A DNA stretch of 64,000 bases from Acidobacteriota bacterium (GTDB lineage: Bacteria; Acidobacteriota; Blastocatellia; HR10), in contig JAUQQC010000003.1 of NCBI GenBank assembly GCA_030550025.1, positions 225,464 to 289,463 on the forward strand, read 5' to 3'. This document shows positions 1 through 64,000 of the stretch, piece by piece; positions within the stretch are counted from its first letter, which is position 1; each line of letters begins with the position of its first letter. The translations under genes were made by a program, and so were the position numbers. The notes beneath the pieces were generated by a model. It did no database searches and was not told where the DNA came from. It saw nothing but the letters and a program-made list of their open reading frames with translations.

Positions 1-90
1 GTATTGATCCTGACCTCTCTGCTCGCTCTAGCGAATTGGTTCTGGCGCACTCAGCGCGAGCGGCGGCAGGCACGCGTTCTCTCCCCATAA
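1..90 (+). CDS. C-terminal end of a membrane protein (partial)
   Basis: An open frame runs from the first base to a TAA at 88-90. The 29 visible residues start with a hydrophobic stretch (VLILTSLLALANWFW), followed by a strongly basic tail (RTQRERRQARVLSP). This looks like a last transmembrane helix with a cytoplasmic tail. The gene converges on argS with a 3-base gap. Its function cannot be judged from this fragment. Confidence 0.6.
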   Translation, partial: VLILTSLLALANWFWRTQRERRQARVLSP

Positions 91-93
91 GGC

Positions 94-2055
94 TCACATG
101 CGCTCAGGGACCTCGATGCCCAAAAGATCCAGCGCGCGCACCAAGCGCTCGCACACGGCCTCGGTGATGGCGAGATAGACCTCGCGCTTGAGCGGATCGC
201 CCTCGCTCAGGATGTGATAACCATGATAGAAGTTATTAAAGCGCTGAGCGAGCTGGAAAGCATATTTCGCGAGGATCGCCGGTTCATATCCCTCGCATGC
301 CTGACGGACGAACTCCTCAAACCGCGCGGCGAAGTAAAGCAACGTCCATAGGTCATCGCGCGCGTTCAAGAGACGATTGATCTCGGCCACGTGCTCCGGC
401 CCCAATGGACGTCGCTCTATTTCCGCTTCCTGAAGCTTCCGAAAGATGCTGCGCGCGCGCACGACAGCATATTGGATGTAGGGGCCGGTCTCCCCTTCAA
501 AGGAGAGCGCTTCAGCGAAATCGAAAGCGATGGCCGTCGTCCGCGTGTACTTGAGCAGGAAATAGCGCAACGCGCCGACGGCGATCTGATGAGCCAGGTG
601 CCGCGCTTCGGCGTCGGAGAGTTCGGGATGCCGAGCGCGCACTTCCAAAAGCGCTTTCTCCTCGAGCTTCGCGATGAGATCATCGGCCTTCACCCCAAGA
701 CCGCGCCGCCCCGACATGCTGATCTGCTGTCGTTCCAATTCTTCCGGCGACAGCTCGATCCCAAGCTCCAAACACGCCCGAGGGGTCAGGGTCACCTTCT
801 CGTAGGCGATATGCGCGCTTCGTTCGACGCGTGGATCAGGAACTAAGGCGCGAACGGCCTCCTTCACGAACTTCTGCAAGTACGTCTGCTCCGACCCGAT
901 CACGCTCAGATAGGCCGATCCGTGTCCGAATTCCGGATGCGCTTCCTCCGTAGGCTCGGTCGTCGTGATCCACGTCGTGTGCCCATTCGAATATCGGCGA
1001 AAAGGCCGATAGCTGAAGTCCACATCCAATCGTCCGAGCTTCCAGAGATGATACGCGATATCCTTCGCCGTGTAGACGACCGTCCCGTCGGAGCGAACGA
1101 GCACCTTTCCGTCTTCCTCCGGCGCACTATTCTCGCCTTCCGAGGGCAAGCGCATCACCCAACACCCCCGATTCTTCCCCTCAGTCTCGTAGGTGACCAA
1201 TCCGGCAGACTTGAGCAGTTCGAAGGCCCGATCCCAAAATTTCAGATGAAGGATCTCGCTCTCGCGGGGAAGCACATCGTAGTAGATGCCGAGGCGCTCG
1301 ACCGTATCCAACTGGGCGTTGAGCACACGCATGGAAACATACTCGGCCAGCTCAGCCGTCGGATTGCCGCCCTCTTCGATCTCACTGAGCGTTTGGCGCC
1401 GAAGCGCCAAAGCCGTCGGGTCTTCGTCGTACCATGCCGTCACCCGCGCGTACAAATCCCAGCAATAGTGATCGAATTTTCCCGGGATCGCTTCGATCTC
1501 CGCTCGGCCTTTCTTCTCCAAATACTTGAAGCCGACAATGACATCAGCCACCTGAACGCCAGTGTTGTCAATGTAGTTGTGGACCTCAACGCGCGCTCCA
1601 CTGTGGCGCAACAATCGAACCAAGGCATCACCGAGAACTGCATTCCGCAGATGTCCGATATGCGCCGCCTTATTGGGATTGATGCTCGTGTGCTCGACGA
1701 TGATCTTCTCCCCGGACGGCTCCGGGGGAGGCTCCGGCTGCCGAAGTCCCAATAGCAGGCGTGCCCGGTCGAGGAAGACGTTGATATACCCCGCCCCGGC
1801 GACCTCGACACGAGCGATCTCCTCCGTCGGCGGCAGAGAAGCAGCAATCGCCTCAGCCAACGCTCGTGGATTCGGCCTCGGTCCAGTACGTTCCCTAAGC
1901 TTCCGCGCGAGTTGAAATGCAACGGGAAAGGCCAAATCCCCGTACTCAACCTGCGGCGGGACTTCGATGGGGATCTCTCCCAACGCGAGATCGAACCGCT
2001 CTCGAATCCACTCCCGGAGATGTGCCGCCAAACGCTTCCGCAATGATTCCAACAT
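94..2055 (-). CDS. argS: Arginyl-tRNA synthetase
   Basis: Class I aminoacyl-tRNA synthetase that charges tRNA-Arg in the cytoplasm. The N-terminal Add1-like domain is followed by the HIGH signature (AHIGHLRN, about residues 131-138). The KMSKS equivalent is degenerate (QISMSGRRG), as is common in ArgS. A DALR-type helical anticodon-binding domain ends at LLGIEVPERM. At 653 residues it is longer than the usual 550-600, with extra sequence in the catalytic half. I chose ATG at 2055 over the GTG two codons upstream; neither has a strong ribosome site. It is transcribed divergently from the hfq-like gene. Confidence 0.96.
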   Translation of the reverse strand: MLESLRKRLAAHLREWIRERFDLALGEIPIEVPPQVEYGDLAFPVAFQLARKLRERTGPRPNPRALAEAIAASLPPTEEIARVEVAGAGYINVFLDRARLLLGLRQPEPPPEPSGEKIIVEHTSINPNKAAHIGHLRNAVLGDALVRLLRHSGARVEVHNYIDNTGVQVADVIVGFKYLEKKGRAEIEAIPGKFDHYCWDLYARVTAWYDEDPTALALRRQTLSEIEEGGNPTAELAEYVSMRVLNAQLDTVERLGIYYDVLPRESEILHLKFWDRAFELLKSAGLVTYETEGKNRGCWVMRLPSEGENSAPEEDGKVLVRSDGTVVYTAKDIAYHLWKLGRLDVDFSYRPFRRYSNGHTTWITTTEPTEEAHPEFGHGSAYLSVIGSEQTYLQKFVKEAVRALVPDPRVERSAHIAYEKVTLTPRACLELGIELSPEELERQQISMSGRRGLGVKADDLIAKLEEKALLEVRARHPELSDAEARHLAHQIAVGALRYFLLKYTRTTAIAFDFAEALSFEGETGPYIQYAVVRARSIFRKLQEAEIERRPLGPEHVAEINRLLNARDDLWTLLYFAARFEEFVRQACEGYEPAILAKYAFQLAQRFNNFYHGYHILSEGDPLKREVYLAITEAVCERLVRALDLLGIEVPERM

Positions 2056-2085
2056 ACGCACTCACTCGCTCACATTACAGTTCAA

Positions 2086-2115
2086 TCTATAGCACCCTCG
2101 CTCCGATGACGTCAA
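2086..2115 (-). promoter_or_regulatory. Probable sigma70 promoter of argS
   Basis: On the minus strand there is TTGACG, an 18-base spacer, then TATAGA. The -35 lies at 2110-2115 and the -10 at 2086-2091. Transcription would begin near 2079, about 24 bases before the argS ATG. Confidence 0.55.
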
Positions 2116-2176
2116 CCGCTTGACTCACCCCCGTCCCTCAACCATCATGCTGAACGTTCGCCTCTCCATCTGCATC

Positions 2177-2205
2177 TTGCCAAACGGCGCGTTTTCTTGT
2201 AATAT
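2177..2205 (+). promoter_or_regulatory. Probable sigma70 promoter of the hfq-like gene
   Basis: TTGCCA (2177-2182), a 17-base spacer, then TAATAT (2200-2205). The predicted start near 2212 gives a leader of about 54 bases to the GTG start codon. It sits in the 210-base divergent region shared with argS. Confidence 0.6.
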
Positions 2206-2265
2206 TCGCCTAGCTTGCTCTCCCCAATGGGAACAAGATGAAGAAACCATTTGGAGGGTACGTTT

Positions 2266-2619
2266 GTGACTAAGAAGACAGTGCGAGCGACATATACGGA
2301 TGTCAGCGGCCGGGGCCTCTATGATCCCAATAACTTAACGCGCACGCAGGTCGTGCAGCCGCAGCCGAAGAAGCGCGTGCCGCCCGAACAGACGCATGCG
2401 GAGAACTACTACTACCGGAAGCAGATGGAGGCCAAGACCCCGATGGTCGTCGTGCTCACTGACGGGGAGGTCGTTCGGGGAACGATCGAATGGTACGATA
2501 AGAACTGCATCAAATTGCATCGCAACGGAGAGCCCAATTTGCTCATTTTCAAACATGCGATCAAGTACCTGTACAAGGATTTGCCTCCTGCCGAAGCGGA
2601 GGCGTCTTCGGAGGAATGA
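2266..2619 (+). CDS. hfq: Hfq-like RNA chaperone with N-terminal extension
   Basis: Small RNA-binding protein of the Sm/Hfq fold (117 aa), expected to act as a ring-shaped chaperone for small RNAs. The Sm1 region (TPMVVVLTDGEVVRGTIEW) and the Sm2 signature (IFKHAIKYL, matching the classic YKHA) lie at about residues 58-102. They are preceded by an extension of roughly 50 residues rich in Thr, Gln, Pro and Tyr and followed by an acidic tail. The GTG at 2266 is the start because GGAGG at 2253-2257 sits 8 bases before it; the upstream TTG at 2251 overlaps that site. Canonical Hfq lacks such an N-extension, so distal-face RNA binding may differ. Confidence 0.85.
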   Translation: MTKKTVRATYTDVSGRGLYDPNNLTRTQVVQPQPKKRVPPEQTHAENYYYRKQMEAKTPMVVVLTDGEVVRGTIEWYDKNCIKLHRNGEPNLLIFKHAIKYLYKDLPPAEAEASSEE

Positions 2620-2625
2620 AGACCG

Positions 2626-2645
2626 AGCCCCATGACCTGGGGGCT
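2626..2645 (+). terminator. Possible weak terminator hairpin after the hfq-like gene
   Basis: An AGCCCC/GGGGCT-type inverted repeat begins 7 bases after the stop codon. It is followed by only three T residues, so Rho-independent termination is uncertain. It lies between two convergent genes. Confidence 0.3.
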
Positions 2646-2703
2646 TTAGGAGCGAAGGGCTCACCCCCGGTAGGGAGACCGTGAGGAAGACGCCGATGGC
2701 GTT

Positions 2704-3468
2704 TTACTCGATGACCTCGATCCCGACGAGTCTTTGGAATTCCAGATTCGCGTAGAGGGGAAGGAAATCGGGGTCCCGGCGCGCATGGAGCCGATAGGTC
2801 TCCCGCATGGCGATCGCCTGGCGCAGGGCCGCGAGAGCTTTCTCAACCTGCCCGCCTCGGGCATAAGCGGCGGCCAACGCATACACCGCATGATCGGCAC
2901 GGGGATCGAGTCTGAGCGCCTTCTCAAAATAGGCGATGGCTGGAGCGATCTGCCCGCGATTGAGTTCAACGATCCCTTGGTCATAGAGCGCTTCGGCCGT
3001 GCGTGGTACCGGGCGAGGGGCCCTCAGCTTCTGTTCACAAATCGCCAGATAGGCGCGGGCCCGCGCCAACACCTCCGCCTCCGTCGGGAAACGTTCGATC
3101 AGAGATTGGAACGCCTCACGCGCTCTTTCAAACTCCTGACGATTGAAGAGCTTAACAGCTTGCTCGAAGGCCCTCACGGCCGGAGAGGCAAGCACTCGCT
3201 CCCCGCCCGTTGGCAGAGTTCGCCCTACAGCCTTCCTCGAAGAGGTCCCTTGGGAGGCCCGGCGGCGCGCTGCTGACGACTCCTTTCGAGTCTTAGCTTG
3301 GCCTTTAGAAGCCGCCGCTTTTCCCCGATCACTGACCTTTCTCCGGGAAACCGCCGGAGCCGAAGCGGGAGTTTGCCTAGATATGGGCTTTGACTTTTTC
3401 GCTCTCCGAATCGCCTTGGCCACCGAATCCCGCTCCCTCCGCCTTGACCCACTAAGTCTAGATCGCAT
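2704..3468 (-). CDS. TPR-repeat protein with basic N-terminus
   Basis: A 254-aa protein. The first 85 residues are a low-complexity Arg/Lys/Ser/Ala-rich tail ([20 protein letters not shown]). The rest is tetratricopeptide-type helical repeats (AVKLFNRQEFERAREAFQSL, YDQGIVELNRGQIAPAIAYF, AVYALAAAYARGGQVEKALA). No signal peptide is seen. TPRs mediate protein-protein contacts; the basic tail suggests contact with nucleic acid or membrane phospholipid, which is inference. The start is uncertain: the ATG has no clear ribosome site, and a GTG at codon 16 is possible. An 8-base T run lies just upstream on the coding strand. Confidence 0.8.
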   Translation of the reverse strand: MRSRLSGSRRRERDSVAKAIRRAKKSKPISRQTPASAPAVSRRKVSDRGKAAASKGQAKTRKESSAARRRASQGTSSRKAVGRTLPTGGERVLASPAVRAFEQAVKLFNRQEFERAREAFQSLIERFPTEAEVLARARAYLAICEQKLRAPRPVPRTAEALYDQGIVELNRGQIAPAIAYFEKALRLDPRADHAVYALAAAYARGGQVEKALAALRQAIAMRETYRLHARRDPDFLPLYANLEFQRLVGIEVIE

Positions 3469-3555
3469 TTGAAGTTACCAAAAAAAACCCTCTCCGTCAA
3501 GGCGAAGTGAACCCAACGACGTAGATTTCGTGTCCGAACGCGCCCCAAAGCCCCT

Positions 3556-3759
3556 TTACTGGATCTCCACTTTCTCGACACCTTTCTCCGACTCCGGCTT
3601 CAACCAGCTCTCGATGTCCTCGATCGCGGCGTCCAAAAGCGAGCGAACAGCTAGAAGCGCTTCCTTTTGTGCGTTCACCAAATGTTCCAGGGTTGGTCGG
3701 GGCACGCCCAGGGTTTGCAACGTTTCGCACACCTTGCGTCCGACGGTTCGGAAGATCAT
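3556..3759 (-). CDS. Small helical protein of unknown function (67 aa)
   Basis: The 67-residue protein starts MIFRTVGRKVCETLQTLGV and ends in an acidic tail (KPESEKGVEKVEIQ). The ATG at 3759 is preceded by AGGAG at ideal spacing, which supports a real gene and rules out a longer frame that would run through the tRNA. The central part (EHLVNAQKEALLAVRSLLDA) is an amphipathic helix, phasin-like in style but too short to assign. It lies directly downstream of tRNA-Leu on the same strand. Function unknown. Confidence 0.65.
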   Translation of the reverse strand: MIFRTVGRKVCETLQTLGVPRPTLEHLVNAQKEALLAVRSLLDAAIEDIESWLKPESEKGVEKVEIQ

Positions 3760-3801
3760 GCTCAAAGCTCCTGTATCTTTCGTCGAGGAGGAGGGAGGGC
3801 A

Positions 3802-3889
<88 letters not shown>

Positions 3890-3953
3890 TTCCTGCCGGC
3901 GTTTCGCACAAGGAACTTTATACCAACTCCGGCTTATTTTCAAGGGCCGATGT

Positions 3954-4268
3954 TCACTTTCCAGGGGCCGGTGGCGTCTGAGCCGGGCGCTCAACAGGCG
4001 GAGGCTCTTTCACTTCACGCACGACCGACGCCGGACCGAACACATTGGGGAAGCTGAAGATAAGTCCCAGTCCCATGAAAATAGCTGCCGTCACGATCGT
4101 GACCCATCCCAAGAAGTGCTGGGCCCCTCGCGGACCAAAGGCCGTTTGACTCCCACCACCCCCGAAAAGAGCCGCGGCATCAGCCTTCCCTGGCTGTAAC
4201 AAGACGGCGGCAATCAACAGCAAACAATCAAGAACATAAAGGGCGATCAGAACGTCTACCCACCACAC
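3954..4268 (-). CDS. secG: Preprotein translocase subunit SecG
   Basis: A 104-aa inner-membrane component of the SecYEG channel. Two hydrophobic helices (about residues 4-24 and 52-74) flank the conserved glycine-rich loop (ALFGGGGSQTAFGPRGA). The C-terminal tail is Pro-rich (EPPPVERPAQTPPAPGK). It begins 12 bases after the tpiA stop codon. The tpiA-secG linkage is widespread in bacteria and supports both calls. Confidence 0.95.
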   Translation of the reverse strand: MWWVDVLIALYVLDCLLLIAAVLLQPGKADAAALFGGGGSQTAFGPRGAQHFLGWVTIVTAAIFMGLGLIFSFPNVFGPASVVREVKEPPPVERPAQTPPAPGK

Positions 4269-4280
4269 GGCATCCTCTCC

Positions 4281-5036
4281 TCAAAAGTAGTGCACGATCT
4301 CCGAAAAGCTTCGGGGATCCAAACTCGCTCCCCCGACCAGAGCACCATCAATATCGGGCTCGGTCATGAGGGCGCGGATATTCTCGGGCCGAACGCTCCC
4401 TCCGTAGAGAATACGCAAGCCATCAGCCACCTTTTCTCCAACAAGGGCGGCTACGCGCTGCCGGATATAGGCGTGCATCGTCTGCGCCTGTTCAGGGGAG
4501 GCCGTGTGCCCTGTCCCAATCGCCCATACCGGCTCGTAGGCGATGAGGAGACGGGCGACCTCCTCGGGATGCAACCCACTCAATGCCGCTTCCACTTGTC
4601 GCTTCACGATGACTTCCGCCATCCCTGCCTCCCGTTCTTGAAGCGTCTCCCCCACGCACACGATGGGGTTCAAGCCCGCCTCAAGCGCCGCGCCGATCTT
4701 GCGCCGTACTAACTCGTCCGTCTCCCCGTAGAACTGGCGTCGTTCAGAATGCCCGATGATCACATATCGGCACCCGACGTCCCGGAGCATGAGGGCGCTG
4801 ATCTCGCCCGTTCGCGCGCCGAAGCCATTCATCTCGCAGACGTCTTGAGCCGCGAGCTGAATATTGCTCCCCTCAAGTCGCTGGGCGACGGCCCACAGCG
4901 CCGTGAACGGCGGAGCCACGACGATCTCACAATGGGTGACCGCAGCGACAAGAGGCTTCAGCTCCGCGACCGTCTGGACAGCTTCTGCGATGAGCTTGTA
5001 CATCTTCCAATTTCCGGCGATCACCGGCTTTCGCAT
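4281..5036 (-). CDS. tpiA: Triosephosphate isomerase
   Basis: Interconverts dihydroxyacetone phosphate and glyceraldehyde-3-phosphate. The 251-aa TIM barrel shows the catalytic Lys11 (AGNWKMYK), His96 (IIGHSERRQ) and Glu168 ([11 protein letters not shown]), plus the phosphate-binding LYGGSV and VGGASL loops. It is the third gene of a gap-pgk-tpiA-secG operon with gaps of 8, 23 and 12 bases. All family hallmarks are intact. Confidence 0.98.
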
Positions 5037-5059
5037 CTCTCCTCTCCGGACGCGCCCCG

Positions 5060-6247
5060 CTATGTCTTCTCGGTCAATGCCTTCACCCCCGGAAGCTCAA
5101 TTCCGGCCAAGAACTCCAACGTCGCGCCTCCACCCGTCGAAAGATGAGTGATCCGCTCAGCAACGCCCGCCTGACGGATCGCAGCCAAGGAATCGCCCCC
5201 ACCGACGATCGTCACCCCTGGACATTCGGCTAAAGCCCGCGCGATTGCGATCGTCCCTTGATCGAACGGCGGCTGCTCGAAGACGCCCAAGGGGCCGTTC
5301 CAAAAGACGGTTCGCGCTTCGGCGATCCGCGCGGCGAAGAGGCGCGCAGTTTCTGGCCCGATGTCCATCCCGATGGCTCTTTCGGGGAACTCCTCGGTTC
5401 GCACAACGCGCGTCTGCACCTCTTCTTCCATCCGCTCGAGCACCACGTGATCCACCGGCAGCAGGAAGGCGATCTGCCGCGCCTCGGCCTCCGCCATGAG
5501 CTTCCGCGCTAACTCCAACTGATCGCTCTCCACGCGCGAGGCGCCGACGTCTTCTCCCTTCGCACGCAAGAAGGTATAGGCCATAGCTCCGCCGATCAGC
5601 ACAGTATCGGCTCGCGCCAACAGGTTTTCGATGACCAAGATCTTGTCCGAGACCTTCGCCCCACCGAGGACGACGACGAAAGGATGTTCCGGTTGCGCGA
5701 GCAAGCGCCCGAGATACTCTAACTCCTTCTCCATGAGGAACCCCGCCGCCGCCACCGGCACAAAGCGCGTGATCCCTTCGATCGAAGCATGGGCTCGGTG
5801 GGCGGCCCCAAAGGCATCGTTCACATAAAGATCGGCGAGCTGAGCGAGCTGGCGCGCGAACTCCAGATCGTTCTTCTCTTCCTCCGGATGGAAGCGGAGA
5901 TTCTCCAGCAAGAGGGCCTGTCCATCCGATAGCTGATCTACGAGAGCCTTGACCTCCGCGCCTACGCAATCAGGGGCCAGCGGGATCTCCTGGTCGAGCA
6001 GCTCGGAGAGCTTCCGCGCGACCGGTTGTAGCGAATATTTCGGATCGCGCTTGCCCTTGGGACGCCCAAGATGGGAGGCCAAGATCACCCGCGCCCCCCG
6101 CCCCAAGGCATAGCGAACCGTGGGGAGCGTCGCTTCGATCCGCCAGGCTTCGACGACCTCCCCCCCTTCGATCGGGACATTGAAGTCCGCGCGGAGGAAG
6201 ACCCGCTTCCCCTGCAACTCCAGATCGCGGATCGAGAGCTTGGCCAT
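5060..6247 (-). CDS. pgk: Phosphoglycerate kinase
   Basis: Transfers phosphate from 1,3-bisphosphoglycerate to ADP. Visible motifs are [24 protein letters not shown] and GGGDSLAA; the 395-aa length is normal. I start at ATG 6247 (MAKLSIRD), which matches family starts and has AGAGGGGG upstream. A GTG at 6259 overlapping the gap stop codon is the alternative. Translation is probably coupled to gap. Confidence 0.97.
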
Positions 6248-6255
6248 ACCCCTTA

Positions 6256-9078
<2,823 letters not shown>

Positions 9079-9086
9079 GGAAGACT

Positions 9087-10970
9087 ATGAGGGCGAAGAT
9101 CACCGATCTGCGAGAACTGGCGCAACGCTTACGACGCAACAGTGTGCGCATGACGACCGAGGCGGGATCTGGGCATCCCACGTCCTGTCTCTCGGCCGCT
9201 GATCTCGTGGCCGCCGTTTTCTTCCATGCTCTTCGCTATGACGTCCGCCATATTCCCAACCCGACGAACGATCGGTTCATTCTCTCGAAAGGTCATGCAG
9301 CACCGCTGCTCTACGCCGCCTGGGCCGAAGCCGGAGCCTTTCCGGCCGAGAAGCTCATGACTTTGCGACGTGTGGAGAGCGAATTGGAAGGCCATCCGAC
9401 GCCCCGCTTCCCATGGGCGGAGGTCGCGACGGGATCGCTCGGACAAGGTCTTTCGATCGGCGTAGGCATGGCCCTGGCGGGAAAGTACCTGGATCGGCTT
9501 GACTATCGCATTTACGTTCTGCTCGGCGATGGGGAGACAGCGGAAGGGGCCGTTTGGGAAGCCATCGCACTGGCGGCTTATTACCGTTTGAATAACCTCA
9601 TCGCCTTGGTAGATGTGAACCGCCTCGGTCAAAGTCAAGCGACCATGTACGGCCACGATCTGGAGGCGTATGAGCGACGCTTTCGCGCCTTCGGATGGCA
9701 TGCGCTCGTCGTGGACGGGCATGATCTGGAGGCGATCACCCGCGCGCTGGACGAAGCGCGCCAGAGCGAAGAACGGCCTGTGGCCATCATCGCCAAGACG
9801 GTGAAAGGGAAGGGCGTCTCCTTCCTCGAAGACAAAGAGGGATGGCATGGGAAACCGCTCAAGCGAGGCGAGGAGACCGAACGCGCTTTACGGGACCTCG
9901 GCGCCCCGGAGCAATGGCCGATTCAGCAGATCGAACCCCCGGCTGGGTTTGAGTTGCGACCTCCCCGGCCTCTCCCCGATGGAGTTCGTGCCGCGGAGAC
10001 AGCCGGCTCAATCGAATCGTGGCCGCTGCCCGCGTACAGCATCGGCGATCAGGTGGCCACGCGCGAAGCCTACGGGACGGGGCTCGTGCGCGCCGGTCGT
10101 ATGAATCCGCGGATCGTCGCTCTCGATGGAGACACGAAGAATTCCACGTTCTCGGAGAAGTTCCAACAGGCGTATCCCCATCGCTTCTTCGAGAAGTTCA
10201 TCGCCGAGCAGAATATGGTAGGCGCGGCGATTGGACTCGCGGCACGCGGCTACATCCCTTTCGCTTCCACGTTCGCCTGCTTCCTCACCCGCGCGTTCGA
10301 TCAAATCCGAATGGCCGGCATCTCGCGCGCGAACATCAAACTCTGCGGCTCACACGCTGGCGTCTCCATCGGCGAGGATGGGCCCTCGCAGATGGGACTT
10401 GAAGACTTGGCCATGATGCGTGCGATCCCGGGATCAGTCGTCCTCTATCCTTCGGACGCCGTCTCGACCGAGAGAGCCGTAGAGCTGGCTGCTGCGCATC
10501 AAGGTATCGTCTACATCCGCACGACGCGACCGAAGACGCCCGTCCTGTACCCGAATGATGAACCATTCGCCATCGGTCGGTGTAAGATTCTGCGGCGAGA
10601 TGCACGAGATCGACTCACGATCGTGGCCGCCGGCATCACCCTTCATGAAGCGCTGCGGGCATATGAGGAGTTGAAGAACCAAGGGGTTCTCGTCCGCGTG
10701 ATTGACCTCTTCTCGGTTAAGCCTTTGGACCGCGAGACCCTATGTCGGGCGGCCCGCGAGGCCGGGGGGACCATCCTCACAGTGGAGGATCATTACCCGG
10801 AGGGAGGACTGGGCGATGCCGTCGCGGCCATCGCCGCTGAGGAAGGTCTTCGGGTCGTGAAACTGGCTGTGAACGATCTGCCACGCTCGGGCAAGCCGGA
10901 GGAACTGCTGGATCGCTATGGCATCAGCGCCCGCCGCATCGTGCAACGCGCGCGCGAGTTGATCGGATGA
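9087..10970 (+). CDS. tkt: Transketolase, single-chain type close to animal TKT
   Basis: Thiamine-diphosphate enzyme of the pentose phosphate pathway moving two-carbon units between sugar phosphates. The 627-aa chain has the N-terminal TPP domain (GSGHPTSCLSAAD, GDGETAEGAVWEA), the pyrimidine domain (FIAEQNMVGAAIGLAARG, GVSIGEDGPSQMGLEDLAMM) and a C-terminal domain (TVEDHYPEGGLGDAV). Length and motif wording resemble animal transketolase more than the 660-670-aa E. coli form; this is recognition, not an alignment. ATG 9087 follows AGGTGAGGA. The frame stays open upstream into DUF885, but that part is a shadow. Confidence 0.93.
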   Translation: MRAKITDLRELAQRLRRNSVRMTTEAGSGHPTSCLSAADLVAAVFFHALRYDVRHIPNPTNDRFILSKGHAAPLLYAAWAEAGAFPAEKLMTLRRVESELEGHPTPRFPWAEVATGSLGQGLSIGVGMALAGKYLDRLDYRIYVLLGDGETAEGAVWEAIALAAYYRLNNLIALVDVNRLGQSQATMYGHDLEAYERRFRAFGWHALVVDGHDLEAITRALDEARQSEERPVAIIAKTVKGKGVSFLEDKEGWHGKPLKRGEETERALRDLGAPEQWPIQQIEPPAGFELRPPRPLPDGVRAAETAGSIESWPLPAYSIGDQVATREAYGTGLVRAGRMNPRIVALDGDTKNSTFSEKFQQAYPHRFFEKFIAEQNMVGAAIGLAARGYIPFASTFACFLTRAFDQIRMAGISRANIKLCGSHAGVSIGEDGPSQMGLEDLAMMRAIPGSVVLYPSDAVSTERAVELAAAHQGIVYIRTTRPKTPVLYPNDEPFAIGRCKILRRDARDRLTIVAAGITLHEALRAYEELKNQGVLVRVIDLFSVKPLDRETLCRAAREAGGTILTVEDHYPEGGLGDAVAAIAAEEGLRVVKLAVNDLPRSGKPEELLDRYGISARRIVQRARELIG

Positions 10971-11131
10971 ACGAGAGTTCACGGCAAGGCGCAGAGAAGA
11001 AGTCGTACGCCCTCGCAACGCCTTCTTCGGCATAAAGAGTGAACCGACTCCGAAAGATGCCACGTGAGCCGAATCCTCCTTCGCGACGGTGGAGAACGCC
11101 CAGTTTCCTCACCACGAGGCGAACGCGCGAT

Positions 11132-11160
11132 TTGAAAAAGTCATTCGGCGAGAATATACT
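11132..11160 (+). promoter_or_regulatory. Strong sigma70 promoter of the HTH regulator
   Basis: TTGAAA (11132-11137), exactly 17 bases, TATACT (11155-11160). Transcription would begin near 11167, leaving a 13-base leader that holds the GGGGAGGAGG ribosome site. The AT-rich island stands out from its surroundings. Confidence 0.75.
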
Positions 11161-11179
11161 AAAAGTTGGGGAGGAGGCC

Positions 11180-11419
11180 GTGAAGCGAGATCTCGCCAAG
11201 GAGTTCGGTCATGCCTTGCGCCAATTGCGTCAGGCGCGCCGACTCACACAAGAGGCTTTGAGTGAGCGGGCGGAGATCTCCGTCGAATACCTCAGTCGGA
11301 TCGAGCGCGGACTCCACAAGTCACCGCCGTCATGGAGTATCTTGGAAAGACTTGGACATGCGCTTGGAGTGGTTGTCCAAAAGCGTGGCATGAGCTGGAC
11401 GATTAAACTCGCAGCCTGA
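11180..11419 (+). CDS. XRE-family helix-turn-helix regulator (79 aa)
   Basis: Small DNA-binding protein: essentially one Cro/C1-type HTH domain (RQARRLTQEALSERAEISVE, then YLSRIERGLHKSPPSWSILE). The start is GTG 11180, because the promoter -10 ends at 11160 and a purine-rich GGGGAGGAGG lies just before the GTG; longer in-frame starts would overlap the promoter. It has no ligand-binding domain. It stands alone, convergent to a response regulator gene. Target unknown. Confidence 0.8.
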   Translation: MKRDLAKEFGHALRQLRQARRLTQEALSERAEISVEYLSRIERGLHKSPPSWSILERLGHALGVVVQKRGMSWTIKLAA

Positions 11420-11543
11420 TGCGACAAGGCGCAAGCGAAAGAGGAATCCCGCGAAGCGGAGACGCTGTTTTTTTCGGCCTCTCGCATTCCCCTAGCAAAC
11501 GGGCTCTCCTCAAAGATGCACGAATTCTCGACGTTTGGCTCGA

Positions 11544-11963
11544 CTACGGGAGCAAGGTATTCGAAAAGGTGCCTCCCGGTTGAAACGGGATGCTCACCGA
11601 TCGTCCCGATCGGCGATCGAGCACGCGATGAACCTCCGTGAGGAACTCCGTCGGATCGCTCGATTTGAGGACGTAGCTCTCGGCTAACCACGTGGTATAG
11701 TCGTCCTGAAAAGACGCATAGGCCGTGAGGATGATGACGGGGACGCGCGCCGGATGACTCGCGATCTGCTGAAGCAGCTCAAGCCCGCTCTGAGACCCCA
11801 ATCGAATATCGAGGACGACGAGATCGGGCGGTTCGACCTCCAAAAATCGCAAAGCTTCGGCCCCAGAGGGGGCTTCAACGACATCATGTCCCTCATCGGC
11901 CAAGACAGCGGAATAAAAAAGGCGGATGTTGGGCTCATCATCTACAAGCAAAATTCTCGCCAT
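11544..11963 (-). CDS. Single-domain response regulator (receiver only)
   Basis: A 139-aa CheY/Spo0F-like receiver. The acidic pocket is Asp8/Asp9 (LLVDDEPNIR), the phospho-acceptor Asp52 (VVLDIRLG), with Thr80 (ILTAYA) and Lys100 (YVLKSSD). A short Ser/Pro tail replaces an output domain. ATG 11963 follows AAGGAGGA. It lies 106 bases downstream of a 68-aa helical protein on the same strand. No histidine kinase is nearby, so the partner is encoded elsewhere. Confidence 0.92.
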   Translation of the reverse strand: MARILLVDDEPNIRLFYSAVLADEGHDVVEAPSGAEALRFLEVEPPDLVVLDIRLGSQSGLELLQQIASHPARVPVIILTAYASFQDDYTTWLAESYVLKSSDPTEFLTEVHRVLDRRSGRSVSIPFQPGGTFSNTLLP

Positions 11964-12069
11964 GGCGACGTCCTCCTTATACATCACCGGCGTTGACGCC
12001 GCCTCATCCAGGAGCGCCATGCCGTATACTGCCTCAGATGAGCCCGCTTCGAAAGAGCGACCACACCGA

Positions 12070-12276
12070 CTAAGCCGAACACTGCCGTAACCGCTCCGCC
12101 TCTTCGAGGAGTTGCTCTAAACGGGAGACCAGGGAATGGGTCTCCACAGCGTCTTCGCGCGCTTCCATGAGCTGATGAGCGAGCCGTAAGATCTCTTCGT
12201 GCACTTGATCCCACCGGGCCCATCGCTCGCTCTCACTTCCAAATTCCAGCTCCGTTCTGAGATCGCCGCCCACCAT
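12070..12276 (-). CDS. Small acidic helical protein of unknown function (68 aa)
   Basis: MVGGDLRTELEFGSESERWA opens a 68-residue protein that is otherwise a coiled-coil-like helix pair (DQVHEEILRLAHQLMEARED, HSLVSRLEQLLEEAERLRQC). ATG 12276 has GGGGGAGGT just upstream. It is on the same strand as the receiver-domain gene and may be its operon partner, which is inference from position only. Confidence 0.6.
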   Translation of the reverse strand: MVGGDLRTELEFGSESERWARWDQVHEEILRLAHQLMEAREDAVETHSLVSRLEQLLEEAERLRQCSA

Positions 12277-12406
12277 GGCCACCTCCCCCTTGGCGATCCC
12301 CACCGGGTGAGGCTGCCACGCGACAACCCGCACGGGCGCCTCGGCAAGTCTTCACAGTCCTGAAAAACCGTTTCGAAGTTTACCACATCACGCCGCCAGA
12401 TGACAG

Positions 12407-12419
12407 GACCTAATAGGTC
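12407..12419. repeat. Short inverted repeat, possible operator
   Basis: GACCTA-A-TAGGTC is perfectly symmetric around one base. It lies in the divergent region between the 68-aa gene and recX. Dyads of this size can be regulator sites, but a single copy is weak evidence. Confidence 0.3.
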
Positions 12420-12537
12420 GGGTTGCTCCCGCGACCCCGTCAAGAGGCGTGGGACAGTATGCCCATCTCTCCAAGGACGTGAGTTCGCTTCATATCGCGG
12501 CACACTCTTTGCACGCCCTCCTTCCGCCGAGGGCACA

Positions 12538-12567
12538 TTGACGGGATCGGGAGCAGACGAAGATAAT
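12538..12567 (+). promoter_or_regulatory. Probable promoter of recX
   Basis: TTGACG (12538-12543), 18-base spacer, GATAAT (12562-12567). The predicted start near 12574 is only about 3 bases before the first ATG, so the mRNA would be essentially leaderless. Confidence 0.6.
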
Positions 12568-12576
12568 CCTTACGCC

Positions 12577-13062
12577 ATGATGGAATCGCTTTATCAACAG
12601 CTCATGGCTCGAGCCTTTCGGTTGCTGTCGCGGAAGGCGCGCAGTACCGCCGAACTTCGGGCGAAACTCCTGGAGAAAGCGCCGGGGGAAGAACAGCTGG
12701 TCGAACGGGTGATCGTCCGCTTGCAGGAACTCGGCTACTTGAACGATCAGCAATTGGCGAGCGATTACGCCGCCCTGCGCTTGCAGCTCAAGCCGATGGG
12801 CCGACGGCGCCTTCGCGAGGAGCTGCGCCGAAAGCGCTTGCCGGAAGAAGCGATCGAAGCGGCCCTCAACCAGGCCTACGATCAAACCGACGAAGAGTCC
12901 CTGATCATGCGCGCCGTTCGCAAGTGGGTACGGACAAAGGGAGTGCCCAAGACGAAGGCAGATGCGAAACGTCTCTTCGATCACCTCATGCGGCTCGGCT
13001 TTGAGTACGACCATGCCCGTCGTGCGCTACGGGAGGTCTCGAAGATTTCGCTAGAAGAATGA
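12577..13062 (+). CDS. recX: RecX-family regulatory protein
   Basis: RecX modulates RecA filament growth. The 161-aa protein is all helical and basic, with the family pattern near the N-terminus (RAFRLLSRKARSTAELRAKL) and the LQELGYLNDQQLASDYAALR segment. Three repeats of the three-helix unit can be traced. The start is ATG 12577 (or the adjacent ATG 12580); no Shine-Dalgarno is visible and the promoter lies immediately upstream. recA is not adjacent, which is common outside Proteobacteria. Confidence 0.85.
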   Translation: MMESLYQQLMARAFRLLSRKARSTAELRAKLLEKAPGEEQLVERVIVRLQELGYLNDQQLASDYAALRLQLKPMGRRRLREELRRKRLPEEAIEAALNQAYDQTDEESLIMRAVRKWVRTKGVPKTKADAKRLFDHLMRLGFEYDHARRALREVSKISLEE

Positions 13063-13090
13063 AGATGCGCCCGCGATGTCTCCCCAAGGC

Positions 13091-13771
13091 TCAGAACTGA
13101 ATTTGGGGGACGCGCGTCGCTTCCGGCGCGGCTTTGAAGTAATCCTCAGCCCGTTCGAAGCCAAAGAGGCGAGCGACGAGAACCGAGGGGAATCGGGACG
13201 TCGCGATGTTATACTCTTGAACGGCTTGAATGTAATCCCGGCGCGCGACGGCGATCCGATTCTCGCTTCCGGCCAGCTCATCCATGAGCCGTTGGAACGT
13301 CTCGTTCGAGCGCAACTCGGGATACTGCTCAGCGAGTGAGAGCACTTGCACGCGCAGTTGCGGCAGAATGGTCTCGATCTGCGCGTTCGCTTGGACGCGC
13401 TCTTCCGGCGTCGCATCGGGTTTGAGGAGTTTGGCTCGCGCCTCCGCGATGCGGGTGAAGACCTCCAGCTCTTGCTTCGTGATCCCGCGGACTGTGTTCA
13501 CGAGATTCGGGATCAGATCAGCACGTCGCTGCATCTGATTCTCCACCTGCGACCACCGGCTGCGCACGGTCTCGCGCTTCGCGACCAGGCTGTTGTACGT
13601 CGAGACGGAGTAGCCGCCGAAGATGAGGATCACCACGCCGAGGACGACGCCCGCCATCAAGGTCCGACGGCGCCGCTCGGCTCGCGCCCGGGCCAATTGT
13701 TCTTGCTCACGAAGATAGACCTGGCGGAACTCCTCGCGCGTTCCGGGTTCCGGTCCCAACCATTCGCTCAT
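13091..13771 (-). CDS. LemA family membrane protein
   Basis: A 226-aa protein: a charged cytoplasmic N-tail of about 38 residues, one transmembrane helix (MAGVVLGVVILIFGGYSVST), then the long LemA helical bundle (YNSLVAKRETVRSRWSQVEN, RRADLIPNLVNTVRG). The N-tail is longer than in typical LemA. It is the last gene of an operon with the nucleotidyltransferase-like gene (4-base ATGA overlap) and the TPM gene. LemA and TPM proteins are often neighbours; their joint role is unresolved. Confidence 0.92.
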   Translation of the reverse strand: MSEWLGPEPGTREEFRQVYLREQEQLARARAERRRRTLMAGVVLGVVILIFGGYSVSTYNSLVAKRETVRSRWSQVENQMQRRADLIPNLVNTVRGITKQELEVFTRIAEARAKLLKPDATPEERVQANAQIETILPQLRVQVLSLAEQYPELRSNETFQRLMDELAGSENRIAVARRDYIQAVQEYNIATSRFPSVLVARLFGFERAEDYFKAAPEATRVPQIQF

Positions 13772-14487
13772 GGCCGCACCTCCAAATGATCAACTCGCTC
13801 GATGACGCCCCGAATGGCTTCCACATAGGCGGCGAAGAGCCGATCGGCTTCCTCAAGCGGAAGCGATCGCTTCGCCTCTCGGAGATCGAGAACGGCATGA
13901 AACGGCGTCACCTCAAGCGAGAGCGAATCGCCCAATCGCTGCACAACCTCCCGCCTCTTCAGCGGAGGCTCGGAGATCCCAAAGAGCCGCAAGACATGGC
14001 GGAAGAGAGTGACGAAGCTCACGATCGAATCGGTCATGAGCGCCGTCACCCGCTCGGCGCTCTGGCTCGCCGGAATGTAGAGTTCCCGCAGCCGGATGAG
14101 CTTGCCCCGCAATTCGTACTCGATCTGGTGGCGAAGGTGAACGGTCGAGACCTCAAGCCCCAGGAAGGGGTCTTCGCCATAGAGAACGCGATGGGCAGCG
14201 CTCATGTCGAGGAATTCCATGGGGAAGACATCCGATGCGTCCACCATCTCCTCTCGCGTGAAGTAAAGCGGCAAGGGATGTCCGCGCGCTTGCCAATCTT
14301 CGATGAGGGGACGGACGGCTCGAAGATCCGCCGGGGTGATTGTCTCCAGAACGACGAGGACATTATAGTTCGATCGTTCGGGATCGAAGTCTCCCATCAC
14401 AGCCGATCCGTAGAGTACGATGGAGACAAGCTGCGCCCCATGCGCCGCTTTCAACCCCTCGACAAGTTTGACCAGCTCATCCGCCAT
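13768..14487 (-). CDS. Nucleotidyltransferase-fold protein with degenerate active site
   Basis: A 239-aa protein. The N-terminal part follows the polymerase-beta-like nucleotidyltransferase pattern (VSIVLYGSAVMGDFDPERS), keeping the GS motif. The metal-binding DxD that should follow is replaced by N-Y-N (SNYNVLVVLE). The C-terminal half (about residues 110-239) is helical and HEPN-like. Loss of both aspartates suggests it does not transfer nucleotides and may act as a scaffold or sensor. It sits between TPM (18-base gap) and LemA (ATGA overlap), so its job is probably at that membrane complex. Confidence 0.75.
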   Translation of the reverse strand: MADELVKLVEGLKAAHGAQLVSIVLYGSAVMGDFDPERSNYNVLVVLETITPADLRAVRPLIEDWQARGHPLPLYFTREEMVDASDVFPMEFLDMSAAHRVLYGEDPFLGLEVSTVHLRHQIEYELRGKLIRLRELYIPASQSAERVTALMTDSIVSFVTLFRHVLRLFGISEPPLKRREVVQRLGDSLSLEVTPFHAVLDLREAKRSLPLEEADRLFAAYVEAIRGVIERVDHLEVRP

Positions 14488-14505
14488 GATGAATCGGGAT
14501 ACGCA

Positions 14506-15351
14506 TCACCAACTCCCGCTCGCGCCCCCTCCCCCAAAAGATCCCCCACCGAAGCCGCCAAAGCCACCGCCGCCGAAGCCCCCCGATCGGTGCGAGCCGC
14601 CGCCAATGTGGCCGCCAAAGCCCCCGGATCCTCCACCGCTGAAGATGATCGGATACCATAACCAGTCCGAATCCTGATATGGCCGCGATCGCCTGAGTTG
14701 CCCCTTTCTTCGCCAGCCCGTCCCCGTGGTCGCCGCCAAAACGAAAGCGAGGATGAAGAGGACCACAAACAGGAGCACAAGACTCAGGCCCGCCGCTCGA
14801 ACGGACCGCCGCTCCGGCGCATATGCGAGCGAGGCATCCACATCTTCGATCGTCACACCGCGCTTTTTAGCGAGCGTCGCGACGATGGTTTGAAGGCCCA
14901 ACTCGAGCCCTTCGCCATATTTCCCCTCCCGGAAATAGGGGACCATGCGCCGCCCCACCTCTCCAACCAACCCGTCGGGCAACTCCCCTTCCAACCCATA
15001 CCCGACCTCGATGCGCCACTTGCGCTCGTTCGGAGCGACGAGAATGAGCAAACCCGTATCCTCCCCCTTCCGCCCAATTCCCCATCGGCGCGCCAGCTCG
15101 ATCGAATAGTCCTCGATCGGCATCCCTTCGAGCGAAGAGACGGTCACAATGGCGATCTCCACCCCCATCTGCGCGCGCGCTCGGCGGATCAGAGCCTCCA
15201 TTCGCGTCTGGCTCTCCACATTGAGCACGCCGGCGAAGTCGTTCACGTAGCCTCGCGGCGATGGGAATTCCTGACCGCGCGCGAGATGACCAAGCGCCCC
15301 TCCCATAAGCACGAGAACGACTTGCATCCCAATCACGATCCGGCCTCGCAT
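14506..15351 (-). CDS. TPM-domain membrane protein with glycine-rich tail
   Basis: A 281-aa exported protein. The signal peptide (GMQVVLVLMGGALGHLARGQ) precedes a TPM fold (GYVNDFAGVLNVESQTRMEA, VEIAIVTVSSLEG, RWGIGRKGEDTGLLILVA). A transmembrane helix follows (about residues 183-208), then a C-terminal stretch dominated by GGG, GGF and GGS repeats. This is the YgcG-like architecture. TPM domains have been linked to phosphatase activity and photosystem repair in plants; the bacterial role is unsettled. It is first in the TPM-nucleotidyltransferase-LemA operon. Start ATG 15351 or the preceding GTG. Confidence 0.9.
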   Translation of the reverse strand: MRGRIVIGMQVVLVLMGGALGHLARGQEFPSPRGYVNDFAGVLNVESQTRMEALIRRARAQMGVEIAIVTVSSLEGMPIEDYSIELARRWGIGRKGEDTGLLILVAPNERKWRIEVGYGLEGELPDGLVGEVGRRMVPYFREGKYGEGLELGLQTIVATLAKKRGVTIEDVDASLAYAPERRSVRAAGLSLVLLFVVLFILAFVLAATTGTGWRRKGQLRRSRPYQDSDWLWYPIIFSGGGSGGFGGHIGGGSHRSGGFGGGGFGGFGGGSFGGGGASGSW

Positions 15352-15496
15352 CACGCCATAGCTTACCAGATCATTTCTCCATATGCCAATCAGCGAACGT
15401 TCGTCCCTCGCCCGCGTGGGAACATTTCATCGCGAGACGACGTCGAACACCATGAAGGTTATCCTCATCTAAGACGAAGTGGGTGCGGAGGCATGT

Positions 15497-17077
15497 ATGC
15501 GACGAGCTTGCAGGCTCTGCGAACCGTTCATCGCCGCAATGGCCGTCCTCGCCTCCCTTCAACCGTCGGTTGCCGATCCCTTCCAATCGGCGATGGGGAA
15601 GATCTCCGGGCGCGTCTTCTCGGACGCCGGTCGCCCGGTGAAATACGCGCGCGTTGAGCTACACCGGGTCTCCGACACGTATTCCGCCTTCGTCGCGGAG
15701 ACGCGCACGGATGCACATGGAGCTTTCACCTTCGAGAATGTCGCACCCGGAACGTATGTTCTTCGGGCTTCTCAACTTGGCTTCTTCTCCGAGCAATCGT
15801 CCACCGAGCCCATAGAGCTACGCGAAGGTCAGCATCTGCAACACCTCGATCTCCGGCTGATCGCGGGAGGAGTCATCACTGGCCGCGTCTCCGATGAAGA
15901 TGGCGATCCGGTGATCGGGGCAGAAGTGCTTGCCCTACAGCTTCAAGCCAACGGGGAAACTGTACACCACAACAGCGCTCAGACGGACGATCGCGGAGTG
16001 TACCGCCTTTTCGGACTCCCACCGGGACAATATGTGGTCGGCGTCCGCTTGCCGGATCACGGGCAAAGCCGTCAATGGACACTTCGATACTTTCCTGGCG
16101 TTCTCTCCCATAGAGAGGCCATCCCCATCTCGGTGAGCGGGGGCCAGGAAGCCGAGGGGATAAACATCGCGTTCAAGCCCCTGAAAGGGGCCCAACTGAC
16201 GGGGCGCGTCGTCTTGGAAAAAGAAGGTAAACCTGTTCGCGCACGTCTGACGCTCTCAGGGCAAGCCTTTCTCGTTCTCTCGACGTCCACCGACGCCACC
16301 GGGCGATACAAGTTCCTCGACCTACCTCCAGGGCAGTACCACGTGAGCGTGGAGCCCCTTGAAGAGGATGCTGTGGGGTGTTCCCAATTCGTTCACATTC
16401 CACCTCGGCAATCAGTTCGTCATGACTTCGCATTACCAGAAGCCGCTTGGATAGAGGGTTGGGTTGAGCTTGAGGATCGCCGCCCCCTGGACCCGATGCA
16501 TTCTCTCACAGTATCGCTCACAATGACCCGAATCGAGGGACCCGAAGGCGCCCCCTCAGTGTTTTCCAAATCGGTGGGACCGAATGGGGCCTTTCGCATC
16601 GGAGGGTTGCCAAAAGGGAGGGCGCGGCTCTCGATCCTCTCTCCTAACGAGCAGTACTACATAAAAGCGCTCACTGTTGGAGGCCGCGAAGTTCCTGATC
16701 TCGAGCTTTCTCTTCGCCCCGGGGCCACACTCTCGGGCGTCCGCATCGTGCTCTCGGATGACGTGGGAGAGGTGCGCGGTCGTGTGAACGTCGCAGAAGG
16801 AGACATAACTTCGTACCGCCTCATCCTCATTCCCGAAGACCCGGTGAAGCGGTGTGATCTTGGACAGGTGCGATCCGCTTGGACGACCGGTTCGACTCCG
16901 TTCATCTTTCGCGGTGTACCAGCAGGCCGATATTGGTTATTCGCTGCTCCCGCGGAAGTCCCTGTCCGGATCGAGACCCTACTCGAGAAAAACCTCTCTT
17001 CGGCCCATGTGATCGAAGTGCGCTCTCATCAAATCGTTGAGGTCCTCGTCTCCTCGCTTCAAAAGGAGGATCTTTGA
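15497..17077 (+). CDS. Secreted protein of repeated carboxypeptidase-regulatory domains
   Basis: A 526-aa exported protein: a signal peptide (IAAMAVLASLQPSVADPFQS), then at least four beta-sandwich repeats of the CarboxypepD_reg type. Each has the GxVxD...G.P...A.V pattern and a TD..G.Y.F..LPPG.Y turn (for example GKISGRVFSDAGRPVKYARV, TGRVVLEKEGKPVRARLTLS). There is no enzymatic domain. ATG 15497 is chosen because GGAGG lies at 15487-15491. Such proteins are cell-surface or periplasmic modules, abundant in Acidobacteriota and Bacteroidota. Ligand unknown. Confidence 0.85.
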   Translation: MRRACRLCEPFIAAMAVLASLQPSVADPFQSAMGKISGRVFSDAGRPVKYARVELHRVSDTYSAFVAETRTDAHGAFTFENVAPGTYVLRASQLGFFSEQSSTEPIELREGQHLQHLDLRLIAGGVITGRVSDEDGDPVIGAEVLALQLQANGETVHHNSAQTDDRGVYRLFGLPPGQYVVGVRLPDHGQSRQWTLRYFPGVLSHREAIPISVSGGQEAEGINIAFKPLKGAQLTGRVVLEKEGKPVRARLTLSGQAFLVLSTSTDATGRYKFLDLPPGQYHVSVEPLEEDAVGCSQFVHIPPRQSVRHDFALPEAAWIEGWVELEDRRPLDPMHSLTVSLTMTRIEGPEGAPSVFSKSVGPNGAFRIGGLPKGRARLSILSPNEQYYIKALTVGGREVPDLELSLRPGATLSGVRIVLSDDVGEVRGRVNVAEGDITSYRLILIPEDPVKRCDLGQVRSAWTTGSTPFIFRGVPAGRYWLFAAPAEVPVRIETLLEKNLSSAHVIEVRSHQIVEVLVSSLQKEDL

Positions 17078-17123
17078 GATCGCTCCAGAAGCGACGGAGC
17101 CTTCCAGATGCCTAGCTCGTGGC

Positions 17124-17861
17124 TCATGACGACAGTTGTCGCAAGATATCCTCCAGGATCTCTCGCGGACGATCGCTCTCTAAGACCGGACGACCGAGCA
17201 CGAGATAATCGGCTCCGGCTCGTATGGCCTCCTGCGGCGTCGCCAAGCGTCGTTGATCATGCGGAGGAGTGCCCGAGGGGCGAACCCCGGGGACGATGAT
17301 CGCGAATTCCCGATCGGGAATGGCTTCGCGAATCCGCGCGATCTCCCACGCGGAAGCGACGACACCTCCCACGCCACATGCATGGGCTAAACGCGCTAGA
17401 GCGACGGCGATCTCCTCGGGCTCAGCTTGCAGACCCATCTTCGCCAGGTCTTTGGCCTCCAGGCTCGTCAAAACCGTCACGGCGAGGACGCGTGGTCGAG
17501 CGATCCCTTCGCGCGCGCAGAAATCCGCAACGGCTTCGACGACGGCCCGCATCATCGGCTCACCACCGAGAGCATGAAGGGTGAACATGCTGACGCCCAA
17601 GCGCGCCGCCTCGACTCCGGCGCGCGCGACCACCGTCGGAATGTCGTGGAACTTGAGATCGAGAAACACGCGTTCCCCTCCCCGAAGGAGCGCGCGTACA
17701 AGATCCGGTCCGGTGGCTGTGAAGAGTTGACTCCCGATCTTGTACATGCCGACCAATCCCCGCGTCTCCTCGACGAGGCGCAACGCCGCCTCCGCCGTCG
17801 GGACATCGAGCGCGAGGATCACGCGGTCTTTCGGCTCACGCTTCTCATCCTTCTCCACCAT
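17124..17861 (-). CDS. pyrF: Orotidine-5'-phosphate decarboxylase
   Basis: Last step of UMP synthesis. The 245-aa TIM barrel has the catalytic array Asp68-Lys70-Asp73 in FLDLKFHDIP, a substrate Lys in ILALDVP...MYKIGSQLF, and the phosphate loop IVPGVRPSG near the C-terminus. ATG 17861 is preceded by GGGAG; the frame upstream overlaps the aminotransferase and is not part of this gene. It follows the aminotransferase gene by 46 bases on the same strand. Confidence 0.96.
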   Translation of the reverse strand: MVEKDEKREPKDRVILALDVPTAEAALRLVEETRGLVGMYKIGSQLFTATGPDLVRALLRGGERVFLDLKFHDIPTVVARAGVEAARLGVSMFTLHALGGEPMMRAVVEAVADFCAREGIARPRVLAVTVLTSLEAKDLAKMGLQAEPEEIAVALARLAHACGVGGVVASAWEIARIREAIPDREFAIIVPGVRPSGTPPHDQRRLATPQEAIRAGADYLVLGRPVLESDRPREILEDILRQLSS

Positions 17862-17907
17862 CGCTTCATCTCCCTTGCAGTCGAAACGCACTCCGCGCCA
17901 TGCGCGC

Positions 17908-19086
17908 TCACTCTCCCCCCATTCGACGAAGGATCCGCCGAACGCCCTCTTGGAAGACCTCCGGGGGAGGGAGGAGACTGAGGACAAGATACCCTTCCTC
18001 CTCGAACTCAAAGAAATATCCGGGATGCACCAAAACTCCCTCCTGCTCCACCAGCTCGAGCGCGAAGGCTTCCTCATCGCGCGCGTCCAGAAGCTGCACG
18101 ATCGCGTACCATCCCCCTTCAGCTTCTAAGCAGCGGCAGCCCTCGATCCGTGCGACGCTCTCTCGCAAGTACTCCCAGTTCGCCTTCACGCGCTCGCGGA
18201 TCTGTCGGCCAATGGTCTCCCGCAGCATCATCCAATGCGGCAAGGCCTGCTGCGCCGGCGTACTCACGGAGAGATAGGTGTCACTAATGATCTCCAGCCG
18301 AAGGAGCGCCTCGTGCACCAACGCCTTCGGACCGGTGACGGCGATCCAGGCGAGCTTCATTTGTGGGAGTCCAAGAAGCTTGGAGACCCCACTGAGGACA
18401 AAGGTCAAAACTTCATCCTCCCCCTCTCGAAGAAGCGTCCCAAGGCGCTCCGAATCCTTCGCATAGGCGTAATCCAGAAAGACCTCATCGCTGATCACCG
18501 CCAGATGGTGCTCCGCACAGAAGGTGCGGAGTAGCTCCCACTCGCAGCGCTTCACGAACGATCCGGTCGGATTATTCGGATTCACCAGGATGAGCGCGCG
18601 CGTCGTCGGTTGAAGCGCTCCCCGCACACTCTCCACATCAATCCGCCATCCTTCGTGATAGACCAATCGGTAGGTGTCAATCCGCACATCGTTCAGATCG
18701 GCGAGAAATCCAAAGAGCGGATAGCTCGGGCGAGGGACAAGAAGACGATCTCCCGGATCGGCCAGTAATCGGAAGAGAAAGGCATACGCCTCGCTCGTGC
18801 TCGCCGTCAGGAGGATATGCTCGGGGTCAACGGACGCTCCGTGCTCCGCATAATAGCCTGCGATCGCTTCGCGAGCCGCTCGCGCGCCTCGTGGAGACGG
18901 CTCATACCGCAAGTTCTCCGGAGAGAGCAAGGGCGCGAGGATCGCTTCGCCGGGATACTCGAAGGCGCATCGCGTGGGATTGGACTCGGTCAAATCTAAA
19001 ATGGGCAATCCCCGCTCGCGCCGCTCGCGCACCCGACGCGTTAGCTCGTTCACTGCCGTCGGCCAATTGGTCCGCGATGCAAACAT
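17908..19086 (-). CDS. Class I/II pyridoxal-phosphate aminotransferase
   Basis: A 392-aa fold type I enzyme. Visible landmarks: N-terminal NPTRCAFEYP, PNNPTG with Asn172, Asp200 in VISDEVFLDY, and the Schiff-base Lys236 in SGVSKLLGLPQMK. The C-terminal small domain is complete. The substrate is not assignable; the SKLLGLPQMKLAW pattern occurs in alanine and aspartate aminotransferase-like enzymes. It lies upstream of pyrF and downstream of the DUF5916 gene on the same strand. Confidence 0.92.
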   Translation of the reverse strand: MFASRTNWPTAVNELTRRVRERRERGLPILDLTESNPTRCAFEYPGEAILAPLLSPENLRYEPSPRGARAAREAIAGYYAEHGASVDPEHILLTASTSEAYAFLFRLLADPGDRLLVPRPSYPLFGFLADLNDVRIDTYRLVYHEGWRIDVESVRGALQPTTRALILVNPNNPTGSFVKRCEWELLRTFCAEHHLAVISDEVFLDYAYAKDSERLGTLLREGEDEVLTFVLSGVSKLLGLPQMKLAWIAVTGPKALVHEALLRLEIISDTYLSVSTPAQQALPHWMMLRETIGRQIRERVKANWEYLRESVARIEGCRCLEAEGGWYAIVQLLDARDEEAFALELVEQEGVLVHPGYFFEFEEEGYLVLSLLPPPEVFQEGVRRILRRMGGE

Positions 19087-19113
19087 CGGTTTTTCAGCAT
19101 ATCGCGCCGCCCC

Positions 19114-21387
19114 TCAGAACCGGAAGAGATAGCTGAACTTCACGAAGACCTGCCGTCCCGTCGAATGCGTGGGCGCGCCGAGACGCCGAATCCCTCCCGG
19201 AGCAGCGGGATCGAGTCCGAGGTTCTCCCAACGATTCGTGTATCCCACGTAGAGCGCCGTCCACGGATTAACCAGATAGGTGATCAAGACGTCCACGGCG
19301 ATCCGCTTCTCCCGCTCCGCGCGCACCAGAGACGGATTGGGAAGCACCGCGGAATAATCGAGGATCGTTCGGAGCGAGAGTTCGCGGGTGAATTGATAGT
19401 TGAGCTTCGTGCGGAACAGATGGTTGTTGAAGACGCTGACGGATTCCCCGCGCGGCGCGACCCTTTGCGCCTGCGACCACGGCAAGGAGTCGCCGTGCGT
19501 GCCCAAGCGGCTGTAAAGATAGACCTGGCTCATCCGAAGCTGCGCGGTGGGGCGAAGGGTCAGCTCCAATTCCCCGTTGGCCGTGGTCGCGGAGAAAGGC
19601 TCCACGCCCGGCGCGGGGTAGAAATTGACCCCCTTCCCGAAGCGATAGCTCCCTCCGAGCGAGAGCCATCGCAGCCACGCGGTCGAGGCGCTGACAGACG
19701 TCTCGTGCTTCCGAAATCCAAGATCGCGAAACAACTCGAACGATTCCGAGCGGCGGAAGCCGATCTCCGTCGGTCCGGCGAACTGCGCTTGAAATCCGCT
19801 GCTGATGATCCAATCTTGAAGACGACCGCGCCGATCCCAGTTGACCAGGGTGAAGACGTTCGGCCCGAAGCTCTGCAATCGCTTCCCTTCACGAAACCAG
19901 CGGTATCGGACGAAATGTTCCATCTGCCGCACGTCCACGCGGCGGATGAAGCCGAGTTGCGAGTGGAATCGCGGGCTGCGATCCACATACTCTCCGGAAT
20001 AGAAGAAGCGCCGCCCCGAGTAGGAGAGATCAAGCGAATACGCAGGGCCGGAGAATCGTCCGCCATCGCGTCGGGTGACGCTGCGCATGATCTGGCCATT
20101 GAGCGTCCAATTTGGACTCAGCCGCAGCAACGTATCGAGGGCCAGAACGTTGTTGGATTGGGACATGAAGGAACGACGCGAGAGGAGGACGCCGACGCTC
20201 GATTGCTCGGCGAATTCCCGCTGCACGCGCAGGACGCCGATGGCCGCCCTTCGCCCATATGCGGGGTCGGCGGGAGCGACGCTTCGGCCCGGCGCCCGAT
20301 CGTCAATGGCGAGCGCTCCGAGCGCCCAATGCCCCACTTTCCCCGTCACCCGCGCGCCGAATTGAGGATCAACGATACGGCGGGAGAAGAAGAGGTTCTC
20401 CAATGTCCGAAAGAACCCGGCGTTCTCCAAGAAGAACGGGCGCTTCTCGGGGAAGAAGACCTCGAATCGTTGATTGAGCGTCACCTGCGGATCATCGGAC
20501 TCGACCTGACTGAAATCGGGATTCACCGTGAGATCAAGTGTGACGGCATCGCGCAAGACGAACTTGGCATCCATCCCGCCACGCCCTTCGATCTCCGTGC
20601 GCCAGACGGGCCCATTTGTCCCCGTCGGGTCCAGGAATCGGGCGGCGGCGAACGCTCCATACGGGATGAACTGCCAGTTACGGCCCGGCGAGATGTCTTC
20701 CAACCCTTCGAGCGTCGCCAGTTGCTGGTGGAATCCGGCCACCCGCCGGGTGATGTAGGGCCAGAAGGACTGCTCGTTGAGACGCGGGATGCCGCGCGCG
20801 AGCGCGATCCCCCATGTCTGCGTGCGCGCCGCGGGAAACCGGAGGCTGCGGAAGGGAATGGCCATCCATACGATGAAGCCATCCTCGGTCAGCCGACCTT
20901 CGGAGTACCAAAGCGTATCGAAGCTGTAGTCGTCTTCCTGCCCTTCCCCGGTGATCCCATCGGCCTGGATGCCCAGGGGATTGACCAGGAAGAGATAGGC
21001 GCGGCGACGATCTCGAAACGTGTCCAAGATCACGCCGACCACATCGTCCTCAAAGATCGCCTCCCGTCGAGACAGGCGCGCGCGGACTTTCGCCGGATCG
21101 TCCTTGCAGATGAACACGACGTAGAGATGCTGGCGATCATAGGAGAGACAGGCCGTCGTCGCCAGGCTGACGGGGACGCCATCTCCCGGTTCTCGCTGGC
21201 GAAAGTCGGAGACGCAGACCTCATTGGCGTTACTCGCCCCTCGCATGTAATCCTCCAGCCGTGGAGGAGTGGAGACGCGGGGAACGCGCAGGCGCGGACG
21301 CTCCGCTTGGGCGAGCCCGGTGATGCTCCCACCGAGCAAGAGCATCAGGAGAAGCGCAAAGATCGAGCTTCGACCTCCTCTTCCCAT
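19114..21387 (-). CDS. Outer-membrane DUF5916 protein with CBM9-like N-domain
   Basis: A 757-aa protein. Signal peptide (SSIFALLLMLLLGGSITGLA), then a CBM9-like beta-sandwich at about residues 35-210 (HLYVVFICKDDPAKVRARLS, VVGVILDTFRDRRRAYLFLV). A long DUF5916 region rich in alternating aromatic strands follows (NPDFSQVESDDPQVTLNQRF, FPEKRPFFLENAGFF) and ends FVKFSYLFRF. The terminal Phe is the usual outer-membrane barrel signal. Related proteins are common in Acidobacteriota and Bacteroidota; the substrate is unknown. Confidence 0.88.
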   Translation of the reverse strand: MGRGGRSSIFALLLMLLLGGSITGLAQAERPRLRVPRVSTPPRLEDYMRGASNANEVCVSDFRQREPGDGVPVSLATTACLSYDRQHLYVVFICKDDPAKVRARLSRREAIFEDDVVGVILDTFRDRRRAYLFLVNPLGIQADGITGEGQEDDYSFDTLWYSEGRLTEDGFIVWMAIPFRSLRFPAARTQTWGIALARGIPRLNEQSFWPYITRRVAGFHQQLATLEGLEDISPGRNWQFIPYGAFAAARFLDPTGTNGPVWRTEIEGRGGMDAKFVLRDAVTLDLTVNPDFSQVESDDPQVTLNQRFEVFFPEKRPFFLENAGFFRTLENLFFSRRIVDPQFGARVTGKVGHWALGALAIDDRAPGRSVAPADPAYGRRAAIGVLRVQREFAEQSSVGVLLSRRSFMSQSNNVLALDTLLRLSPNWTLNGQIMRSVTRRDGGRFSGPAYSLDLSYSGRRFFYSGEYVDRSPRFHSQLGFIRRVDVRQMEHFVRYRWFREGKRLQSFGPNVFTLVNWDRRGRLQDWIISSGFQAQFAGPTEIGFRRSESFELFRDLGFRKHETSVSASTAWLRWLSLGGSYRFGKGVNFYPAPGVEPFSATTANGELELTLRPTAQLRMSQVYLYSRLGTHGDSLPWSQAQRVAPRGESVSVFNNHLFRTKLNYQFTRELSLRTILDYSAVLPNPSLVRAEREKRIAVDVLITYLVNPWTALYVGYTNRWENLGLDPAAPGGIRRLGAPTHSTGRQVFVKFSYLFRF

Positions 21388-21473
21388 TGCTCTTCTCGAT
21401 CACCCATCACTCATTCATCGCCCTCCGTATTACGACACACAACGCCGACTTGTTCCCACAACGGGGGAAGTCG

Positions 21474-22583
21474 CTATCGGTATTCGACCCGTAGGCGCTC
21501 GGGCCGACGAGAAGCGGGGACGACGACGAAGGAGATCCGCCCCAGTAGCCGTCCCTCACTCGTACGCACCTCCACACGCCACCGGCCGGGTGTGATCTTC
21601 CGCTTGAGGGTATAGCCCCGATACCCTCCTTCGCGCCCGCCGATGACCGGGTAGGCGAGCCGGTCCGTCGTGATCCACCGTCCGTTCTCATCTTGCCGCT
21701 GCCAGTGGTGCCAAACGCGCTCAGTGAACGCCGTCGGAGCGAAGATGGCCGCGAAGCAATAGACGGCATCCCCCGAGGTGTACGCGAACTCGCGCTCATC
21801 CCGGCGCCAGAAGAACCAGCGTGGGGGTTCGCGATAGACGACCTCATACCGCGCGCCCACGCGCCGGACGTTCCGGTAAATCCCTCCGTCCTTCAATGCC
21901 AGGGGAACGGGCGGGATGAGGTCGCCAAAATAGCCGAGAAGCAAGCCGCCGAACACAGCCATCGGGATGGGAAGGGTCCGCACCGCTTCGCGCCGGCAGC
22001 CGAAGATCACCACGCTGAGGGTGCCCGTGAGGAGGAGGCTGAGCACTCCACTTGCGACAAAGAGCGCCGCGTTCATCTGCCGAACCACGATTGGCAGAAA
22101 GAAGGTCAAAAAGGCGGAACCGCAAAAGAAGTACAGGGGCAAGAGCAGCTTCAGGTCTCGCAGCCGGTGGGCGAAGAATTCATTGGCCAGCATGAGGCCC
22201 ACGAGCAATCCGACGAAGATGAACGATCGGCCGACGGCCGCGCTCTTGAAATAGAAGACGACGTAGCTCGAGAGCAGGCCACCGAGGAAGAAGTGCACGC
22301 CCCAGGTCATCAGATCGAGCCGTCGGAGCAGCCGCGGCGATCGGAGGCGTCCGCACTCAGCTCGCCCGATCACCGCGATCAAAAGGCCGGACGCCAGAAG
22401 ATATCCGAGCAGGATCAGGTTGTCCCCCCATCGGTCGATACGCGTGAGTGTCACGCTGTCATACACGAACCCAAGGACGAAGGCCAGAAGCGGCCCAAGC
22501 TTTCGATGACGCTCAAGGAATGCGCGCCACCGCTCTCGCCACGTCGCATGACGGCAGACTCCCCTTTCGCGCCGCACGCTCAA
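21474..22583 (-). CDS. Polytopic membrane protein with C-terminal DUF2914 domain
   Basis: A 369-aa protein with about seven or eight hydrophobic helices in the first 240 residues (LLAFVLGFVYDSVTL, HFFLGGLLSSYVVFYF, LLLPLYFFCGSAFLTFFLPI). The soluble C-terminal DUF2914 domain follows (VYCFAAIFAPTAFTERVWHH, GWRVEV-type strands ending LLGRISFVVVPA). Start uncertain: TTG 22583 or GTG 22577, neither with a good ribosome site. Function unknown. It is divergent from the M14-like peptidase. Confidence 0.8.
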   Translation of the reverse strand: MSVRRERGVCRHATWRERWRAFLERHRKLGPLLAFVLGFVYDSVTLTRIDRWGDNLILLGYLLASGLLIAVIGRAECGRLRSPRLLRRLDLMTWGVHFFLGGLLSSYVVFYFKSAAVGRSFIFVGLLVGLMLANEFFAHRLRDLKLLLPLYFFCGSAFLTFFLPIVVRQMNAALFVASGVLSLLLTGTLSVVIFGCRREAVRTLPIPMAVFGGLLLGYFGDLIPPVPLALKDGGIYRNVRRVGARYEVVYREPPRWFFWRRDEREFAYTSGDAVYCFAAIFAPTAFTERVWHHWQRQDENGRWITTDRLAYPVIGGREGGYRGYTLKRKITPGRWRVEVRTSEGRLLGRISFVVVPASRRPERLRVEYR

Positions 22584-22680
22584 TCAAAGCAAGCGCAGCG
22601 CGAGCGCGTCAATCCCCCGACAGTCAACGCGCGTTTCCAGCCCCCGCCTACCCGGCGCGCCCGATGCGATCAAACGACGC

Positions 22681-22709
22681 TTGGCGCGCCACCGATCGCC
22701 GCGTATGAT
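22681..22709 (+). promoter_or_regulatory. Probable promoter of the M14-like peptidase gene
   Basis: TTGGCG (22681-22686), 17-base spacer, TATGAT (22704-22709). Transcription would begin near 22716, inside the first arm of the hairpin listed next. Confidence 0.6.
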
Positions 22710-22714
22710 TAGGA

Positions 22715-22739
22715 CGCATCGTCTCGGAGGGACGATGCG
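22715..22739 (+). other. Perfect hairpin at the 5' end of the M14-like peptidase mRNA
   Basis: CGCATCGTC and GACGATGCG form a perfect 9-bp stem around a 7-base loop TCGGAGG. It lies at the predicted transcript start, 26 bases before the ATG. A 5'-terminal hairpin can protect mRNA from decay. The loop contains GGAGG, so it might also interact with ribosomes. Role is inference. Confidence 0.5.
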
Positions 22740-22765
22740 AATCCGCAAAAGAGGAGGAGTGAGTG

Positions 22766-25504
22766 ATGAGACGACTTGGTGCGACGATCCTGTGTGGATT
22801 TTCCATCCTGCTCTCTTCGACACGGCCCCCGATCTTCGCCGACGCCTTCGATTTCTACGCGCGAGGGCCTTATCGCCCGTCGGTTCCGCGCCCATCGCAA
22901 CTTCTCGGGTATGAACCGGGCGAATTCCATACGGACTTCCGCGGGATGGAGCGCGTCATCTTCGCCATCGCGCAAGCGGCCGCCGATCGCGTGCGCGTGA
23001 TCGAATACGGGCAGAGCTACGAGCGACGCCCTCTACGCCTGCTTCTCATTAGCGCGCCGGAGAATATGAACCGGCTCGACGAGCTCCGGGCCCGCATTCA
23101 AAAGCTCGCCGATCCCCGACGACTCAGCTCGCCGGAGGAGGCGGCGGCGATCATCCGGACGACGCCCGTCGTCGTCTGGTTGAACTATGCCAATGATGGG
23201 AACGAATCAGCTGCCTTCGAAGCAGCACTGCAAGTCGCCTATCACTTGGCTGCGAGCGAGGAGCCGAAGACACGAGAGCTGCTGGAGAATGCCCTCATCC
23301 TCATCAATCCCGCCCATAATCCGGAGAGCCATGAGCGCTTCGTCACGTGGTACAACGCCTTCGCCGTCGGAGCTGAGGATCGCTTCGCCTATGAGCACAA
23401 CGCGCCCTGGGGGCTCTCCACGAATAACAACCACTATCAGATCGACCTCAATCGCGATGCGCTCGCGAGCACGCAGATCGAGACCCAAGCCCTCATGCGC
23501 GCCTATCTGCAGTGGAACCCGCAGGTCTTCGTGGATCATCATGGTCAGACGACGACCTTCTTCTTTCCTCCGCCGGCGTCCCCTGTGAACGCGAATCTCC
23601 CGAAGGCCTATCACGAGTGGATGGAGATCTTCGGGCGAGGGAACGCCGACGCCTTCGACCGCCACGGGTGGGCATATTTCGCTCGAGATGTGTTCGATCT
23701 CTTTTATCCGGGTTACTGGGACAGTTGGCCTTCGCTCAATGGGGCGATCGGCATGACTTACGAAACCGATGGGGGTGGGAGTCGGGGGCTGCGGTGGTTG
23801 CGCGAGGATGGGGCGCTGGTGACCCTGCGCGATGGGATCGCGAAACATTTCGTCGCGAGCTTGGCCACGGTGGAGACGGCGGTCCGCCATCGCGAGCGCT
23901 TGCTTCAGTACTTCTACGACTTCAAGCGCACGGCGATCGAAGAAGGTGCACGCGGTCCGATGCGACGGTTCGTCCTTTTGCCGGGGAATGATCCGGGACG
24001 AGCCGCCGAACTCGTCGCGACGTTGCTGCGCGCCGGGATTGAAGTGCAGGTGACTCAAGAGAGCTTCTCCTCGCGCGCCGCTCATGACTACCTGAGCAAA
24101 ACGGCGGCGGCGCGTTCGTTCCCCGCAGGCGCCTTCATCGTGGATTTGGCGCAACCGCAGATGCGTTTGGCGAAAGCGCTACTGGAGCCCGAGGCCGAGC
24201 TGGATCCGCAGTTCGTCAAGCGCCAATTGGAGATTCGCGAGCGAAACGAGCGGCGGGGGAAGAACGTCCCGAAGGAGCGCTATGAGTTCTACGATGTGAC
24301 GGCGTGGTCTTTGCCCCTGGCTTTCGGCGTCGAAGCGTATTGGACCGAGGACGCCCCGCGCGTGCGCTCGATCCCGCTGACTCTCGATGAATCCGGGCGC
24401 GTCATCATCAGCGATGAGCGCAAGCCGGTTGTCGCCGGCGGCGTCTCCGGTCGCGCGACATCGGCGTATTTGTTCTCCTACGAGACGAATGCAGCAGCGC
24501 GCCTAGCCTTCGCCTTGCTCCACGAAGGCTACAAGATCGCCGTCTCGACAAGACCCCTTCGCGCTGATGGCCGGGACTTCCCACGCGGCACGCTCGTCGT
24601 CCCTATCGAGCGCAATCCCGAATCCCTGCACGAGCGCATCGCGCAACTGGCCCGTGAATGTGGGGTGAACGTCTATGCCGCGGCGAGCGCATATCCCGAT
24701 CGTGGAGAGACGGGGATCGGATCGCCGGCCGTCATCCCCCTGCGAAAACCGAAGGTTGTCGTCATCGCCGGAGATGGCGTCTCGGTCACGAGCTTCGGCG
24801 CGATCTGGTTCCTCTTCGAGCGGCGGTTTGGCATCCCGTTCATCCCAATGACACTCTCCTCGCTGCACCGCGCCAACATCTTCGAGTACGATGTGATCCT
24901 CTTCCCCGACGGCAGCCCCTCCATCTATCGCGCGACTTTGGGCGATCGAGGCCTTGAACGGCTCAAGCGATGGGTGAGCGAAGGCGGCGTGCTCATCGGC
25001 ATCGGGGGAGCCGCAGAGCTGTTCACGCAAAAAGGAGTTGAGCTGACGACCGCCAGGGTCCTCGGCGCCGAAGAAGAAGCGCCCGCTTCGCCCGGATCGA
25101 GCGCCCCAAGCCCTGCATCCGCTCAGGCATCGGCTGAGAGGCCAATGCGACCATTGCCCGTCCCCGGAGCGATCCTGCGAGCGACGGTGGACCGGCATCA
25201 CTTCCTGACCTTCGGATATGAGGCCGAGCATCTGCCCGTCCTAGTGAACGGGGCGCGCTTCTTCACCCGCAGCCGAGATGGGGCGAACGTCGTCACCTTC
25301 GAGGGCAAGGAGCTGCATCTGAGCGGCTTCATCTGGCCCAACAACACGGTGGAGCTTTTGAGCGGAACCGCATATCTCATTCACGAGCCGACGGGGCGGG
25401 GTCACGTCATCCTCTACGCTCAGGATCCGAACTTCCGGCTCTTCTGGCATTCGCTCACGCGTTTGTTCCTCAACAGCGTGCTCTTCGCTCCTTCTCTGCG
25501 CTGA
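22766..25504 (+). CDS. Large secreted M14-like peptidase, first zinc ligand missing
   Basis: A 912-aa exported protein with signal peptide (GATILCGFSILLSSTRPPIF). The M14 carboxypeptidase domain covers roughly residues 45-370. It keeps the DLNRD motif, VDHHGQTTTFFFPPP and a candidate catalytic Glu in YETDGGG. The usual zinc-binding HGNE is NDGNE, with Asp144 where His is expected and Glu147 kept. A C-terminal region (VVVIAGDGVSVTSFGAIWFL, VILFPDG, GGVLIGIGGAAEL) looks like a GATase-type Rossmann fold. ATG 22766 follows GAGGAGG. Either a non-canonical metal site or a pseudoenzyme. Confidence 0.85.
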   Translation: MRRLGATILCGFSILLSSTRPPIFADAFDFYARGPYRPSVPRPSQLLGYEPGEFHTDFRGMERVIFAIAQAAADRVRVIEYGQSYERRPLRLLLISAPENMNRLDELRARIQKLADPRRLSSPEEAAAIIRTTPVVVWLNYANDGNESAAFEAALQVAYHLAASEEPKTRELLENALILINPAHNPESHERFVTWYNAFAVGAEDRFAYEHNAPWGLSTNNNHYQIDLNRDALASTQIETQALMRAYLQWNPQVFVDHHGQTTTFFFPPPASPVNANLPKAYHEWMEIFGRGNADAFDRHGWAYFARDVFDLFYPGYWDSWPSLNGAIGMTYETDGGGSRGLRWLREDGALVTLRDGIAKHFVASLATVETAVRHRERLLQYFYDFKRTAIEEGARGPMRRFVLLPGNDPGRAAELVATLLRAGIEVQVTQESFSSRAAHDYLSKTAAARSFPAGAFIVDLAQPQMRLAKALLEPEAELDPQFVKRQLEIRERNERRGKNVPKERYEFYDVTAWSLPLAFGVEAYWTEDAPRVRSIPLTLDESGRVIISDERKPVVAGGVSGRATSAYLFSYETNAAARLAFALLHEGYKIAVSTRPLRADGRDFPRGTLVVPIERNPESLHERIAQLARECGVNVYAAASAYPDRGETGIGSPAVIPLRKPKVVVIAGDGVSVTSFGAIWFLFERRFGIPFIPMTLSSLHRANIFEYDVILFPDGSPSIYRATLGDRGLERLKRWVSEGGVLIGIGGAAELFTQKGVELTTARVLGAEEEAPASPGSSAPSPASAQASAERPMRPLPVPGAILRATVDRHHFLTFGYEAEHLPVLVNGARFFTRSRDGANVVTFEGKELHLSGFIWPNNTVELLSGTAYLIHEPTGRGHVILYAQDPNFRLFWHSLTRLFLNSVLFAPSLR

Positions 25505-25553
25505 AATGGGTCGGCTCCCTCCGGGCGAAAGGTCCGCGAGGGAGTCTCCTGCC

Positions 25554-25583
25554 TTGTCCCTCGGCGCGCCCTTTGGCTATAGT
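25554..25583 (+). promoter_or_regulatory. Probable promoter of queF
   Basis: TTGTCC (25554-25559), 18-base spacer, TATAGT (25578-25583). Transcription would begin near 25590, about 3 bases before the queF ATG, with no room for a Shine-Dalgarno site. Confidence 0.5.
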
Positions 25584-25592
25584 CTTCTCCCT

Positions 25593-26024
25593 ATGAGGGA
25601 GTACACTGAGGAACATGCCCGAGCGGGCCTAGAGGCCGAATTACCGAAGATCGAATGCTGGCCCAATCAGTTCAAGGGATACGAGATCACCATCGTCATC
25701 CCCGAATACACCTCGGTGTGCCCGCGGACGGGGCTGCCCGACTTCGGGACGATCACCATCCGCTATGAACCCGATGAGCTATGCGTCGAGCTGAAATCGC
25801 TCAAGTACTACATCCTGGGCTATCGTCAACTGGGGATCTTCTACGAGAACGCCGTCAATCGCATCCTTCGGGATTTCGTCGCGGCCTGTCGGCCCGTATG
25901 GGCGGAGGTCGTGGGAGAATTCAACACTCGAGGAGGGATGAGGAGTATCGTGTGCGCGCGCTATCGCGCTCGGGCCGAACGCTCAGCCGAAGACGAGCGG
26001 GTGCCCCCCGAACCTCGCCCATGA
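25593..26024 (+). CDS. queF: NADPH-dependent preQ0 reductase (QueF)
   Basis: Reduces 7-cyano-7-deazaguanine to preQ1 in queuosine synthesis. The 143-aa type I (unimodular) enzyme shows the nucleophile Cys43 and Asp50 in TSVCPRTGLPDFG and the family QueF motif in ELKSLKYYILGYR. The ATG lacks a ribosome site and follows the promoter directly. Other queuosine genes in the window, queE and queD, lie 16-23 kb away. Confidence 0.95.
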   Translation: MREYTEEHARAGLEAELPKIECWPNQFKGYEITIVIPEYTSVCPRTGLPDFGTITIRYEPDELCVELKSLKYYILGYRQLGIFYENAVNRILRDFVAACRPVWAEVVGEFNTRGGMRSIVCARYRARAERSAEDERVPPEPRP

Positions 26025-26043
26025 GCGCGCGGCGAACGCGCGA

Positions 26044-26250
26044 TCACGAGCGTTCTTCTTCCTTCGATCCCTTTCGCACGCCGAGGTCGAAGGCGACTAC
26101 GATCAGAATGGCGCAGAGTACGATCGTCGCCGCCGCATACAAAAGCATCAGGTGGCCGCCTTGCATGAAGAGATAGATCACTCCGCCGATGAGCAGGATC
26201 GAGAGGATCCCCCAGAAACTAAATCGTTTTGGTTCCACACGTTCTACCAT
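26044..26250 (-). CDS. Small two-helix membrane protein (68 aa)
   Basis: MVERVEPKRFSFWGILSILL opens a 68-residue protein with two adjacent hydrophobic helices (about residues 12-30 and 34-54) and a charged tail (GVRKGSKEEERS). Its ATG overlaps the end of the symporter gene by 7 bases, which points to translational coupling and a possible accessory role for that transporter. No family recognised. Confidence 0.65.
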   Translation of the reverse strand: MVERVEPKRFSFWGILSILLIGGVIYLFMQGGHLMLLYAAATIVLCAILIVVAFDLGVRKGSKEEERS

Positions 26251-27605
26251 CGCCCTTCCCCTCGCGCATCCGTCCGCTCGATCTCCGCGATCGGTTCGGC
26301 GATCGAGGGCAGAGGCGTGAGCGCATACCCTTCCGAACGCGCGATGAAGGCCGCCGCGGTAACATCCCCGGTGACGTTCAACATCGTCCGACACATGTCG
26401 AGCAATCGGTCTACACCGAGGATGATAGCGATGCCTTCGCCGGGCACGCCCACCGTTTGCAAGACGAGGATGAGCAGCGGGAGCGAACCGCCAGGCACGC
26501 CAGCCGCTCCAATGGCCGTGAGCACGGACATGATGACGACGATCAGCTGTGCCGAAAGCGAAAGCTCGATGCCGAAGACCTGAGCGAGAAAGAGCACAGT
26601 GACTCCCTCGAAAAGCGCCGTCCCGTTCATGTTCATCGTCGCCCCCAGCGGGAGCACGAATCCAGCGATCTCCCGAGGGATACCGAGATTCTCCTCCGAG
26701 ATACGCATCGTCGTCGGCAGCGTGGCGCTAGAGGAGCTAGTGGAGAAGGCAGTGATCATGATGGTCCGGATCGCACTGAAAAACTGCCAGGGATTCAACC
26801 GCGCGAAGACACGCACGAGGATCGAATAAACGCCGAACTGATGGAGGGCGAGTCCAAGGATGACCGTGAAGACATAAAGCCCAAGCTTGATGAGCAAGTC
26901 GAAGCCGAAGCGCGCCGTGACGCTGAAGATCAGCGCGGCCACTCCGAAAGGAGCCAGTCGCATCGCCAGATCAATGAGGACGACCATAGCCTCTCCAATC
27001 CCCGAGAGGACTGCCATCACCGGCTCCGCACGACTCGGAGGCAGGAAGGTTAAGGCGATGCCGAACAGCAGGGCGAAGAAGATGATCCCAAGCATATCCC
27101 CCTGCACAGCCGCCGCGATCGGATTTCGGGGGACGATGTTAACGAGCGTTTGAATTCCAAAGCGCGTTCGCTCGGCCTGCTCCAGTGTCTGCGTCGTCTG
27201 CCCGCGGTACGTCTCCAAGAGCCGCACCTTCACCTCCTCGGGCAACCCTTCGCCCGGTCGGATGGCGTTCACCAAGAGCAAGCCGATCGTGACGGCCAAC
27301 GTCGTCACCAAGAGGAAATAGAGCAGCGTCTTCAAGCCGATGCGCCCCAACTTGCGCAAGTCTCCAAGCCCCGCCACCCCCAGAGCCAGGGAAGCGAAGA
27401 CCAACGGCACGACGACCATGATGAGCATCCGGAGGAAGATTTGCCCGATCGGCTCAGTCACCGTTTGGACGACCCATTGGACCTCTGGCCGCGGGCCGAG
27501 AAAGACGTTGACGCCGATCCCCGTGACGGCTCCCCCGACCAGCCCGAGGAAGATCTTCGTGTGCAGGGGAAGCGAACGCCGTTCCTTCACTAGGCCACCG
27601 CCCAT
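26244..27605 (-). CDS. Dicarboxylate/amino acid:cation symporter (DAACS family)
   Basis: A 453-aa inner-membrane transporter for glutamate, aspartate or C4-dicarboxylates driven by Na+ or H+. It has the family hairpin serine motif (FSTSSSSATLPTTM), the TM7-like NMNGTALFEGV (classic NMDGT) and a GSLPLLILVL segment. About eight transmembrane helices. The start ATG 27605 lies 4 bases after the stop codon of the permease before it; a GTG six codons in is possible. Third gene of an amino-acid transport operon. Confidence 0.92.
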   Translation of the reverse strand: MGGGLVKERRSLPLHTKIFLGLVGGAVTGIGVNVFLGPRPEVQWVVQTVTEPIGQIFLRMLIMVVVPLVFASLALGVAGLGDLRKLGRIGLKTLLYFLLVTTLAVTIGLLLVNAIRPGEGLPEEVKVRLLETYRGQTTQTLEQAERTRFGIQTLVNIVPRNPIAAAVQGDMLGIIFFALLFGIALTFLPPSRAEPVMAVLSGIGEAMVVLIDLAMRLAPFGVAALIFSVTARFGFDLLIKLGLYVFTVILGLALHQFGVYSILVRVFARLNPWQFFSAIRTIMITAFSTSSSSATLPTTMRISEENLGIPREIAGFVLPLGATMNMNGTALFEGVTVLFLAQVFGIELSLSAQLIVVIMSVLTAIGAAGVPGGSLPLLILVLQTVGVPGEGIAIILGVDRLLDMCRTMLNVTGDVTAAAFIARSEGYALTPLPSIAEPIAEIERTDARGEGRW

Positions 27606-27609
27606 ACGC

Positions 27610-29133
27610 CTAATCCCCCGTCACGGGCCCGTGATCGAGGGCGAATTTTCGTGCCGCCTTCCATCTCCAAAGGGCATAGGCCGGCACTCCGGCCAAGACG
27701 ATCAGCAGTCCCGGCCACGTATTGGCTCGCGTCTTCGGAGAGATGAGCAGATCGAGCGCGATGAAAGAGGCAGCGAGGATGTAAAGCGCCGGCACCCACG
27801 GATAGCCGAAGGCGCGATAGGGCCGTTCCGCCTCCGGCTGCTTCCGGCGCAAGATGAAGAGGCCGGCGATCGTCAGGATATAGAAGATCAAAACGGCGAA
27901 GATCACGTAGTCGAGCAATTCGCTGTACGTCCCCGAGAACGCGAGCAGGCACGCCCAGAGGCATTGAACGAGAAGCCCATTGGCCGGCACATGATGCGCG
28001 TTCAACGCTCCGACGCTCTGGAAGAAGAGCCCGTCACGCGCCATCGCATAATATACCCGCGCCCCGGCGAGGATCAATCCATTCATGCACCCGAAGGTCG
28101 AGATCATGATGAGCACAGCCATGATGGCCGCCGCGCTCGGTCCGAAGATGACCTCGGCCGCCGCCGTCCCGACACGATCGTTCGCGGCGAATTGGATGCC
28201 CCGTTCCAAGGCGGTCGCGCCATTGGGGTCTCCGCGCAAGGGGAGCACGCACAAGTAGCTGACGTTCGCCAGCACGTAAAGCACCGAGACCAACCCCACG
28301 CCGAGCGTGAGGCTGAGCGGCAGCGTGCGCCGGGGATTCTTCACTTCCCCGGCCGTGAACGTGATGTTGTTCCATGCATCGGATGCGAAGAGTGAGCCGA
28401 CCATCGCCGTGCCAAGCGCCAGCAGCAACCCCATGCCCTCAAGCGGCGTCGTCGTATATTGGTTCGCCCCGCGCGCGATCGGCTGCGTGAACGTCGCCGA
28501 CCAGAAATCGCGGAAATTCACCGCGATGGCCTCCGCGTTGCGGCCCACGAGGAGCCCCAAGGCGATGAGCAAGATGAGAGCCGCGATCTTCGCCACCGTG
28601 AAGACGTTCTGCACGATCTTCCCCGTCTTGAGGCCTCGCGAATTCGTCCAACTTAAGAAGACGATCACGGCGATCGCCACAAGCTGCGTCGGCGAGAGCG
28701 TCAGCCGGCCATACTCGAAAAATTTCCGCTCCTCAGAGATCTGAGGGACTAAGACGCCGAGGAATCGCGCGAAGGCGACCGCCACGGCCGCGATCGTGCC
28801 CGTCTGGATGACGAGGAAGAGCGTCCACCCGTAGAGGAATGCCCAGAAAGGGCTGTAAGCCTCGCGCAAGTAGACGTATTGCCCACCAGCGCGTGGCATC
28901 ATCGCCGCCAGCTCGCCATAGCTGAGCGCCGCCGCCAGCGTGAGCACGCCCGTGATCACCCACACGCTCAAGAGCCATCCGGCCGACCCCACCTGCCGGG
29001 CGATGTCGGCCGAGACGATGAAGATCCCCGATCCGATCATGGAGCCAGCGACGATCATCGTCGAATCGAGCAATCCCAATCCCCGAATGAATGTCTCTTC
29101 GCGATGAGCGACGGCTTCGCGTGGTTGTGCCAT
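27610..29133 (-). CDS. APC-superfamily amino acid permease (LAT-like)
   Basis: A 507-aa transporter with about 12 helices. The first helix carries the substrate-binding unwound motif (STMIVAGSMIGSGIFIVSAD), typical of L-type and related APC carriers. A long loop after helix 4 (SEERKFFEYGRLTL) and another with FRDFWSATFTQPIARG are visible. I start at ATG 29133 (MAQPREAV) after a G-rich ribosome site. Specificity cannot be read from sequence. Confidence 0.92.
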   Translation of the reverse strand: MAQPREAVAHREETFIRGLGLLDSTMIVAGSMIGSGIFIVSADIARQVGSAGWLLSVWVITGVLTLAAALSYGELAAMMPRAGGQYVYLREAYSPFWAFLYGWTLFLVIQTGTIAAVAVAFARFLGVLVPQISEERKFFEYGRLTLSPTQLVAIAVIVFLSWTNSRGLKTGKIVQNVFTVAKIAALILLIALGLLVGRNAEAIAVNFRDFWSATFTQPIARGANQYTTTPLEGMGLLLALGTAMVGSLFASDAWNNITFTAGEVKNPRRTLPLSLTLGVGLVSVLYVLANVSYLCVLPLRGDPNGATALERGIQFAANDRVGTAAAEVIFGPSAAAIMAVLIMISTFGCMNGLILAGARVYYAMARDGLFFQSVGALNAHHVPANGLLVQCLWACLLAFSGTYSELLDYVIFAVLIFYILTIAGLFILRRKQPEAERPYRAFGYPWVPALYILAASFIALDLLISPKTRANTWPGLLIVLAGVPAYALWRWKAARKFALDHGPVTGD

Positions 29134-29189
29134 ACCTTCCCCCCGTCCCTTGGATCCGCCCAACGCCCGTTCGCTCCCCCTAAAACCGG

Positions 29190-30746
29190 TCACGTCCCGA
29201 GAGTGCCGGAGACCGCAAGCCGCAGTTTGCTTCGGCGAATACCATAGGCGAAGTACACGATCAATCCGATCGCCATCCAGATGATCAAGCGCTCCCACGT
29301 ATGCCAGGGCAACCCGGCCATTTGCGCCAAACAGATCAAAGCGCCGAGAATCGGCGTCAGCGGCACAAGTGGCGCGCGGAATGGTCGCGGTGCCTCCGGA
29401 TTCGTATACCGGAGGACGAGCACACCCGCGCAAACGAGCACGAAGGCCAGAAGCGTTCCGATGCTCACCAACTCGCCCACCACATGAATCGGCGAGAGGC
29501 CCGCGGCGATCGCCACGGCGATCCCGGTCACAATCGTCGTGATGTACGGCGTCCGAAAGCGTGGGTGGACTCTCGCGAACGCAGGAGGTAATAACCCATC
29601 GCGCGCCATCGTCCAAAAGATGCGCGGCTGCCCAAGCAGCATGACCAAGATCACCGAGGTCAGGCCGCCGATCGCACCAAGCTTCACAATCGGCGCCAAC
29701 CACTTCAACCCCGTCGCGTCAATGCCGACAGCGACTGGGTCCGGGACGAGCAAGCGAGAATAATGCACGACACCCGTTAAGACTCCGGAGACCAGGATGT
29801 AAATGAGCGTGCAGATGGCTAGGCTCCCGAGAATCCCAATCGGCATGTCCCGCTGCGGGTTCTTCGCCTCTTGCGCCGCTGTGGAGACGGCGTCGAATCC
29901 GATGTACGCGAAGAAGATCACGCCCGCGCCGCGCAGGATGCCGCTCCAGCCGTACTTGCCGAACTCTCCCTGATTCGCTGGGATGAAGTCGCTCCAATTC
30001 TCCCGCCAGACCTCCGGATGCTGAATCAGGTACGCCAGGCCGGCCACGGAGAAGATCAAGAGGACGGCGACCTTGATCCCAACGATGACGTTGTTCACGT
30101 TGGCCGACTCCCTGATCCCGACGACGAGGATCGCCGTCACGATGGCGATGACGAAGACGGCCGGAAGATTGAAGAGCGCCGTCACTTGCGGTAAGGTGGT
30201 GACATCTACGCCCTTCTCGGCCAAATGTCGCGTGAGCTCGGCCGTCAAGGTGCGCCATCCTTCGCCCGGCACTTCGACGAGCCGCGTTCCCGTCGCTGCC
30301 GTCAACTGCGGGGGGATCTCGATGCCCAGATCGCGCAGAAAGCTCACGACATACCCGGACCATCCGATGGCTACCGTCGCCGCTCCGAGCGAATACTCCA
30401 AGATCAAGTCCCATCCGATGATCCAGGCGAAGAACTCACCCATCGTCGCATACGAGTAGGTGTAAGCGCTCCCGGCGATCGGAATCATCGAAGCCATCTC
30501 CGCATAGCACAGCCCAGCGAAGGCGCATCCGATCCCGGCCAGAACGAACGAGAGGACGATCGCCGGCCCTGCATATTGCGCCGCTGCGTTCCCCGTGAGG
30601 ACGAAAATCCCAGCCCCGATGATGGCCCCGATGCCCAAGGAGATGAGATTGATCGGACCAAGCGCCCGCCGCAAGCCATGTTCCGTATCGAACGCTTCAG
30701 CCCTCAGGACCTCGACCGATTTCTTCACGAAGAGTTGACGCGCCAT
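29190..30746 (-). CDS. APC-superfamily amino acid permease (cationic amino acid type)
   Basis: A 518-aa transporter. The pattern [20 protein letters not shown] in helix 1 and [20 protein letters not shown] in helix 3 match the CAT/YfnA subgroup. The extracellular loop after helix 4 is about 60 residues longer than usual ([20 protein letters not shown]). ATG 30746 follows GGGAGG. It is the first gene of the transport operon; the next permease follows after 56 bases and is a distant relative rather than a recent copy. Confidence 0.93.
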
Positions 30747-30806
30747 GCCCGTTTGCCTCCCGATGCCTCTTGATTTTGCTCACCCCCCTTCCGCTCGTGA
30801 GTGGCG

Positions 30807-30835
30807 ATTATGAGGCGAATCCACCGACCTGTCAA
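30807..30835 (-). promoter_or_regulatory. Near-consensus promoter of the amino-acid transport operon
   Basis: Minus strand: TTGACA (30830-30835), 17-base spacer, CATAAT (30807-30812). This is the best -35 match in the window. The leader to the first permease is about 55 bases. Confidence 0.75.
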
Positions 30836-30859
30836 GACGCCTCCGGCCAAGACGAGAGT

Positions 30860-30888
30860 TTGCCGAATGATGGCGAATGTGGGATAAT
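30860..30888 (+). promoter_or_regulatory. Probable promoter of ribA
   Basis: TTGCCG (30860-30865), 17-base spacer, GATAAT (30883-30888). The leader is about 40 bases and contains GGAGG before the ATG. I saw no FMN-riboswitch features. Confidence 0.65.
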
Positions 30889-30935
30889 TTTCGCTTCGAC
30901 GCACGCATGCATGAGACCGTATCTGGAGGAAGGCG

Positions 30936-31577
30936 ATGGCGGGAAACGGGGATCGCCGAATCGTGAGGGGATCGGACACGCCCGTGCGTATGGAGAAGGT
31001 GGCCGAAGCCCGACTCCCGACCGAGGTCGGCGAATTTCGCGTGATCGGCTTTCAAGACGTGACGACCGGACGCGAATATATCGTGCTCGTGAAAGGCGAA
31101 CTTTCGCCAAACCGCCCCTGCTTGGTTCGCATTCACTCCCAGTGCTTGACGGGAGATGTCTTCCATTCGATGAAATGCGACTGCGGGCGGCAACTCCGGC
31201 GCGCGATGGAGCTGATCGAGCGGGAGGGTGTTGGCGTCCTCATCTACCAGCAGCAGGAGGGGCGCGGCATCGGCCTCTTGAACAAGATCCGCGCCTATGA
31301 GTTGCAAGACCAAGGACTCGATACCGTGGAGGCCAATCTCCGGTTGGGCTTCGCTCCGGACGAGCGATCCTATGAGGATTGCATCGCCATCCTGCGCGCG
31401 CTCGGTGTTCATCGGATCCGCCTCCTCTCGAACAATCCGCACAAGATCGCGGCGCTCAAGAGGGCGGGCTTGGGCATCGTCGAGCGCGTGCCCCTTGAAG
31501 TCGAACCCACTGAAGAGACGGTGGCCTACTTGCGCGCGAAGAAGGAGAAGCTTGGTCACCTGCTCTCTTCCGTGTGA
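30936..31577 (+). CDS. ribA: GTP cyclohydrolase II
   Basis: Opens GTP to start riboflavin synthesis. The 213-aa stand-alone enzyme has the zinc cysteines Cys70, Cys81 and Cys83 ([18 protein letters not shown]), the [11 protein letters not shown] loop and a LLSNNPHKI motif. There is no fused RibB domain. The ATG follows GGAGGAAGGCG. The phosphatase gene begins 45 bases downstream and may be co-transcribed. Confidence 0.96.
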
Positions 31578-31622
31578 AGGATAACGGATGCGGAGCGCGT
31601 CACTGCCTCGGAGGCCTTGCCG

Positions 31623-33341
31623 ATGAGATCATCCTTTCGGCGAATCGGTGCGTTCTTCTTGCTCTCTCTGCTGACCCTTTCCGCCCCGGCGCAGCGGCAA
31701 AGTCAAGAGGATCGGCCGCGTTTGATTGTGCTCGTGGTCATTGATCAGTTCCGCGAGGAGTACGTGCTTCGGCTCGAACCGTTCTTCAACGATCGAGGCT
31801 TTCGTCGGCTCCTCACACAGGGCGCCGTTTTCTCGAATTGCCGCTACGAACACGTGCCGACGGTCACGGCCCCCGGCCATGCGACCATTGCGACGGGAAC
31901 GATACCGGCCATTCACGGGATCATCAACAATGAATGGTATGATCGCGAGACGGGCCAGGTGGTGACGAGCGTCTCCGACCCGTCTCGACACGTCGTCGGC
32001 GCTTCTTCCGGGCGGGCATCTTCCCCACACCGATTGCTCGGCACGACGCTCGCCGACGAGCTGCGGCTGAGCACGAATTTCCGATCGAAGGTCATCGCAC
32101 TCTCGTATAAGGATCGCTCGGCCATTCTCCTGGGGGGGAAACTCGCGAATCTGGCCCTCTGGTTCGATGAGGCGAGCGGCTCCTTCATCACGAGCGATTA
32201 TTACGCGAACGCGCTGCCGGACTGGGTCGCGCGCTTCAACGCCGCGCGTCCAGCCGATCGGTACTTTGGCGCGCGATGGGAGAAAGCCTTCCCCGAAGCG
32301 GCTTATGCGCTCGCGGCTCCGGACGATCGTCCGGAAGAGACCCCTTTGCCGGGTGGGGGACGCACCTTCCCCCATCACATCACTGGTGGTCTCGCGCAGC
32401 CTGGGCCAGCGTTCTACACGGCGTTCACCTTCACCCCCTTCGCCAATGAGGTGCTCCTGGAGCTGGCAAAGCGTGCGATCGAAGGCGAGCAACTCGGGCG
32501 CGATGAGTTCCCCGATCTTCTGGCGATCAGCTTTTCCACTAATGATCTCGTTGGTCACTATTTCGGTCCTGACAGCCAGGAGGTCGTGGATCTAACGTTG
32601 CGGACCGATCGCGTTCTGGCTTCACTTCTGTCGTATCTCGATGCGCGGCCCGGTTCCGATTACGTCCTCGCTCTCACGGCCGATCATGGGGTCGCGCCGA
32701 TTCCCGAATACGCGACGCGGTTGAAGCTTGGCGGCCGGCGCATCCCTCCGACGGCTATTCGTCAGGCCATCGAGGAAGCCCTCAGTGCGCGCTTTGGAGA
32801 GGGGCCGTGGATTGAATCGAAAGCTCTTCCGCTTCTCTCCAGCGGATTCGTGTACCTCGATCGTGAAACGATCGCCCGAAAACATCTCGACCCAGCTGAG
32901 GTGGAGCGCGTTGCCGCAGAGGCGGCGCTGAAGATCCCCGGCATCGCCCGAGCGTACACGAGGACGCATTTTCTCCTCGGCCATCTCCATGGGGAGGCGA
33001 TTGGTCGGCGCGTGGCGGCCGGTTTTCATCCCACACGCAGCCCGGATGTCATGCTCGTCCCTGAGCCCTTCGCCTTCATCTCCGGCGGTCGAACGGGGAC
33101 AACGCATGGCTCCCCCTACACTTATGATGCGCACGTCCCACTGATTCTTTTTGGCCGAAGGATCGCTCCGGGGACGCACCGGCATGCCTGTACGCCAGCC
33201 GATCTCGCCCCAACCCTGGCCGCGCTGCTCCGCATTGAATTTCCCGCAGGCGCGACGGGAAGAATCCTACACGAGGCGCTTCAGCCGCCGACTCCCCAGG
33301 CAGCCTCCCCCCAGCCTTTGAGGAAAGCGCGGCAGCGATGA
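31623..33341 (+). CDS. PafA-like alkaline phosphatase/phosphodiesterase
   Basis: A 572-aa exported metalloenzyme of the alkaline phosphatase superfamily. Signal peptide IGAFFLLSLLTLSAPAQRQ. Metal and catalytic landmarks: Asp41 (LVVIDQFREEY), the Thr nucleophile region VPTVTAPGHATIATG (about residues 79-92), GIINNEWYD, STNDLVGHYFGPDS and LTADHGVAP. This set resembles phosphate-irrepressible phosphatase PafA. ATG 31623 is preceded by CGGAGG; the TTG at 31617 is too close to it. Acts in the periplasm to release phosphate. Confidence 0.9.
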   Translation: MRSSFRRIGAFFLLSLLTLSAPAQRQSQEDRPRLIVLVVIDQFREEYVLRLEPFFNDRGFRRLLTQGAVFSNCRYEHVPTVTAPGHATIATGTIPAIHGIINNEWYDRETGQVVTSVSDPSRHVVGASSGRASSPHRLLGTTLADELRLSTNFRSKVIALSYKDRSAILLGGKLANLALWFDEASGSFITSDYYANALPDWVARFNAARPADRYFGARWEKAFPEAAYALAAPDDRPEETPLPGGGRTFPHHITGGLAQPGPAFYTAFTFTPFANEVLLELAKRAIEGEQLGRDEFPDLLAISFSTNDLVGHYFGPDSQEVVDLTLRTDRVLASLLSYLDARPGSDYVLALTADHGVAPIPEYATRLKLGGRRIPPTAIRQAIEEALSARFGEGPWIESKALPLLSSGFVYLDRETIARKHLDPAEVERVAAEAALKIPGIARAYTRTHFLLGHLHGEAIGRRVAAGFHPTRSPDVMLVPEPFAFISGGRTGTTHGSPYTYDAHVPLILFGRRIAPGTHRHACTPADLAPTLAALLRIEFPAGATGRILHEALQPPTPQAASPQPLRKARQR

Positions 33342-33436
33342 GGCGAGCGGCTCCAAGCTCCTGCTCCTTCAAAGCGCCGTGCGCACGGCCGAAGCGTCGC
33401 TCACCCTTTGAATGACGCTCAGGAGGAAGGGAGCGA

Positions 33437-34435
33437 ATGGACCTCGCGGGGAAGCGAGTTCTGGTCACCGGCGCGACGGGCTTGATCGGCGGACGGCTGA
33501 TCGAGCGCCTCCGGGAGCACTCCAATGTCTCGATCCGCGCGCTCGTGCGCGATTCGACGAAGGCCGACCGACTTCAAGCGCTCTCGGTCGAGATCGCCAC
33601 AGGAGACATCACGCGTCCGGAGACGCTCCCGGAGGTCCTCGCTGGCTGTCACGTCGTCGTCCACTGCGCGGCCCGCGTCACCGAGCGAGGGTCGTGGGAG
33701 GAATTTTGGCGAAGCAATGTCGAAGGCACGCGCCATGTGCTTGAGGCCGCGGCCCGCGCCGGTGTGGAGCGCTTCGTGCACGTGAGCAGCGTCGCCGTCT
33801 ACGGGATTTTCCCCAAGGATCACACGGATGAATCCTCCCCCTACCAGCCCTGCGGGAATGCCTACTGCGATACGAAGATCGAGGCCGAGAAGGTCGCGCT
33901 CGAATATTTCCGGCATCGTGGCGTACCGCTCGTCATTGTGCGCCCGGGGATCGTCTACGGTCCGCGCTCCCAACATTGGACGATTCGCATCATCGAACTG
34001 CTGAAGGCGAATCGCTTGTTCCTCCTCGGTCGCGCCGATGGATTTTGCAATCACGCTTACGTGGATAATGTTGTGGATGCCCTCCTGCTCGCGATGACGA
34101 ACGACGACGTCGTGGGGGAGGCCTTCATCATCACCGATGGACGGGCGACAACCTGGAGGGAATTCTTCGGTCACTACGCGCGGATGCTCGGTCGAAATGC
34201 GATCCCGCAACTTCCGGCGGCGCCGGCGAAGGCGCTGTTGCGATTCGTCGGATGGGCCGCTCGCGTGCGCGGCCATCCCCCGCCGCTCAGTCCGAAGGTC
34301 GTAGACTATCTGCAGCATCGCGCGTTGTTCCGAATCGAGAAGGCGAAGCAACGCCTCGGCTACGCTCCACGCGTCTCGCTTGAGGAGGGAATGCGCCGCA
34401 CGGAAGCGTGGCTGCGCGAGGCGGGATATCTGTGA
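33437..34435 (+). CDS. NAD-dependent epimerase/dehydratase (extended SDR)
   Basis: A 332-aa Rossmann enzyme: nucleotide motif VTGATGLIGGRL, catalytic YxxxK in AYCDTKIEAEK, and VRPGIVYGPRSQHW. The C-terminal region (RFVGWAARVRGHPPPLSPKV) resembles the 3-beta-hydroxysteroid dehydrogenase/isomerase-like branch more than nucleotide-sugar epimerases, so the substrate is open. ATG follows AGGAGGAAGG. The Mut7-C gene begins 9 bases after its stop. Confidence 0.88.
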   Translation: MDLAGKRVLVTGATGLIGGRLIERLREHSNVSIRALVRDSTKADRLQALSVEIATGDITRPETLPEVLAGCHVVVHCAARVTERGSWEEFWRSNVEGTRHVLEAAARAGVERFVHVSSVAVYGIFPKDHTDESSPYQPCGNAYCDTKIEAEKVALEYFRHRGVPLVIVRPGIVYGPRSQHWTIRIIELLKANRLFLLGRADGFCNHAYVDNVVDALLLAMTNDDVVGEAFIITDGRATTWREFFGHYARMLGRNAIPQLPAAPAKALLRFVGWAARVRGHPPPLSPKVVDYLQHRALFRIEKAKQRLGYAPRVSLEEGMRRTEAWLREAGYL

Positions 34436-34444
34436 CGGCGCACT

Positions 34445-34897
34445 ATGCGATTCGTCGTGGACGTCATGCTCGGCCGCCTCGCCCGATGGTTGCGGTTGCT
34501 CGGCTTCGACGTCCTCTACCAACCCGATGCCCACGACGATCAGCTCATCGCGATCGCTGAGGCGGAAGAGCGCACGCTCCTCACCAAGGACGCCCGGTTG
34601 CTCCGCGACCGGCGAGTCAACGGCTATCTGGTCCGAAGCACGCGATGGGAGGAACAGCTTCGGGAGGTCATCGCCGAGTTCCACCTGCGCGCCTCTATCC
34701 GCGCCTTCACCCGATGCCCGGAATGCAATACGCCACTCGTCGAGGTAGATCGGGAGAGCGTTCGCTCACAAGTCCCCCCAAAGGTCTACGAGCAACAGCG
34801 GGAGTTCTATCGCTGCCCCAACTGCGCGCGCCTGTATTGGGCGGGAACGCATGTGGAGCGGATGAACCGAAAGCTCGAGGAGCTGTTGAACCAGTAA
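34445..34897 (+). CDS. Mut7-C family putative RNase with zinc ribbon
   Basis: A 150-aa protein: a PIN-like Mut7-C domain (FVVDVMLGRLARWLRLLGFD, LLTKDARLLR) followed by a zinc ribbon with Cys91, Cys94, Cys124 and Cys127 (RCPECNT and RCPNCAR). The Mut7-C domain is named after the C. elegans exonuclease-like MUT-7 and is predicted to bind or cut RNA. Co-transcribed with the epimerase just upstream. Confidence 0.9.
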   Translation: MRFVVDVMLGRLARWLRLLGFDVLYQPDAHDDQLIAIAEAEERTLLTKDARLLRDRRVNGYLVRSTRWEEQLREVIAEFHLRASIRAFTRCPECNTPLVEVDRESVRSQVPPKVYEQQREFYRCPNCARLYWAGTHVERMNRKLEELLNQ

Positions 34898-34944
34898 GCG
34901 ATCCCCCTTTCGCTCGCGATGCGGACGGAGTACAATAAAGGCCT

Positions 34945-35721
34945 ATGGACGATGACAAGCTGGTCATCGCTGGTCGCGCGTTTCGTTCGCGATTGATCGT
35001 TGGGACGGGGAAGTATCCCTCGCCGGAAGTGATGGTGGAAGCGCATCGGCGGAGCGGGGCGGAGATCGTCACCGTCGCCGTGCGTCGCGTGAATCTGGAT
35101 CGGCGAGAGCCATCCCTGCTCGATTACATTGACACGAGCCGATACCTGTTGCTGCCCAACACGGCGGGCTGCCGCACGGCGGAAGAGGCCATCCGCACGG
35201 CCCACCTGGCGCGTGAAGCGCTCGGCACACCTTGGCTCAAGCTCGAGGTCATCGGCGATGAGTTGACGCTCTTTCCGGACGTCGAGGAGACGATCAAAGC
35301 CGCCCGGCAGTTGGTGAAGGAAGGATTCATCGTCCTGCCCTACGTCAACGACGACCTCGTCGTCGCGAAGAAGTTGGTGGACCTTGGGGTCGCGGCCGTC
35401 ATGCCGTTGGCTGCTCCCATCGGCTCCGGTCTCGGCATTCAGAATTACACGAACTTGCGCATCCTTCGCGAACAAATCACTTCGGTGCCGCTGATTGTGG
35501 ACGCGGGCGTGGGCACGGCTTCCGACGCCGTGATCGCGATGGAGATGGGTTACGATGGCGTCTTGATGAACACGGCGATCGCGATGGCGAAAGACCCTCC
35601 GCTCATGGCCGAGGCGATGAAGCTCGGGATCGAGGCGGGCCGAAAAGCCTTCCTCGCCGGGCGCATTCCCAAACGGCTTTATGCCAGTGCCAGTAGTCCC
35701 TTGGAAGGCGTTGTGCGATAG
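34945..35721 (+). CDS. thiG: Thiazole synthase
   Basis: Forms the thiazole phosphate of thiamine from 1-deoxyxylulose-5-phosphate, the ThiS thiocarboxylate and dehydroglycine. The 258-aa TIM barrel has Schiff-base Lys99 (WLKLEVIGD), GTGKYPS near the N-terminus and [11 protein letters not shown]. No thiS, thiF or thiO/thiH is adjacent. A TACAAT box at 34931-34936 suggests its own transcript starting at the ATG. I saw no TPP riboswitch in the 47-base upstream gap. Confidence 0.95.
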
Positions 35722-35770
35722 GCGGCGTGGCCGCGGGCGAAAGCCGAGGAACGTCTGTCATTGGCCGAAC

Positions 35771-36661
35771 ATGCGACCGCGAATCCTTCTCTCCGCGATC
35801 CTCGCTTTTGGTCTCTCTCTCCCCCTGGCTCGACAAATCCCTCCTCCCCAACCGATCTCGGAGGAGGGTTGGGTGCTCGTCAACGTGCTGGTCGGGAACG
35901 TGGATGAGGATCCCGAGCTGGAATATCTCGTCCTCTTGCGCAAGATCTCGCGAGAGGAAGGCGACGGCCTCCGCATTCGCTTCTTCGACTTCGATGCATG
36001 GTCGCGGACGTGGGTGCCGACGGAGATCACCAACGAAAGTCAGGAGAGCGAATCCCGACTCTTCCCCTTGGAGACGCAGGTGACGCTCGAAGACGTCACG
36101 CGCGACGGCCGGATGGAGATCATCCTTCGTCCCCGAAGGCCCTCGACGCTACCGAACGGCACCAGTGGCTTGGTGATCCTGGCCAAGCGCGGGCGATACC
36201 TGCACCAGCTCTTCGCCGCCTGGGAAGGGGAACCCGAGTTGAGAGACCTCGATGGCGACGGGATCATGGAGATCGTGCTTCACGCGGAATACGCGGATCC
36301 AATGGAGCCGGGAGCTCCTGTGCTCTATCCGGCGCAGGTCTTCGCCTATGAAGAGAACACTTTTCGCCGCGTGCCGCTTCGCCGATATACTGCCCATTTC
36401 GCCGAATTCGCCAGCGCTGCGCGCACCGAGTATGAGACGCTCAAGCACCGATTAAGCAAGCAGCCCATGACTGACCGCGATCACCCCGCGCTCTTTCGCG
36501 CCATCGCCCGCGTGTTGCTCGCTCTCCGCACACAGGAAGACCTGGAGCGGATGCGCGCCTATTATCTGGCCGAACGCCCGTGGCTTCAGCAGCGATTACC
36601 CATGCCATATCTCCAAGCCCTGGACGACTTGATCAAGCCGGTGACGCTTCTGAAGCGGTGA
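35771..36661 (+). CDS. Secreted protein with FG-GAP/VCBS-like repeats
   Basis: A 296-aa exported protein: signal peptide RILLSAILAFGLSLPLARQI, then two aspartate-rich loops (NVLVGNVDEDPELEYLVLLR, LRDLDGDGIMEIVLHAEYAD). These are typical of beta-propeller blades of the FG-GAP or VCBS type and probably bind Ca2+. The C-terminal quarter is helical. No function recognised. Its last 29 bases overlap the 3' end of the convergent ABC ATPase gene. Confidence 0.75.
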   Translation: MRPRILLSAILAFGLSLPLARQIPPPQPISEEGWVLVNVLVGNVDEDPELEYLVLLRKISREEGDGLRIRFFDFDAWSRTWVPTEITNESQESESRLFPLETQVTLEDVTRDGRMEIILRPRRPSTLPNGTSGLVILAKRGRYLHQLFAAWEGEPELRDLDGDGIMEIVLHAEYADPMEPGAPVLYPAQVFAYEENTFRRVPLRRYTAHFAEFASAARTEYETLKHRLSKQPMTDRDHPALFRAIARVLLALRTQEDLERMRAYYLAERPWLQQRLPMPYLQALDDLIKPVTLLKR

Positions 36662-37592
36662 CAGCGTCCTCGAAGAATCGTTCCAACGAACTCCGAATAG
36701 GGTTTACGGCGATCACGCACCCGCCGGATCGCCGGATGAAGTCCACCGCCTCCCATCCATTGGCCGACGCCGGCGCGCAGACGCGTACCAGAGCGCGATC
36801 GGCGCGGACGTCGCATCCTCGCGCGCGAAGCGATTCGCACGTCTGCGGGGTGAGATCCCGCGCGAGGATCTCTACGGCCCCTCGTGCGGTCGGCGGGGCG
36901 AGCTCCGCCGGCGATCCGCACGCTAACAAGCGCCCGCGATGAAGGAGCGCCACGCGATCGCAGATGATCTCCGCCTCCGCGATCAGCGGCGTGCTGAGGA
37001 AGATCGTCCTCCCCTCTTCGCGCCACCGGAGCAGCCAATCGCGCACCTGGCGCCGTCCTTCAGGATCCAATCCTCCAAACGGATCATCCAGGATGAGTAG
37101 CTTCGGATCATGGAGCAAAGCTTGCGCCAGTCCAACGCGCGCAAGCTCGCCCCGCGAGAGTTGCCGCAGTGGTCGGTCGGCGACCGACGCGGGAAGCCCG
37201 ACCTGATGCAACAGAGCGGCTGCTCGCGCCAAGCGATCCGAACGGGAGAGGCCGCAGAGCTGCCCGAAATAGTCCAAGAGTTCGCACGCCGTCAAAGCCT
37301 CCGGGAGATAGGGATGCTCCGGTAAGAATCCGAGCTGCGCGCGCACCACGGGGTCTTCCGGCGAACGCCCAAAGAGACGAACGGTCCCGGCTGTTGGCCG
37401 AATCAATCGCAGGAGGAGTTTGACCGTCGTCGTCTTCCCCGCGCCATTGGGACCAAGCAAACCAAAGATCTCCCCCTCCTGCACTTCCAAGGTCAAGTGA
37501 TCCACTGCGCGATGTCGCCGGTGACCGAGCCATCCGCTCGCGTAATCCTTCGTCAAATTTTCGACGACGATGACCGCCAACCGAGCACTCAT
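36633..37592 (-). CDS. ABC exporter ATP-binding protein with altered catalytic residues
   Basis: A 319-aa NatA/CcmA-like ATPase. The Walker A is intact (GPNGAGKT, residues 47-54) and the signature is LSRGE (145-149). Two catalytic positions are unusual: Walker B reads LLILDDP, with Asp170 for the catalytic Glu, and the H-loop reads STPLIAEAE, with Pro202 for the switch His. A C-terminal domain of about 85 residues follows. Its ATG overlaps the TPR gene's stop codon (ATGA). With the permease and TPR gene it forms an exporter just downstream of a pilin gene, resembling PilH in the pilGHI set. Confidence 0.88.
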   Translation of the reverse strand: MSARLAVIVVENLTKDYASGWLGHRRHRAVDHLTLEVQEGEIFGLLGPNGAGKTTTVKLLLRLIRPTAGTVRLFGRSPEDPVVRAQLGFLPEHPYLPEALTACELLDYFGQLCGLSRSDRLARAAALLHQVGLPASVADRPLRQLSRGELARVGLAQALLHDPKLLILDDPFGGLDPEGRRQVRDWLLRWREEGRTIFLSTPLIAEAEIICDRVALLHRGRLLACGSPAELAPPTARGAVEILARDLTPQTCESLRARGCDVRADRALVRVCAPASANGWEAVDFIRRSGGCVIAVNPIRSSLERFFEDAVTASEASPA

Positions 37593-38461
37593 AATCGCGG
37601 AAGGATCAGGGGCGACTGTGCGGAGAGGTGCACTGCTCCCGTCGTCGAATCCAATTGGTACGGGTACCCCAGGGGGTCTCGCGGGGGATGCTTCAACATG
37701 CCCGAAAGGATAAGCTCCTGCCAGGAAGCCGGCCACCGCCCGCGCTCTCGCCAAAATGCGCGCACAACCTCATGCAAGCGCTCCAACTCTTCTTCGGCTT
37801 GAAGACAGAGAAGCTGATATCGCGCGTTCTCCCGCACTTGCTCGCTCTCGCCGTGCTCGAGGCGATCTCGCCAGATACGTCGCGCGATCTCGCGACGGCC
37901 CGCGCGTGCGTAAGCGGCAGCGGCCAAGTCCCGCGTCCACGTGGGAGCCCGCGGATGCCGACTCACTTGCAGGAAGACTTCAGCCGCCTTCGCATAATCG
38001 CGCACGTCCCACAGCAGGACGAATCCCTTGTCGAGCAGCAGCCGCCATTCCCCAGGATTCGTCGCAATACCTCGATCTAAAAGCGCCAGCGCACGATCCG
38101 GCCGCCCCGCCCCCTGCGGCGGTGGAAGCGCGAGGAAGATCGCCCCAAATCGATATGCCGCGAGAAAGTGCGGGTCCAACGTCGTCACCAACTCGAGCAA
38201 GGCGTCCAACTGCTCAAATCGCACTCCGGGGCGAAAGGCGCGCCGTCCGTAGTAGTGCACCGTGCGCAGCCAATAGAGGTCGGCCAAGAGGCCTTCGAAT
38301 CCGAAGCTCCATCGCTTGAGGGTCGCCGCGGAAGGCAGCCATAAGACTTCGTCCTCCCGCTGATACGCGGCGACTCGTTCTTCCAAGCGTTGCCCCAGCT
38401 CGACGACTCCCCCGATCGCGAGCACGAACAGAGCACCGATGATCGCCGATGGGCCCTTCAT
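37589..38461 (-). CDS. Membrane-anchored TPR protein with pseudopilin-like C-terminal tail
   Basis: A 290-aa protein. The N-terminal anchor helix (SAIIGALFVLAIGGVVELGQ) is followed by TPR-like helices over residues 60-230 (DRALALLDRGIATNPGEWRL, DYAKAAEVFLQVSRHPRAPT). The last 55 residues (GRWPASWQELILSGMLKHPP, then RDPLGYPYQLDSTTGAV) closely follow the GspG-type pseudopilin ending, a DPWGNPY-like motif. It overlaps both neighbours by 4 bases (ATGA). The tail suggests that it mimics or contacts pilins, which fits the pilin gene upstream. Confidence 0.78.
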   Translation of the reverse strand: MKGPSAIIGALFVLAIGGVVELGQRLEERVAAYQREDEVLWLPSAATLKRWSFGFEGLLADLYWLRTVHYYGRRAFRPGVRFEQLDALLELVTTLDPHFLAAYRFGAIFLALPPPQGAGRPDRALALLDRGIATNPGEWRLLLDKGFVLLWDVRDYAKAAEVFLQVSRHPRAPTWTRDLAAAAYARAGRREIARRIWRDRLEHGESEQVRENARYQLLCLQAEEELERLHEVVRAFWRERGRWPASWQELILSGMLKHPPRDPLGYPYQLDSTTGAVHLSAQSPLILPRL

Positions 38462-39315
38462 CGAAATTCCCGCCGATGGAACACGATCGCCGCCAGGACG
38501 AACACCACGACGAGATAAAGTCCAACATAGGCCGAAGCCATCCCGATGATCGAAGGGACGACCTCTCGCCCATGAACAACAGCAGCCGTGAGATTCAAAT
38601 TCTGCATGTTCGGGAGCACATAGTAGAGCGCGCGACACAGCAGCGCCAGCAGCGGGGAGCGAACGACCTCTGCCCATTGCAGGAATTCTCGACTGGCATG
38701 CCCGATGAGGACAAGACCGAGGGCGGAGAGCATCGAGAGTGCGGATGTGGAGAACGTTGAGAACAAGAGGGCGAGGGCCATCGCCATGAGGAACTGAAGC
38801 CAAAGGAGGAATACTACAGGGATCAGAAGCGGAAGCTCCTCCTTCCAAGGTCGCCCCATGGCGGTGAGGGTGAGTGTGAGTCCCCCGGTCATCACCACCA
38901 CACTCGCGAACAGAAGGAGGGCCCCACCGAGCAGCTTGCCGAGAAGCACCTCCCACCGCCGAACGGGCTTCGTCAACAGGACGTAGATCGTTCGACGCTC
39001 GATTTCCCGCTCAAGCAGCCGGACGCCAAGGACGATCGCCATCGCGATTCCCAGCACCCGAATCGCCCCGAGTCCCACATCGAGCACGATCCGGCGCTCC
39101 TGGCCAACGGACAGCTCGCCCAGCAAAAGCGCCGTGCCGATCAGAAGCAGGGCAAAGCCGGTGAGGATATAAAGGATGCGCTCTCGAAGCAGCTCGCGAG
39201 ACGACGCAAGAGCTACGGCGGTGATTCGTCTCACTCCAGAGAAGCGGGCCCACGTGAGCGACGAAACGATCATGACTTCCGAAGCCGCCGACACTCTCTC
39301 ATGAGCCGCGGTCAT
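38458..39315 (-). CDS. ABC-2 type permease of the pilin-linked exporter
   Basis: A 285-aa inner-membrane protein with six hydrophobic helices (ILYILTGFALLLIGTALLLG, LLGGALLLFASVVVMTGGLT, LYLVVVFVLAAIVF). The cytoplasmic segment LEREIERRTIYVLLTKPVRR is typical of NosY-like ABC-2 permeases. The start may be ATG 39315 or 39273. It is first in a three-gene unit with 4-base overlaps and lies 127 bases after the pilin gene. Partner of the ATPase; PilI-like by position. Confidence 0.85.
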   Translation of the reverse strand: MTAAHERVSAASEVMIVSSLTWARFSGVRRITAVALASSRELLRERILYILTGFALLLIGTALLLGELSVGQERRIVLDVGLGAIRVLGIAMAIVLGVRLLEREIERRTIYVLLTKPVRRWEVLLGKLLGGALLLFASVVVMTGGLTLTLTAMGRPWKEELPLLIPVVFLLWLQFLMAMALALLFSTFSTSALSMLSALGLVLIGHASREFLQWAEVVRSPLLALLCRALYYVLPNMQNLNLTAAVVHGREVVPSIIGMASAYVGLYLVVVFVLAAIVFHRREFR

Positions 39316-39442
39316 CGTCCGCAGCCACGCGCAGGATTATGGTCCCAAGTGAGGATGTTCTTCTCGCGACAGTCACGCTCTCCGGATAGCCGCTGAACGT
39401 CGAATCCTTGCCAGAGCGTCTCGTCTCTCGGCGAGCGCTAAC

Positions 39443-39934
39443 TCACTGCACGGGGCGCGCGTCCCCCGGTTTGGAGAGAACCCCATTGCTCGCTGAGAAC
39501 GCTCCTGTCGAGGATTCGTAGATCGTGCCGCTTTGATCCGTGCCGAAGTATCGAGTCCCGGTCGAGCCCGGAGCCGTCGGATGCAATTCGGCCGCGTACC
39601 CCGTCCCCAAGCCATTCGGCGCATCGCCCGTATCGGCTGCGCTCCCTTCGTATCCGGATCGTGCGACCGGTGCTCCCTTCGCGCCGAAAAGCTCCGCGAG
39701 ACTCTCGGAGATCTCCCCACTGGCGAGCAAGTCGGCGGGATCACCGTAGAGGTTATTGTGCGAGATCGAGAAGCTGAGCTGCGCTTGATTGTAGGCCCGG
39801 AGATTGGCGATGGCCGCCGTCTCGTTAGCCGGGATGCGAATGCGCGTGAATCGCGGGATCGCGATGGCCAGGATGATGCCGATGATCGCGATGACGATCA
39901 AGAGTTCAATGAGTGAGAATCCCCGTTCGCGCAT
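39443..39934 (-). CDS. Type IV pilin-like protein
   Basis: A 163-aa prepilin. The class III leader MRERG is cut before FSLIELLIVIAIIGIILAIA, giving mature Phe1 and the conserved Glu5, followed by the hydrophobic assembly helix. The globular part is Gly/Ser/Ala-rich and has no cysteine pair. Its end (YFGTDQSGTIYESSTGAFSA) resembles other acidobacterial pilins. A run of AGGAGG motifs precedes the ATG. It lies between a TPR gene upstream and the ABC exporter downstream. Whether it is the major pilin or a pseudopilin is undecided. Confidence 0.88.
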   Translation of the reverse strand: MRERGFSLIELLIVIAIIGIILAIAIPRFTRIRIPANETAAIANLRAYNQAQLSFSISHNNLYGDPADLLASGEISESLAELFGAKGAPVARSGYEGSAADTGDAPNGLGTGYAAELHPTAPGSTGTRYFGTDQSGTIYESSTGAFSASNGVLSKPGDARPVQ

Positions 39935-40026
39935 CCTCCTCCTCTCCTCTGCTCACAACGCCTCACGGGGGGAGTTTCCATACCGCCCCCGTGCGAGGAC
40001 GCTGGAAGAAGGCGAAGCCGCACCGC

Positions 40027-41253
40027 TCACGGTCGCTTCCGCTGTCCTCTCCTCTGCTCCTCGAGGAACTGTGAGAAGGCGGCGATCATCTCGTTGGCCT
40101 GCTGCACCTGATTGGCGCGCTGCGGATCGCTCTTCGCCTTCTCGACGAATTGCTTCAAAATAGTCAGCGCCTCCGGATACTTCGACGGATCGGGAGACTG
40201 CGCGAGCGCATTCCCCAGACCGAAGAGGGCATCAAGGCTGTTCGGATCGATTTCCAGGGCCTTCCGATACGCAGCGACAGCCTCCTCCGACTTCGCCGTA
40301 TCGAGATAGATCTTGGCGATCTGCGCTTGCGTGCGCGCGCGATCCGCCGGCGTCGTTTGCATGGCCAGCAATTCCTCGTGCGCGGAGATGGCCTCGGAGA
40401 GCCGCGCCGGATCCAAATACGTCGCCATGACCGCCAGCGAGCGACAGAGCACTCCGTGATACTCAGGCTTCTGCTCCGGCTTGTCCTGAGGGATCATCGA
40501 GATCGCCTTGCGGGCCGTCTCGATGGCGAGGTTGAACGCCTCCTTGGCTTCCTCCCGCTGCCGATTGTTGAAGCGCTCCACGCCGAGATTATGATAGGCC
40601 TCGGCCATGCGAATCAGCACGACGTAGAGCTGAGGGTGATCCGGGCTCGCCTCTAAGGCCGACTTATAAAGCGGGATCGCCTCCTCATACTTCCCAGCGC
40701 GCGCCAGCTCGTTGGCCGCGTTGAACTGCCGGATCATCTCCTCATCTCGCGCCGCTCGCTTGCGTTGCTCCTCGATCTGTCGAGCTTGCTCTTCCAAACG
40801 CTTCCGCTCGGCCTCGGTCACTTGCGGCACAACCGCTCCAGCTTGTCCCGAACGCGCGGCAGCCTGTTGCACCTCCTCCAGCGTCGGGCGTCGTCCATCT
40901 CCGGGGACCATCTCGATCGTGCGCCGCAACGTCGCCTCTCCCGGAGGCGGAATGCGCACGTTGTACTCGTAATAGGGCGTTAACCCTTCGCCCGAGACGA
41001 TGATGGCATATCGCCCATACGGGAGACCGATGTGAGCGAAATGCCCCTTCTTGTCCGTCTTCGTTTGATACTTCCCCTTGACGTCCAGCCGATACAACTC
41101 CACAAGCGCATTAACAGCCGGAACGCGCGACCCATCCGGTCGCACGACGATGACTTCCCCCTCGATCCCTGCCGTCTGCGCGCTCACATCGAGCAAAAGG
41201 CCGAGAGCACTACCCACCGCGAGGAAACCGAGAAGCGCGAGTATTCGTTTCAT
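40027..41253 (-). CDS. Exported TPR protein with carboxypeptidase-regulatory domain
   Basis: A 408-aa protein: signal peptide (ILALLGFLAVGSALGLLLDV), one beta-sandwich domain at residues 28-115 (GIEGEVIVVRPDGSRVPAVN, GLPYGRYAIIVSGEGL), a charged helix rich in Glu/Arg/Gln, then four to five TPRs (residues 175-390; FNAANELARAGKYEEAIPLY, AYRKALEIDPNSLDALFGLG). The ATG follows GAGGAGGTGGG. It is directly upstream of the pilin gene on the same strand, so a role in pilus assembly or surface export is plausible but inferred. Confidence 0.88.
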   Translation of the reverse strand: MKRILALLGFLAVGSALGLLLDVSAQTAGIEGEVIVVRPDGSRVPAVNALVELYRLDVKGKYQTKTDKKGHFAHIGLPYGRYAIIVSGEGLTPYYEYNVRIPPPGEATLRRTIEMVPGDGRRPTLEEVQQAAARSGQAGAVVPQVTEAERKRLEEQARQIEEQRKRAARDEEMIRQFNAANELARAGKYEEAIPLYKSALEASPDHPQLYVVLIRMAEAYHNLGVERFNNRQREEAKEAFNLAIETARKAISMIPQDKPEQKPEYHGVLCRSLAVMATYLDPARLSEAISAHEELLAMQTTPADRARTQAQIAKIYLDTAKSEEAVAAYRKALEIDPNSLDALFGLGNALAQSPDPSKYPEALTILKQFVEKAKSDPQRANQVQQANEMIAAFSQFLEEQRRGQRKRP

Positions 41254-41281
41254 GACCCACCTCCTCTTACTGATCCCTGCA

Positions 41282-41311
41282 CCCGATCTTCCGTCTCCTC
41301 ATGCGATCGGG
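41282..41311 (-). other. Leader hairpin upstream of the TPR gene
   Basis: CCCGATC and GATCGGG form a perfect 7-bp stem with a 16-base loop, about 30 bases before the ATG of the exported TPR gene. It could shape translation or be chance. Confidence 0.3.
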
Positions 41312-41386
41312 CTTAGTAAGTGTACCACTCCCTCACGGAAAGAGGCCAGAAAGGGCATTTGGCCATGCGGACTTCACCGGTGACTC

Positions 41387-42100
41387 TCACACCCCTCGGG
41401 CTTCCGGCCCCCAGATGACCTTATGGAGCTGGAGCTGCAACCGAACGGGGAGGCGGCTTTCGAGCACCCACTTGGCGAGCGCCTTCGGATCGAGAACTCC
41501 ATAGGCGGGAGACATGAGCACGTGCGCCCGGCGCGGAAGATCATACCGCCGAATGACGTCGCAGGCCCACTCGAAATCGCGCCGATCCATGAGGACGAAT
41601 TTCACTTCGTCCTGCGGTCGCAGGTGTTCGACGTTCTCCCACAGGTTCGCGTGGGCATGCCCGCTTCCCGGCGTCTTGATGTCCATGATGCGAATGACGC
41701 GCGGATCGAGCGTCCAGATGGGAAGCTGTCCCCCCGTCTCGATGAGAACCGTGAAGCCGAGATCGCAGAGGCCTCGGGCGAGCGGATGGACGCCTTTTTG
41801 CAAAAGCGGCTCGCCGCCGGTGATCTCCACAAGTGGAAAGGCCCCGCGCACGGATGCCATCGGCTCGGCTCCCTCCCAGGCCGCGCGCACCCGAGCGAGG
41901 ATCTCCTCCACGCTCATCGCTCGACCTTCGGTGAAGGCATAGGTCGTGTCGCAGTAGACGCAGCGGAGATTACAACCGGTCAGGCGGACGAACGTGCACG
42001 GCAGCCCCATGTACGAAGACTCACCCTGAATGGAATGGAAGATCTCGGTCACCCACAGACGCGGCTCCCAATTGGCTTCCCTATTGCCGGAAGTCACCAC
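41387..42100 (-). CDS. queE: 7-carboxy-7-deazaguanine synthase (radical SAM)
   Basis: Converts carboxy-tetrahydropterin to 7-carboxy-7-deazaguanine in queuosine synthesis. The radical-SAM cluster motif is CX3CX2C (GCNLRCVYCDTTYAF), preceded by FHSIQGESSYMGLPCTFVRL and followed by EITGGEPLLQ. I place the start at GTG 42100 because the promoter -10 at 42108-42113 makes transcription begin right there; GTG 42097 and a GTG at 42052 are alternatives. About 237 aa, normal for the family. Divergent from ubiE. Confidence 0.92.
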   Translation of the reverse strand: MVTSGNREANWEPRLWVTEIFHSIQGESSYMGLPCTFVRLTGCNLRCVYCDTTYAFTEGRAMSVEEILARVRAAWEGAEPMASVRGAFPLVEITGGEPLLQKGVHPLARGLCDLGFTVLIETGGQLPIWTLDPRVIRIMDIKTPGSGHAHANLWENVEHLRPQDEVKFVLMDRRDFEWACDVIRRYDLPRRAHVLMSPAYGVLDPKALAKWVLESRLPVRLQLQLHKVIWGPEARGV

Positions 42101-42112
42101 AGACGGTATTTT
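42084..42112 (+). promoter_or_regulatory. Probable promoter of ubiE
   Basis: TTGCCG (42084-42089), 17-base spacer, TATTTT (42107-42112). Transcription would begin near 42119, at the GTG start. The two divergent -10 boxes share the block TATTTTA. Confidence 0.5.
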
Positions 42113-42137
42113 ACTTCTCGTGAGAAAAGGGGTGCAA
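42108..42137 (-). promoter_or_regulatory. Probable promoter of queE
   Basis: Minus strand: TTGCAC (42132-42137), 18-base spacer, TAAAAT (42108-42113). Its -10 overlaps the -10 of the ubiE promoter on the other strand. Confidence 0.55.
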
Positions 42138-42866
42138 GGCGAAGGGGGGAAAGCCACTGGCGGTCACGCCTGGGAAGGACACCGAGAGCGCGTCCGGCGG
42201 ATGTTCGCGGCGATCGCGCCTCGATACGATCTGCTCAACCATCTGCTCTCGCTCAACGTGGATCGGTTCTGGCGTCGTTTCACCGTACGCCAACTCCGTC
42301 CGCATCTCTCCTCAAAGGCTCCCGTCCTTGACCTCTGCTGCGGCACGGGCGACCTGGCGCTCGAGCTGGCTCAACAGGCCGATGTCATCGGCGTGGATTT
42401 CTGTCGTCCCATGCTCCGGATCGGGCAGGCGAAGATCGCGCGACGTCGAGCCCGTGTTCTCCTCGTCGAAGGTGATGCGCTGCAGTTACCCTTCCCCGAT
42501 GGCGTCTTCTCGGTCGTGACCATCGCCTTCGGCCTTCGAAATCTGGAATCGCCTGAGCGAGGGCTCCGCGAGATCTACCGTGTGCTTCGCCCGGGAGGAG
42601 TCGTTGCCGTCCTGGAATTCTCACAGCCCCTGCTCCCGATCTTTCGCCATGTCTTCCGCTTCTACTTCCGAAACCTCCTCCCGCGCATCGGGAACTGGAT
42701 CTCCGGCGTGCCGGGCCCTTACGATTACCTCCGCGATTCTGTACAAGCCTTCCTGAACCAACGCGAATTGGCGCGCTTGATGGAAGCTGTTGGATTCACC
42801 ACCGTGCGGTACATCAATCTAACCGGCGGAATTGCCGCTCTTCACCTTGGAGAAAAGACGCCATGA
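42120..42866 (+). CDS. ubiE: Demethylmenaquinone/ubiquinone methyltransferase (UbiE/MenG)
   Basis: SAM-dependent C-methylation of the quinone ring in respiratory quinone synthesis. The 248-aa class I fold has motif I (VLDLCCGTGDLALELA), an internal FAAIAPRYDLLNHLLSLNVD and the family ending LTGGIAALHLGEK. GTG 42120 fits the promoter; a second GTG at 42132 is possible. It ends with a 4-base ATGA overlap into pcrA. Confidence 0.95.
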   Translation: MRKGVQGEGGKATGGHAWEGHRERVRRMFAAIAPRYDLLNHLLSLNVDRFWRRFTVRQLRPHLSSKAPVLDLCCGTGDLALELAQQADVIGVDFCRPMLRIGQAKIARRRARVLLVEGDALQLPFPDGVFSVVTIAFGLRNLESPERGLREIYRVLRPGGVVAVLEFSQPLLPIFRHVFRFYFRNLLPRIGNWISGVPGPYDYLRDSVQAFLNQRELARLMEAVGFTTVRYINLTGGIAALHLGEKTP

Positions 42867-45166
42867 GCTATCTGAACGACCTCAACCCCGCCCAACGCGC
42901 GGCCGTCCTTTACACGGATGGCCCGCTGCTTGTGCTCGCGGGAGCGGGATCAGGGAAGACGCGCGTCATCACGTACAAGATCGCCTACGTGCTGGATCGG
43001 CTCGGTGCCGACCCAGCCCACATCCTCGCCGTCACATTCACCAATAAGGCGGCCGAAGAGATGCGACAGCGCGTCGCGCGGCTACTCGGTACCGACTCAT
43101 CGAGAGCCCTCCCCTGGATCGGGACGTTCCACGGATTTTGCGCGCGCCTCCTTCGACGCCACATCGAGAGCCTCCACCAAGGCTATACTTCAGACTTCTC
43201 CATCTACGATGAAGACGATCAGCTCCGCCTCATTCAAACATGTCTGCGCGAGCACGGACTCCAAGAGCGCATGCTGCATCCCCGCGCGATTCAGGCGCGC
43301 ATTAGTCGCGCTAAGAGTCGCGGGCTCACCCCGACCGACCTCCAGGACGATCCGGAATGGACGCAGACGCCCGAACGCGCGCTCGCGCTTTCGATCTTCG
43401 AGCAGTACGAACAGCGACTGCGCGCCGCGAACGCTCTCGATTTCGACGACCTCCTGCTCCGAGCTGTGGCGCTGCTTCGACAGGAACGGCTCCTGTGCGA
43501 CCGGTATCGAGAGCAATTCCGCTTCATCCTCGTGGACGAGTACCAGGATACGAATCGCTTGCAACTGGAGCTTCTGCTCTTGCTCGCCGCGGACGAGCCC
43601 ACGCGTGTGACAGCGAAGGAACGCAAACACCATCTCTGCGTCGTTGGCGATCCCGATCAGAGCATTTACCGATGGCGCGGGGCCGATCCGCACAATGTGC
43701 TCGAATTCGAGCGCTACTTCCCAAACGCACGTATCGTCACGCTCGAGAAGAACTACCGTTCGACGAGGACCATTCTCGCCGCCGCCAATGCCGTGATTCG
43801 TCACAACACCAAACGCCCGGAGAAGGTCCTGTGGACGGAGAACGAAGACGGTCCTCCGGTCGGATACTACGCCGCAGGGACGGCGGAGGAGGAAGCCGAA
43901 TTCGTGGTGCAGCGAATTCGCTGGCATATGGAGCGCGATCCGCAGGCTTGGGTGGCCGTCCTCTATCGGACGAACGCGCAATCGCGACTCTTCGAGGACG
44001 CCTGTCGTCGGGCGGGCCTGCCGTTCCGGATCGTCGGCGGTTTCTCCTTCTACAAGCGGACTGAGATTCGCGACGTGCTCGCCTACGTGCGGCTCGCGCT
44101 GAACCCCTGGGATGACGAGAGTCTGCGCCGTATCCTGAACGTCCCGCCACGCGGGATCGGGAAGAAGACGCTCGATGCGCTCGAGCACTTGGCGCACACG
44201 GCCCAATTGCCGCTTTGGGACGCGTTGCAAGTGGCGCTGATCGAGCGACAGCTGCCGGAGCGAACTTTGGAGAGCGCGCGCGCGTTCGTTCACCTCATCG
44301 AGCGCCTCCGCGCCTGCGCCCAACATGGAACTCTCGCTGAGACTTTTCGCCTCGCGATCCATGAGACGGGATACGCGCGCGCCTTGCGCGAGCGAACGCT
44401 CCTGGCGACTGACCCGCTGGAGGTCGAGAACCGATTGCAGAATTTGGAAGAGCTGCTGGGCGCCGCTGCGGAAGCCGATGAACGAGGCGAAACAGTGCGC
44501 GAGTTCGTGGACCGCATGGCGCTGGTCTCCGACGCGGACGATTACGATCCGGACGCTCCGATCACGCTGATGACGATGCACAGCGCGAAAGGGCTCGAGT
44601 TCTCCACCGTCTTCATCGTGGGATTGGAAGAGGGACTCTTCCCTCACGCGCGCTCAAGCGATGATCCCGAAGAGTTGGAGGAAGAGCGCCGCCTCTTTTA
44701 TGTCGCCATCACGCGCGCCAAGCGGCAGCTCTATCTCACGTATGCGCGCACGCGACGCCGCCAGGGAGAGCCTACCTCGACGACCCCCTCACGGTTTTTG
44801 CGGGAACTCCCGTCCGATCTTCTGGAAGACCTCTCCTCAACGGCGAGGCGTTCTTCCTACACCGGCCCCACGTATCATTCGATCACACAGATCGAGCAGT
44901 TCTTTCAGGAGCACGACCGGACAGCCTCGCTCAGGAAATCGCCCATTGCTGCTCAAGGTCTCCTGCGCGAGCCACAAGGGAACGCTTCGCCCCTCGCCCC
45001 CCCACGCTTCCCGATCGGCGCCCGCGTGCGCCATCCGCATTATGGCGTTGGCCAGATCATCAATCGAGAGGAAACGGATGCCTTCGTCACGCTGACGGTC
45101 GCTTTCCCCGGCGCCGGGAAACGAAAGTTCGTGGAAGGACTCGCTCCCTTAGAGCTCGTCTCGTGA
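42863..45166 (+). CDS. pcrA: UvrD/PcrA-type superfamily 1 DNA helicase
   Basis: A 767-aa 3'-5' helicase. Motifs in order: Q motif LNPAQRAAV, Walker A GAGSGKTR (about residues 30-37), TFTNKAAEEMR, Walker B VDEYQDTN, GDPDQSIYRWRGA, LEKNYRST, and motif V/VI TMHSAKGLEF and LFYVAITRAK. The C-terminal 50 residues (GARVRHPHYGVGQIINREET) form the Tudor-like domain that binds RNA polymerase in PcrA/UvrD. Acts in repair and transcription-replication conflict. Translationally coupled to ubiE. Confidence 0.96.
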   Translation: MSYLNDLNPAQRAAVLYTDGPLLVLAGAGSGKTRVITYKIAYVLDRLGADPAHILAVTFTNKAAEEMRQRVARLLGTDSSRALPWIGTFHGFCARLLRRHIESLHQGYTSDFSIYDEDDQLRLIQTCLREHGLQERMLHPRAIQARISRAKSRGLTPTDLQDDPEWTQTPERALALSIFEQYEQRLRAANALDFDDLLLRAVALLRQERLLCDRYREQFRFILVDEYQDTNRLQLELLLLLAADEPTRVTAKERKHHLCVVGDPDQSIYRWRGADPHNVLEFERYFPNARIVTLEKNYRSTRTILAAANAVIRHNTKRPEKVLWTENEDGPPVGYYAAGTAEEEAEFVVQRIRWHMERDPQAWVAVLYRTNAQSRLFEDACRRAGLPFRIVGGFSFYKRTEIRDVLAYVRLALNPWDDESLRRILNVPPRGIGKKTLDALEHLAHTAQLPLWDALQVALIERQLPERTLESARAFVHLIERLRACAQHGTLAETFRLAIHETGYARALRERTLLATDPLEVENRLQNLEELLGAAAEADERGETVREFVDRMALVSDADDYDPDAPITLMTMHSAKGLEFSTVFIVGLEEGLFPHARSSDDPEELEEERRLFYVAITRAKRQLYLTYARTRRRQGEPTSTTPSRFLRELPSDLLEDLSSTARRSSYTGPTYHSITQIEQFFQEHDRTASLRKSPIAAQGLLREPQGNASPLAPPRFPIGARVRHPHYGVGQIINREETDAFVTLTVAFPGAGKRKFVEGLAPLELVS

Positions 45167-45188
45167 AGGGGCGATGAGATCGCGCGCT

Positions 45189-45848
45189 TTATGTCCCCCC
45201 CTCGCTGTGTGGCGGTTCTCCCTCCGCCTCTGCTTCCCGCCGAACCCTTCGCACGTAAGCCCTCCGCTCCGCTTCCAGCCGATCCAAAAGACCGCGCACC
45301 TCTTCGATCGCATAGTCGAAAAGCGCCGGCTCCGCGCGCAGCAGACGTAGAAGGTCGAGGATTTGAACGACCCCATCGCGTTCCACGCTCACCAATTCGC
45401 GCTCGCTCCACCCGCAAGAGGATTCGACCTGGCCGACGATCATGCGGACCAACTCTCGGATCAACCCCTCTCGTTCGCCAGTCGAAGGCGGCGTTTCGTT
45501 CTCCCTCCGTATGGGCGAAACGGCTGCGCCGAGTCCAAGGGGCATCGCGCTCTCCTCGCCCCGTGGCCGATCGGACGAAGCCGAGGTCGCTCCCACGATC
45601 GACTCCAGATTCGCATGGTCATGCAGGTTCGCCTCCATCCATAGAGCCGCCACCTCCAAACAGTCTTGGAACGAGGGGAAGAAGTTCCGCTTCCGCAGAG
45701 CTTCGGCCAAGAAGAGAAGCCGCTGGTCATGGGACAAGTGCCCGAATTCCTGATCCAATTGCTCGAGGGTCCTCAACACCGCAGTCGCCTCGACATGGGG
45801 AGACAGGCGCGAGAGCCTTTCCCAAAAGCCTTCGTTACCTTGCGGCAT
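45189..45848 (-). CDS. Conserved-looking helical protein of unknown function (219 aa)
   Basis: MPQGNEGFWERLSRLSPHVE opens a 219-residue protein in two helical halves (RTLEQLDQEFGHLSHDQRLL, IQILDLLRLLRAEPALFDYA) joined by a Ser/Pro/Glu-rich linker at about 93-135. It ends in a basic-acidic tail (RRAYVRRVRREAEAEG). ATG 45848 is chosen because the promoter -10 (45894-45899) touches the upstream ATG at 45893. No signal peptide or known motif. Convergent to pcrA with a 22-base gap. Function unknown. Confidence 0.65.
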   Translation of the reverse strand: MPQGNEGFWERLSRLSPHVEATAVLRTLEQLDQEFGHLSHDQRLLFLAEALRKRNFFPSFQDCLEVAALWMEANLHDHANLESIVGATSASSDRPRGEESAMPLGLGAAVSPIRRENETPPSTGEREGLIRELVRMIVGQVESSCGWSERELVSVERDGVVQILDLLRLLRAEPALFDYAIEEVRGLLDRLEAERRAYVRRVRREAEAEGEPPHSEGGT

Positions 45849-45893
45849 GGTGATCGCTATCCTTTCCTCAAGCCACTCATCGCACGACCGCAT

Positions 45894-45922
45894 CTTATAG
45901 TACGTTTTCCCAGTGGCGTCAA
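45894..45922 (-). promoter_or_regulatory. Strong promoter of the 219-aa orphan gene
   Basis: Minus strand: TTGACG (45917-45922), 17-base spacer, TATAAG (45894-45899). The start near 45887 gives a 39-base leader with GAGGAAAGGA. Confidence 0.7.
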
Positions 45923-46005
45923 GGGATTCCCCTGAAGACGCGGAAGAAGGCGCGCCTCCACCAGCAGCGAGAGCCGATGTCCCGTCTAACCGGCAAAATC
46001 CGACC

Positions 46006-46037
46006 TCCGCCGGCGGAAAATACGGCGATCGCCGTAT
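46006..46037. repeat. Two adjacent perfect palindromes
   Basis: TCCGCCGGCGGA (46006-46017) is followed two bases later by ATACGGCGATCGCCGTAT (46020-46037). Both are perfect dyads, of 12 and 18 bases. They lie 84-120 bases upstream of the -35 of the 219-aa gene, so they could be a regulator site. The second contains GCGATCGC. Confidence 0.6.
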
Positions 46038-46095
46038 GGCCGATGAGCTCATACTCCGCTACCCTATTCACCGCCACAGTTCATAGAGCCTCTTC

Positions 46096-46125
46096 GCTCC
46101 GTTGGAGTCAAGACTTCAACGGAGC
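46096..46125 (+). terminator. Terminator-like hairpin with T tract
   Basis: GCTCCGTTG pairs perfectly with CAACGGAGC, and the stem extends to 12 pairs with one G-T wobble, around a short loop. TTTTGT follows on the plus strand. No plus-strand gene ends nearby, so it may end an unseen RNA, or work in reverse after the amidohydrolase gene (there without a U run). Confidence 0.55.
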
Positions 46126-46172
46126 TTTTGTCTCCGCCAAAGGGCGCTCCTTGTGGGAAACCGCCAGCCCAT

Positions 46173-47030
46173 TCATTCGCCGAAGACTTTCAGAGCTGTC
46201 TCCCGCAAGATCTTCCGCTTTGCCTCCTCCGAGAGGGGGAGCTGAAGGAAGGCCTCAATATTGGCCCTGATCCCTGGAACGCCAGGGCCTGGCCAATCCG
46301 AGCCGAACATGGTCTTGTCGGCCAGCTTCTCGAGCTGAGGGAAATAAGCGAGTAAGTTCTGTGGAGGGATGCTCGAAATGTCCATGTAGACGTTCTGATG
46401 TCGGCGGAGCAAGAAGACGCACGTCGACATCCAGAGCGGACGCCCGCCATGCGCCAAGATGAGCGTCAGCTCCGGGAAATCAACGGCCACATCATCCACG
46501 TGGATCGGATCGCCGAACTTATTGCGCGCGCCGGGGAAGACGGACGTCCCCGTGTGGATCATCACGGGCATGCGATATTCGATGGCCTTGCGGTAGATGA
46601 CCTCAAGGGCTCTCATACCGTTCAGGTAATCGTTCGGATAGATCAATTGATGCGGCGGGTGGATCTTGATCGCGCGAATGCCGAGATCGGCCAGTCGCGC
46701 CATCTCTCCGGCCGGGTCTTTGGAGAATCGCGGATGGACGGAACCGAAGGGAATCAGCCGATCTGGATACCGGCGGGCATATCGTGCGGAGAACTCGTTC
46801 ACTTCATCGGTGAACCCCATGATGTCCGGGCTCACATAATTGATGAGTCCCGCCTTCTGAACGCCCGCGGCGTCCAGAAGTTCAATGAAGCGATCGGGGT
46901 CCTCCATGAGGCGAATCAGATCCTCAAATGCGCGCGCGTCGCGCTTCAGGCTTGCCGCCACCTCCGGCTTGATCATCCACCATGGCATGACGTGTACATG
47001 AACGTCAATGGCCATATACGCGCGCACCAT
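46173..47030 (-). CDS. Amidohydrolase family protein (Amidohydro_2)
   Basis: A 285-aa TIM-barrel metal-dependent hydrolase or decarboxylase. Metal-site residues Asp9, His11 and His13 (IDVHVHVMPWW) are visible, with IKIHPPHQ, MIHTGTSVFPG, LILAHGGRPLW and the catalytic Asp in MFGSDWPGPG. The family includes ACMS decarboxylase-like enzymes; the substrate is not readable. ATG 47030 follows AAGGAGGATGT. The ornithine-cyclodeaminase-like gene lies 59 bases upstream on the same strand. Confidence 0.9.
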   Translation of the reverse strand: MVRAYMAIDVHVHVMPWWMIKPEVAASLKRDARAFEDLIRLMEDPDRFIELLDAAGVQKAGLINYVSPDIMGFTDEVNEFSARYARRYPDRLIPFGSVHPRFSKDPAGEMARLADLGIRAIKIHPPHQLIYPNDYLNGMRALEVIYRKAIEYRMPVMIHTGTSVFPGARNKFGDPIHVDDVAVDFPELTLILAHGGRPLWMSTCVFLLRRHQNVYMDISSIPPQNLLAYFPQLEKLADKTMFGSDWPGPGVPGIRANIEAFLQLPLSEEAKRKILRETALKVFGE

Positions 47031-47089
47031 ACATCCTCCTTGTCTGCTCGCCCAACCCCACGGCGATGCTTGAAAGTCTCACAGGATGT

Positions 47090-48049
47090 TCACTCCAGGA
47101 GACGGATCGCCTGACCGAAGCCCTCCTGGCGAGCGCGCTCGAAGACGCGAACAGCGACCGCCACGTCCTCCAGGGCGATTCCCAGGGATTTGAAGAGCGT
47201 GATGTCTGAAGGGTGCTGCCGGGCGACAAGGCGTCCGGCAACGACTTCTTTCAACTCATGGACGGCTTCCCACGCCAAGCGTCCGCGCTCGATGGCATGA
47301 AGGAACTCTCCGCATTCGATCCGCGCTTGATCCTTGGAATCCACGACGATGGTGCGCGCCCGTCGGATCACTTCGTCATCGAATTCGCGGCGAAAGAGGG
47401 CATTGCCCCCAATCGCGTTAATGTGGACACCTTCAGGTATCCATCGCCCATCGAAGACGGGCTCGCGCGCCGTCGTCGCCGTGACGAGGATGTCGGCCGC
47501 GGCGACGACGTCTTCGGGACGCTTGGCCGGGATGACTTCGATGCCCAATCTCGCCGCCATCTCCTGACAAAACGCCTCCCGTCGCTCCGGCGTGCGGCTG
47601 TAGGCGAGGACTCGCCGGATCGGTCGGACGGCGCAGATGGCCAGCACTTGGCTTTGCGCTTGCCAACCAGTTCCGAAAATTCCGAGCGTGTGCGCGTCCG
47701 GTCGCGCCATGTATCGAGTAGCGACGCCGCTGGCCGCTCCCGTGCGCATCTGCCCGAGCCGATTCGCCTCGATGAGGGCCAAGAGCGATCCCGCCTCCGC
47801 GTCATAGAGAAGGACGAGGAACCGCACGCCGCTTGGGAACGAGGTGTAGGCCTTGAAGCCGAGAACGCCTCGCGCGAGCACCGCAGCGCTCATCATGTGC
47901 AACGTCCCACGCGGAACGCGAAGACGGCGACGCAGTTCATTGATCGCGCGACCTTCAGCTTGCTCGCGGAAGGCCTCCTCAACAGCCTCCAGCGCCAGCT
48001 CCATCGTCAACAAGTGCTCCACGTCCGCCTCGGTCAAAAGCAACGCCAT
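47090..48049 (-). CDS. Ornithine cyclodeaminase/mu-crystallin family protein
   Basis: A 319-aa NAD(P)-binding protein. Family marks: LTEADVEHLL at the N-terminus, LIEANRLGQMRTGAASGVAT and the Rossmann motif LGIFGTGWQAQSQ, then INAIGGN. Members act as ornithine cyclodeaminase, alanine dehydrogenase or ketimine reductase, so specificity is open. It lies in a minus-strand run SDR-queD-this gene-amidohydrolase with gaps of 32, 27 and 59 bases. Confidence 0.93.
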   Translation of the reverse strand: MALLLTEADVEHLLTMELALEAVEEAFREQAEGRAINELRRRLRVPRGTLHMMSAAVLARGVLGFKAYTSFPSGVRFLVLLYDAEAGSLLALIEANRLGQMRTGAASGVATRYMARPDAHTLGIFGTGWQAQSQVLAICAVRPIRRVLAYSRTPERREAFCQEMAARLGIEVIPAKRPEDVVAAADILVTATTAREPVFDGRWIPEGVHINAIGGNALFRREFDDEVIRRARTIVVDSKDQARIECGEFLHAIERGRLAWEAVHELKEVVAGRLVARQHPSDITLFKSLGIALEDVAVAVRVFERARQEGFGQAIRLLE

Positions 48050-48076
48050 GTCCTCCCCTCCGAACGCGCACCTCGC

Positions 48077-48496
48077 TCAGCTCCGCCCTCCCCGTGACGG
48101 CTCATACGTCGCGAACGAGCTCTCCGTCTCCCACACGGTCACGCGCGCGACGGGAAATCCCCGTTCGGCGGCCACATCGAAGATGAGCTTGGCCAATGCT
48201 TCAGCCGTCGGATTCGTCTCCAGAACAAAGCACGCCACACCGTGCTCGCGCAACACGGGCAACAGCGGATCATCTTTGCACAGGATCATCTTGTGATCAA
48301 TGTGCTCGTCTATCCACGACTTCACAACCGCTTTGATCTCATCGAAATCTACGACCATGTGGCGGTCGTCGAGGCGCTCGGCAGCTAACTCAACCTCTGC
48401 GCGGGCATTATGCCCATGCAGATTGCGACATTTGCCCGCGTAATTCAAGAGCCGATGGCCGTAGCAGAAGAAGATCTCCTTCGTCGCCCTGAACAT
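48077..48496 (-). CDS. queD: 6-carboxy-tetrahydropterin synthase (QueD)
   Basis: A 139-aa T-fold enzyme. Zinc ligands His14 (FCYGHRL), His27 and His29 (NLHGHN). The catalytic Cys23 sits in CRNLHGH, the CxxxHGH pattern of QueD rather than of mammalian 6-pyruvoyl-tetrahydropterin synthase. A C-terminal Glu in TVWETESSFATY completes the site. The ATG is preceded by GGGGGAGGG. It lies 32 bases after a pteridine-reductase-like SDR gene. Confidence 0.93.
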   Translation of the reverse strand: MFRATKEIFFCYGHRLLNYAGKCRNLHGHNARAEVELAAERLDDRHMVVDFDEIKAVVKSWIDEHIDHKMILCKDDPLLPVLREHGVACFVLETNPTAEALAKLIFDVAAERGFPVARVTVWETESSFATYEPSRGGRS

Positions 48497-48528
48497 CTCG
48501 CCCTCCCCCTTTCGCTCGTGCGCTCGGC

Positions 48529-49266
48529 TCAGGAACCGATGAGCCGACCCCCATCCACGACGAGCGTATGTCCGGTGATGAAATCGCTCCCTTCGATCAA
48601 AAAGAGGACGGCGCGAACGACGTCTTCTGGGGATCCAAGCCGCTTGAGCGGCGTGCCCTCGATGATCGCACGCGCCTCTTCCTCACCATAGTCCTCCGGC
48701 AGAAGGACCGGACCGGGCGCGACCGCATTGACCAAGATCGTTGGCGCCAACGTCTTCGCCAGGACTTGCGTCAGCGCGATCAGCCCCGCCTTCGAGACGC
48801 AATACGGGATGTAGCCCACGTATGGCCGAAATCCGGCCCAATCGGCGATGTTGATGATCTTCCCCCCGCCTTGCTCCCGCATGAAGCGCGCCGCATACTG
48901 GGCGCAGAAGAAGGGAGCCTTGAGATTCACATCGAGATTGAGATCCCACTGCTCCTCGGTGACTGAACCAAAGGGTGTTCGGAAGAAGACTGAGGCGTTG
49001 TTCACCAAGATATCGAGACGGCCCAGGAAACGCGCCGCCTGCTCGATGAATCGCTCGATCTGGCGGACCTCACCAAGATCCGCCTGTACGGCGAGGGCAC
49101 GAACACCCCGAGCCTCGAGCTCGCGCACGGTCTCGCGCGCGGCTTCCTCGGACCGATGGTAATGTACGACGACATCGGCGCCGCGTTCGGCCAAAGCGAG
49201 CGCGATCGCCCTCCCGATGCGCTTGGCCGCCCCAGTGACTAACGCACCTCGGCCTCGGATCTCCAT
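48529..49266 (-). CDS. Short-chain dehydrogenase resembling pteridine reductase
   Basis: A 245-aa classical SDR. The cofactor motif is TGAAKRIG instead of TGxxxGxG, the form seen in PTR1/FolM pteridine reductases. It is followed by VVHYHRSEE (NADPH preference), NNAS, and the catalytic YxxxK in YCVSKAG. I start at ATG 49266. Its neighbour is queD, whose product is a pterin, which supports but does not prove a pterin-related role. Confidence 0.85.
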   Translation of the reverse strand: MEIRGRGALVTGAAKRIGRAIALALAERGADVVVHYHRSEEAARETVRELEARGVRALAVQADLGEVRQIERFIEQAARFLGRLDILVNNASVFFRTPFGSVTEEQWDLNLDVNLKAPFFCAQYAARFMREQGGGKIINIADWAGFRPYVGYIPYCVSKAGLIALTQVLAKTLAPTILVNAVAPGPVLLPEDYGEEEARAIIEGTPLKRLGSPEDVVRAVLFLIEGSDFITGHTLVVDGGRLIGS

Positions 49267-49350
49267 GCGCTTTCGTTCTCCCTCGGAAATAAGGAAGATG
49301 ATATGCGCTCCTAGCGTAGGGCGCAAGCGCTTCGACCATTTCGCGCACCA

Positions 49351-49379
49351 TTGTTCCACGCCCGCGCGCCTTCTATCAT
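49351..49379 (+). promoter_or_regulatory. Probable promoter of the flippase operon
   Basis: TTGTTC (49351-49356), 17-base spacer, TATCAT (49374-49379). The start near 49386 leaves about 9 bases before ATG 49395. Confidence 0.5.
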
Positions 49380-49394
49380 AAGCGGTTGACCAGC

Positions 49395-50909
49395 ATGCGC
49401 GAGAGCGCCCGTCACGAAGCGTTGCGCCCTGACGTCTGGGAGCGCGCCTTCTACAGAGGCTCGATCGCTTGGATCGGCGCGCAGGTGTTGGTGCGCGCTG
49501 TCAACTTCTTCGCCGGGATCGCGCTCGCCCGCTGGCTCATGCCCGAGGATTTTGGACTCATGAGCTTAGCTCTCACCGTGACGACGCTCATTGCCCTTTT
49601 CGGAAATGTAGGGATCGAGCATTATCTCGTCTATCATCCCGAGGAGCATTCGGAAGTCCTGACGGCGGGGTTCTGGCTCGGCGTGATTATAGGCCTTGGT
49701 CTCTTCGCGCTTCAAGTTACGGCCGCCCCCGTGATCGCCGGGTTCTACGGTCGCCCCGACCTCGTTCCTATCCTCCTCGCTTTGAGCCTCACGTTGTTGA
49801 TCGCCCCGTGGGGGAGCGTACATGCGGCGCTTTTGCGCCGACGCTTGGAGATCGGAAAGCTCGTCCGGCCCCAAGTCGCGACGACGCTCATCGGGACGGG
49901 AATCGGTCTCGCTTTGGCGCGCGCCGGAGCTGGCGTGTGGAGCTTGGTCGTGCCTTTCGTCATCGCCGCCCCTATCACGGTGGCATGGAACTGGAAGCTT
50001 TGCTCGTGGCGCCCTGCGTCTCGTTGGTCTCCTCGGTCGTGGGGAGCGATCATCCGCTACGGGCGGCATGTCCTCGGTAACGATCTGACCGCCTACGCCA
50101 TGCAAAACGCCGATTACATCCTCATCGGAAAATGGCTGGGCGCATTGCCCTTGGGCTTTTACACATTCGCTTATAACCAGAGCATGATGCTGCCCACGCT
50201 GCTCATGGGCGCCTTCTCGCACGTCGCCTTCCCGATCTTCGCGCGGCTGCGCGAGAGGTCGGCCGAGCTGCGGGCGATGTATCTTCGATTCGCGCGAACG
50301 AACGCGGGGATCGCAATCCCTCTGCTCCTTCTCCTCCTCGTCGCTGCTCCGGAATACGTGCGCGCCATTTACGGAGAGAAATGGGCGCCCGCCATCTTTC
50401 CATTCCAGCTACTGCTCCTCCACGCCATCGGGCGATGCCTGATGCTCGGAGCCGGAGAGCTATTCAATGCCATCGGACGTCCCGATCTCAACCTCAAATG
50501 TGCGCTCGGTGCCGCCCCCGTCTTCGTCGCGGCCGTTGCCATGAGCCTGCGATGGGGGATCGCGGGCGTCTCCGTCGCGACGGCGCTCGTCTTCCTGGGC
50601 CTGGCGGGAGTCATCATCGCGATCGCTTTTCGCACGCTTCGATGGAAGCCCTCGGATTTCTGGACGGCCATGCGCCCCGTCGGCCTCACGGCGGGAAGCG
50701 TCTTGCTCACGATGGGGCTGCTTCGCCGAGTCCTCGAATCGCTCGCGCTCCCACCGTGGCAAATGCTCGTGGCGCTCCTTCTCGGAGGGGGGATCATTCA
50801 CGCGCTCGCTCTGACCATCCTCTTCCGCCCAGAACTGCGCGAGCTGAAGAACCTCGTGCTCGCCCGCCACACGGAGTTCGATGATCAAACGTCGGCGAGT
50901 GACCGATGA
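49395..50909 (+). CDS. Polysaccharide flippase (Wzx-like, MOP superfamily)
   Basis: A 504-aa membrane protein with about 12-14 helices. The opening (GSIAWIGAQVLVRAVNFFAG, ARWLMPEDFGLMSLALTV) is typical of O-antigen or exopolysaccharide lipid-linked unit flippases. It contains an internal LGNDLTAYAMQNADYILIGK repeat start. The ATG lacks a ribosome site. It ends with an ATGA overlap into a glycosyltransferase, forming a two-gene polysaccharide operon. Confidence 0.9.
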   Translation: MRESARHEALRPDVWERAFYRGSIAWIGAQVLVRAVNFFAGIALARWLMPEDFGLMSLALTVTTLIALFGNVGIEHYLVYHPEEHSEVLTAGFWLGVIIGLGLFALQVTAAPVIAGFYGRPDLVPILLALSLTLLIAPWGSVHAALLRRRLEIGKLVRPQVATTLIGTGIGLALARAGAGVWSLVVPFVIAAPITVAWNWKLCSWRPASRWSPRSWGAIIRYGRHVLGNDLTAYAMQNADYILIGKWLGALPLGFYTFAYNQSMMLPTLLMGAFSHVAFPIFARLRERSAELRAMYLRFARTNAGIAIPLLLLLLVAAPEYVRAIYGEKWAPAIFPFQLLLLHAIGRCLMLGAGELFNAIGRPDLNLKCALGAAPVFVAAVAMSLRWGIAGVSVATALVFLGLAGVIIAIAFRTLRWKPSDFWTAMRPVGLTAGSVLLTMGLLRRVLESLALPPWQMLVALLLGGGIIHALALTILFRPELRELKNLVLARHTEFDDQTSASDR

Positions 50910-51856
50910 GCGGAGTCGTCTCCATCGTGATCCCGACGCGCAACGCCGGACCGGAATTCCCCGAGTTGCTCGAGCGCCTTCTGGCGCAACGCTCTTCCTT
51001 CTCTCTCGAGATCATCGTGATCGACTCCGGCTCCACGGATGGGACGGTCGAGCGCTGCGCTCGGTTCCCCGTGACGGTCCTCACGATCCCGCCGGAGGAC
51101 TTCGACCACGGTGAGACTCGAGATCGCGCGATCCGTTACGCTCGTGGCTCTTTCATCGCTCTCTTGGTGCAAGATGCCCTGCCAGCGAACGAATGGTGGT
51201 TGGAACGACTCCTCGAGCCAATGCTTCAAGATGCCACCATCGCCGGAGCGTATAGCCGTCAGATCCCCCGCCCTGGAAGTGATGCGTTCGTCCGACGGCA
51301 TGTGAGCGATCACGTCGCCTCACGTTTGGAGCCACGCCGGCAAAGGCTCGACGATCCGAGGGCTCTCCCCGCCATGCCCCTTGAGGAGAAAATCGCGCTC
51401 TTCAGTTTCGACAACGTCTCGTCGGCAATCCGACGGTCCGTGTGGGAGCGATTCCCGTTCGGACGCGCCGCTTTCGGAGAAGACATCCGCTGGGCGAAGC
51501 GGGTCATGGAGGCCGGTTATGCGATCTATTACCAACCCGATTCGGTCGTCATCCATTCGCATGATCGCTCGGCTTGGTACGACTTCCAGCGTTTCGTCGC
51601 AAGCTATCGCCTGTATCAGGAGCTGTTCGGCGGCGATCCTCCTTCGCTCTGGTTCACCCTATTCAACGCCATCCCCTACAACATCTATGCGAATCTCTTT
51701 AAGCTCCCCCACGAACGGATGACGCCGCGCGTCATCCTTAAAGCCATCACGAAAGGGCTCGCCTTTCCCCTCGGGCGCTATGTGGGCCATCGCGTGGGGA
51801 GAGATGCGCCGCATTGGCGGCAGCGCCTTGGCGATTGGCTCACCCGCGGGATTTAG
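50906..51856 (+). CDS. Family 2 glycosyltransferase, rhamnosyltransferase-like
   Basis: A 316-aa GT-A enzyme. Nucleotide-sugar motifs: VIPTRNAGPEFPELLERLL, VIDSGSTDGT, and LLVQDALPAN, the TQDA-type variant of the DxD site seen in rhamnosyltransferases. The acceptor-side motif GEDIRWAKRVMEAGYAIYYQ is present. A dTDP-sugar nucleotidyltransferase (62.7 kb) could supply its donor pathway. Coupled to the flippase gene; its 3' end overlaps the convergent gene by 17 bases. Confidence 0.88.
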   Translation: MSGVVSIVIPTRNAGPEFPELLERLLAQRSSFSLEIIVIDSGSTDGTVERCARFPVTVLTIPPEDFDHGETRDRAIRYARGSFIALLVQDALPANEWWLERLLEPMLQDATIAGAYSRQIPRPGSDAFVRRHVSDHVASRLEPRRQRLDDPRALPAMPLEEKIALFSFDNVSSAIRRSVWERFPFGRAAFGEDIRWAKRVMEAGYAIYYQPDSVVIHSHDRSAWYDFQRFVASYRLYQELFGGDPPSLWFTLFNAIPYNIYANLFKLPHERMTPRVILKAITKGLAFPLGRYVGHRVGRDAPHWRQRLGDWLTRGI

Positions 51857-52571
51857 GTGCGCTTCTTCCGAGGACGAGCATCCACGGTCGGATCGTCGAC
51901 TCCAGGATGATGCGCGCGCTCATCTTAGAGGTGCCGGCATTTCGCTCGGCGAAGATGATAGGGACCTCGATGATACGATGACCGAGCCGATGAGCGCGAT
52001 AGAGCGTCTCGACCTGGAACGAATAGCCTTCGGACCGGATCGAAGGGAGATCAATGGCCCGAAGCGCCTCGGCGCGCCAGCAACGGAAACCACTAGTCGT
52101 ATCGAAGACGGGCAGGCGCGTGATTGCCCGAACGTACGCGTTGGCGAAGACGCTCAGGAGCAATCGTGAGAGCGGCCAATTGACGACGTTCACGCGCCCC
52201 CCCACATATCGTGACCCAATGACGAGATCCGCTTCACGGGCGGCGCCAAGGAGATCCCCGATGTACTGCGGATGATGCGAAAGATCGGCATCCATTTGGA
52301 TCACGAACTGCGGCTCGCGCGCGAGTGCCCAAAGCATCCCCTCCATGACCGAACGCGCAAAGCTTCGACGTCCCCGACGGCGCAGAACATGAAGCCGTGA
52401 ATCGCCCGCGGTCATCGTCTCCACAACCTCGGCCGTGCCATCGGGCGAATCGTCGTCCACGACCACGATGCCCGCCTCGGGATGGCGCGCGCGAACCTCC
52501 GCGATGAGACGCGCGATGTTCTCTCGCTCATTGTACGTCGGGATCACGATCTGAATGGCCGACTCCCTCAT
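51840..52571 (-). CDS. Dolichyl/polyprenyl-phosphate mannose synthase-like glycosyltransferase
   Basis: A 243-aa GT2 enzyme of the DPM1 type. Motifs: VIPTYNERENIARLIAEV, VVVDDDSPDGTAE, the metal site QMDADLSHHP, and GSRYVGGRVN. It lacks the C-terminal transmembrane domain of some relatives, so it is probably a peripheral membrane enzyme making a polyprenyl-phosphate sugar. Convergent overlap with the GT2 gene before it. Confidence 0.92.
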   Translation of the reverse strand: MRESAIQIVIPTYNERENIARLIAEVRARHPEAGIVVVDDDSPDGTAEVVETMTAGDSRLHVLRRRGRRSFARSVMEGMLWALAREPQFVIQMDADLSHHPQYIGDLLGAAREADLVIGSRYVGGRVNVVNWPLSRLLLSVFANAYVRAITRLPVFDTTSGFRCWRAEALRAIDLPSIRSEGYSFQVETLYRAHRLGHRIIEVPIIFAERNAGTSKMSARIILESTIRPWMLVLGRSAPKSRG

Positions 52572-52692
52572 GCCATCGGAGAGCGTAGTCGAACGCCTCC
52601 TTCGGCGTCAACCGGGCGCTCGCGTCGGCCCCCCTGTCTCCTCGCCTGTAGAAGAGACGTCGCGTATAATGTATGCTTTGCTACCTGAGCGC

Positions 52693-53103
52693 ATGCGGAC
52701 GCTTTGGCCGGCGGTGAATGCGGCACTGAATCTGACGAGCACGCTCCTTCTGCTCGCGGGGTATTGGTTCATTCGAAGGCGAGAGGTGAATCCCCATCGC
52801 GCGTGCATGCTCGGGGCGGTGACCAGCTCCGCGCTTTTCCTCATCTCCTATGTGGTCTATCACTCCCTTCACGGCGCTACGCCCTTTCCGAAGGGAGGAG
52901 CTCTCCGAGCCGTGTACTTCACTATTCTGACCTCGCACACGGTCCTGGCACTCGCGATCCTTCCGATGGTTCTTGCGACGCTGGTTCGCGCGCTGCGCGG
53001 AGAATACGCCCGACACCGGCGGATTGCTCGGTGGACGCTTCCGCTGTGGCTCTACGTCTCGGCCACCGGGGTGGCGATTTACGTGATGCTCTACCACCTG
53101 TGA
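52693..53103 (+). CDS. DUF420 membrane protein
   Basis: A 136-aa protein with four hydrophobic helices (LNLTSTLLLLAGYWFI, SSALFLISYVVYHSLHG, LTSHTVLALAILPMVLATLV, TLPLWLYVSATGVAIYVMLY). Conserved histidines lie in VYHSLHG, TSHTVLA and LYHL. DUF420 genes often sit near cytochrome oxidase and SCO genes, though none is seen here. A perfect TATAAT at 52665-52670 overlaps an earlier in-frame ATG (52669), so I start at ATG 52693. Confidence 0.85.
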   Translation: MRTLWPAVNAALNLTSTLLLLAGYWFIRRREVNPHRACMLGAVTSSALFLISYVVYHSLHGATPFPKGGALRAVYFTILTSHTVLALAILPMVLATLVRALRGEYARHRRIARWTLPLWLYVSATGVAIYVMLYHL

Positions 53104-53142
53104 GGGTCATCCCCTCGGAGACGAGGACTCCAGCTGCGCTGC

Positions 53143-54018
53143 TCATCCAGCGACCTGATACGGCCGCTGAACGACGACCACTAAAGCCAAGAGAAAGGCG
53201 AGGAGGCTGAAGAGCAGCGTCACGCCGAGCGCAAGGGAAAAGCTGGGTCCCGGCGCGACCGACGGATGTTCCAGGAAGAGCAATCTTTGCAAACCCGCCG
53301 TGCTATAGGTCAGCGGATTCACCCGCATGAGCCAAGCGATCCACGGGGATGCACCGCTCATCGGAAAGAGCGCTCCGGAGACGAGCCACATCGGGATGAA
53401 GATCAGGTTGACGACGGCGTGAAAGCCATGCGTCGAATCCAGTCGCCACGCGAGAAGGAACCCGAACGCCGTGATCCCAAACGCGAGAAGGAAGAGGAAG
53501 GCCACCAGCCCCGCCGTTTGCCCGAGCGTCAGCGGGATGCCGATAAACAGCGCCAGCGGCAGTAGGATCGTTCCTTGCAGAGCGGCGAGCGTCGTCCCCC
53601 CCAGAACTTTCCCCAACACAAGCGCCGTTCGCGGGATGGGCGAGGCCACGACCGATTGTAAAAATCCCGCGTGCCGATCTTCGATGACCGACATCATGCA
53701 GAAGACCGAGGTGAACAGGATAATGAGCAACACCGTGCCGGGGAAGAAGTACTGCAAGTACCCCGTGCCATGTCCGTCCGCGCGGAAGGAATCTCCCAGC
53801 CCGGACCCGACTAGCCACCAGAAGACCAGGGGAGAGCCGATGACCCCCAGGACGCGACTCCGTTGGCGATAGAAGCGGATCAGCTCCCGATGCCAGAGCG
53901 AGATCGTGGCCAAGAGACCAACCGAGGGGCGCATCGGGAGGAGACGGGCCTTCCGCTCGACCGAAAGCGAGACTGCGACGTCCTTCACCTCAGGCATGCG
54001 TTCTCGCAAAGGCTTCAC
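53143..54018 (-). CDS. ABC-2 type transporter permease
   Basis: A 291-aa protein with a cytoplasmic N-tail (RERMPEVKDVAVSLSVERKA) and six helices (FFPGTVLLIILFTSVFCMMS, LVAFLFLLAFGITAFGFLLA, LLFSLLAFLLALVVVV). The ABC-2 segment VIEDRHAGFLQSVVASPIPR and the WLVSGALFPMSGASPW motif match drug/polysaccharide exporter permeases. The GTG start overlaps the preceding gene's stop (GTGA). No ATPase gene is adjacent, so its partner must be elsewhere. Confidence 0.9.
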   Translation of the reverse strand: MKPLRERMPEVKDVAVSLSVERKARLLPMRPSVGLLATISLWHRELIRFYRQRSRVLGVIGSPLVFWWLVGSGLGDSFRADGHGTGYLQYFFPGTVLLIILFTSVFCMMSVIEDRHAGFLQSVVASPIPRTALVLGKVLGGTTLAALQGTILLPLALFIGIPLTLGQTAGLVAFLFLLAFGITAFGFLLAWRLDSTHGFHAVVNLIFIPMWLVSGALFPMSGASPWIAWLMRVNPLTYSTAGLQRLLFLEHPSVAPGPSFSLALGVTLLFSLLAFLLALVVVVQRPYQVAG

Positions 54019-54314
54019 TCGACTGTGACCTTCTCCTCCGCTACCGAAGGAGACGTCGGCTGGGCCGGCTCGGTCATCGGACGCTTCGCGCGGACACGAA
54101 GGCGCTCGAACACGCCGCTGCGCTTGAGCGTCAGGATCGGCGGGATCGAGAAGAGCAACGCCAGCAGCGCGCCCGCCAGCACAAGGAAAAGGTCATCAAT
54201 GCCCCCCTTGAAGCGATCGCTCACCACCGCCCAAATCGCCAGCCCAAATGAAACCAGGGCGATCACCAGAGAGATGACATTAATGAGCAGCATTTCCTTG
54301 ATCGCATCCCACAT
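54015..54314 (-). CDS. Small two-helix membrane protein (99 aa)
   Basis: MWDAIKEMLLINVISLVIAL starts a 99-residue protein with two hydrophobic helices (about 8-31 and 42-61), a basic segment (LKRSGVFERLRVRAKRP) and an acidic tail. ATG 54314 follows AAGGAGG. It overlaps the ABC-2 permease start by 4 bases, so the two are probably made together. No known family recognised. Confidence 0.65.
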   Translation of the reverse strand: MWDAIKEMLLINVISLVIALVSFGLAIWAVVSDRFKGGIDDLFLVLAGALLALLFSIPPILTLKRSGVFERLRVRAKRPMTEPAQPTSPSVAEEKVTVE

Positions 54315-54432
54315 CGAAGGCTCCTCCTTGGCTGTCGTAACTTTCTCCTGCCCATCCGGACGTATCCAACGGCCTTGTGCTCGCTCGACCTCGCTCTCCC
54401 GAGAACCGCATGAGAGCCCTCGCGCAAGCAGT

Positions 54433-54461
54433 ATATGATAAGGGGCCATCCCCGGCGTTTC
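54433..54461 (-). promoter_or_regulatory. Promoter of the 99-aa/ABC-2 permease operon
   Basis: Minus strand: TTGAAA (54456-54461), 17-base spacer, TATCAT (54433-54438). The leader to the 99-aa gene is about 110 bases. This separates the operon from hutH upstream. Confidence 0.7.
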
Positions 54462-54547
54462 AAGAGAATCGTCTCGACCGCCAAATGCCGCGAGGCGCGC
54501 CGAGAGCCGGGGCATTCTTTCCCGAAACGGGGAACGCCATGGCCGCG

Positions 54548-56044
54548 TCAGATCAGGAGGTCGGCGAAATCCCTGAGATGCGCGCGCACGCGCTCGACAT
54601 CGGGCGCCAAGACGCGATCTTCGGTCAACCGGGGGACCAACGCACGGAGGCGCTCATAGGCCAATTGCACGCCGCGTCCGGGACGCAAAGGGGCCAGATA
54701 CTCGAGCCCTTGAGCGGCGCAGAGCAACTCGATCGCCAAGATGTATTCGACGTTTTCGAGCACCTGCCGGAGCTTCCAAGCGGAGGTCATCCCCATGCTG
54801 ACGTGATCTTCCTTGTTCCCGGATGTCGGCAGCGAATCTACAGAGGCCGGATGCGCGAGGACTTTGTTCTCCCCGACGAGCGAGACGGCGACGATCTGCA
54901 GGAGCATCATCCCGGAGCACATGCCCGGGTCGGTCGTCAGAAACGGCGGCAGCTCGCTCAAATCCGGATTCACGAGCCGTTCGATCCGACGCTCGGAGAT
55001 CGCCCCTAGCTCCGCAAGCGCCATCGCCAGATAATCGAATGCGAGCGCGAGGATCTCGCCGTGGAAATTCCCCCCAAGGAGCACCTCGCCCGTCTCGGCG
55101 AAGACCAAGGGATTGTCAATCGCACTGTTCAATTCAATGCTCACGACGTTCTCGACATGGCGGATGACATCGCGCACGGCACCGTGCACCTGCGGCATAC
55201 AGCGCAAGCTGTAGGCATCCTGCACACGGGGGCAATCCTTGTGCGAGAGCATGATCTCGCTTCCTTCGGTGAGGCGAAGGATGCGCTCGGCGACCTCGCG
55301 TTGTCCGGGATGCGGTCGCACGGCATGGATACGCGGATCGCAAGCGGCATTCGTCCCATGCAAGGCTTCCAGAGACATGGCACCGGCGACATCGGCGACA
55401 TCGGCCAGACGTTTGGCGCGCTGCACGCCGAGCGCCCCGACGGCCACCATCGCCTGCGTGCCATTTAAAAGCGCGATCCCCTCTTTCGCTTCCAACTGCA
55501 AGGGCGCGATCCCCGCCTGAGCGAGCGCCTCGCGAGCGCTCCGGCGTTCCCCGCGATACAGGACTTCCCCCTCGCCGATCATCGCCAGGGCCAGATGGGC
55601 GAGCGGAGCGAGATCGCCGCTGGCCCCCACCGATCCGCGCGAAGGGATAAGGGGATGAATGCCCGCGTTCAACATGCGCACGAGCGTCTCCACGACGATC
55701 GGGCGCACGCCCGAATACCCCTTGGCCAAGACATTGGCGCGCGCCAACATCATCGCTCGCGTCTCGGCCTCACTGAGCGGTTCGCCGACGCCCGCCGCAT
55801 GACTGCGCACGAGGTTCAGTTGCAACTGGCGCGTCGCCTCGTGCGGGATTGTCACTCCACTCAATTTCCCGAAGCCCGTGTTCACGCCGTAGACGACGCG
55901 CCCGCTCCGCAAGATCTCCTCGATCACACGGCGCGATGCCTCCATGCGAGCGAATGCCTCCGGCGCGATCTCCACCGGTTCCCGGTCCACGGCCACGGCC
56001 TCCAGCTGCTCCAGAGTGAGCGAATTCCCATCAATCACGATCAT
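54548..56044 (-). CDS. hutH: Histidine ammonia-lyase
   Basis: Releases ammonia from histidine to give urocanate. The 498-aa MIO enzyme has the autocatalytic Ala141-Ser142-Gly143 (GSVGASGDLAPLAH), the catalytic Tyr52 (VVYGVNTGFGK) and the HAL-type specificity His82 (RSHAAGVGEPL). In the NKEDHVSMGM loop, Lys stands where most HALs have Gln. The start overlaps the glycosyltransferase stop (ATGA). No hutU, hutI or hutG is present nearby, unlike usual histidine-degradation operons. Confidence 0.93.
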   Translation of the reverse strand: MIVIDGNSLTLEQLEAVAVDREPVEIAPEAFARMEASRRVIEEILRSGRVVYGVNTGFGKLSGVTIPHEATRQLQLNLVRSHAAGVGEPLSEAETRAMMLARANVLAKGYSGVRPIVVETLVRMLNAGIHPLIPSRGSVGASGDLAPLAHLALAMIGEGEVLYRGERRSAREALAQAGIAPLQLEAKEGIALLNGTQAMVAVGALGVQRAKRLADVADVAGAMSLEALHGTNAACDPRIHAVRPHPGQREVAERILRLTEGSEIMLSHKDCPRVQDAYSLRCMPQVHGAVRDVIRHVENVVSIELNSAIDNPLVFAETGEVLLGGNFHGEILALAFDYLAMALAELGAISERRIERLVNPDLSELPPFLTTDPGMCSGMMLLQIVAVSLVGENKVLAHPASVDSLPTSGNKEDHVSMGMTSAWKLRQVLENVEYILAIELLCAAQGLEYLAPLRPGRGVQLAYERLRALVPRLTEDRVLAPDVERVRAHLRDFADLLI

Positions 56045-57552
56045 GGCCTCCCCCCGATCTCGCGATTTCGCCGCTGCCGCGCGCGGATCTCCAACGTCCG
56101 CACCCAATCCTTATAGGCCTCGTACCGATTCCGCACCTCCCACGGTAGAGCGCGATCCGTGTTGTCCTCCCATCGGCGCGCCAAGTAGATCGGCTCGAAG
56201 AGACGACTGATCTCGTACTCGCGACTGAGCCGCAAGCCGACAGCGTAATCCTCGCCATAGCTCACGTTGGGAAATCCGAAGCGCCGCAGAAGCGGCACGT
56301 AGTAGGCGCGGGGAGCCCCCAGGCCTTTTACGCGCAAGGCGTTATTTCGCCCGTTCTCGCGCGTCCATTCGCGATGATCCACGATGCCGGGCGGAATCTC
56401 CTCGAGTTGAAAATTCACCGTGCGATAGGCGCCGATGACCATCGCATAGCGCGGCGTCGGCCATTCCCGACACGGTCGCTCCCATGCCGCTCGGGCGAAG
56501 GCCTCCGAATCGAAGAAGGCGCGCACGATCGTCTCCAGCGCTGCATCATTCGCATACAGGTCGTCCGAATCCAACTGCACGGCGAGCATCCCGCATTCCG
56601 GCGCGAAGATGGCTTCGTTCCAACACCCCCCGATCCCCAAATCCCGACGCTCGGGAATCTTATGGATGACCTGCGAAGCGGTGCTCGCCCATTGCCGGAC
56701 GATCTCCGTCGTGCGATCCGTCGAGTGATTGTCCACGACGATCACGTTGTAGGGGAAGGACGCGCGTTGCGAGAGCGCGCTCCGCAAGGCATCGGCGATC
56801 GTTCGCTCGCGATTCCGCACAGGAATGATCACGCTCGCGAGCACCGGATACTCTCCCTCGGGTGGGGGGAGAGGGACGAACGTCGGCTCCAGATATGCCC
56901 CCACGCGTCGAAGATGTTCGGTGAAGACGCACTCCATCTCCCGCTGTGCCGGGCGATGTCGCGGATCCACGTAGCGGAAGATCGCCTCAAGCGGAAATTC
57001 GGCGCTCGTCCCTTCTTGAAGCTCGCGATGAGCGATGTAGAGACATTCGGGAACGCGCACGATATCGCCAACGGTCGCGATCTTCAACCGCAAGTCGTAG
57101 AGCCCTCCCCATCGCAGCTCTGAGGGGATCGGCCCGCACCGTTCGATCGCCCGACGCACGACCCGATGCGAGAGCAGTAGGAGCGGTCCGAAATCGAACT
57201 CCTCGCTGACGCTTCCTTCCTGATAATCGTTCAGCGAACGCGCGCACAGTTGGCCCGCGCTCGCCTCGAAATAATCGGCATAGATGATCCCCGCCTCGCT
57301 CTCTTCGGCGACTTGAAGGAGCCGCATGAGGGATCGCTCACTGATCTCGACGAACGCCCCTGCTTGAAAGAGTAAGAGATAGTCGGTCGTCAGCGATTCC
57401 AGAAGCGCGTTCAACGCTGTGCCCGAGAATCCGGGATCAAGCCGCAGGCCGCGAATCGGCAGCGGTTCACCGAGCTGCTGAAAACACGCCCTCTGCCGCT
57501 CGAAGATCGCCTCGTCCTCATAGCCGATCACGATGGTGAGGCGCTCCCTCAT
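56041..57552 (-). CDS. Family 2 glycosyltransferase with long N-terminal region
   Basis: A 503-aa protein. Residues 1-235 form a first glycosyltransferase-like domain (DYLLLFQAGAFVEISERSLM, IIYADYFEA). The second, at about 240-460, is clear GT2 (SVIIPVRNRERTIADALRSA, VVDNHSTDRT, DSDDLYA). No membrane helix. Acceptor and sugar unknown. It sits between the DUF72 gene and hutH, overlapping both by 4 bases. Confidence 0.85.
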   Translation of the reverse strand: MRERLTIVIGYEDEAIFERQRACFQQLGEPLPIRGLRLDPGFSGTALNALLESLTTDYLLLFQAGAFVEISERSLMRLLQVAEESEAGIIYADYFEASAGQLCARSLNDYQEGSVSEEFDFGPLLLLSHRVVRRAIERCGPIPSELRWGGLYDLRLKIATVGDIVRVPECLYIAHRELQEGTSAEFPLEAIFRYVDPRHRPAQREMECVFTEHLRRVGAYLEPTFVPLPPPEGEYPVLASVIIPVRNRERTIADALRSALSQRASFPYNVIVVDNHSTDRTTEIVRQWASTASQVIHKIPERRDLGIGGCWNEAIFAPECGMLAVQLDSDDLYANDAALETIVRAFFDSEAFARAAWERPCREWPTPRYAMVIGAYRTVNFQLEEIPPGIVDHREWTRENGRNNALRVKGLGAPRAYYVPLLRRFGFPNVSYGEDYAVGLRLSREYEISRLFEPIYLARRWEDNTDRALPWEVRNRYEAYKDWVRTLEIRARQRRNREIGGRP

Positions 57553-58406
57553 TCCGACGGACGCGCGATGGTGTGCAGGCGCGGATAATGGCTCAAAAGT
57601 GGCGGCGGGACGGCGACCTTCTCCCTCTCCAAGGCCGCTCGCAATTCCAAGGCATTGACGACGCCCTTCCCCCGCACGTGATTATTCGTGATCACGTATA
57701 CCTCGCGGGCAATCTCGCCAATGTGCCGAATCTTCTCGATCCAGGGCTCCAGCTCTTCAGGCGAATAGAGATAATCGTAGCGAGCTCCCGGATCGGCGTT
57801 CTCCGCGAACCAGTTCTCGTAATTTCGACCATGTAAGCGCACGTAGCCGACGGCGGCCGTCACGCGCGACGTCGGCGGCAAAGAGCGATGGAAGAGCGGC
57901 TGATCAATATTGCAAAATCCAACACCGCGCTCGGCGAGGAACCGATACACCTCCTCGGCGTTCCATGAACTATGACGCACCTCGACGACGAGCGGATATT
58001 CGCGGAATCGCTCCAGCAGCTCCCGCAGGTACGCGCGCGCTTCGGGCGTGTTCTTGAACGACCAAGGGAATTGAACGAGCAGGGCTCCGAGCCGATCGGC
58101 TTCCAGCAGTAGCTCCATCCCACGCTTGAAGAGGCGTTCGTCCTCGACGCCGACTGTCCCCCGCTCATGCGTGAACTTCCGATAGAGCTTCGCCGTGAAC
58201 TTAAACCGAGGGTTATGCGCGACGCGTCGCACCCAACTGCGGGTCATCCGCTCCGTCGGGGGACGATAAAAGCTGCTGTTGATCTCAACGGTATCGAAAT
58301 ACTCGGCGATGTATGGGAGCGGATCGAATCCGCGCGGCAGAGGATCCGGGTACACCGTTCCTCTCCAATCCTCGTATGACCATCCAGCTGGCCCGACGCG
58401 GATCAT
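57549..58406 (-). CDS. DUF72 family TIM-barrel protein
   Basis: A 285-aa protein of the DUF72 (YecE-like) family. Marks: VGPAGWSYEDWRGTVYP, the EINSSFYRPP strand, FKFTAKLYRKFTHE, VEVRHSSWN and YVRLHGRNYE. Reaction unknown. I start at ATG 58406, downstream of a good promoter. First gene of the three-gene operon with the glycosyltransferase and hutH. Confidence 0.92.
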   Translation of the reverse strand: MIRVGPAGWSYEDWRGTVYPDPLPRGFDPLPYIAEYFDTVEINSSFYRPPTERMTRSWVRRVAHNPRFKFTAKLYRKFTHERGTVGVEDERLFKRGMELLLEADRLGALLVQFPWSFKNTPEARAYLRELLERFREYPLVVEVRHSSWNAEEVYRFLAERGVGFCNIDQPLFHRSLPPTSRVTAAVGYVRLHGRNYENWFAENADPGARYDYLYSPEELEPWIEKIRHIGEIAREVYVITNNHVRGKGVVNALELRAALEREKVAVPPPLLSHYPRLHTIARPSE

Positions 58407-58433
58407 CGTCGCGTTCCCCGCATCCGAGGCAGA

Positions 58434-58463
58434 AGGATACCATGGGCGGGACTTTTTTCTCAA
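58434..58463 (-). promoter_or_regulatory. Promoter of the DUF72-GT2-hutH operon
   Basis: Minus strand: TTGAGA (58458-58463), 18-base spacer, TATCCT (58434-58439). A small GGGAG/CTCCC hairpin lies just upstream at 58469-58481. The start near 58427 leaves about 20 bases before the ATG. Confidence 0.6.
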
Positions 58464-58540
58464 TGAGCGGGAGTAGCTCCCTTCTTCGCAGGAGTCGAGA
58501 TCGTGGCTCAGCGCGAAGGGAAACGCCCAAAGAAGAGGCG

Positions 58541-58570
58541 GAGCGGCCGGGCATCGAAGCCCGGCCGCTC
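58541..58570 (-). terminator. Strong hairpin terminator after the TonB-dependent receptor
   Basis: GAGCGGCCGGGC and GCCCGGCCGCTC form a perfect 12-bp stem with loop TTCGAT, beginning 6 bases after the receptor stop codon. The downstream minus strand is pyrimidine-rich (CGCCTCTTCTTT) rather than a pure T run. It separates the receptor from the DUF72 operon. Confidence 0.75.
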
Positions 58571-58575
58571 TCGAT

Positions 58576-61500
58576 TCAGAAGCTGAGCTTCAAGGCGAAC
58601 TGGATCACGCGATTGGGCTCTCCCGTAGCGATGATCGTCGCCGAGCTGGGCACGGCAGCCGTCACGCAACAGGTTTGCCCGAAGAGCGAGCTGGTGATCG
58701 TCGGCGATCCCACGCTCGCATTCCGCGGGTTCTCGAAGTTCGGGTGATTGAAGACGTTGAAGAACTCCGTACGGAAATCGAGCTTCACGCGCTCGGTGAG
58801 CTGGAACTTCTTAATGAGCCCCATGTCCATGTTCCAGAACCCGGGACCTTGAACGACGTTGCGCCCCATTCCGTGCTGTCCCGGAGCCGGGATGCAGAAG
58901 TAGCTCTCGGTCCCGATCACCTGACGGCAGTTGAAGAAGGGGCTGGCCGGATCCACGATGCGATCCCCGACATGAAAGACCACCGGCCCTTGGATTCCGG
59001 GGACGAACTGGAGCTTCGACTTCGGCATCGGCCCGCGGACTTCGGCGCGCGATTGCTTGGTCTGATGGACAGTGCGCACGCCCGAATTGAGCGTGTACGG
59101 CTCGCCGCTTTGATAGATGGAGATACCCGTGACGGTCCAGCCACCCAGAATGTGCTGCAGGATGCCCGGCCAATCGCTCCCCCACTTCTGCCCACGACCG
59201 AACGGCAGGTCATAGAGCCAGTTGACGACGAGCACGTGTCGGTTATCGAAGTCCGAACGCGCGCGATCGAGCTTGAAGTTCCGCACATCAGTGGGTGTGC
59301 GCGAATTGGTCGTGCTCAAGCCACCGCCAGAAGTCGCTGCCACCGGATCCACCGACATGTCGTCAATGGACTTCGAGAGGGTGTACGCCAAGCCGAAGGT
59401 CAATCCCTTCTCATAGCGACGTTGCAGTTGCACGATCATGCCGTGGTAGCTCGAGCTGCCGCCGGAATCGAAGTAGAAGATCTGCCCGAACTGCGCATTG
59501 GGGCGGAAGTAGTTAGCCGGGAAGCCGCGATTGACGATCCAGTCCGCACCCGAGAGCTGGTCGATCCGGACCGCGAGATCGCCCACGCCGCCGTTGAGCA
59601 CGTCCGTCGCGAAAGCCCCGCGATAGCGCGCCGACGTCGGCGACGTCGCGTTGAGCAATCGGCTGAGCAAGGGCAAGGGCTCCTGTCCCGGCAATCCGAA
59701 GTAAGCGAAATTGTCCACAGTGCGACTCGCGGTCGGAATGCCCGCCGCCGCTTGCGCGGCCAAGCAAGCGTCCGGATTGAGCTTGCAGATCATGAGGTTC
59801 TTCTGCGCCTTCAGGAACTCCTGCAGGAACTCCGGTGGATAACGGAACTGGTTCAGATCGTATGCGCGATAGAGCCGCATCCCGCGCTTACCGATGTAGC
59901 CGACCTGCCCCACGAACGCATGGGGCAATTCGCGTTGGATCGTCAGGCTCCACTCGTGCACGGTCGGGACCTTGAGATTCGGATCAAATGCCCCGACCTG
60001 CGGCGCCAAGCCGAGTGGTCGCTCCGGAAGCCGCAGCAGCTCCGACGGCTTCTGCGTCGGCGGACCAAGATCGAGCGGCTTCAAGGCAGCCATGAGCTGG
60101 CTCAATCGCACATCGTTCGGAATGTCCCGGCACGGCCCCGTCGGGGGGTCCTGTACGTTCACGACACAGCGAAGGACACTCCCGGGGATCATGCCGGAGA
60201 TGGCCGTCACTTGGAACGTGGAGACCGTATCGAAGGCGAGCCCGTATCCGACGCGAATCGCCATCTTGCCCGAAGAGCGCGGGTCCCAGGCGAAGCTCAC
60301 GCGCGGGGCGATCGTCGTCCAATTCATGCGCTTGAACCACCTGTCCGAAGGCACGTAAGTCACTGGGCCCTGACTCCCATCCAGCGGACGATCCGGTACG
60401 AAGACGCGATCGCAGCAGTCCTTCGGCGGCAGATTGATCTCCCATCGGAATCCATAAGTCAGCGTGAAGTTCCGCCGCACGCGCCATTCGTCCTGGGCAT
60501 AGAAGTTGTACTGCTTGACGCGCGTTCCGGCGACAAAGGGGGCGAAGATATACTGGTCGCGCTTGAAATCCGCGACGAACGCCTGTTGCACGCGAGCCGG
60601 GATGCCCATCAGCTCGACGATCGCCTGCTGGAGATTGACGTTGTCGCTCGCGTTAATCCCCGGAGCGCCAGGGAATCCAGCTGCTACGCCCGGCGCCGTA
60701 TTAGCCGTCGGTGGACGCACGCTCTGGCTGAAGATGATCGTCGGCCACATGTTGAATCCGCCCGGCACGCCGCGATTGTCGTTGTGCCGATAGAGCCGGA
60801 AGTTGATCCCCGTGCGGACGTTGTGCGATCCGCGCATGTAGCTCAGGTTGTCGATGAATTGGATCGTGCTCACCGCTCGGCGTGTGAAGGGGGTGTTGCA
60901 GAACGGTGTGTCCACAAGCGAGAGGGAATCGGTGCCGAAGCACTCTTGCCCATAGGGCGGTGGCTCCACACCGAACTTCGTATTGGCTTCCCGCAAGAGG
61001 AAGGTGAACATGAAGCGACTGAAGCCCGTCGTGAACTCGTTGACCATCCGGGAGGAGATGACGCGTCGGTAGTTGAGCGCCAACCCTTGCGACTCTCGGC
61101 TCACCTCCCCAAGTGGAGCGAAGCCGGGAAAGATCGAGGGCCGCGCGTTCAGGAAATCGCCCTCGCGCGTATCCCAATTCGTCCGAACACGCTGTTATTC
61201 TCATCGAACTTGTGATCCACGCGGAACATCAGATGTGGGCCCTTGAATCGCGAGGGTGGATTCCAGATGAAGCCCGCCGTGTTCAAGCCATCGCCGACGT
61301 TGAACGTATTGGGCGATGGGAACTTCGCGAGCATCTCCATCATGAGCGGATCGGGCCCGATCCCAGCCGGATCATTCGCGAAGATGTTGTACGTTCGGAT
61401 ACAGCCAAGCTCAGTCGGCGTCGCGCACATGCGCACGCCCGGCCGCAGAGCGCCCGTGATCGGATCCACCAAACGCGGCGAATTCCGCGTGACGATGACC

Positions 61501-62543
61501 CCATCGAGAATGAGCGGGTTCGCCGGATCTGGGACGAAGTAGCGGAAGATGCCTTGCTTCTTCAGCGTGTCCGTGTAGACGAGTGGCACGCCGAAGGACT
61601 GCGTGATGGGCATCGTCTGCTTGATGCGATTCCCCTGCCAACTGGCGAAGAAGAATGTCTTGTTCTTGACGATCGGTCCTCCACCCGAAGCGCCGAATTG
61701 ATGCAACAGGAGCGTTGGCCGCTCCAGGCCCGCCGCATTATTGAACCACTCGTTGGCATTGAGCACCGTGTTCCGATGGAACCAGAAGAAATCCCCGTGG
61801 AACTCGTTCGTGCCCGAGCGCGTCACGATGTTGACGTTCGCGCCGCTGTTACGCCCGAACTCCGGCGTCGCATTATGGGTGACCACACGATACTCCTGCA
61901 CGTTATCGGGATTAAGCCGGTAGACGTTGTTCTGCGGATTCGGCACCGAGGATTCGTTCGCGTCAATGCCGTCAATGGTCACATTGTGCGCGCGATCGCG
62001 CGAGCCGAAGACGTGCGTCCCCGAACCGAGCGCTCCCGTCGTGCGCTGCACGAGCCCAGGCTCTAGGATGACCAAACTCAGAGGGTTGCGGCCGTTGAGC
62101 GGCAACTCGACGACTTCGCGCCGGGTCACGACCCCACCAAGCATCGCATGCGTCGTCGCGATGCGCTCATAGGCGCCGGTCACCTCGACGATCTCCGTCG
62201 GCGACCCGACTTCCAGCGTCACGTTCACTACAAGCGGAGCTCCAACGGTCAGGACGTTGTTCGTCCCCACATACTTGCGGAACCCCGGATACTCCACCGT
62301 GATCGTATAGCTGCCGACCGGCAACGATTCCAAAGCATAGGTACCAGCCGATGTCGTCGTCGTCTTGTACTCGACCCCCGTGGCCTCGTTCCGCGCGATG
62401 ACCACGGCGCCCTGGATCACCGCTCCCGTCGGATCCACGACCGTGCCCGTGATCCGGCTCGTGGCCGTTTGGGCGAAGATCGCCACTGCGAAGAAGAGAC
62501 CAAGGGGAAGAATCATCACGAGCCGCATACACATCTTGCGCAT
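58576..62543 (-). pseudogene. Oar-type TonB-dependent receptor, interrupted by a frameshift
   Basis: Two adjacent frames form one receptor. 62543-61149 encodes a signal peptide, a carboxypeptidase-regulatory domain (ITGTVVDPTGAVIQGAVVIA) and the plug (NGRNPLSLVILEPGLVQ, NIVTRSGTNEFHGDFFWFHR). The other frame continues down to 58576 with the barrel and ends IQFALKLSF with terminal Phe. Reading runs on from about 61185 if one base (probably C, in GTGTT-CGG) is restored: NWDTREGDFLNARPSIFPGF, then SRESQGLALNYRRVIS. With that base the gene has 1323 codons. ATG 62543 follows TAAGGAGGG. A real mutation or a sequencing error. Confidence 0.88.
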
Positions 62544-62583
62544 ACCCGACCCTCCTTAGTGTCTAAATAACAAAACCGGTTGG

Positions 62584-62613
62584 AGGATAGCACACCTTCC
62601 GATCGGTCAGCAA
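62584..62613 (-). promoter_or_regulatory. Possible promoter of the TonB-dependent receptor
   Basis: Minus strand: TTGCTG (62608-62613), 18-base spacer, TATCCT (62584-62589). The leader would be about 35 bases and contains the TAAGGAGGG ribosome site. Confidence 0.4.
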
Positions 62614-62729
62614 GGTGAAAGGTCTCACGGCCCGATAAGTCTCCTGAAAGGCCCATCCCCCTTTACCTCTGCTCCCGAATCATGTCAAAATCTCCCCCGA
62701 TGATGAATCCAAAGGGAGAGAGCCGGGCG

Positions 62730-63509
62730 ATGAAGAGGACGATCAAAGGTGTGATTCTGGCCGGCGGATTGGGGACGCGGCTATATCCACTGACGAAGGT
62801 GACGAACAAGCATCTGTTGCCTGTCTACAACAAGCCGATGATCTACTATCCTCTGGAGACGCTCGTCGAAGCCGGAATTCGGGACATCATGATCGTGACC
62901 GGTGGGAATAACGCCGGAGACTTCCTTCGGCTGCTTGGCAACGGTGCGGAGTTCGGGCTGAAACATTTGCACTACACATATCAGCAGGGCGAGGGGGGGA
63001 TCGCCGCCGCACTCAGCTTGGCCGAGCACTTCGCCGATGGACACCTGCTCTGCGTTATCCTAGGTGACAATATCATTGAGAAATCCATCGCCCCATACGT
63101 CGAACGGTACCTGGAGCAAGGATCGGGAGCGAAAATCCTCCTCAAAGAGGTCCCCGATCCGACGCGCTTCGGCGTGCCGGTGATCGAGAGCGGGCGCATC
63201 GTCCGAATCGAGGAGAAGCCGAAGGTTCCGGGCTCGCCGTACGCCGTCACGGGGATTTATTTCTACGACGAGAAAGTCTTCGACATCATCCGCACGCTCA
63301 AGCCGAGCGCGCGAGGGGAGTTGGAGATCACCGACGTCAACAACGCCTATTTGGAGCGCGGGGAGCTGACCTACGACATCTTAGATGGATGGTGGACCGA
63401 CGCCGGGACATTCGAGAGCCTGCTTTTGGCCAATCAACTCGTCGCCGAACGGGAACGGCGACGAGCGCGCGCCGCCTCAGAATCGGCACGATCTTCCCCT
63501 CATGCGTGA
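62730..63509 (+). CDS. rfbA: Glucose-1-phosphate thymidylyltransferase-like sugar nucleotidyltransferase
   Basis: Makes dTDP-glucose (or a related NDP-sugar) for rhamnose and other deoxysugars. The 259-aa enzyme has the activation loop LAGGLGTRLYPLTKVTNKHL, LPVYNKPMIYYPLETL, the metal Asp in ILGDNIIE, VPDPTRFGVPV, EEKPKVPGS and WWTDAGTFESLL. Members of this shorter group sometimes differ in base specificity. ATG 62730 matches the family start and has GGGAGAG upstream, somewhat far; ATGs at 62700/62703 are alternatives. Confidence 0.9.
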   Translation: MKRTIKGVILAGGLGTRLYPLTKVTNKHLLPVYNKPMIYYPLETLVEAGIRDIMIVTGGNNAGDFLRLLGNGAEFGLKHLHYTYQQGEGGIAAALSLAEHFADGHLLCVILGDNIIEKSIAPYVERYLEQGSGAKILLKEVPDPTRFGVPVIESGRIVRIEEKPKVPGSPYAVTGIYFYDEKVFDIIRTLKPSARGELEITDVNNAYLERGELTYDILDGWWTDAGTFESLLLANQLVAERERRRARAASESARSSPHA

Positions 63510-63521
63510 GGGAGGCCTTTT

Positions 63522-64000
63522 ATGAAACGGCGCGACTTCATGCAGCAGGCGATGGCGGCGGCCGTACTCGGCCTCTCGTGGGAGCAGGTGGCGCAACTGC
63601 TTCGCGTGGACGCGCCACCGCTTCCCTCGGATGCGCTTTACCAGCGCGATCCCGAATGGTATTGGGCCGAGATGCGGCGTCAGTTCCTATTAGACCCTAA
63701 CCATATCAACCTCAATTGTGGTTCCCTGGGTGTCTGTCCGCTGCCGGTGATTCGCGCTGTCGCTGAGCACCTGTTCACCTCGGAGGCGTTCAACGATCCC
63801 GACTACCCGTGGTGGGGCTACGGGGAGAATGAGCACATTCGCGAGGTGCGCGAGGAATTGGCTCGATTCCTGGGCGTCTCCCGCGATGAGATCGCCCTAG
63901 TGCGTAATGCGACGGAGGCCATGAATACGGTCTGCAATGGCCTGGACCTGAATCGGGGCGACGTCGTCGTGACGACGGATCAAGAGCATCCGGGAGGCCT
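63522..64000 (+). CDS. Class V aminotransferase-like protein with Tat-type leader (partial)
   Basis: The first 159 codons run off the window edge. The N-terminus (MKRRDFMQQAMAAAVLGLSW) looks like a twin-arginine signal. Then NLNCGSLGVCPLPVI, WWGYGENEHIREVREELARF and LVRNATEAMNTVCNGLDL follow the start of fold type I class V enzymes such as isopenicillin-N epimerase-like proteins. The Schiff-base lysine lies beyond the edge. GGGAGG precedes the ATG, 12 bases after rfbA. Confidence 0.8.
   Translation, partial: MKRRDFMQQAMAAAVLGLSWEQVAQLLRVDAPPLPSDALYQRDPEWYWAEMRRQFLLDPNHINLNCGSLGVCPLPVIRAVAEHLFTSEAFNDPDYPWWGYGENEHIREVREELARFLGVSRDEIALVRNATEAMNTVCNGLDLNRGDVVVTTDQEHPGG

Follow-up and report, generated by a model that had tools for sequence, protein, structure and literature searches.

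A nucleotidyltransferase-fold protein with a degenerate metal site linked to TPM and LemA genes in two bacterial phyla

In ANT(3'') and ANT(9) enzymes the metal and base triad is formed by Asp-x-Asp together with Glu-87, and the E87Q variant cannot adenylate. The protein described here (NT), encoded between genes for a TPM-domain and a LemA-family protein, shares with ANT(9) and ANT(3'')(9) (AAD(9), 6sxj; AadA, 4cs6 and 6fzb) the full-length two-domain fold and a GSA...S[DN]x[DN] loop. It differs from them in that the second Asp of the NT family is Asn, the third-carboxylate strand is acid-free, other residues are conserved and the neighbours are TPM and LemA. The nucleotidyltransferase domain fold is also common to MntA and HalB (Hailong), with HalB matching over both domains, whereas NT is without DxD and without an adjacent HEPN toxin or other Hailong gene.

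Proteins of this fold without detected activity are already known as ligand-binding or recruiting modules, namely MiD51 and MAB21L1 (PMC4897736). The likeness of these metazoan proteins and of MiD49 to NT is one of working principle only, with the fold serving as a ligand-binding or recruiting surface, in MiD51 at the membrane. They belong to the eukaryotic cGAS/MAB21 branch, MiD51 has a TM anchor of its own and the relation to NT appears limited to the fold. One feature of a MiD51-like adaptor, a nucleotidyltransferase fold with a broken metal site, is found in NT.

On the side of the partners, pairs of the same two Pfam families without NT are known and often adjacent; those sampled here were mostly ordered LemA-TPM and had other TPM tails, whereas NT-bearing units were mostly TPM-NT-LemA. 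In PspA-YdjH operons of Firmicutes a TPM protein (YdjH) is coupled, at the membrane, with a partner from the cytoplasm (PMC11237479); PspA, however, is not a nucleotidyltransferase, and that paper mentions neither LemA nor a nucleotidyltransferase. Our literature search found no paper joining the TPM domain, LemA and a nucleotidyltransferase.

The three-gene unit and the fold of NT

The window, a 64,000-nucleotide stretch of DNA from an Acidobacteriota bacterium, contains a co-directional unit in the order TPM > NT > LemA on the minus strand (15351-13091):

14506-15351, minus strand: TPM-domain protein, alternative GTG start at 15354 (Pfam TPM_phosphatase, PF04536, E = 1.2e-38)
13768-14487, minus strand: NT, predicted soluble pseudo-nucleotidyltransferase of ANT(9)/AadA fold, 239 aa (AF2 and Foldseek)
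13091-13771, minus strand: LemA-family protein (Pfam LemA, PF04011, E = 1.8e-49)
13768-13771, minus strand: ATGA overlap of the NT stop and the lemA start (sequence)

Both partners clear their Pfam cut-offs by a wide span (132.4 bits versus 22.1 for TPM, 167.8 versus 26.2 for LemA), and the window genome holds one match to each in total. TPM and NT are spaced by 18 nt, while NT and lemA overlap by ATGA, as the original prediction stated. The unit is flanked by a convergent RecX gene (plus strand) and a divergent gene for a CarboxypepD_reg protein, and the three genes thus stand as an isolated unit. A promoter and terminator scan returned nothing above chance. NT relatives were absent from both a plasmid search and a viral-contig scan, so that neither points to an origin from a mobile element or a phage. 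Elsewhere in the window, positions 11544-12020 (minus strand) encode a response regulator receiver domain protein, with no output domain matched in Pfam, which is unrelated to the unit.

NT did not exceed the cut-off of any Pfam or NCBIfam model. The window protein alone fell below the cut-off of NTP_transf_2 (E = 0.21), a model matched by 17 of 42 NT relatives at E ≤ 0.01 (best 1.6e-5). ANT(3'') models matched residues 5-50 (best E = 7e-4), and with 19 bits against an NCBIfam ANT family cut-off of 400 NT fails that family model. A single-sequence search of the PDB gave chance matches only and was discarded; a search by NT profile reached AadA at E = 0.02, and hhalign aligned residues 5-47 alone with AadA. 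PF13427 (AadA_C) had no match in the window genome, but the controls were likewise without a match. Among the matches listed (80 of 324 GTDB places), the closest relatives of NT were from Bacterium HR08 and HR10, and most others were labelled Acidobacteria or Acidobacteriota.

The AF2 model of NT, built from 42 relatives (pLDDT 95.7, pTM 0.89), matched ANT(9), ANT(3'')(9) and AadA over its full length in Foldseek, the best hit being 6sxj (E = 5.3e-7, TM 0.60). With 6sxj, 7uy4 and 6fzb all at probability 1.00 (TM 0.56-0.61), the two-domain ANT fold is present in the model; HalB followed next, and then MntA, which matched the N-terminal half of NT only. NT had been described as carrying a HEPN-like helical half. 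A helical C-terminal domain is indeed there, but the term is a loose one, since the match to two-domain ANT enzymes covers NT from end to end, and this half is accordingly the helical C-terminal domain known from the ANT fold. No pair of the form R-x4-6-H, the HEPN RNase motif, occurs among the columns conserved in both NT clades (defined below), conserved His columns being confined to one of them, the motif-lost clade. No HEPN toxin gene lies next to NT in the window, where the neighbours are TPM, LemA, RecX and the CarboxypepD_reg protein. Neither sequence nor model indicated a signal peptide or TM helix in NT.

Degenerate metal site and conserved residues

Conservation was counted in a main clade of 132 distinct TPM/LemA-linked proteins and in a motif-lost clade of 20; AadA residue numbering was verified on AadA1 from plasmid R46. 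The positions concerned are:

14404-14409, minus strand: GS motif G27-S28 of the nucleotidyltransferase fold (aligned with AadA Ser-36)
14362-14370, minus strand: metal site N40-Y41-N42, replacing D-x-D (aligned with AadA Asp-47/Asp-49)
14257-14277, minus strand: strand P71-T77, expected carrier of the third carboxylate, without acid (1/132 relatives with D or E in 71-77)
14215-14232, minus strand: family signature D86-V-F-P-M-E91 (conservation across both clades)
14086-14133, minus strand: first helix of the C-terminal domain, with R119, E123 and R134 (conservation across both clades)

The GS motif is kept in the window protein, in agreement with the original prediction, which also read the metal site as N-Y-N. 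That reading holds for residues 40-42 of this protein but not for the family: the first metal position was Asp in 120/132 main-clade proteins and the second was Asn in 121/132 and Asp in just one, so that D-x-N is the family-wide form and N-Y-N a local one. N-Y-N is shared with the two nearest relatives (L091 and L092, 84% and 82% identical), and dN/dS of NT against HR08/HR10 was about 0.1, equal to that of TPM and LemA, so that neither chance nor an assembly error accounts for the motif. On the tree, D-x-N is likely ancestral, N-x-N arose twice, and complete loss of the motif occurred seven times by parsimony, at least four of them on well-supported branches. The sole DxD relative nests inside D-x-N; this D-Y-D form (L018 (G204), L156) is an apparent reversion. 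Weak unlinked matches in Elusimicrobiota were ordinary D-x-D nucleotidyltransferases.

In the main clade G27/S28 are kept at 95-100% (S28 in 126/132), S39 at 92%, the first Asp at 90% and R163 at 77%. The motif-lost clade has lost GS and both acids (S28 in 1/20), yet it belongs to the same family by hhalign (probability 100, E = 8e-41) and keeps both the fold (pLDDT 91.5; TM up to 0.63 with AAD(9)) and the operon. S28, S39 and R163, the would-be nucleotide contacts, are hence a property of the main clade only, while P73 persists in 125/132 and 20/20 proteins of the two clades.

In MAFFT alignments under three settings AadA Glu-87 fell opposite R78 of NT, a placement at odds with the predicted strand. 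As sequence leaves the exact register of Glu-87 unsettled, the claim of a missing third carboxylate rests on the acid-free strand 71-77; the register of AadA Arg-192/Lys-205 is likewise unsettled by sequence, the hhalign alignment stopping at residue 47. E80 in the next helix, acidic in 77% and 100% of the respective clades, might conceivably stand in for the third carboxylate. Overall, the family-wide absence of the second Asp and the acid-free strand support NT being a pseudo-nucleotidyltransferase, and the earlier proposal of a catalytically dead enzyme is borne out to that extent; no Asp pair was found in close homologues.

What is conserved instead lies outside the metal site. D86 is present in 132/132 and 20/20 proteins and E91 in 131/132 and 20/20; R119 and E123 reach at least 99% in both clades and R134 98% and 100%. 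Taken with F88 and G104, these residues reach 98-100% in either clade; for P73 and P89 the figure is 94% or more. In the Acidobacteriota paralogs that are not linked, position 86 is E or R and position 91 is K. The position of D86 coincides, to about one residue, with that of AadA Asp-130, a ribose-binding residue. From this conservation and the low dN/dS it follows that the target of selection on NT is something other than canonical nucleotidyl transfer.

Genomic linkage and predicted membrane topology

Linkage was judged in two phyla, a TPM gene being counted if it had the orientation of NT and lay no more than 3 kb away. TPM was linked in 70 of the 75 NT loci obtained from 297 Acidobacteriota genomes (LemA also in 66) and in all 17 loci of Elusimicrobiota (LemA also in 16), or 87/92 in total, and the recurrent linkage implied by the original prediction is therefore real. 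Since only one to three genes out of thousands encode TPM, we estimate the probability of chance linkage at well under 1%. Five full gene orders were seen (TPM-NT-LemA, NT-TPM-LemA, TPM-LemA-NT, LemA-TPM-NT and NT-LemA-TPM), so adjacency has been kept through rearrangement. TPM is the constant partner of NT and LemA is sometimes absent: six loci (L048, L049, L079, L082, L122, L139) had TPM without an adjacent LemA, while at loci with LemA but no TPM the NT gene lay near a contig edge. The five unlinked loci (L058, L067, L068, L073, L075) group in a divergent branch that lacks the D-x-F-P-x-E signature; L067, L068, L073 and L075 are stand-alone D-x-N paralogs without TPM/LemA neighbours, a second pseudo-nucleotidyltransferase group.

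Across the 297 genomes TPM was found in 168, LemA in 229 and NT in about 75, and as many genomes with TPM and LemA are without NT, it is accessory rather than obligate in such systems generally. Twenty NT-free TPM loci were sampled: LemA preceded TPM in 10, TPM preceded LemA in 4, and no co-directional LemA was found in 6. Three loci of family f15 (L210, L211, L213) have the NT-type TPM-LemA order without NT, which other f15 genomes have, and are likely cases of secondary loss.

In the TPM protein a signal peptide and the TPM domain precede a single TM helix, after which come Arg/Lys residues and a Gly-rich tail (TM helix and tail by hydropathy):

14731-14790, minus strand: TM helix of TPM, approximately residues 189-208 counted from GTG, then WRRKGQLRR (hydropathy 3.2)
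14509-14652, minus strand: Gly-rich C-terminal tail of TPM ending GGFGGFGGGSFGGGGASGSW, the proposed docking place of NT (inference)

The Arg/Lys residues after the TM helix would, by the positive-inside rule, place the tail in the cytoplasm, with the TPM domain in the periplasm. A Gly-rich tail as such is not specific to NT, since NT-free TPMs also bear one. FGGFGGG occurred in 80/160 NT-linked tails and 0/16 NT-free LemA-first or solo TPMs, a comparison confounded by phylogeny. The TPM tails of the NT-free LemA > TPM operons (L197-L202, L205, L206, L214, L215) mostly contain FSGGGG, as against FGGFGGG in many NT-linked ones, and TPM-LemA pairs may possibly be of two functional types.

The window LemA has a charged N-terminal extension of 38 aa (ERRRR; 13658-13771), one TM helix and the helical LemA domain. 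A lipobox was present in 77/156 NT-linked LemAs, in many relatives as LSGC directly before the domain, and the LemA domain is on this ground predicted to be periplasmic. NT itself is probably cytoplasmic, judging from its sequence, and a lipoprotein LemA would leave nothing in the cytoplasm for it to contact. Given a periplasmic LemA domain, and given that LemA goes missing while TPM stays, NT more likely touches TPM than LemA.

Possible roles of NT

We consider it somewhat more probable than the reverse (roughly 0.55) that NT is a non-catalytic cytoplasmic subunit recruited to a TPM-based envelope module, docking on the Gly-rich tail of TPM. A nucleotidyltransferase fold would here have been recruited in a non-enzymatic capacity, to the one part of the module that is invariably present in the cytoplasm. 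The docking surface would probably be organised by a D86-x-F-P-x-E91 / R119-x3-E123 / R134 network, and docked NT may recruit or gate cytoplasmic partners, while TPM (and LemA) may help to assemble or repair membrane complexes on the periplasmic side. From genome context it has been argued that the TPM domain acts on membrane complexes in assembly or in a chaperone-like way, and not as a phosphatase (PMC11237479; PMC12419801); should that view hold, NT would be the cytoplasmic arm of the TPM system. The remaining GS...D pocket of the main clade may still hold a nucleotide as regulatory ligand, which that of the motif-lost clade cannot do in the usual way. As a counterpoint, the invariance of D86, E91, R119, E123 and R134 could also be accounted for by a ligand-binding or catalytic site.

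A related proposal, which we hold tentatively and at a little under even odds, casts NT as a cytoplasmic receiver, a bacterial counterpart of MiD51-like receptors of this fold. Through it, what TPM/LemA do in the periplasm would be coupled to some ligand or partner in the cytoplasm, the catalytic site having been repeatedly discarded and a new invariant D-x-F-P-x-E / R-x3-E site kept. The original prediction had envisaged a membrane complex with a cytoplasmic sensor; the sensor loses support from the disappearance of the would-be contacts in a clade that retains the operon. NT might bind a nucleotide (ATP/ADP or an alarmone) in its former active-site cleft, without catalysis, and signal the bound state to TPM, comparably to MiD51 with ADP; we find this possible but rather doubtful. 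The main clade does keep G27/S28, S39 and the first Asp, the sequence around R163 looks like that around AadA Arg-192 (sequences compared by eye, not by alignment), invariant D86 is near the place of a ribose ligand, and MAB21L1, again without detected activity, binds NTPs at sub-micromolar affinity (PMC4897736). However, in the 20-protein clade and at least three further lineages GS/D or the Asp/Asn pair has gone but the operon is still there, and other residues of NT are more conserved than those that would bind the nucleotide.

The same invariant residues bear on whether NT is an active enzyme of altered chemistry, with D86, E91, E123 and R119/R134 as a new catalytic site or with transfer at an incomplete metal site. 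Acidic and basic residues invariant in both clades are a pattern common in enzymes, and pseudoenzymes with other chemistry are known, but at least two of the three metal ligands are absent in nearly all members, no neighbour besides TPM/LemA hints at a substrate, and the charges may equally form a buried salt-bridge network; we regard this as improbable. Still less probable is a partnership with LemA through its N-terminal cytoplasmic extension, TPM linkage being incidental: the charged extension of the window LemA and the ATGA overlap speak for it, whereas about half of the linked LemAs, as predicted lipoproteins, have no cytoplasmic part, and it is LemA, not TPM, that goes missing. That NT is a functionless relic of an MNT antitoxin or a resistance ANT, hitch-hiking in the operon, we find scarcely credible in spite of its fold relatives (MntA, HalB and ANT enzymes), since it is contradicted by purifying selection and by a linkage that outlives several rearrangements in two phyla; nor was a HEPN toxin gene seen beside NT in the window.

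As envelope proteins TPM and LemA are found widely, but there is no consensus on what they do. A dedicated and conserved third gene, whose product is predicted to be cytoplasmic, gives experiments a point of entry through pull-downs, comparison of knockouts and mutation of a defined group of invariant residues. For the question of how nucleotidyltransferase folds turn into non-enzymatic parts, the NT family adds an example from bacteria in which the catalytic motif disappeared independently at least four times. NT is likely the missing non-enzymatic subunit of a TPM/LemA envelope system in two phyla.

Follow-up and report, generated by a model that had tools for sequence, protein, structure and literature searches.

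The type IV pilus locus of Myxococcus xanthus, pilAGHI (MXAN_5783-5780), provides the closest described counterpart of the operon analysed here, since the same three protein families, a TPR protein (PilG), an ABC ATPase (PilH) and an ABC-2 permease (PilI), adjoin a type IV pilin. In the portions of the sources available to us, pilAGHI is given as a single operon (PMC3546991), the pilG, pilH and pilI deletions are counted as pilus-minus mutants (PMC3724824), and deletion of the pilGHI cluster is reported to leave S-motility and EPS defective, with complementation (PMC5544727). As far as these texts go, the need of PilGHI for pili is known as a report for M. xanthus only (PMC3724824, PMC5544727).

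Two further systems invite comparison. In Geobacter sulfurreducens, the ABC ATPase gene GSU1501 (XapD) is placed five locus tags from pilA, and insertions in it impair electrode growth, according to the accessible part of PMC5585712. The likeness to the present locus, compared by description only, consists of an ABC ATPase near pilA; unlike PilH, XapD is described as a polysaccharide exporter. In Bacteroidota, the ABC-2 ATPase and permease GldA and GldF are required for the gliding machine and, like PilHI, serve surface motility, and we know of no TPR or headpiece partner of this pair.

Here we describe an operon located in a stretch of 64,000 nucleotides (the window), the TPR protein of which ends in a domain of the pseudopilin type.

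Gene organization of the operon

The initial annotation had placed a pilin, a permease, a TPR protein and an ATPase in a row on one strand, with four-base overlaps between the last three. The open reading frames bear this out (Table 1), both overlaps being ATGA (permease/TPR at 38461-38458, TPR/ATPase at 37592-37589). The pilin, which has an ordinary class III signal, is one of three N_methyl matches in total in the window's genome, and its nearest NCBIfam model, typeIV_PilA_Myxo (1.1e-13), is matched under the family cut-off. The gene upstream of the pilin, which the initial annotation had not noted, recurs at the equivalent position in six loci of the same order (L054-L059), with a single weak match elsewhere among the class loci searched (L069); it is probably a lineage-specific neighbour.

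Table 1 Features of the operon, of PilG and of the surrounding window
Feature	Position	Strand	Evidence or remark
Epimerase-family gene	33437-34435	opposite to operon	
PilH orthologue, ABC ATPase, 319 aa	36633..37592	-	Pfam ABC_tran 5.6e-28; reciprocal best hit
PilG orthologue of 290 aa with a TM helix, a TPR domain and a GspG-like headpiece	37589..38461	-	Pfam TPR_14 2.4e-5; profiles; model
PilG, residues 207-290: GspG-like headpiece of the pseudopilin type, with a long and a short helix and a beta hairpin	37592..37843	-	profiles, model
PilG, motif RDPLGYPYQLDSTTGAV, residues 261-277	37631..37681	-	aligned to GspG LPxDPWGxxYxY stretch
PilG, TPR helices, residues about 83-203	37853..38215	-	Pfam TPR_14 at 118-144; model helices; Foldseek
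PilG, N-terminal transmembrane helix, residues about 6-22	38396..38446	-	hydropathy 2.4
Predicted PilI orthologue, ABC-2 permease, 285 aa	38458..39315	-	Pfam ABC2_membrane_2 4.5e-15; later start possible
Type IV pilin/prepilin, 163 aa	39443..39934	-	Pfam N_methyl 1.6e-8; ERGFSLIELL signal
Upstream neighbour, 408 aa: carboxypeptidase regulatory-like domain and TPRs	40027..41253	-	Pfam
Polysaccharide flippase-type protein	49386-50909	opposite to operon	
Family 2 glycosyltransferase	50906-51856	opposite to operon	

Set against the M. xanthus system, the window's genome lacks PilT. It likewise holds no convincing PilM, the one weak PilM_2 match falling on a gene that we take for FtsA, and given both absences the filament is not a textbook T4aP. 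Two T2SSE ATPases exceed the cut-off. The first lies in the C21 cluster and carries an MshEN domain, and the second adjoins two T2SSF matches, Tad-like in appearance; the labels DUF4388, PilB/GspE, Tad, PilD and FtsA are presumptive throughout.

Relationship to M. xanthus PilGHI

Sequence comparisons make it very highly probable that the permease, TPR protein and ATPase of the window are orthologous to M. xanthus PilI, PilG and PilH, respectively. The ATPases are reciprocal best hits (208 against 163 bits for the next candidate, and 206 against 166 bits), with the best-hit site in the M. xanthus genome equated with the PilH of locus L176 via coordinates. GldA is the second NCBIfam match of the window's ATPase, at 157 bits against a cut-off of 402.6. 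Profiles of the permeases and TPR proteins of the window's class detect M. xanthus PilI at 5.5e-57 and PilG at 1.7e-40, the adjacency of the permease also supporting its assignment as PilI. In strain AM003 of M. xanthus, the TPR and permease profiles match the genes behind pilA, and as the gene behind pilA belongs to the same TPR family and bears the same tail, the TPR protein of the window is identified as PilG, an identity that the initial annotation had not recognised. Profile A4, built on an alignment that includes M. xanthus PilG itself, recovers PilG and one tail-only protein from the AM003 genome (24 of 121 candidates scored), and profile A1 scores the PilG gene at 1.3e-98 in the window's genome, with the runner-up at 2.0e-6 (15 of 40 candidates scored).

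The locus therefore comprises a PilH orthologue, a predicted PilI orthologue, a tailed and membrane-anchored TPR protein of the PilG type and an adjoining pilin gene, and on the strength of the reciprocal best hits and the PilG and PilI profile matches, the 'PilGHI-like' system of the initial annotation can be sharpened to PilGHI. The difference in gene order that had been pointed out is a rotation: permease-TPR-ATPase here, as opposed to TPR-ATPase-permease after pilA in M. xanthus. PilG of M. xanthus has the same layout of N-terminal transmembrane helix, TPR region and headpiece but, unlike that of the window, extends 28 residues beyond the headpiece match.

A pseudopilin-type headpiece in PilG

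The GspG-like motif noted earlier at the end of the TPR protein is confirmed by alignment to GspG (Table 1). Pfam and NCBIfam scans of PilG alone leave the tail unseen, while profiles built from many homologues detect it; the cut-off of the GspG equivalog TIGR01710 is not reached, the protein (P0003) having no GspG match in NCBIfam at E up to 1. Searched against the PDB, the profile of the PilG tail returns GspG-type pseudopilins as its top eight matches (E 2.6e-4 to 3.1e-3), the next, unrelated one following at 0.021, and N_methyl is present in 36 of its 39 best non-PilG matches in 58 genomes. Tail profile A2 matches 97 of 107 PilG homologues (62 of 72 among those outside the profile), and of 816 control sequences, reversed or shuffled, it matches none. 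M. xanthus PilG, which is outside the tail profile, scores 7.9e-11, and 28 of the 29 proteins of a Myxococcus scan are matched.

Structure models, built on alignments of 30 sequences, agree with this assignment. TPR and other helical repeat proteins fill the 50 Foldseek matches listed for the whole PilG model (pLDDT 90.5), and because the search was swamped by these repeats, the tail was modelled (pLDDT 87) and searched separately. In the VIA comparison, the tail superimposes on GspG 3gn9 with Z 8.5 and an rmsd of 2.1 over 79 residues, where a Z near 8 may reflect a common arrangement; 15 rows reach Z >= 3.9, of which 14 are pilins or pseudopilins and the remaining one is a pilin fused to MBP, and the best unrelated row has Z 2.8. 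In Foldseek, the tail gives weak E-values (0.6 at best). The match to pseudopilins on which the initial annotation had staked its reading is hence found by sequence profile, genome search and model fold, all of which indicate a GspG-type headpiece, and homology of the PilG tail with the GspG/pilin headpiece is highly probable.

The tail is a pseudopilin headpiece devoid of the polymerising half of the N-terminal helix; what it retains of a pilin is the latter half of alpha-1 together with the head. It shares with GspG of the T2SS (PulG, EpsG) the C-terminal half of alpha-1, the short helix, the LPxDPxGxxYxY stretch and the beta hairpin. It differs in that PilG has neither a class III signal nor the hydrophobic N-terminal half of alpha-1 used for polymerisation, carries the head behind a TPR domain, and lacks the acidic glycine-rich C-terminal loop that forms the calcium site of GspG. 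As the tail starts only at residue 207, behind the TPRs, PilG is not a pilin but merely bears a pilin head. At its transmembrane helix, the charge bias is N-inside in 85 of 107 homologues, reversed in 7 and tied in 15. The portions of the literature available to us hold no description of PilG as a protein combining TPRs with a pilin head.

The tail is absent or unrecognised in 10 of the 107 PilG homologues, with the ABC genes mostly retained, so the headpiece is not indispensable everywhere. Nine loci with a tail-less PilG were searched for a separate tail gene, and none was found in eight; at L132, where PilG is tail-less, a 409-residue frame about 7 kb away matches the tail at 9.5e-4. Conversely, of 18 tail-only matches retrieved from the M. 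xanthus phylum, 2 show a clear prepilin signal, 12 are short proteins with a membrane anchor and no prepilin signal visible, and 4 are proteins of about 400 residues with no evident pilus link. The headpiece is a travelling module. A search of plasmids gave no match.

Conservation and association with pilins

The arrangement recurs more often than chance would explain. PilG homologues are encoded by 49 of 58 genomes, a count that takes in the genome of the window. Gene order is permease-TPR-ATPase in 31 of 47 loci of the window's class, among them L071, where the ATPase is displaced by 3.8 kb; in other classes of the phylum, the order is ATPase-permease-TPR at 58 of 60 loci. No ATPase follows the permease-TPR pair in 14 of the 47 class loci (in L053 only since the contig ends inside the ATPase), and a strong PilH homologue is encoded elsewhere in 13 of these 14 genomes.

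In 19 of the 40 class loci with enough sequence, a pilin is encoded on the same strand no more than 3 kb upstream, against about 0.1 expected, a contrast that does not amount to a p-value, because the loci are related and their pilins were called by pattern while the expectation derives from pilin density via Pfam. By the same distance limit, 21 of the 40 class loci and 33 of the 49 from other classes lack an upstream pilin. In the Myxococcus scan, the loci of which were retrieved by PilA, 22 of the 29 loci holding PilG have its start no more than 300 bases after pilA. Synteny with pilins is thus conserved, as the initial annotation had anticipated, and in combination with the tail match it supports the proposed tie of this ABC system to pili.

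These data also bear on whether a generic drug-efflux ABC-2 transporter could have come to lie beside a pilin by chance, with the tail a common fold of no relevance. Such a reading would accommodate the best NCBIfam match of the ATPase, drrA (well under cut-off), the many loci lacking a neighbouring pilin and the occurrence of pilin-type heads in other proteins. It is, however, already disfavoured, and in our view very improbable, given the reciprocal best hits with PilH, the shared PilG with the same tail, the retention of all three genes in two phyla and a proximity to pilins far above their density.

Candidate substrates of the ABC complex

The main rival to a pilin-handling role is that PilHI exports a polysaccharide or lipid-linked glycan, i.e. 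EPS or a pilin glycan, the pilus link being indirect and PilG serving as an adaptor between exporter and pilus base. ABC-2 permeases commonly transport glycans and lipids, and the window does hold a polysaccharide flippase-type protein, a family 2 glycosyltransferase and an epimerase-family gene. However, all three are on the other strand from the operon, the flippase and glycosyltransferase are at least 8 kb beyond it with unrelated genes (UvrD, UbiE and others) in between, and the flippase is an exporter in its own right. Moreover, a pilin-like head would be unexpected in a plain glycan exporter. The available parts of the literature point both ways: XapD near pilA in G. sulfurreducens is described as a biofilm polysaccharide exporter (PMC5585712, PMC4974642) and the M. 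xanthus pilGHI deletion is EPS-defective too (PMC5544727), but pilB-WA restores EPS to the M. xanthus pilG, pilH and pilI deletions (PMC3724824), so that EPS can exit the cell without PilGHI. On balance, we regard glycan export as unlikely.

In other bacteria, SRP/Sec is the route of pilin insertion, and no system of the PilGHI type is known to take part. In addition, the signal of the window's pilin is of the ordinary class III kind, and PilI, small and with 5-6 hydrophobic segments, is unlike the peptide exporters known to us. That a pilin or minor pilin is itself the ABC substrate, exported into the inner membrane or across it, consequently appears improbable to us, somewhat more so than glycan export, despite the adjacency of the genes to pilA and the wording, in the accessible text of PMC3724824 citing Wu 1998, that M. 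xanthus PilGHI is essential for pilin translocation across the inner membrane.

Proposed mechanism and implications

Based on the above, we propose that the operon probably combines a type IV pilin with a dedicated PilGHI ABC complex; that PilGHI itself carries out a pilin-handling step is plausible, although we hold this part with some doubt. PilG would be anchored in the inner membrane with its TPR domain and headpiece in the periplasm; the TPR domain and the protein's own membrane anchor take the place of the polymerising half of the N-terminal helix. Two PilI and two PilH subunits would constitute an ABC-2 motor, the ATP turnover of which could move PilG. The headpiece would then stand in for a pilin beside membrane pilins or at the pilus base, and subunits would be freed from the membrane or handed over to the assembly platform. 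Pilins would be made and inserted by other means, with PilGHI rendering them assembly-competent instead of exporting a classical substrate.

More tentatively, PilG might act as a tethered pilin surrogate, its TPR domain being the arm on which the ABC-2 motor repeatedly presents the pilin head. In that speculative case it might pull pilins from the membrane lattice, or nucleate or cap the filament base, and the system might represent ABC-driven subunit chaperoning in at least two phyla, a feature that the standard models of the Pseudomonas and Neisseria pilus do not contain.

In conclusion, the headpiece provides a sequence marker by which genuine PilGHI can be distinguished from the numerous paralogues of the ABC-2 type. 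The pilin-type head of PilG, conserved from Myxococcus to the phylum of the window, makes the role of PilGHI directly testable, and as a built-in pilus-subunit head it suggests a way in which subunits could be handled by the complex. Beyond the proteobacteria that serve as well-studied models, pilus assembly may depend on an ABC motor in some lineages.

The operon and its identity with PilGHI

Re-reading of the open reading frames on the minus strand, with matching Pfam domains, bore out the coordinates, gene order, overlaps and quoted GspG-like motif of the initial annotation; ATGA overlaps join the permease, TPR protein and ABC ATPase genes.

Operon features and glycan-related genes in the window
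Feature	Position	Strand	Pfam
TPR protein, 408 aa, first in row	41253-40027	minus	
Type IV pilin, 163 aa	39934-39443	minus	N_methyl
Permease (PilI)	39315-38458	minus	ABC2_membrane_2
TPR protein (PilG)	38461-37589	minus	TPR_14
ABC ATPase (PilH)	37592-36633	minus	ABC_tran
Flippase-type protein	49386-50909	opposite to operon	
Family 2 glycosyltransferase	50906-51856	opposite to operon	
Epimerase-family gene	33437-34435	opposite to operon	

Based on sequence comparison with Myxococcus, we identify the trio as PilGHI, with the TPR protein as PilG, and the locus as a further member of this known kind. Scanning genome contigs with M. xanthus PilA yielded 44 loci, including one titled M. xanthus AM003 (L176), where pilA is followed by genes for a TPR-family protein, an ABC ATPase, an ABC-2 permease and, read by eye, presumably a prepilin peptidase. 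Profiles from the window's phylum match the L176 genes at 1.7e-40 (TPR), 4.0e-104 (ATPase) and 5.5e-57 (permease). Each ATPase is the other's best hit, the window's protein finding PilH in the M. xanthus genome with 208 bits (runner-up 163) and PilH finding the window ATPase with 206 (runner-up 166). The TPR protein is present in 29 of the 44 loci, in the order TPR-ATPase-permease in 20 and TPR-permease with the ATPase upstream on the opposite strand in seven, one of which lists as permease-TPR because its frame was read stop to stop; the remaining two are a TPR-ATPase pair at a contig end and a TPR-permease pair with the ATPase not in view. In 22 of these 29 loci, which were fetched by PilA, the PilG start lies at most 300 bases after the PilA match. 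At 1e-3, a profile of the window PilG and the 29 scan proteins matches 89 of 97 genomes in the phylum of M. xanthus; a hand count gives 86 with at least 60 bits. A myxobacterial-type pilA-pilGHI cluster is also present in L189, titled Comamonas sp. KCTC 72670, an assembly that is probably mislabelled or contaminated. In the accessible text of PMC3546991, M. xanthus pilAGHI is a single operon ordered pilA-G-H-I, with PilG annotated only as an ABC accessory factor.

Conservation of the trio and of its pilin neighbour

Counting the window's own genome, 49 of the 58 in the relatives' set encode a TPR protein homologue. A profile of the protein matches 133 of 149 phylum genomes at E 1e-3, 91 of them with at least 68 bits (counted by hand from the table); the lower-scoring rows resemble generic TPR matches. 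We fetched 47 loci from the window's class and 60 from other classes, picked among the stronger matches. Within the class, 31 of 47 have permease-TPR-ATPase (in L071 with the ATPase 3.8 kb further on), 14 have permease-TPR (in L053 the contig stops inside the ATPase) and two, both at contig edges, have TPR-ATPase; outside it, 58 of 60 have ATPase-permease-TPR and two have the TPR gene alone, one of these at a contig end. As initially remarked, the window's permease-TPR-ATPase differs from the TPR-ATPase-permease behind M. xanthus pilA, yet the three commonest orders (window's class, other classes, Myxococcus) are rotations of one circular order. An ATPase homologue at 1e-50 is found in 52 of the 58 genomes and none in six, and a strong one lies elsewhere in 13 of the 14 class genomes that have no adjacent ATPase. 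The permease-PilG pairs with no adjacent ATPase are L036, L041, L043, L046, L060, L062, L063, L065, L067, L075 and L078-L080, with a strong PilH homologue elsewhere in the genome for 13/13.

Among loci with enough sequence, a pilin-like ORF, called by prepilin pattern and hydrophobicity, lies no more than 3 kb upstream in the same orientation in 19 of 40 from the class and in 16 of 49 from other classes. The density of N_methyl matches (435 in 58 genomes, 289 Mb in total) predicts roughly 0.09 for 40 loci, a large contrast that carries no p-value, the loci being related and pilin detection differing (pattern vs N_methyl). Pilin proximity is thus conserved; the absence of a pilin within 3 kb upstream in more than half of the loci counts against the link.

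PilG carries a pseudopilin head

Past the TPRs, class and phylum loci share a helix, G-R-x-P-x-S-L-x-x-L and P-x-D-P-x-G-x-P-Y-x-Y-D-x-x-T-G-x-V. When a profile of 36 such tails, drawn solely from the window's phylum, was run against 177,635 PDB sequences, GspG-type pseudopilins ranked first to eighth (E 2.6e-4 to 3.1e-3; best-scoring stretch just 19-21 residues in seven of the eight), with the first unrelated match at 0.021. The profile matches 97 of 107 PilG homologues of the phylum and 28 of the 29 Myxococcus-scan proteins (M. xanthus PilG 7.9e-11; L197 missed), and none of 816 reversed or shuffled controls. Run on the 58 whole genomes in six frames, its 39 best non-PilG matches include 36 with the Pfam N_methyl pilin signal, and in the 30 hits meeting a stricter pattern the tail match begins 31-44 residues behind the prepilin signal. 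The suggested kinship of the tail with pseudopilins hence stands: the heads of PilG and GspG are homologous, and PilG proteins in general have the pseudopilin tail. As far as our searches of open papers show, this architecture has not been described.

The AlphaFold2 model of whole PilG (30 sequences, pLDDT 90.5) comprises a TM helix (4-35), TPR helices, a helix (207-240), a short helix (247-252) and a hairpin (268-270/277-279); the tail modelled alone reached pLDDT 87.4. Foldseek placed pseudopilins and pilins first to ninth, with weak E-values (best 0.6). VIA-align 2, applied to 108 of Foldseek's chains as a second check, aligns the predicted tail with GspG-type 3gn9 at Z 8.5 (rmsd 2.1 over 79 residues); rows 1-15, with Z of at least 3.9, are all pilins or pseudopilins (row 10 an MBP fusion of pilin), and unrelated chains follow at 2.8 and below. 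The program cautions that a Z near 8, or a higher one for helical models, can reflect a common arrangement; the match counts because one family fills the top and the sequence profile agrees. The aligned part of the major pseudopilins begins near residue 21-27, so PilG is without the hydrophobic alpha-1 half through which pilins pack into a filament, and is therefore a carrier of a pilin head, itself no pilin. PilG has a single N-terminal hydrophobic segment. Of 107 phylum homologues, 85 have a charge bias that places the N-terminus inside, seven show the opposite and 15 are ties; the trend is weaker in the Myxococcus-scan set (15 inside, nine opposite, five ties; n=29). TPR domain and head would therefore be periplasmic.

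Heads lost and heads elsewhere

The head is absent, with ABC genes kept, in five of six loci of one class family and in three loci from two further families in which other members bear it; in these cases it is either dispensable or supplied by another protein. The PilG homologues of L038, L049, L053, L068, L073, L131, L132 and L133 end right after the TPRs, a natural headpiece loss, with permease and adjacent ATPase kept in 8/8 (L053's cut by the contig end). In L167, the TPR-family frame continues, in place of the headpiece, into a domain judged by eye to be nuclease-like.

The GspG-type head also travels outside pilins. Secondary PilG-profile matches in the phylum of M. xanthus are mostly tail-only, and all 18 fetched have the head: two with an evident prepilin signal (L257, L260), 12 short and membrane-anchored with no prepilin signal seen (L246-L251, L254-L256, L258, L259, L263; frames 139-225 residues) and four of about 400 residues. 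The last (L252, L253, L261, L262; about 395-413 aa) end in the same headpiece behind what we take to be a DUF4388-like N-terminus, which looks like a pilin head on a cytoplasmic regulator. Among the weaker rows of the tail-profile search of the 58 genomes only L313 (window's genome, contig C22:7015-7203) was fetched, out of order and excluded from counts; its 320-residue frame has a zinc-ribbon-like start, several TM segments and a GspG-like head at its end (NCBIfam GspG, 8.5e-4). Tail-profile matches in frames of 300-432 residues recur in the genus.

Pilus machinery and function

Three N_methyl matches occur in the window's genome. Two belong to a contig C21 cluster that also encodes a secretin, one T2SSE ATPase with MshEN domain, a T2SSM_b protein and a single T2SSF protein; this machine presumably assembles the window's pilin. 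A 292-aa protein adjoining the cluster's T2SSF gene (L074:13307-14185), whose N-terminus (GYALLALIAAM) resembles a degenerate pilin's and which contains GRYPSSLEELV, possibly bears another GspG-type head. A further T2SSE, found with two T2SSF matches, is probably of the Tad type. PilT was not found in this genome (98.7% complete), nor a convincing PilM.

The trio could alternatively export a glycan, a reading kept alive by the flippase, glycosyltransferase and epimerase-family genes within the window, although unrelated genes lie between these and the operon and they differ from it in strand. The flippase-type and glycosyltransferase genes are adjacent, with a 4-base overlap. In M. xanthus, pilGHI deletion impairs S-motility and EPS and is complemented, according to PMC5544727. 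In PMC3724824, however, a pilB Walker-A allele restores EPS in each single pilG, pilH and pilI deletion, so EPS is not exported by PilGHI in that species; the same paper counts these deletions as pilus-minus and words the PilGHI role as pilin translocation across the inner membrane.

The initial idea of a PilGHI-like ABC system next to a pilin is thus supported and sharpened to PilGHI proper, its TPR protein being a PilG with the general pseudopilin tail. The simplest reading is that PilG, holding a pilin head on a periplasmic TPR arm, would make the complex a machine that uses ATP to handle pilins or the pilus base.
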